Assembly (NCBI GenBank): GCA_021797735.1
Contig: JAJZZE010000018.1
Span: forward strand, 1-44,348
Origin: Thermoplasmata archaeon
GTDB taxonomy: Archaea; Thermoplasmatota; Thermoplasmata; Thermoplasmatales; Thermoplasmataceae
Reading direction: 5' to 3'
Length of the DNA stretch: 44,348 nucleotides
Part shown: one piece after another, positions 1 through 44,348 of the stretch
Layout of the letters: every line of letters begins with the position of its first letter
Position numbering within the stretch: the stretch's first letter is position 1
Notes under the pieces: generated by a model
Seen by the model: only the letters and a program-made list of their open reading frames with translations
What the model was told of the DNA's origin: nothing
Database searches by the model: none
Position numbers and translations under genes: made by a program

Positions 1-108
1 ATGCCTCAGGTGCTTGATTTCCTTGGAAAATATCCCTTAACACTGCACGTTCGCGAGGTAAAACTGACCGGGGACGACGAAAAAATATTAAAGGGAACTC
101 ACGAATAA
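1..108 (+). CDS. C-terminal end of an unidentified gene (5' truncated by window)
   Basis: An open frame runs from the window edge to a TAA at 106-108, giving at least 35 residues that end in DDEKILKGTHE. The ATG at base 1 is probably internal. I do not recognise the family. The stretch is visibly richer in G+C and in codons such as CTG, GAC and ACC than the AT-rich genes that follow. One base after its stop lies TTTTGTCCCAAAA (109-121), a sequence that recurs near mobile-element debris at 36470 and 39643, so a transposase tail is one possibility. This is inference only; a normal cellular gene is equally possible. Confidence 0.5.
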   Translation: MPQVLDFLGKYPLTLHVREVKLTGDDEKILKGTHE

Positions 109-124
109 TTTTGTCCCAAAACCT

Positions 125-1213
125 TTATATATCACTTTCTATAATCTTTGATGCCAGGGATACATTATAAATTCTGGATTTTCCCTGCAATGATAAATCA
201 GGAGAAATTATGCTGTCAACTATTTCTGAATCCTCTCCAATTATACAGTTTCTCATTATAACAGAGTTTTTTATTCTTGTATTATTTTTAACCGTAACGT
301 TTTCCATGAGTATTGAGTTCTCTATTTCAACATTGTCCCCAATACTAACATTATCATAAATTGCCGAATTATCTATTTTAATGTTTTTTTTCATCTGGAT
401 GCCATTGCCTATGTAACTTTCATCTATAAAATTACCATCAAATTTTGACATTGTTACAATTATATTTTTGCCCTTTATAAACTCCTCATTATAGTCTTTT
501 CCGTATTTATCTATCATTACCTGGTTGGCTTTTATTAAATCATTTGGCCTGCCCGTATCGAGCCATATTCCCTTACCCAGATAACCATATATATCTATAT
601 TTTTTCTTAATAACCTTGGAAATAAATCCCTGGCAAAATCATACGGTATTTCCTTTATATATTTCAGTATTTCCGGCTCAATTACATATATTCCGGTATT
701 GGCCAGGTTTGAAAATTTTTCGCCTGCAGATGGTTTCTCCAGGAATCTTATTATCTTATTATCCTTTAATTCCACAATTCCAAACTGGCTGGGATCCTTT
801 ACCTCGGTTAATACTACTGTTATTTTAGAATTATTATTTTTATGAAAATTCAGTATATCCTTTATATTAAAATCAGATAGTATATCACCGCTGCCAACTA
901 TAAACGTATCATCCAGGAACTCTGAAATTATCTTTATGCTACCGGCCGTTCCTGCGGGCTCCTTTTCAACGGAGAACAGTATGCTCTGGTCATTATATTT
1001 ATTTTCTATTATTTTACTTATCAGTGACTCAAATTTATAACCTGTTGTAATAATATTATTTTTTATGCCAGCATTATAAAAAGAATCCAGTAAATATGAT
1101 ATACATGCTTTACCCGCTATGGGGACTATTGGTTTCGGTATTGAATACGTTATAGGCCTGAGTCTTGTTCCCTTACCACCAGCCATTACAACAGCCTTAA
1201 TAGTCATAAACAT
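125..1213 (-). CDS. sugar-1-phosphate nucleotidyltransferase
   Basis: This 362-residue protein makes an NDP-sugar from a sugar 1-phosphate and NTP in the cytoplasm. The N-terminus has the nucleotide-binding signature VVMAGGKGTRLRP, followed by PKPIVPIAGK and an internal GDILSDF (metal-binding Asp). From about residue 250 the sequence turns into short I/V-N-N-x repeats (GDNVEIENS, NVTVKNNTRI) typical of a left-handed beta helix, as in archaeal mannose-1-phosphate guanylyltransferase and glucose-1-phosphate thymidylyl/uridylyltransferase homologues. The sugar and the nucleotide cannot be read from sequence. The start may be the ATG two codons downstream (1207). It is transcribed alone, away from the binding-protein gene at 1457. 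It likely feeds surface glycan or glycoprotein synthesis. Confidence 0.9.
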   Translation of the reverse strand: MFMTIKAVVMAGGKGTRLRPITYSIPKPIVPIAGKACISYLLDSFYNAGIKNNIITTGYKFESLISKIIENKYNDQSILFSVEKEPAGTAGSIKIISEFLDDTFIVGSGDILSDFNIKDILNFHKNNNSKITVVLTEVKDPSQFGIVELKDNKIIRFLEKPSAGEKFSNLANTGIYVIEPEILKYIKEIPYDFARDLFPRLLRKNIDIYGYLGKGIWLDTGRPNDLIKANQVMIDKYGKDYNEEFIKGKNIIVTMSKFDGNFIDESYIGNGIQMKKNIKIDNSAIYDNVSIGDNVEIENSILMENVTVKNNTRIKNSVIMRNCIIGEDSEIVDSIISPDLSLQGKSRIYNVSLASKIIESDI

Positions 1214-1426
1214 AAATAATAAACATGTTAATATTATTTTGGCTTAGTCTGAATTTTAAAACATTCCTCAATAGATATTATAGGGCATTATAATATAGCA
1301 TTATTCCGGTGTTTTTTTCGCAATTTAATCTACAGCCCGGGTTCCGGAACCTTTTACACGCATAGATTTTGATCCCAGGTTATGATATCACAGATAAGTA
1401 AATCTCCCTTTCGGATTAAAGAAAAT

Positions 1427-1437
1427 TTAAATATTTA
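1427..1437 (+). promoter_or_regulatory. TATA box of the binding-protein gene
   Basis: TTTAAATATTT-like element whose centre is about 25 bases before the ATG at 1457, as expected for a leaderless archaeal transcript. It decides the start codon of that gene. Confidence 0.55.
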
Positions 1438-1456
1438 CTTTTACATTAGTGTAAGA

Positions 1457-4400
1457 ATGGATTATGACATACCAGAGCCAAAAACATCTCCGAACAAACC
1501 CAAATCAACAAAAAACAAATGGTATGCCATAATTATTATCTTAATAGTATTATTATCATCATTTGCTGCCCTGTCTATTTTTCACCCCTCAAACACAGTT
1601 CCCGGTGCTAAAATTGATTCTGCCGCAAATTATATAACAGCAGGCGATACATATAACATAACATTACATACCAATGAACCGTTTAAATATGCGGAAATAC
1701 ACTGGGGTGATAATTCCGAAAGCCTGATAAAATCATCGGGTGATAAAATATTTGCCAGCCATATTTATAATAATCCCGGTATATATTATATACATTACTC
1801 CATTAATTTTGGAAATTCGTTTTACAAAAACAATACCTTTATCCCCGTATATGTTACATCATTAAACAATAATAAGACGGCCAGTGGAATAATATATATA
1901 AATAACTACTCACGGGCACCAAGTGTGCCAAATTCCAATATTTTCCTGTCAGGTACGGATATTAATCTTTCAGCTTCATATTCCGGTGAACCACAGAATA
2001 GCAGTTATCAGGTTATAGCACAGACACTGTTTGTATATAAAAACGGGTCTCTGGTAAAAACATATAATTTACCATATAAATTTAACCCGTCATCCCGGTT
2101 ATATGTGAACAAAAATAATAGTTTTGCACTGAAAAATTTATCCAGCGGCATGTATACATTAAAACTTGTTACATATTCAGCATCGTTGCTAAATAAATAT
2201 ATAAATGTCAATGTAACAGAATATAATAATGTCACATATAAGAGTGGTAGCCATACTTACGGTAACACATACAATGGCCATGAAATAGAGTATATAAAAT
2301 ATAAAAACTACACGGAAGCTATGGATATAAATAATCATTCTATCTTCTTTGCAGGAGCATCTATTATACATTACAGCAATTCTAATGTTTTCTCAGCTAA
2401 GGGTGATAGTTTTGATATTTCAAACGGCTCTAAGATAAGAGTATTAAAAAATACATCTATTGAACTGCCTCTCGGCGGTTCATACGTTCTAAATAACAAA
2501 TCACATAATGCAAAAAATGAAACAATATTGGAACTGAATAAAACTGATACAATTAACTTTACATCATCGGTCCCTGTAACAACCCTTAACAGCACATATT
2601 TTAATTATATCAATACCTCTATACTTTATAATAAGGGCGATTCAATATCTATTAATGGTTCAAAATTTTTAATTTATCCCCATTCAGAATTATTATATGA
2701 AAACAATTCAAAAATAAAATATTCAAATTCTACAAATGTAACAATAGCAGTTAGTATTAACGGAGCAATTAATGCAGGAATAACCGGTGATATAAATGCA
2801 TCAAATGGCATATACAGAACCAATTACTATATGGATATACCCGTATACAGCAATGGAAGCCTTTACATAAATAATAATGTAGAATCAATGACATATAGTT
2901 CAACATCACCGTATAATACCCTGAATCCGGAACTTGCATACTCAAAATCCGATTTGCAGATATTGATGAATACAGAGCAGTTCCTGGTATACCATAATAA
3001 CACATCATACACACCTGAAATTGCGTCATATCTGCCATCCAGTTCCAATGGTGGTATTTCAGGCAACCGTGAAGATTATACATTCCACATTTATAATAAG
3101 GCATTTTTCCAAAATGGTAATAAGGTAAATGCGTGGGATGCCGCATATTCAATAGCCGCTGATTTATTACTGGTTAATAAAACACCACAGACTCCAGGAT
3201 GGCTCCTGGCACAGTATTTGTTGCCGGGCAACTATTATAAAACTAATAATTATACAAATATTGCTAATGCAATAACGGTAAATAATTCAACAGATAATAT
3301 AACACTGCATTTCAATAGGCCCATGAGCAGGAATCTGGTTTTTAATATATTATCATCTCCCGGTGCATTTATTACTTCAAATTCGTATATAGCAAAATAT
3401 GGAAATCTTACATGGTCGGAAAAGGGTTTTAGCGAATTTAAAAATGGCACGTATAATCAGTACTCTTTAAATAATGTAATATCCAGCGGTCCATACGAAA
3501 TCTACTCCTCTGTAAAAAATTCCTCAGTGACATTAATTAAAAATCCGTATTTTGAAGGTAGACCAGGAGATCCAGTTCCAAAAGTAAACATGGTAATGAT
3601 AACCTATAAAAGCGCCCTATCTGAAATTTATCAGAACTTAAGATTGAATGTAACCCAGATAGCAGAATTCCCATCCATATACGCTCCATATATAAAACAG
3701 CTGAGCGATGTAAATTCATATAATAATACCATTAATTATACAGAACTTTATAATTTCAATGCAAATGTAAGCATAAAAGAATTGAATAAGTATTCATATT
3801 CAAATATGCCATACAATTTGTTTTCAAATGCCACTGTAAGGGAGGCTTTTTATTATGCCTTTGGCGATAATTACAATTTAACCAAGTCCAGGGACCTATG
3901 GAAATCATTTGTAAAAAATGATGGCAGTAAATACGGCATAAAATATGATAATGCTACTAAAGATTATAACTATAAGGGAAATAATATTGTAATACCGATT
4001 TTTGTAAACCAGATAAGCAATATGAAAAATATAACAGCGTTTACCACAAATCTTGTACATATTATAAATGGGTCAAGTTATCCCATAATTACTGAAAACT
4101 CTGCTTTCATGGCAGATAACGAACAATACGGATCAAATCCGATGCCCATATACAATATGTTAATAAATAGCAATATGAATAAAACACAGTATTATACATA
4201 TCTGGGATCAACATTAAACTACACGCACCTGTATAACAATGGGTTTAGCACATATAATTTTAATATAACAGATAGGAACCAGTCAATTTACATGAAATAT
4301 CTGGAACAAAATATAACGGAACTTAATGAAAAATACAATAGCACCAATCTAAATAATACAGTAAAAGATCTTAATAAACTACACCTGTACATAAACTCAG

Positions 4401-4495
4401 GAAGCAATAAGTTTATGTTTTCCTATAACAAACACATAAAACTGAATAATGCCATAACAGAAGAAAGTATAGTAATGTTTAATTTAATAAATTAA
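1457..4495 (+). CDS. ABC-type peptide-binding protein with N-terminal PKD-like domain
   Basis: This 1012-residue surface lipid-free binding protein belongs to the family 5 (DppA/OppA-like) solute-binding proteins. I chose the ATG at 1457 because a TATA box (about 1427-1437) lies 25 bases upstream; an in-frame ATG 25 codons earlier would lie before the promoter. A short cytoplasmic head is followed by one membrane segment (about residues 22-42). Then comes a PKD-like domain with WGDNSE and a Tyr-rich strand (about 55-140), a long Asn/Ser/Thr-rich region full of glycosylation sequons, and a C-terminal binding-protein core that includes NAWDAAYSI, SSGPYEIYS and NPYFEGRPGDPVP. It converges on the permease operon with no spacer: its TAA ends at 4495 and the other operon's stop begins at 4496. 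Substrate unknown; oligopeptides are inferred from the family. Confidence 0.85.
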   Translation: MDYDIPEPKTSPNKPKSTKNKWYAIIIILIVLLSSFAALSIFHPSNTVPGAKIDSAANYITAGDTYNITLHTNEPFKYAEIHWGDNSESLIKSSGDKIFASHIYNNPGIYYIHYSINFGNSFYKNNTFIPVYVTSLNNNKTASGIIYINNYSRAPSVPNSNIFLSGTDINLSASYSGEPQNSSYQVIAQTLFVYKNGSLVKTYNLPYKFNPSSRLYVNKNNSFALKNLSSGMYTLKLVTYSASLLNKYINVNVTEYNNVTYKSGSHTYGNTYNGHEIEYIKYKNYTEAMDINNHSIFFAGASIIHYSNSNVFSAKGDSFDISNGSKIRVLKNTSIELPLGGSYVLNNKSHNAKNETILELNKTDTINFTSSVPVTTLNSTYFNYINTSILYNKGDSISINGSKFLIYPHSELLYENNSKIKYSNSTNVTIAVSINGAINAGITGDINASNGIYRTNYYMDIPVYSNGSLYINNNVESMTYSSTSPYNTLNPELAYSKSDLQILMNTEQFLVYHNNTSYTPEIASYLPSSSNGGISGNREDYTFHIYNKAFFQNGNKVNAWDAAYSIAADLLLVNKTPQTPGWLLAQYLLPGNYYKTNNYTNIANAITVNNSTDNITLHFNRPMSRNLVFNILSSPGAFITSNSYIAKYGNLTWSEKGFSEFKNGTYNQYSLNNVISSGPYEIYSSVKNSSVTLIKNPYFEGRPGDPVPKVNMVMITYKSALSEIYQNLRLNVTQIAEFPSIYAPYIKQLSDVNSYNNTINYTELYNFNANVSIKELNKYSYSNMPYNLFSNATVREAFYYAFGDNYNLTKSRDLWKSFVKNDGSKYGIKYDNATKDYNYKGNNIVIPIFVNQISNMKNITAFTTNLVHIINGSSYPIITENSAFMADNEQYGSNPMPIYNMLINSNMNKTQYYTYLGSTLNYTHLYNNGFSTYNFNITDRNQSIYMKYLEQNITELNEKYNSTNLNNTVKDLNKLHLYINSGSNKFMFSYNKHIKLNNAITEESIVMFNLIN

Positions 4496-5824
4496 TTATT
4501 TATTATCATAAAGAAAGCATGCCACAGAATGATTTTTTATTACTTCATGATCTTCGGGTATCTTTTTTCTGCATATTGCCATGGCAAATTTACACAGATC
4601 ATAATAACTGCATCCGTTTTCCATAGAACTATCAGGGTTATCATTATTTTTTAATATATATTTAGAATAGGGATGTAACGGGTTTTTAATAAACTCTTCC
4701 ACTGAACATTCTTCAACGGTATTACTATCATATAAAATTTTGATATCATCAAATAATTTATAATAAGATTTTATAACATTGCTATTATATGCAGTACATA
4801 TATAGGCAAAATTAAATATTTTGTGAATTCTATACATATTGTTCATAAATTTTTTTGCCTCATCTGTTATGCCCGGGTTATCAAGAATTAAAATATCAGC
4901 ACTGGAAAAAATCATTATAACAAGTAATATTTCCTTTAATATCGGTTTTTCAATTTCCTCAGGTTTTTTGTTTAATATATAAATCCCATCATTTACATCT
5001 AAAAACTTTAGATACTCTATTATATGTTTGTTTATTTCATTTTTTAACAGTTCTTCATTCCCCTTCCTTTTTAATTTAACATCGATAAAGTTCAGTTCAT
5101 CTTCCCCAATATTTTTATTATTGCCGCGCCTGTTAACCCCCGATACATTATTTTTTGTTTTATATTTATAATAATCCCTTAAGTTCACGATATCCGCAAG
5201 GTTGACCCCGGCTTTCTGGTATAATAGCACACCCATAAGTTTTTCATTTAAGTTTTCACCGGTTTTTAAAATTTTATCAAGATCATCAAGGATATTTGGC
5301 ACACCATATTCAGTTGCCCAGTATATGAGAAAATTATCCTTATTATCGGAGTTACTGTAGTTTTTTATTAGATATTCAATATCATCATGGCTTATCATCT
5401 CCCTTCTTATTATCGAATTTAGCATTCTTATTCTTGTATTATAGGTTAAAAAATCAAGAATCTGATCGGATACTGTTAATGATTCATCAAATATATCCAT
5501 AGCATTTTCCGGGATAACAAATACATTACGCATAATATCTGATAAAATTAACATATTTTTATTCCTTATATTGAACCTCTTTATTTTTTTTAGAATCTGT
5601 ATAATATCTGTATTATCGTAGAAAATATCACCAGAATAGCAATTCTTATTAAGGATTTTAAGCATAAAAATTGATAAAAACTCCGATATATTTTTATGAT
5701 TTGAAAATATTAAAAGGCTTTTATCAGGATTTATTTTTATATTTAAATTGTTAACTACCGGATTATCCGTTTTTAATGAAAAATTATCTGTTTTAAATCT
5801 AAAATCATCATCATTTTTTATCAT
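4496..5824 (-). CDS. degenerate DppD/DppF-like ABC subunit lacking nucleotide-binding motifs
   Basis: Position and C-terminus mark this 442-residue protein as the ATP-binding subunit of a peptide ABC importer. It ends with the oligopeptide-type region NPLHPYSKYIL and a Cys-rich tail (CSYYDLCKFAMAIC ... HSVAC), the pattern of the DppD/OppF C-terminal domain. The catalytic motifs are gone. Where a P-loop should follow KSLLIF the sequence reads SNHKNISEF with no GxxGxGK(S/T). No LSGG-like signature is visible. The Walker B equivalent is ADILILDNP, with Asn in place of the catalytic Glu. The switch His is not visible in the following strand (FAYICTAYN). The frame is intact, and a GGTGAT ribosome site precedes the ATG, so it is probably expressed. 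It overlaps the upstream permease by 14 bases. A functional ATPase would have to be encoded elsewhere. Confidence 0.75.
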   Translation of the reverse strand: MIKNDDDFRFKTDNFSLKTDNPVVNNLNIKINPDKSLLIFSNHKNISEFLSIFMLKILNKNCYSGDIFYDNTDIIQILKKIKRFNIRNKNMLILSDIMRNVFVIPENAMDIFDESLTVSDQILDFLTYNTRIRMLNSIIRREMISHDDIEYLIKNYSNSDNKDNFLIYWATEYGVPNILDDLDKILKTGENLNEKLMGVLLYQKAGVNLADIVNLRDYYKYKTKNNVSGVNRRGNNKNIGEDELNFIDVKLKRKGNEELLKNEINKHIIEYLKFLDVNDGIYILNKKPEEIEKPILKEILLVIMIFSSADILILDNPGITDEAKKFMNNMYRIHKIFNFAYICTAYNSNVIKSYYKLFDDIKILYDSNTVEECSVEEFIKNPLHPYSKYILKNNDNPDSSMENGCSYYDLCKFAMAICRKKIPEDHEVIKNHSVACFLYDNK

Positions 5825-6614
5825 TTAAAATCACCTTTATTTTATAACTCAGTATAGATGTGAATAATATAAACACAATGATAAAAATAAGTGGGAAAAT
5901 TACAATCCACCAGTCACCAAACGATATGTATTCTGAAACATTTCCATTAACATTTATGATATTGCCTAAATCAACAATAAATGGGTTACTGTAGTAAAAT
6001 CCTAAGAATGTTATTATTGTTATAAGCCCAAACATACTTCCCATATCAGATATTATATACGGTATAATCTGCGTAAAGGCATATTTTATCTCCTTACGAT
6101 TTGTTTTGCATGACCTGTTTATATAAAATGGGAACCATGCTATGTATATTGCAATTATTATGCCATATATGGATGGCCTTACAACAAAAAGTATGAGCAG
6201 TGCCATAATTATATACGGTATATCAAAAAAAACCTTATTTATATACAGCACCGAACTCCTGTAAATTTTGCTTTTTGATATTACCGCAATATAACCCAGA
6301 GTAAAACCGGTTACAATAGACAGTGTAAGTGATGCTAGAAGTATCGTAAAATCTATTTTTAATGCCGCAAGCATAGCCGGAAATATTTCAATCCCATAGT
6401 ATGTTGTACCCATATACAGGTGCCATGATTTTATTGATGGAGCAACCGGGATTAAATCGTTTTTAAACCTGAAAACAAGTATGCTATTAATATTTGTAAC
6501 GCCGAGATATTCCGGGTATATTATATCAAGTATGAAACCTGAGAAATATAAAATTATTATAATAATACTGAATAATGATAATTTATTTTTAATAAGCAAT
6601 TTAATGTAATACAT
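5811..6614 (-). CDS. peptide ABC transporter permease, DppC-like
   Basis: An integral membrane protein of 267 residues with about five or six hydrophobic segments, including one near the N-terminus (SIIIIILYFSGFILDI). Its placement between a DppB-like permease and an ATP-binding-like subunit and its short DppC-like layout (N-terminal helix, large loop with YMGTTYYGIEIF, then a helix block) identify it. DppC proteins usually carry GTDxxGRD after the first loop; here the equivalent is GTTYYGIE, a divergent form. The gene overlaps both neighbours by 14 bases, and GAGGGG lies before its ATG. Substrate inferred as peptides. Confidence 0.8.
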   Translation of the reverse strand: MYYIKLLIKNKLSLFSIIIIILYFSGFILDIIYPEYLGVTNINSILVFRFKNDLIPVAPSIKSWHLYMGTTYYGIEIFPAMLAALKIDFTILLASLTLSIVTGFTLGYIAVISKSKIYRSSVLYINKVFFDIPYIIMALLILFVVRPSIYGIIIAIYIAWFPFYINRSCKTNRKEIKYAFTQIIPYIISDMGSMFGLITIITFLGFYYSNPFIVDLGNIINVNGNVSEYISFGDWWIVIFPLIFIIVFILFTSILSYKIKVILNDKK

Positions 6615-7617
6615 ATTTTTTACCCCTCATAGCCAGGTCAATAATAAAATCAAATATAAGAATAATCACTATTAATATAAAAATACCATATATCGCACCC
6701 ATAAGGCCACCATTATAATTTAAAAATGAATATACTACAAACTCACCAATGTTCATATACGAATATATATAGCTTATTATTATCATACCTCCAATAAAAA
6801 GTATGAATACCGGCTTCATCTCCCTGATAATTGTTGAGTCTATGTTTCTTTTTATATGCTTTATATAATCATTTCCATACAAACCCCTTATAAATGCAAT
6901 TTTGAGGTAATCTTTATTATACTCAATCGAGGTTAACCTGCTTATATATATGCACAGATAGATTGTTGATGGTATTATAAGGGCTATGAATGGTAGAATA
7001 AATCCTCTCACATAATATATTAACACGGTATAATTACCATTTATTATGCTATCAAGCATTATTATATTGGTTGGTTTTGTTATAAAAATTCCATTGCCAG
7101 CATAGCCGATCCATGGATAACCTGTTGCAAATCTATTAGGTATTATGTATCTAAGTGGGAATATTCCAAGCAAACCACTGAAAATGGTTAATAAAATTAA
7201 ACCTGTGATAAGATATAATATAAGAAACGGGAATACGTTTACATTAATATTATTTGTATTACTGTATTTTGTGCCTATAAACACACCAACCTTATAAGAT
7301 ATGGCCAGCGATGCGAGAAAGCTTATGAGTAAAAATTCCAGTGTTTCAGGAAGTAACATACCAACTATACCCAGTGTATTTCCAGTGTAAATTTTGATGT
7401 TTACACTTCCCATATTTCCAGTGATAAGGTCAAACAGAAAATAGAAATATTGAATGAAAACCGGATCTTTTAATCCCAGCCCATTATATGCACCGGCGCC
7501 GTAATTGCTTATAATAATATTTTCTGGTATGAATTTTATTAGAATAAAAAGCAGAACCGTTATACTGATAAATATACCAGCATATTTTGTTATTATTTTT
7601 GGAACACCATTAAACAT
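6601..7617 (-). CDS. peptide ABC transporter permease, DppB-like
   Basis: This 338-residue integral membrane protein is the first gene of the transporter operon. It opens with a membrane helix followed by an extracytoplasmic stretch (KDPVFIQYFYFLFDLITGNMG), the DppB arrangement in which a loop with a GxxG-type pattern precedes the core helices. TLEFLLISFLASLAISYKVG and later helices form the permease core. A TTTAAATATTATAT promoter element lies just upstream. It is followed by a DppC-like permease and the degenerate ATPase. The binding protein is encoded on the opposite strand and converges on this operon. Confidence 0.82.
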   Translation of the reverse strand: MFNGVPKIITKYAGIFISITVLLFILIKFIPENIIISNYGAGAYNGLGLKDPVFIQYFYFLFDLITGNMGSVNIKIYTGNTLGIVGMLLPETLEFLLISFLASLAISYKVGVFIGTKYSNTNNINVNVFPFLILYLITGLILLTIFSGLLGIFPLRYIIPNRFATGYPWIGYAGNGIFITKPTNIIMLDSIINGNYTVLIYYVRGFILPFIALIIPSTIYLCIYISRLTSIEYNKDYLKIAFIRGLYGNDYIKHIKRNIDSTIIREMKPVFILFIGGMIIISYIYSYMNIGEFVVYSFLNYNGGLMGAIYGIFILIVIILIFDFIIDLAMRGKKYVLH

Positions 7618-7681
7618 TATAAGAACTTAATATAATATTTAAATTTAAATTTTTTTGTCAGACAGTTTTTAAATCACATCA

Positions 7682-8233
7682 TTAAAGTAATATATTTGTA
7701 AAAAATGTCATAAGTACATCATCTACATATTTTCCATTTATCATAAACTGGTTTTTTCTGACGCCCTCATACTGAAACCCAAGTTTTCTATACATTTTTA
7801 TTGCATTAACATTTACTGAAAATACTTCGAGATTTACCTTAAGTATACCCTGATCCCTGCACCAGATTAATGCTTCCTTAATCATATTTGTGCCTATTTT
7901 ATTATTTCTGTAATTACTTTTTACTGCTATGCCCAGATTTGCTGTGTGTCTATTTTTTTTATACATGCCTCTCTGAATTGTTAAAACCCCAACTATATCA
8001 TAACTGATCTCACAGACCAGTGTAAGGTCTTCCGTATCTTTCAATCTTTCCCGCTCCCCACGTTCCGTTAACAGGTAATATTCACTTACAAGGTATATTT
8101 TTTCATTCATTACACTCTGCATGCAGTTTATAATGCCCCTGGCATCTGCAGGCACTGCCTTCCTTATTTTATATTTTTTATCTATTTTTTTCCCCAGAAA
8201 TATGTCCCTAAATTTATTTTGCATATCAATCAT
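7682..8233 (-). CDS. GNAT-family N-acetyltransferase
   Basis: A 183-residue acetyl-CoA-dependent acetyltransferase. Following a short head, KYKIRKAVPADARGI begins the GNAT fold. NLGIAVKSNYRNNKIGTNMI carries the acetyl-CoA pyrophosphate-binding motif (R-x-x-x-I-G), and NVNAIKMYRKLGFQYEG is the usual C-terminal motif B. It resembles the RimI/RimJ-like and small-molecule acetyltransferases. The acceptor cannot be told from sequence. It follows the regulator gene by 8 bases on the same strand and is probably cotranscribed with it. The in-frame ATG three codons later is an alternative start. Confidence 0.85.
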   Translation of the reverse strand: MIDMQNKFRDIFLGKKIDKKYKIRKAVPADARGIINCMQSVMNEKIYLVSEYYLLTERGERERLKDTEDLTLVCEISYDIVGVLTIQRGMYKKNRHTANLGIAVKSNYRNNKIGTNMIKEALIWCRDQGILKVNLEVFSVNVNAIKMYRKLGFQYEGVRKNQFMINGKYVDDVLMTFFTNILL

Positions 8234-8241
8234 TTCAAATA

Positions 8242-8562
8242 TTAATTTTCAAGTATGTTTTTTAATTCCTTATATATGTTTTCAAGGCCTTCATACATCT
8301 TTTTACCCGAAGCAAGTATACTATCTTTATTTGTCATAAAATTTGATGTTAATATTGCACCTTCCCTGGATGCCTCTATTATCTCCTCATGCTCAAGGAT
8401 CCGCAATGAATACCTGATTTTGTGCTCGGGAATCCCGGTTTGCTGGGACATTTTAATTATTCCCATGGGCTGTTCCTTGAGTAACGTTTTTATAATTATT
8501 ATGTGCCTTTCCAGCGTTTCTATATCCTCATTTACTTCCTTGAATATTGAATATTCATTCAT
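8242..8562 (-). CDS. small winged-helix transcriptional regulator
   Basis: A 106-residue protein. PMGIIKMSQQTGIPEHKIRY and SLRILEHEEII form a helix-turn-helix followed by a wing (EASREGAIL), typical of archaeal MarR/ArsR-like one-domain regulators. A C-terminal helix (YEGLENIYKELKNIL) may dimerise. I prefer the ATG at 8562; an in-frame ATG at 8577 would add five residues and cannot be excluded. It lies directly upstream of the acetyltransferase. Target genes unknown. Confidence 0.7.
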   Translation of the reverse strand: MNEYSIFKEVNEDIETLERHIIIIKTLLKEQPMGIIKMSQQTGIPEHKIRYSLRILEHEEIIEASREGAILTSNFMTNKDSILASGKKMYEGLENIYKELKNILEN

Positions 8563-8625
8563 GATAATATATATCAATGGATTATTTATTATTTTTTAAT
8601 GTACACTTTACTGTAATAAACCCAA

Positions 8626-8859
8626 TCAGTTTTTATCTCCATCATATATTATCTCACCATCTTCCTCTATAACAAATCTGGCTGTGGTGTTAAGTATGTC
8701 CCTTAATTTCTGTATCCTTTCAAGTATATATTCATCATATTTTTCCGGATTATTTGAATTTTCTTTTATTTTTATGGTATTGTTTAAAAGCGCTACCTGC
8801 AGCTTTACCTCAAATTTTTTTCTCTCGTCGAATGAATTTATATCAAAAACTTTTACCAT
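8626..8859 (-). CDS. small conserved-looking hypothetical protein
   Basis: A 77-residue acidic/basic protein with no membrane segment; mostly helical (DERKKFEVKLQVALLNN, EKYDEYILERIQKLRDIL) with a final strand pair (RFVIEEDGEIIYDG). I do not recognise the family. A TATA-like stretch (TTAATAAAATAATAAAG on this strand) lies about 25 bases before its ATG, and codon use matches the neighbours, so it is likely a real gene with its own promoter. Confidence 0.6.
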   Translation of the reverse strand: MVKVFDINSFDERKKFEVKLQVALLNNTIKIKENSNNPEKYDEYILERIQKLRDILNTTARFVIEEDGEIIYDGDKN

Positions 8860-8942
8860 TCATACCACATTACTTTATTATTTTATTAATCTTTTTATTT
8901 ACTGCAACAGTCACTGGAATGTGTAGTGTCATATAATTATAA

Positions 8943-9192
8943 ATTTATCTCCCGCTGGAGTTTTTATGGATAGAAGCATATAGCACAGGTTTATTACTCA
9001 ACGGCAGAAAAATACCATATAAAACTGGTAAAACATGGTATAGCATAAAGGTTTTAATTTTTTTCATGTACACAGTATTTGCCAGTTGCTATCCGTTTCT
9101 GGAATGCAGGGAATACAGAAAATTATAAACATTTTACCGGTATTGTGGCATACCAGCTGCTAAAATACGTTGATTTTTCTGGATTCAATTAA
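8943..9192 (+). pseudogene. frameshifted relic of a probable transposase N-terminus
   Basis: The gap between 8859 and 9239 contains a stop-to-stop frame (8943-9125) reading ...NGRKIPYKTGKTWYSIKV ... PFLECREYRKL. It continues after a one-base shift (9124-9192) as KHFTGIVAYQLLKYVDFSGFN. Joined, this resembles the N-terminal part of archaeal DDE (IS4/IS5-type) transposases in which a Tyr-rich segment is followed by PFLECREYRKL and YQLLxY. No downstream catalytic part remains, so this is a short dead fragment. The family call rests on pattern recognition and is tentative. Confidence 0.4.
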
Positions 9193-9200
9193 ATATGCGA

Positions 9201-9210
9201 TTATAAAAAG
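9201..9210 (+). promoter_or_regulatory. TATA box of rtcB
   Basis: TTATAAAAAG lies about 30 bases before the ATG at 9239 and favours that start over the in-frame ATG at 9170, which lies upstream of this element and inside the transposase relic. Confidence 0.5.
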
Positions 9211-9238
9211 TTATCTTTTAGTATGCAATCGCTGTAAT

Positions 9239-10666
9239 ATGTTCAATTTAAAGAAAATTAGTGACTATGAATACGAGCTGCCCAAAACAGGTAATATGCG
9301 GGTTCCAGGCAAAATTTATATCAATGAAAAACTTTTAAGTACCTTCAGTGACGATGAGCCATTAAAACAGGTTTCAAATGTAGCATCATTGCCAGGCATA
9401 GTAAAAAATTCAATAGCAATGCCTGATATACACCTGGGTTATGGTTTCCCAATAGGCGGCGTTGCTGCATTTGATTACGATAATGGTATAATATCTCCGG
9501 GCGGTGTTGGTTATGATATAAACTGCGGTGTAACATTAATAAAAACATCATTTACTTACAGTGATATAAAGGATAAAATAAGGGATTTAATTGATGAAAT
9601 ATATAAAAAAGTGCCATCCGGCATTGATATTAAGGGTGGTTTTCAAATAAACAGCGATAACCTGAATGACATATTATCATCAGGAATAGACTGGGCATAT
9701 AACAGGGGGTATGCAATAGAGGACGATAAAATCAGGACAGAGGAAAATGGAAAACTGGAATGCGATTACTCCAATGTTAGTGAAAAGGCAATGAAAAGGG
9801 GAATAAATGAGGTTGGTACACTGGGTGCCGGCAACCATTTTCTTGAAATACAGAGGGTGGATAAAATCTATGATAGTGAAATAGCAAAAAAATTTGGAAT
9901 AGATAATAACGGCCAGATAATGATAATGATACATACAGGTTCAAGGGGCCTGGGGCATCAGGTTGCAACGGATTTTATGAATATACTGAATGAATCCGAT
10001 GATAGCGTTAAAAATGGGAATGATAAGCAGTTAATATCCACATATATAGGAAGCAGGAATGGTAATAACTATATAAATGCAATGAATGCTGCAGCCAATT
10101 TTGGTTTTAATAACAGACAGATAATTGTGTATAGGATAAGAAATGCCTTTGAAAACATCTTTAATAGGGATTTTGAATCCATGGATATTAAAATAGTTTA
10201 CAGTTTAGCACACAATATGGCAAAAACCGAAGATCACATCGTTGATGGCAAAAAAATGAAATTAATTGTTCACAGGAAAGGTGCCACAAGGGCATTTCCG
10301 AAGAATCATATTGATGGATATTTTCATGATACAGGTCATCCAGTTATAATACCCGGTTCAATGGGTACGGCATCATATGTTCTTGCCGGAACAGAAAACA
10401 ACATTAACAATACATTTGGCAGTTCATGCCATGGTTCTGGCAGGGTTTTAAGCAGGAAGAAATCAAATGAATATTTCCAGAGCAATGAGGTTTTAAATAA
10501 ATTAACAGGCAAAAATATATATTTACGGGCAACTACAAAAAAGGTAATAACGGAGGAATCACCGGACAGCTATAAGGATATAGATGAGGTAATAAACGTT
10601 GTTAACGGTGCAGATATAGCAAAACCTGTTGTAAGGATGGTACCATTAGGCGTTATGAAAGGTTAA
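9239..10666 (+). CDS. rtcB: RNA-splicing ligase RtcB
   Basis: This 475-residue GTP- and Mn-dependent ligase joins 2',3'-cyclic phosphate (or 3'-phosphate) and 5'-OH RNA ends; in archaea it ligates tRNA halves after intron removal. Conserved metal and guanylation motifs are all present: GVGYDINCGV (Asp and Cys), GAGNHFLEIQ, HTGSRGLGHQ, SLAHNMAK, HRKGATRAFPK, and SSCHGSGRVLSR with the His that is guanylylated. The C-terminal VVNGADIAKPVVRMVPLGVMKG is typical. No intein is present. The ATG at 9239 gives the usual RtcB N-terminus and follows a TATA box. No archease gene is adjacent. The gene is monocistronic. Confidence 0.97.
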   Translation: MFNLKKISDYEYELPKTGNMRVPGKIYINEKLLSTFSDDEPLKQVSNVASLPGIVKNSIAMPDIHLGYGFPIGGVAAFDYDNGIISPGGVGYDINCGVTLIKTSFTYSDIKDKIRDLIDEIYKKVPSGIDIKGGFQINSDNLNDILSSGIDWAYNRGYAIEDDKIRTEENGKLECDYSNVSEKAMKRGINEVGTLGAGNHFLEIQRVDKIYDSEIAKKFGIDNNGQIMIMIHTGSRGLGHQVATDFMNILNESDDSVKNGNDKQLISTYIGSRNGNNYINAMNAAANFGFNNRQIIVYRIRNAFENIFNRDFESMDIKIVYSLAHNMAKTEDHIVDGKKMKLIVHRKGATRAFPKNHIDGYFHDTGHPVIIPGSMGTASYVLAGTENNINNTFGSSCHGSGRVLSRKKSNEYFQSNEVLNKLTGKNIYLRATTKKVITEESPDSYKDIDEVINVVNGADIAKPVVRMVPLGVMKG

Positions 10667-10759
10667 ATTATTGGTTAAATTATTTAAATATAATAATATG
10701 GGTAAATTTAAAGAAAATATTTATATTACTCAATTCATTTAACCGTTATAAGTGAAATT

Positions 10760-12472
10760 ATGAAAAGAACATTGCTTGTATTTATAGTAACTATGATCAT
10801 GATAATCAGTTCAATGGCTATTGCAACTGCCAGTATAGATGGGAATTCTAATGGCATGCCTGCAAATAATTCAAATGGTGTACATAACACACCTTCCAGT
10901 TCTCAGTCAGCCAATAAAAATGTTAGCGTAACTGACTCACATATAAATTTATACTGGAAAAATATGATATCAAATGATTATGCAGTCAACACATCAGTAA
11001 ATAATACAGTATTTGTAGCTCCCTATACAAATGTATCATTTAATGCTTCCAGTGCATTTTATGACTCAAATTCATCAATAACATATAAGGTTGCAGATTA
11101 TAAGTGGTATAGCAGCGGCATCAAAATTTATAAGGACACTAACTATAACGCATCGATAAATTTCTCAAAATATACAGGCAAAGAGGCAAATATAAGTGTC
11201 AATGCAACCGCATCAAATAGTTATGACAATACAACATTCCATGTTTATATTATAAGTCCATCGGCTACGCCAGTAATAAATACCACCGTTGAACAGAATT
11301 CAAAAATAATAAATGAAACAAATGGTAAATATAATGTTGGCCAGGGTCAATTTACATGTGTTTATGGTTACAATTCATCATTAAAGGTATACAATACAGG
11401 TTATAGTGTGCCACTGGTATTAAACTGGACTGTAAATAATTCTACATACATAGGTCCAAATTTAACATACACATTCCAGAAACCGTTTACAAATGTTACA
11501 GTATACCTCAATGTAACCGGGGTCACAGGTAACAGTACAGCAAATACAAACTCTACAAAATTAACATTTCATATAAATGATACAACACCACCTGTTCCGG
11601 TGCTTACATTAACAAATTCAACCGGTGTAACGGTAAAAAATCCTATGGTTGGGTCTCCAGCAGTATTCTCCGCAAATGGGTCATATGATAAATATTATTC
11701 TCACAATGTAAAATATAAATGGTCTGTAATGTACTCCAACGGTACAAAAATGAATCAGTCAATAAATACATATGAACTCACCAAGGGCAATTTATCAGGC
11801 AACAATATAACATTAAAAATATACACATATAAATCAGTTCTTTTATCATTAAAGGTTACAAATCCAGCAAATATATCAGCTTACTTAAATAAAACATATA
11901 ATCCTACAGTCACAACCCCAAGGCTTGTGGTAAACAATATTTATATACCAGGCAATCTTTCTGATGGAATAAAATCCACCATTCATTTAAACGTTTCAAA
12001 TGATGGGACTGTAACAGCAAATTCCTATAAATTATACGTTATAATTGATGGCAAAACATATTCCCAATCATACACAACACCTATAGACCCATCAGCACAT
12101 AAGAATTTATCATTTACATTTACTCCCGGTGTAACTGGAAAGTATACAGTAACTGCAAAAGCATTTAGTTCAAATGAGCCCTCATCATTTGTTACATCCA
12201 GCCAGCATACAGCATCCGTAACAATAAACAGGTATCCGTATGAAATACCAATAATAATAGGTGCTGTTGTTGCAGCCATAATAGTAATAGGTGTTGTATA
12301 CTTTGAGGCATCAAAACGCAAGTCACTACACCCGAAACAGAGAAAAGTTGCCACTAAACCCGAGACCAAAAGTGTGGATAATACAGAACAGAAAAAAATA
12401 GAGAGTAATAAGGATAAGGGAGCTAATCTGGATAAAAGTAAACGTAATAAACACAATAAAAAGCAACAGTAA
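10760..12472 (+). CDS. secreted, membrane-anchored surface protein with CARDB-like domain
   Basis: A 570-residue protein. It begins with a signal peptide (MKRTLLVFIVTMIMIISSMA) and ends with one membrane helix (IPIIIGAVVAAIIVIGVVYF) followed by a Lys-rich cytoplasmic tail of about 60 residues. The body is Asn/Ser/Thr-rich with dozens of N-glycosylation sequons and beta-sandwich repeats. The segment from PRLVVNNIYIPG to about 95 residues later (STIHLNVSNDGTVTANSY, PGVTGKYTVTAKA) resembles a CARDB adhesion domain. It is likely exposed on the cell surface; a binding partner is not evident. An ATATTTATATTA promoter element lies about 40 bases before the ATG. It converges on the aromatic operon with 7 bases between. 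Confidence 0.75.
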   Translation: MKRTLLVFIVTMIMIISSMAIATASIDGNSNGMPANNSNGVHNTPSSSQSANKNVSVTDSHINLYWKNMISNDYAVNTSVNNTVFVAPYTNVSFNASSAFYDSNSSITYKVADYKWYSSGIKIYKDTNYNASINFSKYTGKEANISVNATASNSYDNTTFHVYIISPSATPVINTTVEQNSKIINETNGKYNVGQGQFTCVYGYNSSLKVYNTGYSVPLVLNWTVNNSTYIGPNLTYTFQKPFTNVTVYLNVTGVTGNSTANTNSTKLTFHINDTTPPVPVLTLTNSTGVTVKNPMVGSPAVFSANGSYDKYYSHNVKYKWSVMYSNGTKMNQSINTYELTKGNLSGNNITLKIYTYKSVLLSLKVTNPANISAYLNKTYNPTVTTPRLVVNNIYIPGNLSDGIKSTIHLNVSNDGTVTANSYKLYVIIDGKTYSQSYTTPIDPSAHKNLSFTFTPGVTGKYTVTAKAFSSNEPSSFVTSSQHTASVTINRYPYEIPIIIGAVVAAIIVIGVVYFEASKRKSLHPKQRKVATKPETKSVDNTEQKKIESNKDKGANLDKSKRNKHNKKQQ

Positions 12473-12479
12473 ATAAAAT

Positions 12480-13262
12480 TTATATTACATTTTTATTATT
12501 TATCTGTGCTATCATTTTAACCTTTTTATATAAATCCTGGAATTGCGGTATTGTCAACTGCTGTGCTGAATCACTTAAAGCGTTTTCTGGTTCTGGGTGT
12601 ACCTCAATCATTAAACCATCCGATCCTGCAGCTGTACCCGCCATGGCCAGAGGTTCAACATATCTGTTTACACCTGCCGGGTGACTTGGGTCTATAATTA
12701 CGGGGTATTCAGTTTTTTCATGCAAAACTGGAACAGCCGAAACATCTAAGGTAAATCTTGTAGTTGTTTCAAATGTTCTTATTCCCCTTTCCACTAAAAT
12801 AATTTTATTGTTTCCATTCATTGATAAATATTTTGTTGCACTTATTAATTCACCTATTGTATTCCCAAAACCTCTTTTTAATACTATGGGTTTATCGTAT
12901 TTACTTACGGCCTTTAGCAGTGAAAAATTCTGTGAATTTCTTGAACCTATTTGTATTATATCCGCATATTCTTCCACAAGTGGCAATGTTTCTGTATCCA
13001 TTACCTCTGTTATTATTGCCATTCCAGTTTCTTCCCTTGCTTTTACCAGTAATTTTAATCCTTCTTCTCCAAGGCCCTGGAATGAATCTGGGCATGTTCT
13101 GGGTTTGTATGCTCCGCCTCTCAGAACATTAACTCCTATCTTCTTTAGGCTCTTCGCAACGCCCACTATCTGCTCTCTGTCTTCAACAGAGCATGGTCCT
13201 GCTATAACCATGAAATTTTCCTTGTTCAGCGACAGTTCATCATTTATTTTTATATCTATCAT
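12480..13262 (-). CDS. aroF: 3-deoxy-7-phosphoheptulonate (DAHP) synthase
   Basis: This 260-residue enzyme condenses phosphoenolpyruvate with erythrose 4-phosphate, the first step of the shikimate pathway. It is the compact type I-beta form: MVIAGPCSVED, LRGGAYKPRTCPDSFQG, QIGSRNSQNF, VLKRGFGNTIGE, ERGIRTFETTTR, IIDPSHPAGVNR and GLMIEVHPEPENALSD are all present. There is no N-terminal regulatory (ferredoxin-like or chorismate mutase) domain, so feedback control through such a domain is absent. It is the last gene of the tryptophan operon, 2 bases after trpC, with a GGATGAT ribosome site. The symbol follows common archaeal use for this family. Confidence 0.95.
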   Translation of the reverse strand: MIDIKINDELSLNKENFMVIAGPCSVEDREQIVGVAKSLKKIGVNVLRGGAYKPRTCPDSFQGLGEEGLKLLVKAREETGMAIITEVMDTETLPLVEEYADIIQIGSRNSQNFSLLKAVSKYDKPIVLKRGFGNTIGELISATKYLSMNGNNKIILVERGIRTFETTTRFTLDVSAVPVLHEKTEYPVIIDPSHPAGVNRYVEPLAMAGTAAGSDGLMIEVHPEPENALSDSAQQLTIPQFQDLYKKVKMIAQINNKNVI

Positions 13263-13264
13263 TT

Positions 13265-13990
13265 TTAATCATCCTTTAATTTATTTATATTTTCGCCGGA
13301 AAGCAGTGCTGTTCCTATCAGGAGGCCATCATACTTTTTCAGGTTTAATGTTTTTGCATTATCTACTGATATTCCACTCTCCAGTATTAATGGTGAACCA
13401 AATGACCTCAGTTCATCATAGATTTCCCCTGACTCATCTTCCATTTTCAGTGTTTTTAGATTTCTCCTGTTGTATCCTATCAGTACATTTTCATCATTAT
13501 ATATATTTTCTATTCTGTTTTTATCATGTACCTCTACCAGAGCCTCCATGCCTAAAGATTTCCCATATTTTACCAGTTCCCTTATTTTGCTATATTCAAG
13601 GAAATCTGCTATTAAGAGATATACATCCCCTCCTATCATATATGATGATTTTATCATATCCATATTAGATATGAAATCTTTTATCAGTATTGGCTTGTTA
13701 TAGCATTGCACGGATACGGCGTCTAATGGGTTTCCATTGAAATATTGTGGCTCTGTTAAAATACTGATTCCAGCTATGTTATTCCTTATCAAATTAAAGT
13801 ATTTAAGTATATCATTATTTACAATATTGTTGAAACCAGATGGTGATTTTTTTTTGTATTCCGCTATTATGCCAGGAAAATCTTTATAGTCTTTTAATGA
13901 AGCTTTAAGGCTTAAAACACTGCGTTCCCGCATATTATTAAGTATAAGTTTTCTCTTACTGTTATTATTATAGATGTTATCAACTATCAT
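13265..13990 (-). CDS. trpC: indole-3-glycerol-phosphate synthase
   Basis: This 241-residue TIM-barrel enzyme closes the indole ring, converting CdRP to indole-3-glycerol phosphate. Motifs: IIAEYKKKSPSG (catalytic Lys), SILTEPQYFNG, ILIKDFI (Lys), GMEALVEVHD (catalytic Glu), IGYNRRNLKT (usually IGINNRNL), LILESGIS and GLLIGTALL. It starts on an ATGA overlap with the trpG stop, which implies translational coupling. No TrpF domain is fused; PRAI is a separate gene in the same operon. Confidence 0.95.
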   Translation of the reverse strand: MIVDNIYNNNSKRKLILNNMRERSVLSLKASLKDYKDFPGIIAEYKKKSPSGFNNIVNNDILKYFNLIRNNIAGISILTEPQYFNGNPLDAVSVQCYNKPILIKDFISNMDMIKSSYMIGGDVYLLIADFLEYSKIRELVKYGKSLGMEALVEVHDKNRIENIYNDENVLIGYNRRNLKTLKMEDESGEIYDELRSFGSPLILESGISVDNAKTLNLKKYDGLLIGTALLSGENINKLKDD

Positions 13991-14550
13991 AGGGCATCAA
14001 CAAAATTTTTCAGTAATAATTCTCCGTATTGAGAATAATAACTTTCTGGATGAAACTGTACACCAAAAATATTATTATTTTTTGAATGGAATCCCATTAT
14101 ACTTTTATCGGTTAATGAATAGGCATCCACAATAATGTTGCTATTTTCTGTTATAACCAGTGAATGGTATCTTGTTGCTATGAATTCCCCGGGTATGCCT
14201 CTATATAATAATGAATCGTTATGAATGATTTTATCGGTTTGCCCGTGCATCAATTTTTTCGCTATTTCAATTTTTGATCCAAGATAGTAACCTAAAATCT
14301 GATTGCCAAAACATATGCCTAAAAATTTTTTATCTATATTATCACCTATAAATTCAAATAAATTTCCACGGTCATCTGCATTCTCCGGATTTCCCGGACC
14401 TGGAGATATTATATACCCATCATACTTATTATTAATATCCTTTAATTTATTATTTTCAGCTATGTCTACTGTTATTCCAATAGAACTTACATACTGGTAT
14501 ATATTATAAACAAAAGAATCATAATTATCAATAATCAATAATCTTTTCAT
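13987..14550 (-). CDS. trpG: anthranilate synthase component II (glutamine amidotransferase)
   Basis: A 187-residue class I glutaminase that supplies ammonia to TrpE. LLIIDNYDSFVYNI starts the domain, IISPGPGNPENA follows, the nucleophile lies in FLGICFGNQILGYYLG (G-I-C-F-G-N-Q, where most homologues have His after Gly), and FGVQFHPES supplies the catalytic His and Glu. I chose the ATG at 14550 because GGTGAT lies four bases before it; an upstream in-frame start lies before that site. It overlaps trpE by 23 bases. Confidence 0.95.
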   Translation of the reverse strand: MKRLLIIDNYDSFVYNIYQYVSSIGITVDIAENNKLKDINNKYDGYIISPGPGNPENADDRGNLFEFIGDNIDKKFLGICFGNQILGYYLGSKIEIAKKLMHGQTDKIIHNDSLLYRGIPGEFIATRYHSLVITENSNIIVDAYSLTDKSIMGFHSKNNNIFGVQFHPESYYSQYGELLLKNFVDAL

Positions 14551-15667
14551 ATAAATCACCCGTAACACTCAATACCTTTGAGTACATTTCATTTACCTCA
14601 TTTTCTGGTATAGAATCCTTGACTATTCCAGCACCGGCCTGGGTATAATTTTCATTTCCATTTCTGTACAGTGACCTTATCAACAGTGCCATATCAATAT
14701 AATCCCTGCTTATTACTCCAAGTGATCCTGCATATGCACCTCTCGGCAAATCCTCGTTTTCATCTATCAGTGTAATAGCCTTTTTCTTTGGTGCCCCACT
14801 TACTGTGCCTGCAGGAAACACTGCCTTAAATATATTCCCTGTATTATTATCCCTTAAAACTCCAGTGACATTGCTTACCATATGCTGTACAGTTGAAAAT
14901 TTCTGGACCTCCATGGATTTTGTTACCCTTACAGTTCCCGGAATACATATTTTGCCAATATCGTTTCTTGCCAGATCAACCAGCATCCTGTGTTCCAGCA
15001 ATTCTTTTTCATCATTTTTCAATTCGTTTTCCAGTTTTTTGTCCTCACTTTCTGTTTTACCGATCTTTCTTGTTCCTGCTATGGGGTCTATCGATATACT
15101 ATTACCATTCACCGTGAATAAATTTTCAGGGGAACTGCCTATTATTTCATAATCGTCAAATTTATAATAGTAAACGTACAGGGATTTATCATAGAATATA
15201 AATTTCTTCAGTAGATTAATTACATCATAATCATCCAGGTCAAATCTTTTTGAAATAACTATCTGCAATAAATCCCCCCTTTTTATTCTATCTATCAGGA
15301 TACCTATTTTTTTAGATAATTTATCATCTACTATACCTTCATTTTTTATGTTTAATTTTTTATTATCCCTCTTTATTTTTGATGTGTAAATTTTATCCGG
15401 AATTATATATGACAGTTCTGGCCATGATGATCTTTTTATTTTAACGTCTGGATATATATCATCAATAAAATCATATGATAAATACAGTGGAATTAATTTA
15501 TTATCAAGTTTTAGTTTATTTAAATGTTCTACTGCATTATTATAAATATTTACTGCCTTTTTATCTGATACAAACAGGTATTCATCTCCATCTATCCTCT
15601 TCTCATCAAATTTACAGAAATATGCAAAATTTTTATCCTTAAAATCATTTATACTGTTTAATAGCAT
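14528..15667 (-). CDS. trpE: anthranilate synthase component I
   Basis: This 379-residue chorismate-utilising enzyme makes anthranilate with TrpG. Motifs in order: KRGDLLQIVISKRF, IIGSSPENLFTV, DPIAGTRKIGKT, HRMLVDLARNDIG, QKFSTVQHMVSNV, AVFPAGTVSGAPKKKA, RGAYAGSLGVI and YTQAGAGIV. It is shorter than bacterial TrpE (about 500) because the N-terminal part is reduced, as in other archaea. The ATG at 15667 follows GGTGA at a five-base spacing, preferred over the in-frame ATG at 15682. It overlaps trpF by 23 bases. Confidence 0.95.
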   Translation of the reverse strand: MLLNSINDFKDKNFAYFCKFDEKRIDGDEYLFVSDKKAVNIYNNAVEHLNKLKLDNKLIPLYLSYDFIDDIYPDVKIKRSSWPELSYIIPDKIYTSKIKRDNKKLNIKNEGIVDDKLSKKIGILIDRIKRGDLLQIVISKRFDLDDYDVINLLKKFIFYDKSLYVYYYKFDDYEIIGSSPENLFTVNGNSISIDPIAGTRKIGKTESEDKKLENELKNDEKELLEHRMLVDLARNDIGKICIPGTVRVTKSMEVQKFSTVQHMVSNVTGVLRDNNTGNIFKAVFPAGTVSGAPKKKAITLIDENEDLPRGAYAGSLGVISRDYIDMALLIRSLYRNGNENYTQAGAGIVKDSIPENEVNEMYSKVLSVTGDLYEKIIDY

Positions 15668-16244
15668 TGTAGTCACCTGCATTTTTAAAGAAAAGATCTA
15701 TCTTTTCCAGCGATTTCTTACCCACATACTCTTCCAGTGAACTGCTTACATCTATCAGTTCCGGTTCCATGGCCAGTACATTTTTCACATTATCCGGCGA
15801 GATTTTCCCGGCGAGGCCTATATGATACTTGTTTATTCCATTAATTATATCGCCATCCTTATAGATGCCATTTTTATCCTCTAACAGTATATAATCAGAC
15901 CCTGCTTCCATATATTCATTTATTTTCTTTCTATAATCCTCATTATCAATATTTATTACAGATATTACATTTTTATTCAATTTATTTTTGATATAATCAA
16001 TATCATTTTTATTATGTGGAAAATGTAACTGTACATAATCTTCATTCAGTTCATTATCAGGAAATTTAGTATATACCCCAACAACCTTTGTTTCAGGGCT
16101 TTTGTTTTTTATTTCCACTATTAAATCCTCTGTACCATGTCTTTTAACAGTATAATCAAGTATTACGCCTATAAAATCAGCACCCTTTTTAATGGAATAC
16201 ATGGCATCATCAATATTTGTTATCCCACATATTTTAATTTTCAT
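15645..16244 (-). CDS. trpF: phosphoribosylanthranilate isomerase
   Basis: A 199-residue TIM barrel that isomerises PRA to CdRP. MKIKICGITN carries the catalytic Cys, VGVYTKFPDNELN and VQLHFPH follow, and LIDVSSSLEEYVGKKSLEKI is the phosphate-binding end (usually VDxSSGxE). The segment after GADFIGVI reads LDYTVKRHG instead of FxxxSPR and is divergent. A GGGAGG site precedes its ATG. The gene overlaps trpD by 11 bases. Confidence 0.92.
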   Translation of the reverse strand: MKIKICGITNIDDAMYSIKKGADFIGVILDYTVKRHGTEDLIVEIKNKSPETKVVGVYTKFPDNELNEDYVQLHFPHNKNDIDYIKNKLNKNVISVINIDNEDYRKKINEYMEAGSDYILLEDKNGIYKDGDIINGINKYHIGLAGKISPDNVKNVLAMEPELIDVSSSLEEYVGKKSLEKIDLFFKNAGDYNAIKQYK

Positions 16245-17214
16245 AATTAAAAACCTCCCTGAGTTTCGGTATAACTCCCTTATTATCTATATGTTCTATT
16301 ATCATATTATATGCTGTTAAAATATCATTTGAAAGCCCATTTAGAATTAAGGCGGGTGCAGCATTTATTGCAATGAATTCTTCAGTTTTTTTATTAATGC
16401 CCTTTAATCCATCAAGTGTCATTTCAAAACTTCTTACCGGATCCTCTGTTGCTATATCATTTAAATTAATTTTATCATCTATTATATTATGCGGGTCTAT
16501 GGTATATTTATGGATTTTCTTATCAACAAAATATATGGAATTCTCTGAAAATGGCGATATTTCATCCATGCCATCCTCAGAAGTTATTATAAATCCTTTC
16601 TTATTCTCCCTCAGTATCACCTCTGAATACAATTTTGCAATTTCATCACTGAATGAACCCAAAACAACATTACCGGGATTTAACGGGTTGGTTAATGGCC
16701 CTAAAATATTGAATACAGTTCTGGAATTTATTTTTTTTCTTGCATCTGCAAATTTTTTAAAATTATCATTATACTGTGGTGCTAAAAGATACACATAATT
16801 TTTTTTATCCAGATCATGTTTTATTTCATCGCAGGCCATATTAAAATTATAATTTAGGTATTTCATAAAATCTGCACTGCCATGTTTTCCTGTTATGCCA
16901 AAATTGCCATGTTTTGCTATCTTTATCCCCATGGATGATAATAATATACTTGATGCAGTGCTTACATTTATTGTATTCTTTTTATCCCCACCGGTACCGA
17001 CTATATCTGTTAGATTGCTATATCTGAATTTTATTTTCGAGTTTTCTCTTAATGCTTCTGCAAAACCCGTTATTTCTTCCGGTGTTTCTCCTCTGGAATG
17101 TAGCTCCGTCAGAAATAAAATCTTATAATCATCTGGCATATCCATTATTTTTATCATTGCATTTTTTGCATCTTCCCTTGACATATTATCATATACAAAT
17201 TCCAGGTCACGCAT
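16234..17214 (-). CDS. trpD: anthranilate phosphoribosyltransferase
   Basis: This 326-residue enzyme transfers the phosphoribosyl group from PRPP to anthranilate. TDIVGTGGDKKNTINVSTAS is the PRPP/pyrophosphate-binding signature, AKHGNFGITGKHGSADF the adjoining substrate site, and NILGPLTNPLNPG the conserved C-domain start. The helical N-terminus (SREDAKNAMIKIMD) matches the dimer domain. The ATG at 17214 is preferred to a GTG at 17223, because GGGGTG precedes it at a suitable distance. It overlaps trpA by eight bases. Confidence 0.95.
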   Translation of the reverse strand: MRDLEFVYDNMSREDAKNAMIKIMDMPDDYKILFLTELHSRGETPEEITGFAEALRENSKIKFRYSNLTDIVGTGGDKKNTINVSTASSILLSSMGIKIAKHGNFGITGKHGSADFMKYLNYNFNMACDEIKHDLDKKNYVYLLAPQYNDNFKKFADARKKINSRTVFNILGPLTNPLNPGNVVLGSFSDEIAKLYSEVILRENKKGFIITSEDGMDEISPFSENSIYFVDKKIHKYTIDPHNIIDDKINLNDIATEDPVRSFEMTLDGLKGINKKTEEFIAINAAPALILNGLSNDILTAYNMIIEHIDNKGVIPKLREVFNYEN

Positions 17215-17941
17215 CAAGAACACCCCTCATTTTATCTATATATTCCAGAAATCCATTTTCATCATCTTTTTCAAGCATTTTTTCAAGATACGTACCTATT
17301 GCAACCCCGGAACCTCCATTTCTCATCAATGATTTTATATCTTCCTCTGTTTTTATTCCAAAACCATATGTTATTTCCCTGCCGGGCAGCAATGAATTTA
17401 TTCTCTCCGTTGTATAATCCAGTTCGTATGGTATATCTATTCCCGTTGATGGCTGCAATCCGTAATAAATCCATGAATCCGTTAATTCTGATATACCGGT
17501 TATAATTTTATCCGGTGTGGCAGGTGAAAAAAATGGTATATATTCAAAACCATTTTTATTTAAATAATCTATAGTATCTTTAGCCTCAGAATAATAATCT
17601 ATAATTAAATCCGGTATTATAATTCCAGAGAAATTTCTTGCCTGTAAATAATCTATAAATTCACTGAATCTTGGTTTTATATCCGAATAATATGATAGTG
17701 AATACATTTTTATTCCGTTTTTATGGAAATATGAAAAGAATTCATCGTATAAATCATCCCTGAAGTTTTTATTTCCTATTTTGTGTGTTTCCCTTATTAC
17801 AGGACCATCGTATCTCGGATTATCTGATGGGAATCCAAATTCCAGATAGTTTATTTTATTTACGGGTATTACTTTTAAAAATTTCATTAAAGTCTCATTA
17901 TCAGGATATCCCAGGGTAAAATATGGAATTAAATTTTTCAT
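17207..17941 (-). CDS. trpA: tryptophan synthase alpha chain
   Basis: A 244-residue TIM barrel that releases indole from indole-3-glycerol phosphate. LIPYFTLGYPDNE is the usual opening, and YLEFGFPSDNPRYDGPVI holds the catalytic Glu and Asp. FSPATPDKI and YGFGIKTEEDIK with GSGVAIGTYLEK complete the phosphate site. Its ATG overlaps the trpB stop as ATGA, and GGTGAT precedes it, so the two subunits are translationally coupled. Confidence 0.95.
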   Translation of the reverse strand: MKNLIPYFTLGYPDNETLMKFLKVIPVNKINYLEFGFPSDNPRYDGPVIRETHKIGNKNFRDDLYDEFFSYFHKNGIKMYSLSYYSDIKPRFSEFIDYLQARNFSGIIIPDLIIDYYSEAKDTIDYLNKNGFEYIPFFSPATPDKIITGISELTDSWIYYGLQPSTGIDIPYELDYTTERINSLLPGREITYGFGIKTEEDIKSLMRNGGSGVAIGTYLEKMLEKDDENGFLEYIDKMRGVLDA

Positions 17942-19191
17942 GGCTTATCACCGAAAATTGACATATCCAGTAAACCATGGCCGCTTACATTTACCACTAT
18001 TGTTTTTTTATCGTTTTTATGTTCTTTAACATATTTTAACATTGTTGCAATTGCATGGCCTGATTCAGGTGCCGCAATTATACCCTGGGTATTTGCAAAT
18101 ATTCTCAGTGCCTCCGTAACCTCAGCCTGTGTTACCTCGTCGCTTTTTATCCTTCCCTTATTTATCAGCAATGATAGGGATGGAGAGGCACCATGGTATC
18201 TCAGGCCACCGGCATATATTGTTGGTGGTACGAAATCTGCACCAAGTGAGTACATTCTCATTTCAGGTAAAACACCGGCGGTATCCATTAAATCATACTT
18301 ATATTCACCCTTTGAAAATTTGGGCACTTCATCCGCTGTTGTAGCTATTATTTCAGTATCTGGATTATCAGGAATAAATGGGAATGTAAATCCACCAAAG
18401 TTACTGCCACCACCAACACAGCCTATCAGAACATCGGCATGCTCACCTAACAGTTCTAGCTGCTTTTTGGCTTCCTGGCCTATCACACTCTGATGTGTTA
18501 ATGCAACATTCATTACACTTGCAACCATGTATCTATAATCATGGTCCAGTGCGTATTCAATAGCCTCGCTTATGCCTATACCAAGAGTTCCGGGAGTATC
18601 CGGATGCTCCTTCAATACCCTCCTGCCGTATTCGGTTAAATTTGATGGACTTGGAACAACATTGCCATTATATAAATTCATGACGGTTTTCCTTAATGGT
18701 TTCTGTTCAAAACTTATTCTTACCATAAATATCTGTGCTGGCAATTTATATAATGATGCGGCCAGGGCAGTTGCCGATCCCCACTGTCCGGCACCAGTCT
18801 CTGTTGTTACACCATTGACACCCTCATTTCTGGCATAATATGCCTGCGGAATGGCAGTATTTATCTTATGTGAACCTGTGGCAGTTGCACCCTCATATTT
18901 ATAGAATATTTTACCATTATAGTTCAAAAATTTTTCAAGGTTTTTTGCCCTTATTAATGGAGTTGGCCTGCCTATCTGTTTATACTGTTCGATTACCTCA
19001 TCCGGTATTTTTTCATATCTCCTGAATGTAAATTCCTGTTTTAAAATCTCCCTGGGCAGTATTTTATTTAATAAATTTATTGATGAAAATTCACTTTTAG
19101 AATCCTTAGGTGGTGCTAAAGGTTCTGGCAAATCAGGCACGACATTGTACCAGTTCTCTGGCATTATATCCTTATTTATTGATGAAATCAT
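17938..19191 (-). CDS. trpB2: tryptophan synthase beta chain, TrpB2 type
   Basis: This 417-residue PLP enzyme joins indole and serine. ATGSHKINTAIPQAY carries the PLP Lys, and TETGAGQWGSATA, GCVGGGSNFGG and VNVSGHGLLD are conserved. The long N-terminus (MPENWYNVVPDLPEP) and the region RPTPLIRAKNLEKF mark the TrpB2 branch instead of TrpB1. The chosen ATG lies about 24 bases after a TATA box at 19211-19219; two upstream in-frame ATGs are too close to it. It is the first gene of the operon. TrpB2 proteins in some lineages lack close coupling with TrpA; here it is coupled genetically to trpA. Confidence 0.95.
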   Translation of the reverse strand: MISSINKDIMPENWYNVVPDLPEPLAPPKDSKSEFSSINLLNKILPREILKQEFTFRRYEKIPDEVIEQYKQIGRPTPLIRAKNLEKFLNYNGKIFYKYEGATATGSHKINTAIPQAYYARNEGVNGVTTETGAGQWGSATALAASLYKLPAQIFMVRISFEQKPLRKTVMNLYNGNVVPSPSNLTEYGRRVLKEHPDTPGTLGIGISEAIEYALDHDYRYMVASVMNVALTHQSVIGQEAKKQLELLGEHADVLIGCVGGGSNFGGFTFPFIPDNPDTEIIATTADEVPKFSKGEYKYDLMDTAGVLPEMRMYSLGADFVPPTIYAGGLRYHGASPSLSLLINKGRIKSDEVTQAEVTEALRIFANTQGIIAAPESGHAIATMLKYVKEHKNDKKTIVVNVSGHGLLDMSIFGDKP

Positions 19192-19210
19192 AATGCACAT
19201 ATTAATACAC

Positions 19211-19219
19211 AATATATAA
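19211..19219 (-). promoter_or_regulatory. TATA box of the tryptophan operon
   Basis: On the minus strand the sequence CTTATATATTG is centred about 24 bases upstream of the trpB2 ATG at 19191. It predicts a leaderless message for trpB2, while every later gene in the operon shows a purine-rich ribosome site or stop/start overlap. No trp attenuator-like hairpin is visible between this box and the start. Confidence 0.55.
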
Positions 19220-19414
19220 GCATTACTGATTATTATTTATGTATAATTATATATTGATAAAATATAACACATAAACGATATTTATATATCCTGAATACTG
19301 GGCGTTATGGATAACTAACATCCCCTCATATATCTTATATCAGGCAAAGTTATTATAAATCCCAGTTATAAGTGTAACTATGAAGGGTAATGGATTTACT
19401 CAAATTATTTATTT

Positions 19415-20040
19415 ATGCCAGAGGATCTACCATGCGTGATAATGAGGGCATACCATAGAAAATCCATATGCAGAAAGAAATGTTTCTCCTACTAAAAGAG
19501 ACTGGTTTCTCCAGTGAGAGAGAATATAATTTTATATCACATTATTCTGGCCTTTTTTCACGTGACCTGGACAGTGACCTCATAAAACTGGTTATATCCA
19601 GCGGGGCGAATGACAACGATGGTTACGTTCTTACTCCAGCTGGGTTCAGGGATGCTCAAATTCTTTGGAATGAGCTAGACCAGACACATAAAATGGCTTT
19701 ATTAATGGTCAAAGAAAAATATAACAGATTGACCCCGGACAACCTATTAGACTAATGTATACGGTAAATATAAAAAATATACTGTAAAGTCTACTATAAT
19801 CTCAGAGAATCTCTACAATTATTTTGATGGTTTTGCAACTGAAAATGATGTCACAATAGACGATTTAGATAGTGCATTCAACAGAATCAGGCATAATGCA
19901 AATGAAGGTTGCTGATTCCACTGAAGAATGAATTAAAAGACCGGGATGATGTGGAGGCTTTAACTTCGGAGGATAACATTTGGAATACAGGAAAAAGAAA
20001 GTTCAAACTAAAATCCAGAGAGAACTTCACCCAGCATTGA
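19415..20040 (+). pseudogene. frameshifted gene resembling YwgA/SocA-type proteins
   Basis: Four consecutive open segments in different frames read as one protein. They are: 19415-19492 (MPEDLPCVIMRAYHRKS, then CRKK); 19468-19755 (MQKEMFLLLKETGF, YNFISHYSGLFSRDLDSDL, GYVLTPAGF); 19757-19915 (VYGKYKKYTVKSTI, YFDGFATENDVTIDDLD); and 19912-20040 (IPLKNELKDRDDVEALTSE). The layout (alpha-helical start, K/LQKExFLL, an aromatic xYSGxFSxxL stretch, then YxLTxxG) recalls the YwgA/SocA (DUF4065-like) family of phage- or toxin-associated proteins. This is similarity by eye and not verified. The 95-residue middle piece alone could look like a gene. Base composition is somewhat richer in G+C than nearby genes. 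Confidence 0.55.
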
Positions 20041-20089
20041 AGGAGATGGCGATGTAAAAATATATTATATATAATTATAATATAGCTCT

Positions 20090-20737
20090 ATGGAACCGGA
20101 AATATTTATAAATTTCAAGCATTATGAAAATGCAGTGGGCAATAACTGTGAAAAATTATTAAATGATTTCAGCAATTTAAAAGATAATAATATATATTAC
20201 TGTCTATCATACATAGATTTGAGGTTAAACTCTAAATTTAATAATCTTAAAATATTCTCCCAATCCGTTGATGTAAATGATTACGGTGCCTTTACAGGAT
20301 CAGTTTCTATGGAGTCTTTAATGAGTATAGGTATACACGGATCATTACTGAATCATTCAGAAAACAGAATAAATGAAGAAAACATAATAAGGATACTGGA
20401 AAAATCGAAAAATAACAATTTTACCATTGTTTTATGCGCAGAAAATATTGAGGAAATAAAAAAATATTCAAAATTTGAACCGGATTATATAGCATACGAG
20501 CCACCGGAACTAATAGGCGGTAACATTTCCGTATCAAATGCAAAACCAGAAATAATAGAAGAAGCAGGCAAAATATGTAAAAATAGAACAAAATTACTTG
20601 TTGGTGCTGGAGTAAAAACAAAGGAGGATATTGACAGGTCAATGGATTTAGGTGCACATGGTGTTTTAATTGCATCAGGAATTATCAGAGACCCGAAACC
20701 AATAAATAAGTTAATCTCATTAACCCATACAAGGTAA
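20090..20737 (+). CDS. tpiA: triosephosphate isomerase (archaeal type)
   Basis: This 215-residue glycolytic/gluconeogenic enzyme interconverts DHAP and glyceraldehyde 3-phosphate. It is the short archaeal form: FINFKHYENAVG (catalytic Lys), SQSVDVNDYGAFTGSVS, GIHGSLLNHSENR (catalytic His), IAYEPPELIGG (catalytic Glu) and KLLVGAGVKTKEDID with GAHGVLIASGI for phosphate. The message is probably leaderless: an AT-rich TATA stretch ends about 20 bases before the ATG. The membrane protein gene at 20742 starts four bases after its stop. Confidence 0.95.
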   Translation: MEPEIFINFKHYENAVGNNCEKLLNDFSNLKDNNIYYCLSYIDLRLNSKFNNLKIFSQSVDVNDYGAFTGSVSMESLMSIGIHGSLLNHSENRINEENIIRILEKSKNNNFTIVLCAENIEEIKKYSKFEPDYIAYEPPELIGGNISVSNAKPEIIEEAGKICKNRTKLLVGAGVKTKEDIDRSMDLGAHGVLIASGIIRDPKPINKLISLTHTR

Positions 20738-20741
20738 ATCT

Positions 20742-21401
20742 ATGGTTAATCCAAAAAAGCAAGAAGAACCTATATTTGAAGAGCCAAAATTCGATAAACG
20801 CGAATATTTATCTTATGAAAGGGAAAGGGCAAAAGCCATAATACTTGTTTTTATAACAGGGGCACTGGTTGGTTTATTTTCAGGTTATCTCGAAATATTT
20901 GGTTACTGGTATCTGGCAATATTGCTTATTATAGCAGTAATATATTTTTTAAGAAGGCTCATAATGCTATTCAAAATAGCAATGCCCAAGAGAACGACAC
21001 ACAAATTTTTGATTTATGGTGAACTGGTTATTGCATGGTTTGTATTCTGGATAATTGCATTAAATCCACCATTACACGTTGCATCCGGTCCTGAGGTGAT
21101 AGATTTATCGGTTTATCATAGCAGTGGCTGGAAGATTGTTACAGCAACAAGTGGGCATTATAACATACCACTAAGTAGTAATGGTACTGATCAAATGCGT
21201 TATTATACAGAATACAAATACAATATAACGGGAATACACATAACTGAAAACGGTGGGACTTTATCGTATCATTATAACAGAAACAGTGGATATGTATATT
21301 TCAACGTTACCAATTTACATGCTGATAGTTCAAAAACACTTACAGTAACGGAGAATTCAACACATGTGACAACAACAAAAACGTTTACATTATACTCATA
21401 A
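20742..21401 (+). CDS. membrane protein with extracellular sequon-rich C-domain
   Basis: A 219-residue protein of unknown function. An acidic/charged head (about 28 residues) is followed by three hydrophobic segments: AKAIILVFITGALVGLFSG, YLAILLIIAVIYFLRRLI and LVIAWFVFWIIALN. The remaining 100 residues are predicted outside the cell and contain a beta-rich, Tyr/Thr-rich domain with sequons (NITG, NVTN, NSTH). It starts four bases after tpiA, with AAGGT before its ATG, and so is probably cotranscribed; no functional link to TIM is known to me. Confidence 0.7.
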   Translation: MVNPKKQEEPIFEEPKFDKREYLSYERERAKAIILVFITGALVGLFSGYLEIFGYWYLAILLIIAVIYFLRRLIMLFKIAMPKRTTHKFLIYGELVIAWFVFWIIALNPPLHVASGPEVIDLSVYHSSGWKIVTATSGHYNIPLSSNGTDQMRYYTEYKYNITGIHITENGGTLSYHYNRNSGYVYFNVTNLHADSSKTLTVTENSTHVTTTKTFTLYS

Positions 21402-21493
21402 TAAATAATACAAACACCTTTATAAATTTAAAATAAATTTCATTCTTAAACAAAAGAGAAAAATACATTAATTAATTTGTAATGCAATGTCAA

Positions 21494-21566
21494 GCAGGTG
21501 TGGTGTAGCCTGGTAGCACGGAAGCCTTCCAAGCTTTCGACCCGGGTCCAAATCCCGGCACCTGCA
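21494..21566 (+). tRNA. tRNA-Gly (anticodon TCC)
   Basis: A 73-base cloverleaf with acceptor stem GCAGGTG/CACCTGC and discriminator A. The anticodon arm is GAAGC-CTTCCAA-GCTTT with TCC at the anticodon positions. The T arm is CCGGG-TCCAAAT-CCCGG. No intron and no encoded CCA. The anticodon reads GGA and, by wobble, GGG codons. Confidence 0.95.
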
Positions 21567-21875
21567 TTATTATAAAAGTTCAATGCAAATATCTGCTAAA
21601 GTTTTTCTGCATTGCTTTTATTTATGTGCTCACAACCCTGTTTTATAATATAAAAATAATATTATATAATTTTAAGGCACTCCGAATATGATGCATATTT
21701 TTGATTTTCACGCTTTTCTGTGCCTTCCAATGAGGATAATGTGGAATTAAAGATTGGTTATGGAATAATTTAATTACTGTACATACATAAAAAATATACA
21801 GTAATGAATATTATTAATATATGAATATATATTTAATAACGAAAAGTATATATTGGTAATAGAGTTTATTTTTTT
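21567..21875. other. intergenic stretch with a 9-base inverted repeat
   Basis: About 310 bases of AT-rich DNA between tRNA-Gly and the DUF5752-like gene, without a credible ORF. It contains a perfect inverted repeat, ATTACTGTA (21773-21781) and TACAGTAAT (21797-21805), separated by 15 bases, about 70 bases before the next start codon. A weaker pair, AAGGCAC near 21672 and GTGCCTT near 21720, also occurs. The first could be an operator or RNA hairpin; no function can be shown. Confidence 0.4.
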
Positions 21876-22139
21876 ATGGAACCATTTTATTTTAGAAGCT
21901 ATGATAAAATTATAGCAACGGCAAACAATGTTAATGAATTGTTAGACGCAATGGAAAAATTGTCCAGCAGCAACCCTGAAAGCTTAAAATATCATGTTGC
22001 GAATAAGGATATATACAACTGGTTAAATTACATAAATGAGAAAAAATTGGCAACAAAACTTAGAAATACAAAGGACCCAAAAAAAGCCATAGCATCAATA
22101 AAAAATTATTTAAATCCAAAACCAAAAAAACAGTTATAA
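21876..22139 (+). CDS. DUF5752-like small archaeal protein
   Basis: An 87-residue cytoplasmic helical protein. FYFRSYDKIIATANNVNELL, SLKYHVANKDIYNWLNYI and ATKLRNTKDPKKAIASIKNY match the pattern of the small archaeal proteins (DUF5752-like) that open with PFYFR and carry a YH ... W motif. Biochemical role unknown. The end overlaps the convergent DsrE-like gene by six bases. Confidence 0.7.
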   Translation: MEPFYFRSYDKIIATANNVNELLDAMEKLSSSNPESLKYHVANKDIYNWLNYINEKKLATKLRNTKDPKKAIASIKNYLNPKPKKQL

Positions 22140-22469
22140 CTGTAAATACGAATATCCCTCGGCCTGTTTTTTAACGATTTCCTCCACACCGGCATTAACA
22201 AAACCTATTCCAATAGATGTATCCACATCATCCTTCGATAATTTCATCCCCCTCAACGTATTTACACACGCATTCATTTTTACGCCGGAATTTATAAGCT
22301 CCTTAATTATATCCCCATACCCGGAATTTTTTAATAAAGCCTTTACAGCAGATCTTGTAAATACAACATCTATTTCGGCATCGGGCATTGCATTCTTTAA
22401 ATTTTTTATCTGTTTTAAAATTATTTCCATCATTTTTATATCGTTTCCATTTGCTATTACCCTGTACAT
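22134..22469 (-). CDS. DsrE-family protein
   Basis: A 111-residue protein of the DsrE/DsrF-like fold, whose members handle persulfide sulfur or act in tRNA thiolation relays. IANGNDIKMMEIILKQIKNL is the first beta-alpha unit, AEIDVVFTRSAVKALL the second, and GVKMNACVNTLRGMKL carries the single conserved Cys that in family members accepts sulfur. The end, VEEIVKKQAEGYSYLQL, is the usual DsrE C-terminus. It is monocistronic and convergent with the DUF5752-like gene. Substrate unknown. Confidence 0.82.
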   Translation of the reverse strand: MYRVIANGNDIKMMEIILKQIKNLKNAMPDAEIDVVFTRSAVKALLKNSGYGDIIKELINSGVKMNACVNTLRGMKLSKDDVDTSIGIGFVNAGVEEIVKKQAEGYSYLQL

Positions 22470-22555
22470 CCTTAATAATCATTTTAAAATATATCTATTT
22501 AACTTTTATATGGCATAAAAATAAATTAATATAACTGTTAAATATTGCATATAAA

Positions 22556-24559
22556 ATGGATAATATTACTATTAAAATTAAAAAAGGAGGAAAATTCAAT
22601 GACATTGTTCCTGAAAAGCTTAAGGATAGAATAATAGCAGCAAAGATGAATGATAAATTATACGATCTATTTGATACGGCACCGGAAAATAATGATGCTG
22701 AACTTATAGATATACATTCAGTAGATGGTGAAAAAATTTTATTGCACAGTGCAGCACATTTACTTGCCAATGCAATTACGGACATATATAAGGATGCCCT
22801 GCCAAATACAAGTAATGAGGGAGAGGATACATTTTATTATGATTTTAAAATGGATCCGATATCCATTGAGGATTTTCCATTAATAGAAAAAAGAATGGAA
22901 GAAATTGTAAAAAGTAATGTAAAAATAGAAAAATCAATCCTGAACAAAAGTGAGATCCTGGAAATATTTAAAAATAATAAATATAAGATTGATAAAATAA
23001 ACACTAATGTAAATGATAATGATAAATCATCGATATACAAACAGGGTAACTATATAGAATTCTGTAAGGGACCACACGTGCCATCAACAGGGTATATAAT
23101 GGCATTTAAATTACTATCGATTTCAAGTACCAATTATGAAGGCGATATTAACAAAGAAAAAATGATAAGAATCTACGGTACGGCTTTTCCAGATAAAAAA
23201 GCACTGAATGCATTTTTAATTAGAAGAGAAGAGGCAATAAAAAGGGATCACAGAAAAATAGGCACGGAAATGGATTTATTTATGTTTGACAATGAACGGG
23301 CACCAGGCATGCCGTTCTATACACCAAACGGTGCAATTATACGGAATGAACTGATAAATTATATGAAGGAAATCAACAGGAGCCACGGATGGGAAGAAGT
23401 ATGGACAGCACACGTTTTTAAGGACATAATATGGAAACAGTCCGGCCATTATGGCAAATATAAGAACGACATGTTCCTGTTTCAGTTACAGAATGGAGAT
23501 AATTATGGTTTGAAGCCCATGAACTGTCCCGGGCATATTACAATATTTCAGAGAAACGTTTACAGTTACAGGGATATGCCTGTAAAATATTCCGAGCCAG
23601 GCACGGTATACAGATATGAAAAATCTGGAGAAATGGGGGGATTAACAAGGCCAAGGGGTTTTACAATAGATGATGGCCATGGATTTGTAAGACCGGATCA
23701 GGTTCTGGAAGAGACAGTTTCATTATTAAAAATGGTTCCGGAAATTTTTAAAACAGTACTCGGTACGGACGAGATCTCGTATGATCTGAGTATTATGGAT
23801 AAAAACAATCCTGAAAATTACCTGGTATCGTATATATGCAATAATTGCAATACAAAATTTGAAATGCGTGCCGCAGTGGATGAACTAAAGTGCTATAACT
23901 GTGGTTCCAGTGATTTAAAGATAGATTTTTCTGCGTGGGATAACGCTACAGATAATTTAAGGGAGGCATTGAAAAATTTAAATTTAAAATATACCGAATA
24001 TTTAGGTGAGGCTGCTTTTTATGGGCCAAAAATAGATATACACATTAAAGATGCTCTGGGCAGGTCATGGCAGCTATCAACAATACAGCTGGATTTCTTT
24101 ATGCCCGTAAACTTTGATTTATACTATATAGATAAGGATGATGAAAGGGTAAGGCCAATAATAATACACAGGGCTATATACGGTAGTTATGAAAGGTTTA
24201 TTGCAATACTGCTGGAGCATTTTAACGGTAAGTTGCCTACGTGGCTATCACCATTACAGACATATGTTATTCCAGTATCCGAAAATTATAATGATTATGC
24301 TATTAAAATAAATAAATTATTAAATAAAAATGATGTAAGGTCAAGAGTCGATTTATCCGGAGAAACCATATCAAAAAAAATAAAGCTTATCAGAAAAATG
24401 AGGCCATCCTATATTATAGTTGTAGGTGAAAGGGAGAAAAACTCAAATACACTATCTGTGCGTAATAGAAAGGATAAAACGAAGGAATTTGAGATAGATG
24501 AATTTATAAGTAATATAAAAAATGAAATCAAAAACCATAAAATAGACCAGATATTTTAA
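22556..24559 (+). CDS. thrS: threonyl-tRNA synthetase (bacterial-type) with inserted zinc ribbon
   Basis: A 667-residue class II synthetase. An N-terminal TGS domain (1-60) is followed by the bacterial/eukaryotic-type N2 editing domain, with HSAAH (64-68) and EFCKGPH (169-174). The catalytic core has LKPMNCPGH (zinc Cys324), RYEKSGEMGGLTRPRGFT (motif 2), DDGHGF and IIIHRAIYGSYERFI (motif 3). The anticodon-binding domain follows from about 555. Odd: residues 428-449 form a C-x2-C-x14-C-x2-C zinc ribbon (ICNNCNTKF ... CYNCGSS) inserted just before WDNATDNLREALK, absent from E. coli ThrRS as I remember it. Archaea generally use a different editing domain; this form suggests ancient transfer. Confidence 0.95.
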   Translation: MDNITIKIKKGGKFNDIVPEKLKDRIIAAKMNDKLYDLFDTAPENNDAELIDIHSVDGEKILLHSAAHLLANAITDIYKDALPNTSNEGEDTFYYDFKMDPISIEDFPLIEKRMEEIVKSNVKIEKSILNKSEILEIFKNNKYKIDKINTNVNDNDKSSIYKQGNYIEFCKGPHVPSTGYIMAFKLLSISSTNYEGDINKEKMIRIYGTAFPDKKALNAFLIRREEAIKRDHRKIGTEMDLFMFDNERAPGMPFYTPNGAIIRNELINYMKEINRSHGWEEVWTAHVFKDIIWKQSGHYGKYKNDMFLFQLQNGDNYGLKPMNCPGHITIFQRNVYSYRDMPVKYSEPGTVYRYEKSGEMGGLTRPRGFTIDDGHGFVRPDQVLEETVSLLKMVPEIFKTVLGTDEISYDLSIMDKNNPENYLVSYICNNCNTKFEMRAAVDELKCYNCGSSDLKIDFSAWDNATDNLREALKNLNLKYTEYLGEAAFYGPKIDIHIKDALGRSWQLSTIQLDFFMPVNFDLYYIDKDDERVRPIIIHRAIYGSYERFIAILLEHFNGKLPTWLSPLQTYVIPVSENYNDYAIKINKLLNKNDVRSRVDLSGETISKKIKLIRKMRPSYIIVVGEREKNSNTLSVRNRKDKTKEFEIDEFISNIKNEIKNHKIDQIF

Positions 24560-24617
24560 TGGTTTGTTCATTCTCAGTTAATAAAAACGTTCTTATCAAA
24601 TGGATTACTTTATTATC

Positions 24618-25985
24618 ATGAAGGAATATGATGTGATAACTATAGGTGCCGGTGGTGCATGTTATCCGGCAGCATTCAGGTTAAAGCAATCTGGTTATAA
24701 TGTTTTAATGGTAGATGAAAAGGGTATTATGTCAGGCAATTGTTTATCAGAAGGTTGTGTACCATCAAAAACAATTATAGAAACAGTGCATAATTATAAA
24801 AGAATGAGGGAGTTTTATAACTTTAAAATAAATTATAGTGATATAATAAAAAGAAAAGACCGGGTACAGGATATAAGATATAAAAGCCATAATGAAGAAT
24901 TAAATGTTGCCAATCTGGAAGTATTGAAGGGTACAGCATCAATAATAGATGAAAATACAGTAGAGGTAAACATAAACAATGATATTAACAGTAAGGAAAG
25001 ATTTCATTATAAACATTTAATAATAGGTTCCGGAGCCACCACGTCGATACTAAAAATAGACGGTTATCAGTACTGCATTACCAGTAAAGATCTCTATGCA
25101 TTTAAGCATTCTATAGATGAACTGCCAGAATCAATAGCAATTATAGGTGCTGGATATATAGGTATAGAAACAGCATCATTTCTATCCATTCTCGGCGTAA
25201 AGGTTGAATTAATAGAGATAATGGACAGTGTATTAAAGGGCATGGACATTGAGGCCGTGAATAAACTATTGCCATTGCTGCCTGAAATGAACTTGCACCT
25301 GAATAATGGCGTTCAATCAATAGAAAAATACGGTAATAAATTTAAGGTAAATATAATGGATAAGAGCAATAAAAGTGATAATGTAATTGTTGATAAGGTT
25401 TTAATGGCTACGGGCAGGTCTCCTGTAATACCTGATGGTGTTAAGAATCTGGGAATTGAATATGATAGGAGAGGAATAAGGGTAAATTCTGGAATGCAGA
25501 CAAATATTAAAAATATATATGCAACAGGAGATGTAAATGGCATCGCACCACTATTTCATGCAGCAAAGAGGCAGTCTTTAATTGCAGCACACAATATAAT
25601 GAATGGTGATAAATTAACGGATTATTTCAATTCCTCCGCTATTCCGTTTACACTGTTTACCATACCACAGATGGCATTTGTAGGTTTATTGCCAGACGAG
25701 TTAAATAGAAGGGGAATAAACTATATACGGACTACATATGACATAAAAGACGACACACTTGCAGAGGCATACAATGAAATGTGTGGCGAAATAGATCTAT
25801 TTTTTGAGGAAAATTCCATGAAACTTCTAGGAGGATACATAATAGGCAATGATGCAGGCAATATAATAAATGAAATAGCACTTGGAATAGAAAAGGGCTT
25901 AACCGCAAGGGATTTTGCAGAAATGGCGCATCAGCACCCGATGACCTTTGAAGGTATTGATACCGCCGCAAGGAAACTGTTCTGA
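24618..25985 (+). CDS. FAD-dependent pyridine nucleotide-disulfide oxidoreductase (Lpd/MerA-like)
   Basis: A 455-residue flavoprotein of the dihydrolipoamide dehydrogenase group. It has an FAD site (ITIGAGGACYPAAF), the redox disulfide in GNCLSEGCVPSK, the NAD(P) site (AIIGAGYIGIETASF), the second FAD motif (NIYATGDVNGIAPL) and a C-terminal dimer domain ending in HQHPMTFEGID, where lipoamide dehydrogenases have HxHPTxxE. The FAD loop G-x-G-G-A-C is closer to mercuric reductases, but the C-terminal Cys pair of those enzymes is absent. It may serve as E3/L-protein for the GcvH encoded 0.9 kb downstream. An in-frame ATG at 24600 is an alternative start. Confidence 0.88.
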   Translation: MKEYDVITIGAGGACYPAAFRLKQSGYNVLMVDEKGIMSGNCLSEGCVPSKTIIETVHNYKRMREFYNFKINYSDIIKRKDRVQDIRYKSHNEELNVANLEVLKGTASIIDENTVEVNINNDINSKERFHYKHLIIGSGATTSILKIDGYQYCITSKDLYAFKHSIDELPESIAIIGAGYIGIETASFLSILGVKVELIEIMDSVLKGMDIEAVNKLLPLLPEMNLHLNNGVQSIEKYGNKFKVNIMDKSNKSDNVIVDKVLMATGRSPVIPDGVKNLGIEYDRRGIRVNSGMQTNIKNIYATGDVNGIAPLFHAAKRQSLIAAHNIMNGDKLTDYFNSSAIPFTLFTIPQMAFVGLLPDELNRRGINYIRTTYDIKDDTLAEAYNEMCGEIDLFFEENSMKLLGGYIIGNDAGNIINEIALGIEKGLTARDFAEMAHQHPMTFEGIDTAARKLF

Positions 25986-26027
25986 AAGTATTTACATCTG
26001 AATTATGAGTTATCATACGGCAATCAG

Positions 26028-26387
26028 ATGAAAACATTAATAAATTCTATTGAATTAATATCTATGAATTATATGGGTTCCAGTAATAACACGATGCATA
26101 AGTTCGGTATGGAGTATGGATATATCGCATTGGCAATGAACAACATGCTTAAGGATACAAATAATAATATTAAGAATGTGGGAATAAATGGAACTGATAG
26201 TATAATAATGGATTATAGTTGGCCATGTATTGTGGCTATTGTAGGTTTGGCCGCCGCTATAGCTATGCTATTATTACCCGGCGTTGGCTTAACTTTCGAC
26301 ACTATGTTGATATTCTGGATTTATAATGGAATATTTTTAACAGAAAGTGGGGCTTCTATGGTTTCATTTCTATGGGGATGTTTTTAA
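26028..26387 (+). CDS. small hydrophobic protein, candidate secreted peptide precursor
   Basis: 119 residues, unknown. A polar first half (about 65 residues, Asn/Met-rich) precedes a hydrophobic half: DYSWPCIVAIVGLAAAIAML, LPGVGLTFDTMLIFWIYNGI and a Gly/Ser/Trp tail GASMVSFLWGCF that ends in Cys. The division into a leader-like half and a glycine-rich hydrophobic core recalls precursors of membrane-active peptides (bacteriocin-like), but no family is recognised. A TATA-like AGTATTTACAT lies about 35 bases before the ATG. It forms a pair with the next gene, which has its own ribosome site 0 bases after this stop. Confidence 0.5.
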   Translation: MKTLINSIELISMNYMGSSNNTMHKFGMEYGYIALAMNNMLKDTNNNIKNVGINGTDSIIMDYSWPCIVAIVGLAAAIAMLLLPGVGLTFDTMLIFWIYNGIFLTESGASMVSFLWGCF

Positions 26388-26393
26388 GGTGAT
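26388..26393 (+). promoter_or_regulatory. ribosome binding site of the second cassette gene
   Basis: GGTGAT immediately after the upstream TAA and five bases before the ATG at 26399. It matches the anti-Shine-Dalgarno sequence used by internal operon genes in this window and shows the two small genes are one transcription unit. Confidence 0.65.
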
Positions 26394-26398
26394 TTAAA

Positions 26399-26803
26399 AT
26401 GGAAAATATGAAAAATGGCTTTAAATATATTAAAATATATTCTTTTATTGATATTATATTTATTATAATTTTTAGTTTATTATATATATACACATTAAAG
26501 AAATTTCTAATATTATTTATAATTTCATTTTCATTGATACTTCTACTCTATATTTTCTTATATTATAATGCTTTAAAAGGAAAAGTACATTTCATAAAGC
26601 CGGACATTAATACAACGAAATATAAAATAGAATTTATAATTTTTGTAGGTATATCCACAATGTTATTATCTATATTATTTTATATCATTAAAAATATTTA
26701 TACCCGTTTAATATTATCGATTATGTTTATAGCAATACTGTCTATATTTGTATATAATTATAATAATAAGACAATAAAAATTTATCAAAACTTAGATAAA
26801 TAA
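26399..26803 (+). CDS. four-helix membrane protein, partner of the preceding small protein
   Basis: 134 residues with four hydrophobic helices in two hairpins (about 14-35, 38-60, 78-96 and 102-118) separated by a polar loop containing HFIKPDINTTKYK, and a charged C-terminus. No family recognised. The gene is extremely AT-rich, even by the standard of this genome (codons almost only A/T in third position). Its size and topology match immunity-type membrane proteins that accompany secreted peptides, but this is inferred from context only. Confidence 0.6.
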   Translation: MENMKNGFKYIKIYSFIDIIFIIIFSLLYIYTLKKFLILFIISFSLILLLYIFLYYNALKGKVHFIKPDINTTKYKIEFIIFVGISTMLLSILFYIIKNIYTRLILSIMFIAILSIFVYNYNNKTIKIYQNLDK

Positions 26804-26868
26804 AAAAATTAATAAATAATATATCTTAAAAATCATACTGTTTTTATATTAAATTTTTATATCCTATT

Positions 26869-27243
26869 ATGTCCACAATACCTGAAAATTTAAATTATAC
26901 AAAAAGCCATGAATGGTTTGCTGTAGAGAATAATATAGCCACAATAGGAATAACTGATTTTGCCCAGAATCAGTTAACAGATATCGTTTATATTGACATG
27001 CCAAAAGTAGGGGATCAAAAAAAGATTAAGGATATTTTACTGACAATAGAATCGGTTAAATCAGCCGAGGATGTATATTCTCCGGTAAATGGAAAGGTAG
27101 TGGAAATAAACACTGAATTGGCTGATAAACCTGAACTTGTTAATTCCGATTCTTATAAATACTGGCTGGTAAGAATAGAATTATCCGATGACGGGTTTGA
27201 ATCTATGGATTCTCAAAAATATAAGGAATATATTGGTGAATAA
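26869..27243 (+). CDS. gcvH: glycine cleavage system H protein
   Basis: A 124-residue lipoyl carrier that shuttles the aminomethyl group between P, T and L proteins. SHEWFAVENNIATIGITDFA starts the domain, LTDIVYIDMPKVGD follows, and the lipoylated Lys lies in ESVKSAEDVYSPVNG. NSDSYKYWLVRIE is the usual end. Genes for the P and T proteins are not in this window; an Lpd-like flavoprotein is encoded nearby. A gap of 18 bases separates it from rlmE, and the two may be cotranscribed. Confidence 0.95.
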   Translation: MSTIPENLNYTKSHEWFAVENNIATIGITDFAQNQLTDIVYIDMPKVGDQKKIKDILLTIESVKSAEDVYSPVNGKVVEINTELADKPELVNSDSYKYWLVRIELSDDGFESMDSQKYKEYIGE

Positions 27244-27261
27244 TTTTATAAGAATGATAAC

Positions 27262-27846
27262 ATGGATAGAAAGGATAAATATTATACCCGGGCAAAGAAA
27301 GAAAAATATAGAAGCAGGGCTGCATTCAAATTAATAGAAATAGAGAAAAAATATAACGTAATAGGCAGAGATGATTACGTCCTTGAATTTGGCTCTTCAC
27401 CGGGAGGATGGACGCAGATTATAAGGGAATATACAGATATGCCAGTAGTTTCAGTTGATTTAAACAGAATGGTACCACTGGATAATGTAATATTTATTCA
27501 GGGCAATATAAATGATGGTTCCCTGCATGATAAGATAAACGAAATAATGGTTTCAAACGGTATAAAATCATTTAATACAGTATTATCAGATGCCATGGTA
27601 AAAACCAGTGGCAATAGTGAAATGGATCATTACCGTTCATATGAACTGTGTGAAAATGTAATGAAATTATCGGTAGATTTATTATCAAAGAATGGCAATA
27701 TGTTACTGAAACAATTTCAGGGAGATATGACAAATGGATTTTTAGATAAATGGAAGGGCAATTTTAATTTTTATAAAATAACAAAACCACATGCATCAAG
27801 GGCACACAGCAAAGAGATATATATACTGTTTAAAAATAAGCATTAA
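27262..27846 (+). CDS. rlmE: RlmE/FtsJ-type rRNA 2'-O-methyltransferase
   Basis: A 194-residue SAM-dependent ribose methyltransferase acting on large-subunit rRNA (U2552 equivalent in E. coli). The K-D-K-E catalytic tetrad is present: YRSRAAFKLIE (Lys), NTVLSDAM (Asp), MLLKQFQGD (Lys), RAHSKEIYIL (Glu). The SAM-binding glycine motif is VLEFGSSPGGWTQII. Lacks the C-terminal TRAM domain seen in some archaeal homologues. Its stop overlaps the convergent gene at 27843. Confidence 0.93.
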   Translation: MDRKDKYYTRAKKEKYRSRAAFKLIEIEKKYNVIGRDDYVLEFGSSPGGWTQIIREYTDMPVVSVDLNRMVPLDNVIFIQGNINDGSLHDKINEIMVSNGIKSFNTVLSDAMVKTSGNSEMDHYRSYELCENVMKLSVDLLSKNGNMLLKQFQGDMTNGFLDKWKGNFNFYKITKPHASRAHSKEIYILFKNKH

Positions 27847-28454
27847 TCCTTAAAGGACTCAACAATATCATCATAAAAATCATAATCAGTTATGCATATT
27901 ATTTTTCTGTTTTCATTTTCATTTATTTCATCCTTTAATCTATTTATTATATAACTGCTCCTTTCTATATTCACTTTCTTAAAACTTTTAATGTCCACAA
28001 CATAATTCCACGATTCAACAAATTCTTCAGGTGTTTCATTTTCAAATTGTAGTTTGCTTATTTTCTTTTTTCTTAAGGAATGTCTCAATAAATCGGTGGT
28101 CTTTATATGTTTTTTATATATTTTCTGGTATGTGTTTTCATCCATATCCAGACCTACCATCGGTATATCATTTTCAACTGAATATTTTGTCGCCTCTATA
28201 TATACAGGTGACGGTGTCATCACCTCACCATACTTCGATAACTGTACACCATACATTATTTCATAATCAGATAAATTCATCTCAAAGGGGTCATTAATAA
28301 AGGCTTTCATGCCATCAACTTCCTCAGGGGATATTGTTATCAGTATAATACCCGGTCTCTCGTATAATAGCTCTTTTCGCAGCTCATCACCATCACGCAC
28401 GAGACCTTTTATGCCTCCGAATATTGTTATATTATCATTAACGCTGTATATCAT
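27843..28454 (-). CDS. uncharacterised protein, faint TraB/PrgY-like layout
   Basis: A 203-residue soluble protein of unknown function. ITIFGGIKGLVRDGDELR and PGIILITISPEEVDG at the N-terminus and ERSSYIINRLKDEI ... DYDFYDDIVESFKD at the end faintly recall the TraB/PrgY-GumN fold, where a conserved xxGxxHG strand, a (P)xxxxxEL strand and a C-terminal ERDxxM/xGxxHxxGI pair occur. The His residues of that family are not conserved here, so the relation is speculative. The gene starts on an ATGA overlap with the COG1395 regulator, implying translational coupling. Confidence 0.7.
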   Translation of the reverse strand: MIYSVNDNITIFGGIKGLVRDGDELRKELLYERPGIILITISPEEVDGMKAFINDPFEMNLSDYEIMYGVQLSKYGEVMTPSPVYIEATKYSVENDIPMVGLDMDENTYQKIYKKHIKTTDLLRHSLRKKKISKLQFENETPEEFVESWNYVVDIKSFKKVNIERSSYIINRLKDEINENENRKIICITDYDFYDDIVESFKD

Positions 28455-29383
28455 AAACGTTTTGCCAGTATTTTTTTGAATCTGTCACCATCATATATAT
28501 TTTTCAGATCCCTTATATTTATAACGGGGCAACCGTATATATTCTCTCTTTCTGTATTCTCCCTGTTAATTATTACCGGTATATCATCCAGTATTTCACT
28601 TATCTTTTTTATTGATATTATCCTGTTGGCATTGTTATTTATATTATCAAATGCCCCTATAATTAAAAACGATTTCAGGTCGTATGATAAACCATCAAAT
28701 GGATTCCTGCTAATATATTCAGACACATAACCAAAATTATTCATTATACCAAACACCTCCTTTATAAAGTCGTTTTCAGAATATTCCTGTTTTATGCTAA
28801 CATTATTTTTCATAACGTTAATATCCAGATTCTTACTGATATCACATTTTAATATCTCTTCAAGTTTAAAATATATATCTACTGTAGCTGAACTACCGGA
28901 TTCATATAGCGAAACAGATCTTCTTGAGATGCCAAGTTTCTGTGATATGTACCCTATAGAATATTTCTTTTTCTCCCTGATCTCTCTCATTTTTTCCCCA
29001 TCTATCTGGACATAAAAACCTCCAGGTGCAGAGTAAATATATGGTTCACTCCCATTTACATATTCTATAAACGTCCCCATAGATAATATCGGGACACCAT
29101 GCCTGAAATACAGTACACCCTCCTCAAGTTTACCATTACCGGCTTTCTCTCCTATTATTATGGCGATAGAACCCGTCAGTACACCCATTTTCATCAGGGG
29201 TGTAACACTTATTTTACTGAATGTATCAATATTGTATAATATTTTTATTATATACTTTTCATTATAGCTTTTACAGATTAAATCAAATGTAACCAGGCCA
29301 TATAGATCCGGCTCTGATACCTTAAAATTATTTTTTTTAAGAAAATCGTATACCTTTTTTATTAATTCTCTTCTCCCATCCAC
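28451..29383 (-). CDS. COG1395-type archaeal HTH transcriptional regulator
   Basis: A 310-residue protein. The N-terminal 115 residues resemble the restriction-endonuclease-like domain of COG1395 proteins (LIKKVYDFLKKNNFKVSEPD, SFDLICK-like strand, GEKAGNGKLEEGVLYFRHG, VPILSMGTFIEYVNG). A Cro/XRE-type helix-turn-helix follows at about residues 130-180 (MREIREKKKYSIGYISQKLG, ISRRSVSLYESG). A C-terminal domain of about 100 residues has a Leu/Ile-rich sensor-like fold. A TATA stretch lies before the ATG. It is widely conserved in archaea; its target is not established. It shares an operon with the 203-residue unknown and follows the COG2150 gene on the same strand. Confidence 0.85.
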   Translation of the reverse strand: MDGRRELIKKVYDFLKKNNFKVSEPDLYGLVTFDLICKSYNEKYIIKILYNIDTFSKISVTPLMKMGVLTGSIAIIIGEKAGNGKLEEGVLYFRHGVPILSMGTFIEYVNGSEPYIYSAPGGFYVQIDGEKMREIREKKKYSIGYISQKLGISRRSVSLYESGSSATVDIYFKLEEILKCDISKNLDINVMKNNVSIKQEYSENDFIKEVFGIMNNFGYVSEYISRNPFDGLSYDLKSFLIIGAFDNINNNANRIISIKKISEILDDIPVIINRENTERENIYGCPVINIRDLKNIYDGDRFKKILAKRL

Positions 29384-29446
29384 ACGGTAATATTAATATA
29401 CTTATATATATACTTTTATAATATCGTAATAATAATATATTTAATA

Positions 29447-30034
29447 TTATATAGTATTTCTCTCAATTTCAGATGACAATTTATGTTTGCATACTTTTAC
29501 TTCACATTTCTCACATATAACATTTATTTTTTCAGGTGAATTTATTACTATTTTATTTATTCCCGGAACATTATTAAGTTCATTAAATATATCATTATTT
29601 ATCCTGTTATAAAATATTACCCTGATGAAGTTTTCCTCACGGTCGGAATTCACTGAATATATCTCTCTTATGTATGAGAAATACTTCTTTGTAATGGACA
29701 TAAATTCCCACAACACCTTTGGAAATGAACCTATGTTTATGTAAACCGTAACCATCTCGTTTCCCATCATTAAAGATACCTTTGATTCATCTGTTATTAC
29801 AGAAATATTTTCCATTATTCCCTTTACAATAGTGTTTTTATTTATAAATTTTATAGTTTCATACAGTGTTCTTCTATTCACATTTATTGCATTTGCAATG
29901 CTGCTCAGTGGTATTTCTATATTATTTAAAAAGAATTTATCATCAATAATTGATATGCCGTTTTTATATAGTGTTTCCACTATCTTTTTCTTTACCGGAT
30001 AATTCTTAAAATATTCATCAAATATTAGATGCAT
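29447..30034 (-). CDS. COG2150-type regulator of amino acid metabolism (HTH plus ACT-like)
   Basis: A 195-residue regulator. Residues 1-70 form an HTH (PLSSIANAINVNRRTLYETI). The rest resembles a divergent ACT-like ligand domain (VSLMMGNEMVTVYINIG ... FIRVIFYNRI ... VPGINKIVINSP). Cys-rich end (ICEKCEVKVCKHK) may bind metal. Members of this group lie beside serine or other amino acid genes in several archaea; here it is divergent from serA, 170 bases away, so it plausibly controls the SerA unit in response to an amino acid (inference). Confidence 0.8.
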   Translation of the reverse strand: MHLIFDEYFKNYPVKKKIVETLYKNGISIIDDKFFLNNIEIPLSSIANAINVNRRTLYETIKFINKNTIVKGIMENISVITDESKVSLMMGNEMVTVYINIGSFPKVLWEFMSITKKYFSYIREIYSVNSDREENFIRVIFYNRINNDIFNELNNVPGINKIVINSPEKINVICEKCEVKVCKHKLSSEIERNTI

Positions 30035-30174
30035 CGTATATGATAAATTTTAATTCCTATAAAAACTTTATATTATTATTTTTTATATGACATTATTCTA
30101 ATAAAAATATGCATTTTATTTTTATTATAATCATAAATAATCAACAATGATGAATAATATAACGAATAAAGAAA

Positions 30175-30187
30175 TTTTTATAAATAA
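30175..30187 (+). promoter_or_regulatory. TATA box of serA
   Basis: TTTTTATAAATAA lies about 25 bases before the serA ATG at 30205. On the other strand, TTTTTATAGG about 26 bases before the ATG at 30034 is the corresponding box of the divergent regulator gene. The 170-base gap between holds room for an operator; no clear palindrome is visible. Confidence 0.5.
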
Positions 30188-30204
30188 TAATAACATTAAG
30201 CCCC

Positions 30205-31107
30205 ATGTATGGAAAGATATTAATATGCGATCCTGTAGATAATGTTTTAAGGGATAAATTAAAGGATAAATTTGATATAGATTATAAACCCGAAATATTA
30301 AAGGGTGAATTATTAAATGTTATAGATAAATATAATGTTGTTGTTGTAAGAAGCAGAACCAAGATAAATAAGGAAATAATTGACAGGGGTAAAAATCTTA
30401 AAATTATAGCAAGGGCAGGTATAGGCGTTGATAATATTGATACAGATTATGCTGAGGAAAAGGGAATAAAAATTGTTTATGCTCCAGGGTCATCAACAGA
30501 AAGCGTTGTTGAAATTACCATTGCAATGATGGTTATGGGCGCAAGAAACCTTGTAAAAGGTATAGAAAACACAAAAAATAATAATTTTAAAAAATTAATG
30601 GGCTCTGAATTATCAGGTAAAACCATGGGAATACTGGGATTTGGTAGGATAGGCAGAGCAATAACAGATGCGGCAAAGATCTTCGGTATGAAATTTATTG
30701 CATATGATCCGATGCCTGTGGAATATCCAGATTATGTAAAGAAAGTATCACTGGAGGAATTATTAAAAAATTCAGATTTAATATCAATAAATGTAACAAT
30801 GAGAAAAGATTCTCCATATATATTAAACGATAAGGAATTATCCACGTTAAAGGATAATGTAATAATAATAAATACATCAAGAGCCAGGGCAATAAATGGC
30901 GGGGATATGTTAAAATATTTAAAAAATGGTAAAATATCTGCGTTTGTAAGTGATGTATTCTGGGATGAACCTGCTAAGGAAGACTATGAATTAGAAATGT
31001 TAAAACTGGATAACGTTTTAATAAGCCCGCATTTAGGTGCCCAGACATATGAGGCACAGAAAAGAATAGCAATAATGACTGCAGATAATATAATAAATGA
31101 GTGGTAA
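30205..31107 (+). CDS. serA: D-3-phosphoglycerate dehydrogenase
   Basis: A 300-residue NAD-dependent enzyme that begins serine synthesis from 3-phosphoglycerate. LKIIARAGIGVDNID, TMGILGFGRIGRAITDAAK (NAD-binding G-x-G-x2-G), IIINTSRARAINGGDML (catalytic Arg region), and the Glu/His pair in SDVFWDEPAKED and LISPHLGAQT identify it. It lacks the C-terminal ACT domain of longer SerA proteins, so serine feedback through such a domain is not expected. Start: leaderless ATG after a TATA box. Overlaps the next gene by seven bases. Confidence 0.92.
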   Translation: MYGKILICDPVDNVLRDKLKDKFDIDYKPEILKGELLNVIDKYNVVVVRSRTKINKEIIDRGKNLKIIARAGIGVDNIDTDYAEEKGIKIVYAPGSSTESVVEITIAMMVMGARNLVKGIENTKNNNFKKLMGSELSGKTMGILGFGRIGRAITDAAKIFGMKFIAYDPMPVEYPDYVKKVSLEELLKNSDLISINVTMRKDSPYILNDKELSTLKDNVIIINTSRARAINGGDMLKYLKNGKISAFVSDVFWDEPAKEDYELEMLKLDNVLISPHLGAQTYEAQKRIAIMTADNIINEW

Positions 31108-32222
31108 AAATGTTATTAATTCCCGGCCCCGTTGAGGTACCATTCAGTGTTTCCAATGCTGGCAGTCTTGTAATAAATCATAGGTCAGATAAATTCAGGG
31201 ATATTGTAAGAGAAAATCAGGAATTATTGAATAAATTCTCAGGTGCATTTAAATCTGTGGTTGTAACAGGTTCAGGCACATTAGCGGTTGAAACTATGGT
31301 TTTTTCCCTGATAAATGAGGGGCAGAGGGTTTTATCCATAAGCTATGGCAATTTCGGTGAGAGATTAATAGATTCTATAAAAAGAAAAACAAAAAATGTT
31401 GAATATTTAAACTATGATGAATTAAATGTAGAAAATCTTATAGCGGATATAAGTGAAAGAGATTTTGATTTATTATTTCTGGTACATAATGAAACATCCA
31501 ACGGTACTGCCATTAATGATTTAAACAGAATAATAAAAATAGTTAAAAACAAGGGTTCAAAACTATTAATAGATGACGTTTCCGGTTTCGGTGGCTATAA
31601 TATAAACATGGATGGCATATATGCAATGGTTACCGGTAGCCAGAAAAATATAGCTGCCATTCCCGGAACTGGCATAATATTCCTCTCTGAGGAAGCATAT
31701 AGTGATTTAATGAATAATACCAGCAACGTGCCATTTTACCTGGATTTAAAAACATCATTAAAATTTTTAAATAAAAATGAAACGGCGTACACCCCATCAA
31801 CAGGTGCCTTTAACTCACTGAATTTAGCATTAAAAATACTAGACCGTGAAGGTTTTAATAACAGGATTAAAAGAATAGAAAAGTCATCAGAGTTCATAAG
31901 GAAAAAATTAATGGAAAACGATATAAAAATATTTGGCGGTGATAATACATATTCAAACACAGTTATATGTTTTTATAACAGTAACCAGGATTTAATTAAA
32001 AAATTAAATTTGAATAATATAACGGTATCAAAGGGCATGGGAAATATGGCAGAAAAAACAATAAGACTGGGTACAATGGGTGTTATAAATAATTTTTACA
32101 TAAAAAAATTCCTGAACACATATTTTAAAATTGCCGGGATAAATGAGAACATAGATGAAAATGAAATACCGAAAGAAACGGTATTGCCTGAGTTTATTTT
32201 AAATGATATTAATTTAATTTAA
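31101..32222 (+). CDS. class V aminotransferase, probable phosphoserine/serine aminotransferase
   Basis: A 373-residue PLP enzyme of the alanine-glyoxylate/serine-pyruvate branch. LLIPGPVEVPFSVSNA is the classic opening, VVTGSGTLAVETM and SISYGNFGERL follow, LVHNETSNGTAIN and LLIDDVSGFGG carry the PLP-Asp, and MVTGSQKNIAAIPG holds the Schiff-base Lys. Placement directly after serA (seven-base overlap) suggests it acts as the phosphoserine aminotransferase step, as this family does in many archaea; direct specificity is unproven. No serB lies in the window. It converges on alaX with a 14-base overlap. Confidence 0.88.
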   Translation: MVKMLLIPGPVEVPFSVSNAGSLVINHRSDKFRDIVRENQELLNKFSGAFKSVVVTGSGTLAVETMVFSLINEGQRVLSISYGNFGERLIDSIKRKTKNVEYLNYDELNVENLIADISERDFDLLFLVHNETSNGTAINDLNRIIKIVKNKGSKLLIDDVSGFGGYNINMDGIYAMVTGSQKNIAAIPGTGIIFLSEEAYSDLMNNTSNVPFYLDLKTSLKFLNKNETAYTPSTGAFNSLNLALKILDREGFNNRIKRIEKSSEFIRKKLMENDIKIFGGDNTYSNTVICFYNSNQDLIKKLNLNNITVSKGMGNMAEKTIRLGTMGVINNFYIKKFLNTYFKIAGINENIDENEIPKETVLPEFILNDINLI

Positions 32223-32925
32223 AACTCAGCCTTTTATGGCCTCTGCCCTTATTTTCTATTTTTAATATTTCTATCTTACCTACTTCCTGTGTATTTTTAA
32301 CATGTGTTCCACCATCGGCCTGGTAATCAAAATTTTCTATCTCTATTATCCTTACCCTATCCAGTTTTTTTATTAACTCCCTGCCAGGTTCAGTTCTTGA
32401 TAGTTCAGGTATTTTTAAGGCCTCATCCCTTGTTATATCTCTCTGGAAAACATTTAATCCTCTATTTATTACCTCATTTGATTTTTTTATTATATCATTT
32501 ATAAGCTCCTTATCTATTATATCAAAGCTGAAATCCACCCTGGCATGGTCATCATATATCTGGCCACCGGTTAACAGACCATTTTTATACTCATTGCTTA
32601 CAACACCGTCAATTATATGTACCGCTGTATGGTATCTCATATGTAGATATCTCTTATCCCAGTTTATCATTCCATGTATTTTATCTCCGTTTTTTATTCC
32701 GGTGCTGCTGTCTGTTATATGTAAAATGTTATTTCCGTCCTTCCTTACATCCGTTATTTCTATATTCTTATCATTAAATTTTATAATGCCCGTATCGTTT
32801 GGCTGTCCGCCACTTGTGGGGTAAAACAATGTCTGATCCAGTATTATATTATTATCGTATGCGTCCATTACAGTTGCATCAAATTCTTTTTTATACATTT
32901 CAGTAAAATATAATTGCAATGTCAT
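32209..32925 (-). CDS. alaX: alanyl-tRNA editing protein AlaX (free-standing editing domain)
   Basis: A 238-residue protein that deacylates mischarged Ser-/Gly-tRNA(Ala) in trans. It has the N-terminal barrel FYPTSGGQPNDTG, the zinc-binding pair in MRYHTAVHIIDG (HxxxH), and DYQADGGTHVKNTQEVG at the second metal site, where the Cys of AlaRS CGGTH is replaced by Asp. Length fits the medium form with a glycine-rich barrel. The ATG at 32925 is used; an upstream TTG-initiated extension is unlikely. It overlaps the end of the convergent aminotransferase gene. Confidence 0.9.
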   Translation of the reverse strand: MTLQLYFTEMYKKEFDATVMDAYDNNIILDQTLFYPTSGGQPNDTGIIKFNDKNIEITDVRKDGNNILHITDSSTGIKNGDKIHGMINWDKRYLHMRYHTAVHIIDGVVSNEYKNGLLTGGQIYDDHARVDFSFDIIDKELINDIIKKSNEVINRGLNVFQRDITRDEALKIPELSRTEPGRELIKKLDRVRIIEIENFDYQADGGTHVKNTQEVGKIEILKIENKGRGHKRLSFKLN

Positions 32926-33033
32926 GATAAATATATGCAAAAATAATATATTAATTTGATTACATTAAAATTACAATGCACAGATCTGTGCAGAAATATT
33001 TATATATAACATTAAAATGTCACATAGATAAAA

Positions 33034-33696
33034 ATGGCATTGATAAGAGATGAAGATAAGAAGTATTTAGTAGATGAGTTTAATAAAAAGTTAAAGAACG
33101 ATATAGATGTTGTTGTTTTTACTTCAAACAACGGTGATTGCAAATATTGCAAGGAAACCCTGGAGCTTGTTGATGAACTTGCTGCATTAGATCAGAAAAT
33201 AAACGTAGTGAAATATATATTCGAGGATAACAAGGATGTGGCTGAAAAATATGGTGTTGAGAAATATCCTGCAACTATAGTAACCCCAAAGGGTGTAGAA
33301 GACGGAAGAATTATATATTATGGTATTCCATCTGGCTATGAATTCGGATCATTAATAGAGGATATAGAAAACATATCAATAGGCGATGCTGATGTATCAA
33401 AGAAAGCAGTTGAACTTCTGTCAAAGGTTGATAAACCCGTAACGATAAAGGTATATGTAACACCCACATGCCAGTACTGTCCTAGGGCAGTTGGAACAGC
33501 ACATAAATTCGCCTTATTAAATAAAAATATAAGAGGTGAAATGATAGAATCTCTGGAATTCGAGAAGGAAGCTTCGGACGCTGGTGTCTCAGCAGTACCA
33601 CATATTGTTATAAACGATGACGTTACATTTGTAGGTGCATATCCAGATGACCAGTTCGCAGAATATGTAATGGAAGCTTTTAACCACAAAGAGTAA
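33034..33696 (+). CDS. pdo: protein disulfide oxidoreductase (two thioredoxin folds)
   Basis: A 220-residue double-glutaredoxin-like protein of the hyperthermophile/archaeal PDO family. It forms and isomerises cytoplasmic disulfides. Unit one has DCKYCKETLELVDEL with its C-x2-C, and ATIVTPKG; unit two has TPTCQYCPRAV, and a cis-Pro in SAVPHIVIN. Both CxxC motifs are intact. Monocistronic, with AATATTTATATATA TATA element before it. Cytoplasmic disulfides are common in thermoacidophilic archaea, which suits this gene. Confidence 0.93.
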   Translation: MALIRDEDKKYLVDEFNKKLKNDIDVVVFTSNNGDCKYCKETLELVDELAALDQKINVVKYIFEDNKDVAEKYGVEKYPATIVTPKGVEDGRIIYYGIPSGYEFGSLIEDIENISIGDADVSKKAVELLSKVDKPVTIKVYVTPTCQYCPRAVGTAHKFALLNKNIRGEMIESLEFEKEASDAGVSAVPHIVINDDVTFVGAYPDDQFAEYVMEAFNHKE

Positions 33697-33766
33697 ATAA
33701 TTTTAATAATTTTTATTTTAAAATAACTGGAAATTTTATATAATAATTTCATATACAGTATTTACA

Positions 33767-33840
33767 GCCATCGTAGCTCAGCTAGGTAGAGCGGCTGATT
33801 TGTAATCAGCAGGTCGGGGGATCGAATCCCTCCGGTGGCT
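33767..33840 (+). tRNA. tRNA-Thr (anticodon TGT)
   Basis: A 74-base cloverleaf with acceptor stem GCCATCG/CGGTGGC (one G-T pair) and discriminator T. The anticodon arm is GCTGA-TTTGTAA-TCAGC with TGT, reading ACA/ACG threonine codons. The T arm is GGGGG-ATCGAAT-CCCTC. No intron and no CCA. The T discriminator is normal for archaeal tRNA-Thr. Confidence 0.95.
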
Positions 33841-34078
33841 TACCATTATTGGATATGAAACCTCCCTATGTTTTTGTGTAAAATACTTTAACCTGCCACA
33901 TTTTTTACAACAGTTTTATTTTTATGATAATGTATTACTATAAATAATATATAATCATTGTTATTTTAATATATTAATAGAAAATAATTTATATCAGCTG
34001 TATAATATATGATAATTACTAAATAATATTATTAAACATCATTGCAAATCTATAAATATTATAATTAAATGATATAAA

Positions 34079-35461
34079 ATGAATTCTGAGGATGAAGCAA
34101 AGATAAAAGGCATCCTGGCACGGATGAATAGAATACCTGTGTGGTCATTGCCCTATACATTTATTATTATAATAGGTGTTGGTTATTTTTTTACATTTTA
34201 TGATATTGCGGATATAGGTTATGCAATGCCGGCAATCTCAACACAATTTAACATAACAAGTGCATCAACGACACTATTCCTGGCATTATCAGTGGGATTA
34301 ATTGGATATGCTATTGGATCATATGTAATAGGAAGTATAGCAGATGTTTTTGGTAGGTACAGATCCATGATATTAACAATGGCTTTAACTGCCATAGGGT
34401 CATTTGGAGATGCCATTTCATTAAACGTCCCTGAGCTTGCAGTAGCAAGATTTATTACTGGTATAGGCCTGGGTGCAGATTTAAACCTGGTTTCTGGTTA
34501 TATAAGTGAATTTGCACCACCACAATGGCGTGGTAGAATAACAGTTTATGCATTTATACTGGGTATAATGGGACAGGCACTGGTACCCTTTGTCGCTTTA
34601 GGTTTAGTGCCTGTATTTTATAACGGATGGAGATATCTATTTGCCATAGGCGGTGTAATAGCTGTAATAGCATTACTGTTAAGATTCGAACTACCGGAAT
34701 CACCAAGATGGCTTGTACTGAAAAAGAATAATTTTAGTAAGGCTGAATCGGTCCTTGCAATGATGGAAACTACAGCAGAAAAACGTTATGGTAAATTACC
34801 GGAGTCACATCCGGAGGATGTAAATTTAGAAGAATATAAAACAAAGTTTCCAACATTATATCTATTTGAGGGCAAAGAGGGAAAATTATACTCAAAAAGA
34901 TTAACAATCCTGGTTTTTGCATGGTTTTTCTGGTATATAGGTAACTACGCATTTTTAGGGGATGCAGCAACATTACTGGCAGCCGCCCATATACCATTAG
35001 CAAAATCAATACTGTATTTAGGAATAGGCGCAATAGGCTATCCTGTAGGTGCGATATTAATGGCACTAACTGCAGATAAATACGAAAGAAAATATGTTAT
35101 ATTTATTGATACAATAGTATGGTTTGTAGGCCTTTTAATATTTTCACTTAAAACCGAACCAACATTACTAATAGGGTCATTTATGGCTTCACTGGCACTG
35201 GGAATGTATTTGCAGGTGGCATATACCTACACAGCAGAGAGTTACCCGACAAGAGCCAGGGCATCCGGATTCGCATTAACAGATGGCTTAGGCCATATTG
35301 GTGGGGCTTTAGGTGCCATAATATTGCCCATAATAGTTTCATTGTATACATTCTCTACAGGTTTTATATTTATAGCAATAACAGGTTTAATAGCAGGAAT
35401 TATAATAGCAGTAGGTGGACCTGTGACATCAAGAAAAACTTTAGAAGCTATATCTGAATAA
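34079..35461 (+). CDS. MFS transporter, sugar/organic-acid porter type
   Basis: A 460-residue, 12-helix major facilitator protein. Motif A-like IGSIADVFGRYRSM follows helix 2, ARFITGIGLGADLNLVSGYI lies in helix 4, and RFELPESPRWLVLKKN precedes the central loop (PESPRW motif of the sugar-porter/MHS branch). YTYTAESYPTRARASGFA (helix 10-11) supports it. Proton-coupled uptake of a sugar or acid is likely at the low external pH; the substrate is unknown. It has its own promoter about 30 bases upstream (TATAAATATTATAA). Confidence 0.9.
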   Translation: MNSEDEAKIKGILARMNRIPVWSLPYTFIIIIGVGYFFTFYDIADIGYAMPAISTQFNITSASTTLFLALSVGLIGYAIGSYVIGSIADVFGRYRSMILTMALTAIGSFGDAISLNVPELAVARFITGIGLGADLNLVSGYISEFAPPQWRGRITVYAFILGIMGQALVPFVALGLVPVFYNGWRYLFAIGGVIAVIALLLRFELPESPRWLVLKKNNFSKAESVLAMMETTAEKRYGKLPESHPEDVNLEEYKTKFPTLYLFEGKEGKLYSKRLTILVFAWFFWYIGNYAFLGDAATLLAAAHIPLAKSILYLGIGAIGYPVGAILMALTADKYERKYVIFIDTIVWFVGLLIFSLKTEPTLLIGSFMASLALGMYLQVAYTYTAESYPTRARASGFALTDGLGHIGGALGAIILPIIVSLYTFSTGFIFIAITGLIAGIIIAVGGPVTSRKTLEAISE

Positions 35462-35515
35462 AATTAATTTTAAAATTTTAATATTAAATTTTTATTTTAA
35501 AAAAATATATAATTT
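35462..35515. terminator. AT-rich bidirectional termination region
   Basis: The 54-base gap between the convergent MFS and small-membrane-protein genes is almost entirely A+T with T runs read from both sides, the usual form of archaeal intrinsic termination. Assigned from composition alone. Confidence 0.4.
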
Positions 35516-35827
35516 TTATCCCTTCCACAGTCCTATGGCAAAACCGACTATGAAGAGAATGACGGTAAATGTTACGTCTATGGCGGTAAAGTGAAGTGAT
35601 GAAGAATATGTCGTTGCATATTTTGTGACATTTGAGATTATATTTGAAGACGATATGTGCGGTATAAAGCTTATGCTCACAAATCCTGCAATTACAAAAG
35701 CTACGATTAACAAGACAATAGACGTAACAGCCTTCCTTATTGCAATTCCAAACAACAGCCCATCTATAAACACCAGTGCCATGGTGATATACGGGGCTAT
35801 CGGTTCTAATGATGCTGGATACAACAT
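35516..35827 (-). CDS. small three-helix membrane protein
   Basis: 103 residues with three hydrophobic helices: PYITMALVFIDGLLFGIAI, SIVLLIVAFVIAGFVSI and FTVILFIVGFAIGLWKG, separated by a Ser/Thr-rich loop (SSNIISNVTKYATTYSSS). No family recognised. An AAGTTTAAATATAATAA element lies before its ATG. It converges on the MFS gene across a 55-base AT-rich gap with T runs on both strands. Confidence 0.65.
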   Translation of the reverse strand: MLYPASLEPIAPYITMALVFIDGLLFGIAIRKAVTSIVLLIVAFVIAGFVSISFIPHISSSNIISNVTKYATTYSSSLHFTAIDVTFTVILFIVGFAIGLWKG

Positions 35828-35971
35828 AAATATTATGAACGAATTATTATATTTAAACTTTTATGTTTATAGACCTGCCAGAATTTCTATGATTTAAAAA
35901 ACTGGATAAACTGTGAATTTTTATTATATATTATGCATAAAATATAAATATTCAGATTTGTTAAATAAGTT

Positions 35972-36445
35972 ATGAGATGCTTTCTTGGTTCTCCGTTAAA
36001 TATAGATGAAAATATTTATAATTCCATAAATTATGACGGTAAAAAAACGGATAGGGAATTGCTGCATATTACATATTATTTCCTCGGGGAAATTGATAAA
36101 TTATATTCAAACTATGTATGTTCAAAAATAAATTCACTGGATATAAAAAAATCTGAGATAACCGTAAATGGCATACATGGATTTCCTAATGATAGGCGTG
36201 CACGTATTTTATATTTTAGTATAGATAGCGAAGATGTAAATAATATTTATAAAAAATTAGTAGATGAAATTAATTTAAAAAAATATAATTTTATACCCCA
36301 CGTTACAATATACCGTTTCAAAAAATTCCATGAAGTTATAAAAAGTGATATTAAGTTCGATATAACAATAGATAGGGTATGTTTATATAATAGTATATTC
36401 AAAGAAAAAAGAATATACAATGAATTATGCTGTAAATATATGTGA
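35972..36445 (+). CDS. thpR: RNA 2',3'-cyclic phosphodiesterase (2'-5' ligase family)
   Basis: A 157-residue two-histidine phosphoesterase. Both HxTx motifs are present: ELLHITYYFLGEID and IPHVTIYRFKKF. It opens with MRCFLGSPLNIDE and has GIHGFPNDRRARILYFSID, as in archaeal ThpR proteins (shorter than bacterial, about 180). It acts on RNA 2',3'-cyclic phosphate ends or on 2'-5' linkages. Its role may complement RtcB, which uses cyclic-phosphate ends, though the genes are 25 kb apart. Own TATA element before the start. Confidence 0.93.
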   Translation: MRCFLGSPLNIDENIYNSINYDGKKTDRELLHITYYFLGEIDKLYSNYVCSKINSLDIKKSEITVNGIHGFPNDRRARILYFSIDSEDVNNIYKKLVDEINLKKYNFIPHVTIYRFKKFHEVIKSDIKFDITIDRVCLYNSIFKEKRIYNELCCKYM

Positions 36446-36462
36446 ATTACCCCCACAGCGGA

Positions 36463-36483
36463 CTATTTTTGTCTCAAAAATAG
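36463..36483. repeat. perfect 8-base inverted repeat, possible element end or terminator
   Basis: CTATTTTT and AAAAATAG flank GTCTC (36471-36475). It lies 18 bases after the thpR stop and about 65 bases from the end of the transposase remnant. Its core TGTCTCAAAAATA (36470-36482) resembles the reverse complement of TATTTTTTGGGACA at 39643-39656 and TTTTGTCCCAAAA at 109-121. Confidence 0.5.
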
Positions 36484-36547
36484 GCATATGCTTATAGAAC
36501 CCTAAAACATATAATCCGCACCTTAAATTATGCGCATGTGTGGTATT

Positions 36548-36730
36548 CTACTGGATCAGCATGCCCTTTAAATAAAGTTCTAAAGCCTGATATGGGCTAA
36601 ACATTGCCAGATCATGATAATGTCTGTTATATTCCTCTATTGCATCCTCTATATACATTTTCCCGAGTTTTCTATTAATGCTTATGCTTATCATCATGTA
36701 TATTAATATTGCAAATTTGTTCCAATATAT
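36548..36730 (-). pseudogene. C-terminal remnant of a DDE transposase
   Basis: A short reverse-strand frame of about 60 codons, ending at 36548, reads ...INRKLGKMYIEDAIEEYNRH, YHDLAMFSPYQALELY and KGMLIQ. This is the end pattern of integrase-core (IS3/IS481-like) transposases, which finish with a final helix carrying an EYNxxxxH and PYxAL motif. The catalytic part is absent: the frame closes at an upstream TGA near 36731. It sits between thpR and cooS and indicates past insertion. Confidence 0.55.
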
Positions 36731-36749
36731 TCATGCTAATAATAAGTTT

Positions 36750-36760
36750 GATATATATTT
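36750..36760 (+). promoter_or_regulatory. TATA box of cooS
   Basis: GATATATATTT is centred about 22-25 bases before the ATG at 36776, giving a leaderless message. No repeated operator-like motif is visible around it. Confidence 0.5.
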
Positions 36761-36775
36761 TAAGATTAATTAAGT

Positions 36776-38734
36776 ATGCAAAAAGAAAGCGAACAAAAAA
36801 TTGATTTAAAACTGGGGAAATTCGGATCATCAATGGCCACAAAACCGTCTATTGATCTGATTCATAAAATTATGGATGATACAGGCACATCCTCCTTTGA
36901 AAGGTTGTCAAAACAGGATCCTTCATGCTGGTTCGGTGAGTGGGGTGTTTGCTGCAGAATATGTTATATGGGCCCCTGCAGGATTACCAGTGCAAGATTT
37001 AACAGGGGCGCTTCAAGGGGTGTCTGTGGGGCCACAGCCGATACCATAGTTGCAAGGAATCTGCTCCGTGAGACAGTTGGTGGAACTGCATCGCATGCAG
37101 AACATGCATTTGAAATAGCAGAGACATTGAAACTTGTAGCCACTGATAAGATAAAGGGTTATGAGATAAAGGATAAGACTAAGTTATTAAGTGTTGCAAC
37201 AAATCTGGGAATTGAAGTTGAGGGAAAGACAGATAAGCAAATAGCAAATGAAATAGCAGATGTAACAATTGCTGATTTCAGTAAAGCTGACCATGAGCCC
37301 ATGGTCTGGGTAAAAGGATACGCTCCCTCATCAAGCTATCTTCACTGGAAGAATCTAAACATTATTCCATCCAATTCGTGGTCATTTATAATGAATGCCC
37401 TTCATAGAACCAGCATGGGAAATGATGCGGAGGTAAGTAATATTCTTCTTGCAGATCTTAGAATGGGAATTCTTGATGGGTATTCAGGTCTTACCCCAAG
37501 TACAGAGTTATCCGATATTCTATTTGGAACCCCTGAAGTTGTAAATTCAACTGCAAATATTGGAGTTTTGAAGGAAGATTATGTTAATCTGGCCATACAC
37601 GGGCATAATCCACTGGTGGCTGAGAAGGTTGTTGAATGGGCAGAACGCCTTGATGATGAGGCAAAGAAACTGGGCGCGAAGGGAATTAACCTTGTTGGTG
37701 TATGCTGCAGTGGAAATGAGGTTCTAATGCGACACGGTGTACCCATGGCAGCCAACGAAATGCAGGCAGAACTTGCAATTGCAACAGGGGCACTTGATGC
37801 AATGGTTGTGGACTTCCAGTGTATATGGCCAGTTCTTGGTGAGGTTGCGTCATGCTATCATACAAAGCTTATTACAACAATTCCATATGTCAAGATCCCT
37901 GGAGCACTGCATATAGAGTATTCGCCGGAACGTGCTGATGAGGTGGCGGAACAGATTGTAAGGGAGGCCCTTAAAGCTTACGTAAAACGTGACCCATCCC
38001 GTGTACTGTTATCTAAACAGGTTGAACCGGTTGTTGGTGGATTTTCAGTGGAGGCTATAACCAAACTGCTTGCCAAGGTAAATAGTGAGGACCCACTGAA
38101 ACCATTAATTGATAAAATCGTAAAAGGTGACATATACGGTGTAGTTGGCATTGTGGGTTGCCCAAATCCAAAACTACGCAGGGAACTTTACACCGAGAGG
38201 CTAATTAGAGAACTTTTCAAGAATAATATACTGGTTCTGGTTACCGGGTGTATTGCACATATATCAGCTCAGGAAGGTTTCATGAACCCTGCAAGGATAG
38301 ATGAATTTGAGATGGGTGATGGATTAAGGGAAACACTAAAAGAACTTGGTGGCGTTGCCGGTATGAGTTCCCTTCCCCCAACCCTTCATATGGGTTCCTG
38401 TGTGGATAATTCAAGAATAGGGGTTCTGGTAAAGAATATTTCAGAAAAACTGAATGTTGATGTTTCTGCCCTGCCTGTAGTTGCATCGGCTCCAGAGCTT
38501 ATTGCAGAAAAGGCCGTGGCTATTGGAACATGGGCGCTATCCCTAGGACTTCCACTTCATACTGCTCCAGAACTACATATAGAGGGTGGAAAACAGGTTA
38601 AGGAGATTCTCTCAGAAAGCCTGAAGGGTCTTACCGGAGCTGAGACTTTTAGTGAGATGGACCCGGAAAAGGCGGCTAAAGAAATGGTAGAGATAATAAA
38701 GGAAAAAAGAAAAGCCCTCGGGCTTCCTATATAA
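36776..38734 (+). CDS. cooS: Ni-Fe carbon monoxide dehydrogenase catalytic subunit
   Basis: A 652-residue CooS that oxidises CO to CO2 (or the reverse) at a Ni-4Fe-5S C-cluster. All metal ligands can be matched to Carboxydothermus CODH-II: D-cluster Cys51 and Cys59; B-cluster Cys60, Cys63, Cys68, Cys84; C-cluster His in HGHNP (275/277), Cys311 (GVCCSGNE), Cys349, Cys462 (GIVGCPNP), Cys492 (VTGC) and Cys542 (HMGSCVDNSR); catalytic Lys579 in EKAVAIG. The His-rich proton path after residue 105 is thinner (SHAEHAFE). Higher G+C and different codon use from the flanks suggest transfer. cooC follows at once; no cooF, hydrogenase or acetyl-CoA synthase gene is present. Confidence 0.96.
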   Translation: MQKESEQKIDLKLGKFGSSMATKPSIDLIHKIMDDTGTSSFERLSKQDPSCWFGEWGVCCRICYMGPCRITSARFNRGASRGVCGATADTIVARNLLRETVGGTASHAEHAFEIAETLKLVATDKIKGYEIKDKTKLLSVATNLGIEVEGKTDKQIANEIADVTIADFSKADHEPMVWVKGYAPSSSYLHWKNLNIIPSNSWSFIMNALHRTSMGNDAEVSNILLADLRMGILDGYSGLTPSTELSDILFGTPEVVNSTANIGVLKEDYVNLAIHGHNPLVAEKVVEWAERLDDEAKKLGAKGINLVGVCCSGNEVLMRHGVPMAANEMQAELAIATGALDAMVVDFQCIWPVLGEVASCYHTKLITTIPYVKIPGALHIEYSPERADEVAEQIVREALKAYVKRDPSRVLLSKQVEPVVGGFSVEAITKLLAKVNSEDPLKPLIDKIVKGDIYGVVGIVGCPNPKLRRELYTERLIRELFKNNILVLVTGCIAHISAQEGFMNPARIDEFEMGDGLRETLKELGGVAGMSSLPPTLHMGSCVDNSRIGVLVKNISEKLNVDVSALPVVASAPELIAEKAVAIGTWALSLGLPLHTAPELHIEGGKQVKEILSESLKGLTGAETFSEMDPEKAAKEMVEIIKEKRKALGLPI

Positions 38735-38740
38735 GGTGAT
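38735..38740 (+). promoter_or_regulatory. ribosome binding site of cooC
   Basis: GGTGAT starts at the base after the cooS TAA and ends four bases before the ATG at 38745. It sets the cooC start at 38745 and not at the GTG at 38736 inside the site. Confidence 0.7.
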
Positions 38741-38744
38741 AAAA

Positions 38745-39629
38745 ATGAGTTCAGAATTTATACTTTCTGGCGAGGAAGAAAGGGATAGCAGGGTCAAGGA
38801 TCTGGTAAGGGGAGCTGAATCAGCCGGTATTAACAATCCAGAAAACAGGATTGTAATTACTGGAAAGGGTGGAACTGGTAAGACTACCATAACTGCCATT
38901 CTCTCATATCTTATTGCAGAGAAACACAAAGTCCTGGATGTTGATGCTGATCCACAGATGAACCTGCCGTATGCTCTTGGACTTGACAGAAAAGTTGCAG
39001 CGAAAATCGTACCACTAAATGTTCAGGCAGATTATATAGAGGAGAAAACGGGTGCCAGGCCAGGATCTGGGTGGGGTGAATTTCTCTCACTTAATCCCGA
39101 TGTAAGCGACGTTGTAGAAAGATTTGGAATAGGTATCAACGATAAAATAAGCATACTTGTGATGGGAACATTACATAAATCGGGAATAGGATGTCTGTGC
39201 CCTGAGAACGACCTCTTAGAATCTGTGGTGAGACACATATCTATAAGAAATGATGAACGGATTCTTATGGATACTGAAGCTGGAGTGGAACATTTTGGAA
39301 GAGCCATAGCAAGAGGTTTTGGTCATGCAATAGTGGTCAGTGAGGTGTCTTTTAACTCTATACAGGTAGCATCAAGTGCGGTAACACTGGCATGGGATCT
39401 TGGAATAAAAAACATTCACCTTGTTTTTAACAGGGTTGCAGGCAATAAGGATGATATTGATAGCCTTATAGACGAAATCGATCCCAGCATACCATTTACA
39501 GTTGACCAGATTCCCTTTGATGAAAATCTAAGAACCGTGGATCCATCAGTAAAACCATTATTAACCAGCAACAGTAAAATGGTTCCTGCCGTTAGGAAAC
39601 TACTAAACAGGATTTATGAAAGTTCCTGA
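38745..39629 (+). CDS. cooC: CooC-type nickel-insertion ATPase for CO dehydrogenase
   Basis: A 294-residue MinD/ParA-family ATPase that helps insert Ni into the CODH C-cluster. The deviant Walker A is TGKGGTGKTT (39-47), DVDADPQMNLPYALG follows, and SGIGCLCPEND carries the CxC pair (Cys149, Cys151) by which CooC dimers bind metal. LMDTEAGVEHFGRAIARG is the switch 2 region. About 35 extra residues precede the P-loop compared with short CooC proteins. It overlaps nothing but follows cooS by 10 bases and shares its base composition, so the pair behaves as one transferred unit. Confidence 0.93.
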   Translation: MSSEFILSGEEERDSRVKDLVRGAESAGINNPENRIVITGKGGTGKTTITAILSYLIAEKHKVLDVDADPQMNLPYALGLDRKVAAKIVPLNVQADYIEEKTGARPGSGWGEFLSLNPDVSDVVERFGIGINDKISILVMGTLHKSGIGCLCPENDLLESVVRHISIRNDERILMDTEAGVEHFGRAIARGFGHAIVVSEVSFNSIQVASSAVTLAWDLGIKNIHLVFNRVAGNKDDIDSLIDEIDPSIPFTVDQIPFDENLRTVDPSVKPLLTSNSKMVPAVRKLLNRIYESS

Positions 39630-39962
39630 TATAAAATAACCGTATTTTTTGGGACATCTATAAGTACCGAAAAATTATTCTATTTTTCTTATATTTGCAG
39701 TGGTGATCTACTGGAATTTTTAGTGTTATGCGTGTATCAGGATAGATGTAATGCCACTGATTTATAAATATTTCCGATCGCTTTCGTTTATTATCCTGCT
39801 AAACAGGATTTCCCGCATGCCAAATTAAAACATAAAAACATATAGTAACTAAATTACTATATAATGTAACACAGAATATGTTGCAACGAATAGGTTATAT
39901 ACATTTTAAACATAACATTATATGATAATGGAAGTTATCATGAAATAATTAATAAAAGTAAC
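39630..39962. other. non-coding stretch after cooC with repeat debris
   Basis: About 330 bases without a credible gene. TATTTTTTGGGACA (39643-39656) resembles the inverted sequence at 36470. CTAAACAGGATTT at 39799-39811 repeats bases 39603-39615 within the end of cooC. ATCCTG (39793-39798) and CAGGAT (39804-39809) form a small hairpin around it. The region is richer in G+C at its start than at its end. It looks like an insertion scar; the last 60 bases are AT-rich and likely hold the dnaG promoter (GTTATATACA near 39894). Confidence 0.4.
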
Positions 39963-39968
39963 GGTGAT
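39963..39968 (+). promoter_or_regulatory. ribosome binding site of dnaG
   Basis: GGTGAT lies four bases before the ATG at 39973 and overlaps an upstream in-frame GTG, favouring 39973 as start. Confidence 0.6.
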
Positions 39969-39972
39969 AATG

Positions 39973-41289
39973 ATGAATGTCGATCCAAATATAACAAAAT
40001 ATCTTATCAAAGCCAAAATAATCACCGATGGTGTCGTGGAAAAACCCGATATTGTAGGTGCCATATTTGGCCAGACCGAGGGCTTACTTGGTGATGAATT
40101 AGATTTAAGGGATTTACAGAAAAGTGGTAAAATAGGTAGGATAGAGGTAGAAATTGATACAAAGAAAGGTAGGACAGATGGTTTTGCCCTGATACCTTCC
40201 GGGCTTGATCAGGTAGAAAGCTCTATACTTGCTGCTGCACTTGAAACAATAGATAGAATAGGACCATGCAAGGCTAAGGTTGAGATAGAGAACATAGAGG
40301 ATGTAAGAGTAAATAAGAGGGATAAAGTAATACAGAGGGCGGAAGAATTATATAAAAACATGGGGAATAATGGAAAAAGCCTCAGTGAAAGTATAATACA
40401 GTCTGTGAGAGAAGATGTGGAGAAAAAGGAGATAATATCATACGGTGAGGACCATTTACCCGCAGGGCCTATGGTAAGCACGTCGGATTCAATAATAGTT
40501 GTTGAGGGAAGAAATGATATTTTGAATTTACTGAAATACGGAATAAAAAATACCATAGCAGTTCAGGGAACAAGCGTACCCAAAGCAGTAAAAGACTTAT
40601 CAAAATCAAGGACTGTAACCTTATTTGTTGATGGAGACCACGGTGGAGAACTGATAATAAAGGAAATGCTGCAGGTTGCGGATGTTGATTTTATAGCAAG
40701 AGCCCCTCCAGGAACAGAGGTTGAGGAACTTACATACAAACAGATAGTTAAAGCGCTGAAATATAAAACGCCTGTTGAGCAGTATTTAGAATCGCATGGA
40801 ATGATAGAAGAACTGAAAGAATTTTCTGAAAAAACCGCCAGTAGAAGCAGTGAAAACGTGAAAATCGAAAATACGAAAAAAAATGATAACAGTGAGGGCA
40901 GAAATATCGAGGATAAAAAAAATGTTAGAAACAATGAAAAAAAGGAAATAGTTAATAAAAATGAAGCACAGGTATCAACCATTGAGGAGTTGAAGGATAC
41001 AAATGACCCGAGATTCATAAGAAACAAATTAAATGAACTGTATGAAACCAAGACCATGGAGATATATGATGAAAATTCCAATCCTATAGTCAGATACCCC
41101 ATTTCTGATGCAGCTGAATTAATGCAGAACATTAAAAACGGAGTGGTAATAATAACTGGTGGTGTTATATCCCAGAGATTTATAGATATATCATACAGCA
41201 TGGGAATAAAAAGCATATACGGCATGAAAATGGGCCATATAACAAAAAAACCTGATGATATAAGGGTGGTTACATGGGAACATATATAA
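39973..41289 (+). CDS. dnaG: archaeal DnaG-type primase / exosome-associated Toprim protein
   Basis: A 438-residue archaeal DnaG. The N-terminal domain includes DPNITKYLIKAKI and GAIFGQTEGLLGDELDLRDL. The Toprim domain carries IIVVEGRNDILNLL (Glu) and VTLFVDGDHGGELI (D-x-D). A linker rich in Lys, Asn and Glu (about residues 275-330) precedes a C-terminal domain (RFIRNKLNELYETKTMEIYD ... MKMGHITKKPDDIRVV). Archaeal DnaG binds the RNA exosome and can synthesise RNA primers. The AAA+ gene overlaps its last 16 bases, which implies coupled translation. Confidence 0.94.
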   Translation: MNVDPNITKYLIKAKIITDGVVEKPDIVGAIFGQTEGLLGDELDLRDLQKSGKIGRIEVEIDTKKGRTDGFALIPSGLDQVESSILAAALETIDRIGPCKAKVEIENIEDVRVNKRDKVIQRAEELYKNMGNNGKSLSESIIQSVREDVEKKEIISYGEDHLPAGPMVSTSDSIIVVEGRNDILNLLKYGIKNTIAVQGTSVPKAVKDLSKSRTVTLFVDGDHGGELIIKEMLQVADVDFIARAPPGTEVEELTYKQIVKALKYKTPVEQYLESHGMIEELKEFSEKTASRSSENVKIENTKKNDNSEGRNIEDKKNVRNNEKKEIVNKNEAQVSTIEELKDTNDPRFIRNKLNELYETKTMEIYDENSNPIVRYPISDAAELMQNIKNGVVIITGGVISQRFIDISYSMGIKSIYGMKMGHITKKPDDIRVVTWEHI

Positions 41290-42755
41290 ATGTGGATAGA
41301 TACCCAGATACATCATATATTAAAATACCAACAAATCCACTTGACAGGGTTATAGGCCAGAATGAAGCCGTAAGATTAGCACTTATTGCATCCAGGCAGA
41401 GAAGGAATTTATTACTTGTGGGTCCTCCGGGAGTTGGAAAATCCATGATTGCACAGGCAATGTCGTTTTACATTGAGAGGCCAAAAGAGGAAATAAGGGT
41501 TGTACACAATCCCTCCTATCCAGAAAGGCCGTTTATCGAGGTAAAAACACTGGATGAAATAGAAAAAGAGAAGCATGAAATGAATTCAATAGAGGGTGAA
41601 ATAATAGATGCAAAGGATGCACCGCAGAATGTTGCCGAGCGTCTTGGTTATAGATGCCAGCACTGTGGATTCTATTCACCACCCACGGATAATATATGCC
41701 CTAACTGTAACAACAGCAAGATTGTTAATAATGGTCAGGGACCATTCAACGATGTTTTTAACGTAATAGGGGTTACCTTTGGAATAAACAACAATAATGA
41801 TAGGGTAACACAGACAAGAAAAATTGGTGACAGGGAAGAAATAGTTGTGTATGAAAAATATGGGGATAAAATAAGAGTTTTAGATGAAAGGACACTTGAA
41901 AGAAGAAGAAAACTTGAAAAGAAGAGTCCAAGTAAAATAATAGTACCCATCGATAGAAATCCGTTTGTTCTTGCAACAGGGGCCAGTGAAACAGAGCTTC
42001 TCGGCGATGTAAGGCATGATCCATATGGTGGTCATCCACAGTTAGGTACATTACCGTATGAAAGGGTTGTCTCCGGATCAATACATATGGCACATGAAGG
42101 CGTGTTATTCATAGATGAAATAACACATTTAGGCAATTTACAGAGATTTATATTAACTGCAATGCAGGAAAGAAAATTTCCCATAGTTGGAAGAAATCCA
42201 CAGAGCGCAGGTGCAAGCGTTAAAATTGATGATGTACCTACAGATTTTATTCTGGTAGCCGCATGCAATATAGAGGATTTACAGTACATACTGAGCCCAT
42301 TAAGATCGAGAATAGTTGGTAACGGTTATGAAATTTTAATGGAAGATTCAATGCCTGACAACAGGGAGAACAGATTAAAATATTTACAGTTTATAGCCCA
42401 GGAAATAAACATGGATGGTAAAATTCCACATATGACTATAGATTCAACAGACCTTATAGTAGAAGAAGGAAAACGGAAAGCAAGAGAAAATCATAAAAAT
42501 AATGCACTGACACTGAGATTAAGGGAATTAGGTGGCTTAATAAGGGCATCAGGTGATATGGCAGTTGAAAAAAATCATAAACTGATAGAAAAGGAAGATG
42601 TCAAGGAAGCGCTGGAATTATATGTACCTGTAGAGGAAAAAATAAAGAAGTATTACGGCAGCATGCATAATGCTCTGGGCGAAGAATCAACAGGATCACA
42701 GAAGGGAGAATACTATAACTACTACAATTATAATGACGACAGGTCATATAAATAA
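41274..42755 (+). CDS. Lon-like AAA+ ATPase with zinc ribbon and no protease domain
   Basis: A 493-residue AAA+ protein resembling the ATPase part of archaeal LonB. Walker A VGPPGVGKS (about 49-57), Walker B GVLFIDEITHLGN (from 276), sensor 1 FILVAACN, Arg finger region LSPLRSRIVGNG. Between the Walker motifs, where archaeal LonB has its membrane anchor, it has a C-x2-C-x10-C-x2-C zinc ribbon (Cys128, 131, 142, 145) and a basic, charged linker. The Ser-Lys peptidase domain is missing: the sequence ends in Tyr/Asn-rich YYNYYNYNDDRSYK. It overlaps dnaG by 16 bases. A chaperone-like or DNA/RNA-linked role is inferred. Confidence 0.85.
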   Translation: MGTYINVDRYPDTSYIKIPTNPLDRVIGQNEAVRLALIASRQRRNLLLVGPPGVGKSMIAQAMSFYIERPKEEIRVVHNPSYPERPFIEVKTLDEIEKEKHEMNSIEGEIIDAKDAPQNVAERLGYRCQHCGFYSPPTDNICPNCNNSKIVNNGQGPFNDVFNVIGVTFGINNNNDRVTQTRKIGDREEIVVYEKYGDKIRVLDERTLERRRKLEKKSPSKIIVPIDRNPFVLATGASETELLGDVRHDPYGGHPQLGTLPYERVVSGSIHMAHEGVLFIDEITHLGNLQRFILTAMQERKFPIVGRNPQSAGASVKIDDVPTDFILVAACNIEDLQYILSPLRSRIVGNGYEILMEDSMPDNRENRLKYLQFIAQEINMDGKIPHMTIDSTDLIVEEGKRKARENHKNNALTLRLRELGGLIRASGDMAVEKNHKLIEKEDVKEALELYVPVEEKIKKYYGSMHNALGEESTGSQKGEYYNYYNYNDDRSYK

Positions 42756-42758
42756 ATA

Positions 42759-42774
42759 TTTTTATTGTTTTTTT
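42759..42774 (+). terminator. T-rich termination tract after the dnaG operon
   Basis: Two T runs interrupted by ATTG follow the AAA+ stop within four bases, the common archaeal termination signal. The marC start lies about 35 bases further on, so readthrough is possible. Confidence 0.45.
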
Positions 42775-42809
42775 AAAAGTTAATATAATGGTTATTTATA
42801 CTGATTCAA

Positions 42810-43436
42810 ATGAGCCTTGTAATTTTATTTGTAACTGTTCTCGTAGCACTGTTCGCAATAATAAATCCAATAGGTGCAGTACCAATTCTGATATCATTAA
42901 CGGATGGTTACAGTTTAAAGGAAAGAAAGGACGTTATAAGAAAAAGTATATACATGGCTTCTGGTATGATTTTTGGATTTATGTTTCTTGGGGTTTACAT
43001 ATTTGATGTGCTTGGTATAAGCATATATGATTTTGAAATTGCCGGTGGTGCATTATTATTTAAGGTCGGTTTCGACATGCTTCAGGGAAAAACATCAAAT
43101 ACCAAAATCACTCCAGCAGAGCAACAGGATTCGGCTGAAAGGGAGGCCATTGCAATAGCACCCATAGGAACACCATTACTCGCCGGGCCTGGATCAATAA
43201 CAACGGCTATTATTTATTTTAACAATACAAGCATAACGGTTATATCCCGGCTTATAGTTGTTGCTGCCGTTATCGTTGTACTCATAATTTCATTTTTCCT
43301 ACTAAAGTATTCAATAAAAATATTTGCAAAACTTGGTAAAACTGGATCTATGGTAATATCAAGAATAATGGGATTATTACTTACCGCAATAGCTATTGAA
43401 CTTATAACTACCGGTATAATGAGAATATTTTTGTGA
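42810..43436 (+). CDS. MarC-family integral membrane protein
   Basis: A 208-residue protein with six hydrophobic helices in the MarC/UPF0056 layout. VALFAIINPIGAVPILISL begins the family signature, FEIAGGALLFKVGFDML follows, APIGTPLLAGPGSITTAI is the second hallmark, and a final helix pair has MGLLLTAIAIELITTGI. Transported substrate unknown; the family was once linked to antibiotic resistance but this is not supported. Start ATG at 42810. Confidence 0.92.
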   Translation: MSLVILFVTVLVALFAIINPIGAVPILISLTDGYSLKERKDVIRKSIYMASGMIFGFMFLGVYIFDVLGISIYDFEIAGGALLFKVGFDMLQGKTSNTKITPAEQQDSAEREAIAIAPIGTPLLAGPGSITTAIIYFNNTSITVISRLIVVAAVIVVLIISFFLLKYSIKIFAKLGKTGSMVISRIMGLLLTAIAIELITTGIMRIFL

Positions 43437-43494
43437 TATAATTATGTGGTTCAATAAATTTATTATCACCCGCTGTTTATATCTATGCCACGGG

Positions 43495-44169
43495 CTATTT
43501 CTCAGACTTTCTATTCCCGGGCACTGTAAATATTTTAAATATGCTATTATAATCTTCCATGGATAACTGTCCAGGGGCTGTATTTTTAATATATCTTGCA
43601 TATAATATATCTGAGACAAGGCCACCTGAAACAACTCTTAAAAAGCTATTATTTTCACCCATTGGAACGAATGCCATATTTATTTTATGGATGGATTTAA
43701 ATTTATATACTTCATTTAAATCGCTGATAAATTTCTCATTGCTGGTATATGTCAGGGCGACCTTATATATATCAGGCTTTATTTCAGTAATTCTATTAAG
43801 AATTTTTATAACATTATCATCATTATTTCCGTGATATGATATCATTAACCTTGAGTTTTTAAAAATACTTCTATCATAATTAAATGAGTTTATATCTATA
43901 TCTATTACCGGTGCACTGTTTTTTACTGCAATGCTGTATATATTCATTAATTCATTATTATCATCTGACCTGAATGTGAATATATACAGTACATTATTTT
44001 CATTTAAGAAATTTAATATTTTTATTAAATTTTCCCCGCTTTTATCACTAAACAAATCATATCTGATTTCATACTTATTTTGAAATGATAAAATATTTTT
44101 ATCGAATGCATTTTTCATTTCGTTAAAATTCCTGAAATAAATGGATATGAATATATCTGGCATTTTCAT
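43495..44169 (-). CDS. aroD: 3-dehydroquinate dehydratase, type I
   Basis: A 224-residue Schiff-base enzyme of the shikimate pathway. YEIRYDLF carries the E-x-R-x-D substrate motif, IFTFRSDDNNE the next strand, MISYHG the catalytic His (where most have SxHDF), IYKVALTYTSNE the Schiff-base Lys, MAFVPMGENNSFLRVVSGG the Arg/phosphate-side region, and TAPGQLSMEDYNSIF the lid loop. Rather divergent and rich in Asn/Asp but with all key residues. It is separate from the DAHP synthase/Trp operon 30 kb away. A second ATG two codons in is possible. Confidence 0.9.
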   Translation of the reverse strand: MKMPDIFISIYFRNFNEMKNAFDKNILSFQNKYEIRYDLFSDKSGENLIKILNFLNENNVLYIFTFRSDDNNELMNIYSIAVKNSAPVIDIDINSFNYDRSIFKNSRLMISYHGNNDDNVIKILNRITEIKPDIYKVALTYTSNEKFISDLNEVYKFKSIHKINMAFVPMGENNSFLRVVSGGLVSDILYARYIKNTAPGQLSMEDYNSIFKIFTVPGNRKSEK

Positions 44170-44268
44170 ATAAGGTTATCATAATTTGATATTAAAAATA
44201 ATTCATTTATATGATCTATAATATAGTTTTAGACATAACTATTTATCCTTTAACTCCATATTATTTTT

Positions 44269-44348
44269 ATGGGAAAGCATAGCTCATTAATTGTTGAGAG
44301 GAAGGCCAGCGAGTCTGAGATAAACAGAAAAATTAAGGAGGAGAAGAT
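44269..44348 (+). CDS. start of an unidentified gene (3' truncated by window)
   Basis: An ATG at 44269 opens a frame of 26 codons that is still open at the window end. It reads MGKHSSLIVERKASESEINR and continues with charged residues. It is mostly charged and helical. No family recognised. It is divergent from aroD with about 100 bases between them. Confidence 0.5.
   Translation, partial: MGKHSSLIVERKASESEINRKIKEEK

Follow-up and report, generated by a model that had tools for sequence, protein, structure and literature searches.

A cooS-cooC gene pair with a complete set of cluster ligands

The stretch of DNA analyzed here, referred to as the window, is 44,348 nucleotides long and encodes an anaerobic Ni-Fe CO dehydrogenase (CODH), CooS, and its accessory ATPase, CooC (Table 1). 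Both genes lie on the same strand, and the GTG start codon of cooC is located 1 nt past the stop codon of cooS. An earlier reading based on the letters of the DNA alone, here called the sequence-only reading, had placed both genes at exactly these positions. In a profile search, CooS scored 649.7 bits against TIGR01702 (cut-off 478), with positions 9-621 of the 621 profile positions covered, and it matched the Pfam family Prismane (PF03063) at 2.8e-155. The best PDB match of CooS was 6elq, the structure of CODH-IV from Carboxydothermus hydrogenoformans (ChCODH-IV), with 668 bits. CooC has a deviant Walker A motif (GKGGTGKTT) and Cys153-x-Cys155, which together with the neighboring cooS are the features of a CooC nickel-insertion ATPase. 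Its best solved relative is CooC1 (3kje; phmmer, 1e-33), with which the CxC motif is aligned.

The metal ligands were assigned in an alignment with solved CODHs, including ChCODH-IV, ChCODH-II (1su6) and the Thermococcus AM4 enzyme (6t7j), and about 30 other CooS proteins, the numbering being counted on the ChCODH-II chain 1su6. All ligands of the B-, C- and D-clusters and the catalytic Lys, K579, are present, as the sequence-only reading had claimed. The D-cluster has the type II spacing C-x7-C-C, and Glu113 and Glu116 stand at the positions equivalent to H99 and H102 of ChCODH-II. The D-, B- and C-cluster ligands are invariant across the six CooS proteins found in the Thermoplasmataceae. In the scheme of Inoue 2019 (PMC6344411), a type II D-cluster combined with a complete active site marks clades E and F, which are catalytically active, and with its full set of C-, B- and D-cluster ligands and the acid-base His and Lys, CooS carries this signature.

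Table 1. Positions of genes, ligand residues and other features in the window.
Feature	Position	Strand	Description
Open frame	26399..26803		135 codons; 16% G+C vs 32% in its neighborhood
thpR	35972..36445		ThpR-like RNA 2',3'-cyclic phosphodiesterase gene
Degraded frame	36446..36775	-	between thpR and cooS; weakly HEPN-like, below the Pfam cut-off
cooS	36776..38734	+	catalytic subunit of anaerobic Ni-Fe CODH, 652 aa; coordinates include the stop codon
D-cluster Cys51, Cys59; B-cluster Cys60, Cys63, Cys68, Cys84	36926..37027	+	alignment
His107, His110	37094..37105	+	acid-base residue (= ChCODH-II H93) and equivalent of H96; alignment
C-cluster His277, Cys311, Cys349, Cys462, Cys492, Cys542	37604..38401	+	alignment
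Leu575 to Lys579	38498..38512	+	ChCODH-II A559 position to catalytic Lys (= K563); alignment
cooC	38736..39629	+	accessory protein for nickel insertion, a P-loop ATPase resembling MinD/ParA; 297 aa
dnaG upstream region kept in congeners	39850..39963	+	left edge is the junction of the rearrangement toward cooC

Partners and candidate electron acceptors in the genome

The genome that was searched for partners comprises 1.97 Mb and is 99.2% complete, and controls matched in each of the partner searches (CdhC/AcsB, [NiFe], CooF). CdhC/AcsB (PF03598) was found in 0 of 77 genomes of the family, this one included. The genome itself also yielded no [NiFe]-hydrogenase large subunit (PF00374) and, at E 1e-3, no CooF-type dicluster ferredoxin (Fer4_11, PF13247). 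Since CooS is the single match to its family in the genome, there is neither a second CODH nor a hybrid cluster protein. Thus, the statement of the sequence-only reading that the window has no cooF, energy-converting hydrogenase (ECH) or acetyl-CoA synthase (ACS) genes holds and extends to the whole genome, in which ordinary ferredoxins are present. As regards its classical partners, cooSC is an orphan genome-wide. This sets it apart from the CODH/ACS and CODH/ECH systems, which use the same catalytic subunit family, whereas this genome has neither ACS nor a [NiFe]-hydrogenase. The genome also encodes two Mo-hydroxylase large subunits, one with and one without a form II-like YRGAGR motif.

Fer4_7 domains were detected at 16 places in the genome, including a ferredoxin of 149 aa (L105) that we take to resemble the archaeal 7Fe ferredoxins. 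A complex I cluster on contig C4 has B-, C-, D-, H-, I-, K-, L-, M- and N-like genes, the subunits other than D and I being assigned by size, order and eye. No NuoE, NuoF or NuoG was found in this 12-kb stretch, which begins at a contig end, and a ferredoxin could therefore be the electron donor of complex I.

A second membrane complex is encoded by six Ehr/Hyf-like genes on contig C22 (L063:6285-12683) and consists of Hyf-like membrane proteins with 49-kDa-like and 20-kDa-like subunits. The 49-kDa-like subunit gave no match above cut-off to a [NiFe]-site family. The presence of such a complex would allow a coupling in which CooS drives the pumping of protons or sodium through it without producing H2. 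We give this coupling little chance, since the complex is unlinked to cooSC and its 49-kDa-like protein has a counterpart in the searched congeners both with and without cooS, which argues that the complex is not specific to CODH.

Distribution, selection and history of the gene pair

The cooS gene is carried by 6 of the 117 genomes of the order, all belonging to one family and representing six species in three genera. In all six carriers cooC is located directly 3' of cooS, with a gap of 1 nt in five of them, and it is the only gene that is kept beside cooS across the six genomes. Most congeners are without cooS, and the non-carriers include two single-contig congener genomes (G060, G061). 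A NicO-type nickel importer, the only importer family sought, is absent from all six carriers, this genome included; co-occurrence of such an importer with cooS is thereby ruled out for NicO, and we count this absence against the function that we propose below.

Comparison with the sister species (G065) gave dN/dS values of about 0.09 (cooS) and 0.08 (cooC); in more distant pairs dS is saturated and dN is still low. Both proteins are under strong purifying selection. The dS values of the pair (0.155 and 0.163) fall within the range of its neighbors (0.06-0.33), and the pair therefore predates the split from the sister species. A recent transfer of cooSC is thus not supported.

As the sequence-only reading had noted, the pair is richer in G+C and differs in codon use. 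The G+C content of cooS is the highest among the 41 ORFs of the window (0.434 vs 0.320 +/- 0.042 for the 39 others), and the excess resides mainly in codon positions 1 and 2 (GC1 0.557 vs 0.387; GC3 just 0.348 vs 0.282 +/- 0.043). Synonymous codon use is atypical as well (CTT 0.40 vs 0.14, TTA 0.11 vs 0.44, ATT 0.53 vs 0.27). High expression as the cause of this bias is not supported, because the genes for ferredoxin, nuoD and pdo have a different codon pattern, without the preference for CTT and ATT. The G+C excess was rejected as sole proof of transfer, since it mainly concerns codon positions 1 and 2 and since GC3 tracks the host in the carrier G083.

These properties bear on the possibility that cooSC is a recently transferred, drifting pair of little or no function, for which the atypical G+C content and codon use, the patchy distribution and a rearranged junction next to cooC could be cited. 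We consider this extremely improbable: the selection test already contradicts it (dN/dS about 0.09), none of the ligands has been lost in any of the six species, the neighboring genes show a range of synonymous divergence that includes that of the pair, and the pair of G083 has a host-like G+C content (0.483 vs 0.479).

The six CooS proteins of the Thermoplasmataceae form one clade with a support of 100/100 and a long stem (0.8-1.0), within which the members of genus g1 and those of genus g2 each group together. CooS thus groups with five homologues from its own family in genus-consistent positions, which goes part of the way against the transfer claimed by the sequence-only reading. Of that claim, a recent arrival has fallen on the synonymous divergence; an old acquisition in the Thermoplasmataceae, presumably followed by repeated loss or by movement inside the family, is still suggested by the long stem, the small number of carriers (6 of 117 genomes) and the differing loci.

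The locus of cooSC differs between genera. It is fully shared between the window and the sister species and partly shared within g2 (G042, G043), with NUDIX and PEP-carboxylase-like neighbors. The congeners keep the dnaG-lonB pair, with a gene for a 338-aa protein upstream of dnaG. The interval between cooC and dnaG measures 334 bp, of which the last 114 match the congener G063 at 87%, the match being shorter in other congeners, and the first 220 match only the sister species. The idea that the pair was simply inserted between thpR and dnaG is not supported, because the entire upstream side differs in the congeners and thpR has a close orthologue in the sister species only.

Several observations concern the surroundings of the pair. 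Among ten congeners, a close orthologue of thpR was found only in the sister species; the gene evolves fast (dS 0.33), and G063 has a decayed copy, interrupted by many stops, on contig C17. The degraded frame between thpR and cooS has an open version of 146 aa in the sister species (L005:3532-3972). A transposase remnant upstream of cooS is not supported, this degraded ORF being merely weakly HEPN-like. In G043 (contig C5, L115:3096-14356), cooSC lies between genes for an IS605 OrfB/TnpB-type and a DDE transposase, which are about 8.5 kb apart. The frame of low G+C content elsewhere in the window (Table 1) probably arose by chance or else is a gene of low complexity.

Probable relationship to CODH-IV and the question of oxygen

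The nearest relatives of CooS found outside the family clade are the CooS of G429, from another Thermoplasmata family (49-50% identity), and ChCODH-IV (48% over 626 positions, vs 46% for ChCODH-II); the remaining CooS proteins in 400 genomes of the class are at most 46% identical. CooS grouped with ChCODH-IV in three tree builds, with supports of 96/96, 91/92 and, without the long-branched G429 sequence (L026), 93/88, although the grouping was starred in the first build only and the reference sampling is thin. Few bacterial CooS references are included because the peptides used in the contig scan were clade-specific; the scan returned only the five Thermoplasmataceae relatives, and a plasmid collection yielded distant clostridial CooS only. 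On this evidence, CooS is probably CODH-IV-like.

ChCODH-IV, an enzyme that scavenges CO, is the nearest solved structure, with the same cluster ligands and the same type II D-cluster. It retains 20% of its activity after 1 h of O2 and has a much lower KM (PMC13056359). The description of the present enzyme as oxygen-sensitive in the sequence-only reading has thus become uncertain, its nearest solved relative being O2-resistant. The genetic contexts differ: the ChCODH-IV operon contains FeS and NAD/FAD oxidoreductases (PMC13056359) and the enzyme has been linked to rubrerythrin (PMC6085454), whereas cooC alone accompanies cooS here. The CODH of Nitratidesulfovibrio (Desulfovibrio) vulgaris likewise has a maturation gene as its sole fixed neighbor, with a regulator in addition, but that enzyme belongs to clade E, has a type III D-cluster and is 42% identical, whereas the present one has a type II D-cluster and probably falls on the clade F side.

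An oxidative-stress role with rubrerythrin has been proposed for CODH-IV of C. hydrogenoformans (PMC6085454). With this enzyme as the nearest solved relative, cooSC might serve in stress or redox defense, with peroxide, O2 or another oxidant being reduced by CO-derived electrons or directly by the cluster. We regard such a role as unlikely, because the conserved neighborhood includes no rubrerythrin, peroxidase or oxidoreductase, and because a protein disulfide oxidoreductase gene located 3 kb upstream is not beside cooS in other genera.

Residue A559 of ChCODH-II is an engineered O2-tunnel residue (PMC12338426), and its position is occupied by Tyr in ChCODH-IV and by Leu575 in CooS. A bulky residue at this position was rejected as proof of O2 tolerance, since the D. 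vulgaris and Thermococcus CODHs carry Trp there and the position is therefore not diagnostic. Leu575 may at most serve as a lead on O2 tolerance.

Proposed function and the earlier report from Ferroplasma

The host almost certainly belongs to the genus Ferroplasma. In a 2013 survey (Yelton 2013, PMC3750248), an anaerobic Ni-CODH with all ligands is described for Ferroplasma type II (Fer2 scaffold 31 gene 47), with an adjacent maturation gene and no Wood-Ljungdahl pathway; it is stated to be absent from Fer1. The Fer2 enzyme and cooSC agree in genus, ligands, maturation neighbor and the absence of Wood-Ljungdahl genes, and the organism and gene of the window are possibly those of Fer2. Accordingly, cooSC is an intact solitary Ni-CODH unit of a known kind that was already reported in this genus in 2013. 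The Fer2 account, in the passages considered, gives no relationship to CODH-IV, no wider distribution and no selection test. The present analysis adds the genome-wide orphan status, the distribution over six species, the selection, the probable relationship to CODH-IV and the evidence against a recent arrival.

Fer1 is described in the survey as facultatively anaerobic (PMC3750248). The label of aerobic thermoacidophile in the sequence-only reading was hence too strong, as Ferroplasma includes facultative anaerobes, and an O2-sensitive enzyme would not be a paradox in this genus. Together with the residual activity of ChCODH-IV, this makes O2 less of a puzzle than had been claimed.

The function that we favor, with modest confidence, is that of a self-sufficient, anciently acquired unit, in which a homodimeric clade-F-like Ni-CODH scavenges CO via a general ferredoxin. 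Judging by its family, CooC would use ATP in supplying the C-cluster with nickel. CooS would then convert CO + H2O to CO2 + 2 H+ + 2 e-, and the conservation of the ligands shows the wiring through the B- and D-clusters by which the electrons would exit. Because ACS, hydrogenase and a dedicated CooF were not found, the acceptor would most likely be a general ferredoxin, such as the archaeal ferredoxin of 149 aa, from which electrons may pass to the complex I encoded elsewhere and on to O2 or Fe(III). The role of the pair would be opportunistic scavenging of CO for energy or detoxification, and not carbon fixation. CO is a plausible substrate because it is contained in acid-mine air; the survey gives up to 50 ppm for the air of the Richmond Mine (PMC3750248).

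For the Fer2 enzyme, Yelton 2013 favored a new pathway of carbon fixation in which CO2 is reduced (PMC3750248). Ni-CODHs are reversible, and CooS could in principle produce CO that is assimilated by a non-ACS enzyme. We prefer CO oxidation because nothing was found in the genome that is known to use CO. Carbon fixation of this kind seems highly unlikely to us given that CdhC/AcsB is found in 0 of 77 family genomes, that the six loci have no conserved CO-using neighbor and that most congeners manage without cooS.

Ni-CODHs are usually associated with anaerobes, in which they work together with ACS or a hydrogenase. The occurrence of a selected cooSC in six acidophile species of a family in which no ACS was found makes the electron acceptor of solitary CODHs testable, and likewise the in vivo function of CODH-IV-type enzymes under oxygen. 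A further-reaching idea, which we put forward tentatively and hold to be rather doubtful, is that the Ni-CODH lineage of the Thermoplasmataceae might be O2-resistant and might feed electrons from CO via general ferredoxin into aerobic or Fe(III) respiration. If true, it would be a nickel-dependent counterpart of the aerobic Mo-CODH in an iron-oxidizing acidophile.

Other CooS arrangements in related archaea

In G429 (contig C55, L112:20-12507), CooS is encoded directly downstream of HdrA-like, NuoE/F-like and FeS oxidoreductase genes, with no adjacent cooC. With gene functions judged by eye, this CooS looks as if it were wired to an electron-bifurcating Hdr complex. Furthermore, several Thermoplasmatota families have CooS fused with a bacterial-type AcsB in a single ORF of about 1360-1416 aa, an arrangement for which our literature search returned no description. 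Such fusions are located at L148:391-4467 (G380) and at L021, L023, L024, L025, L027, L032, L033, L036 and L123-L126. One complete ORF encodes 1358 aa, and the AcsB part was checked by profile in three loci.
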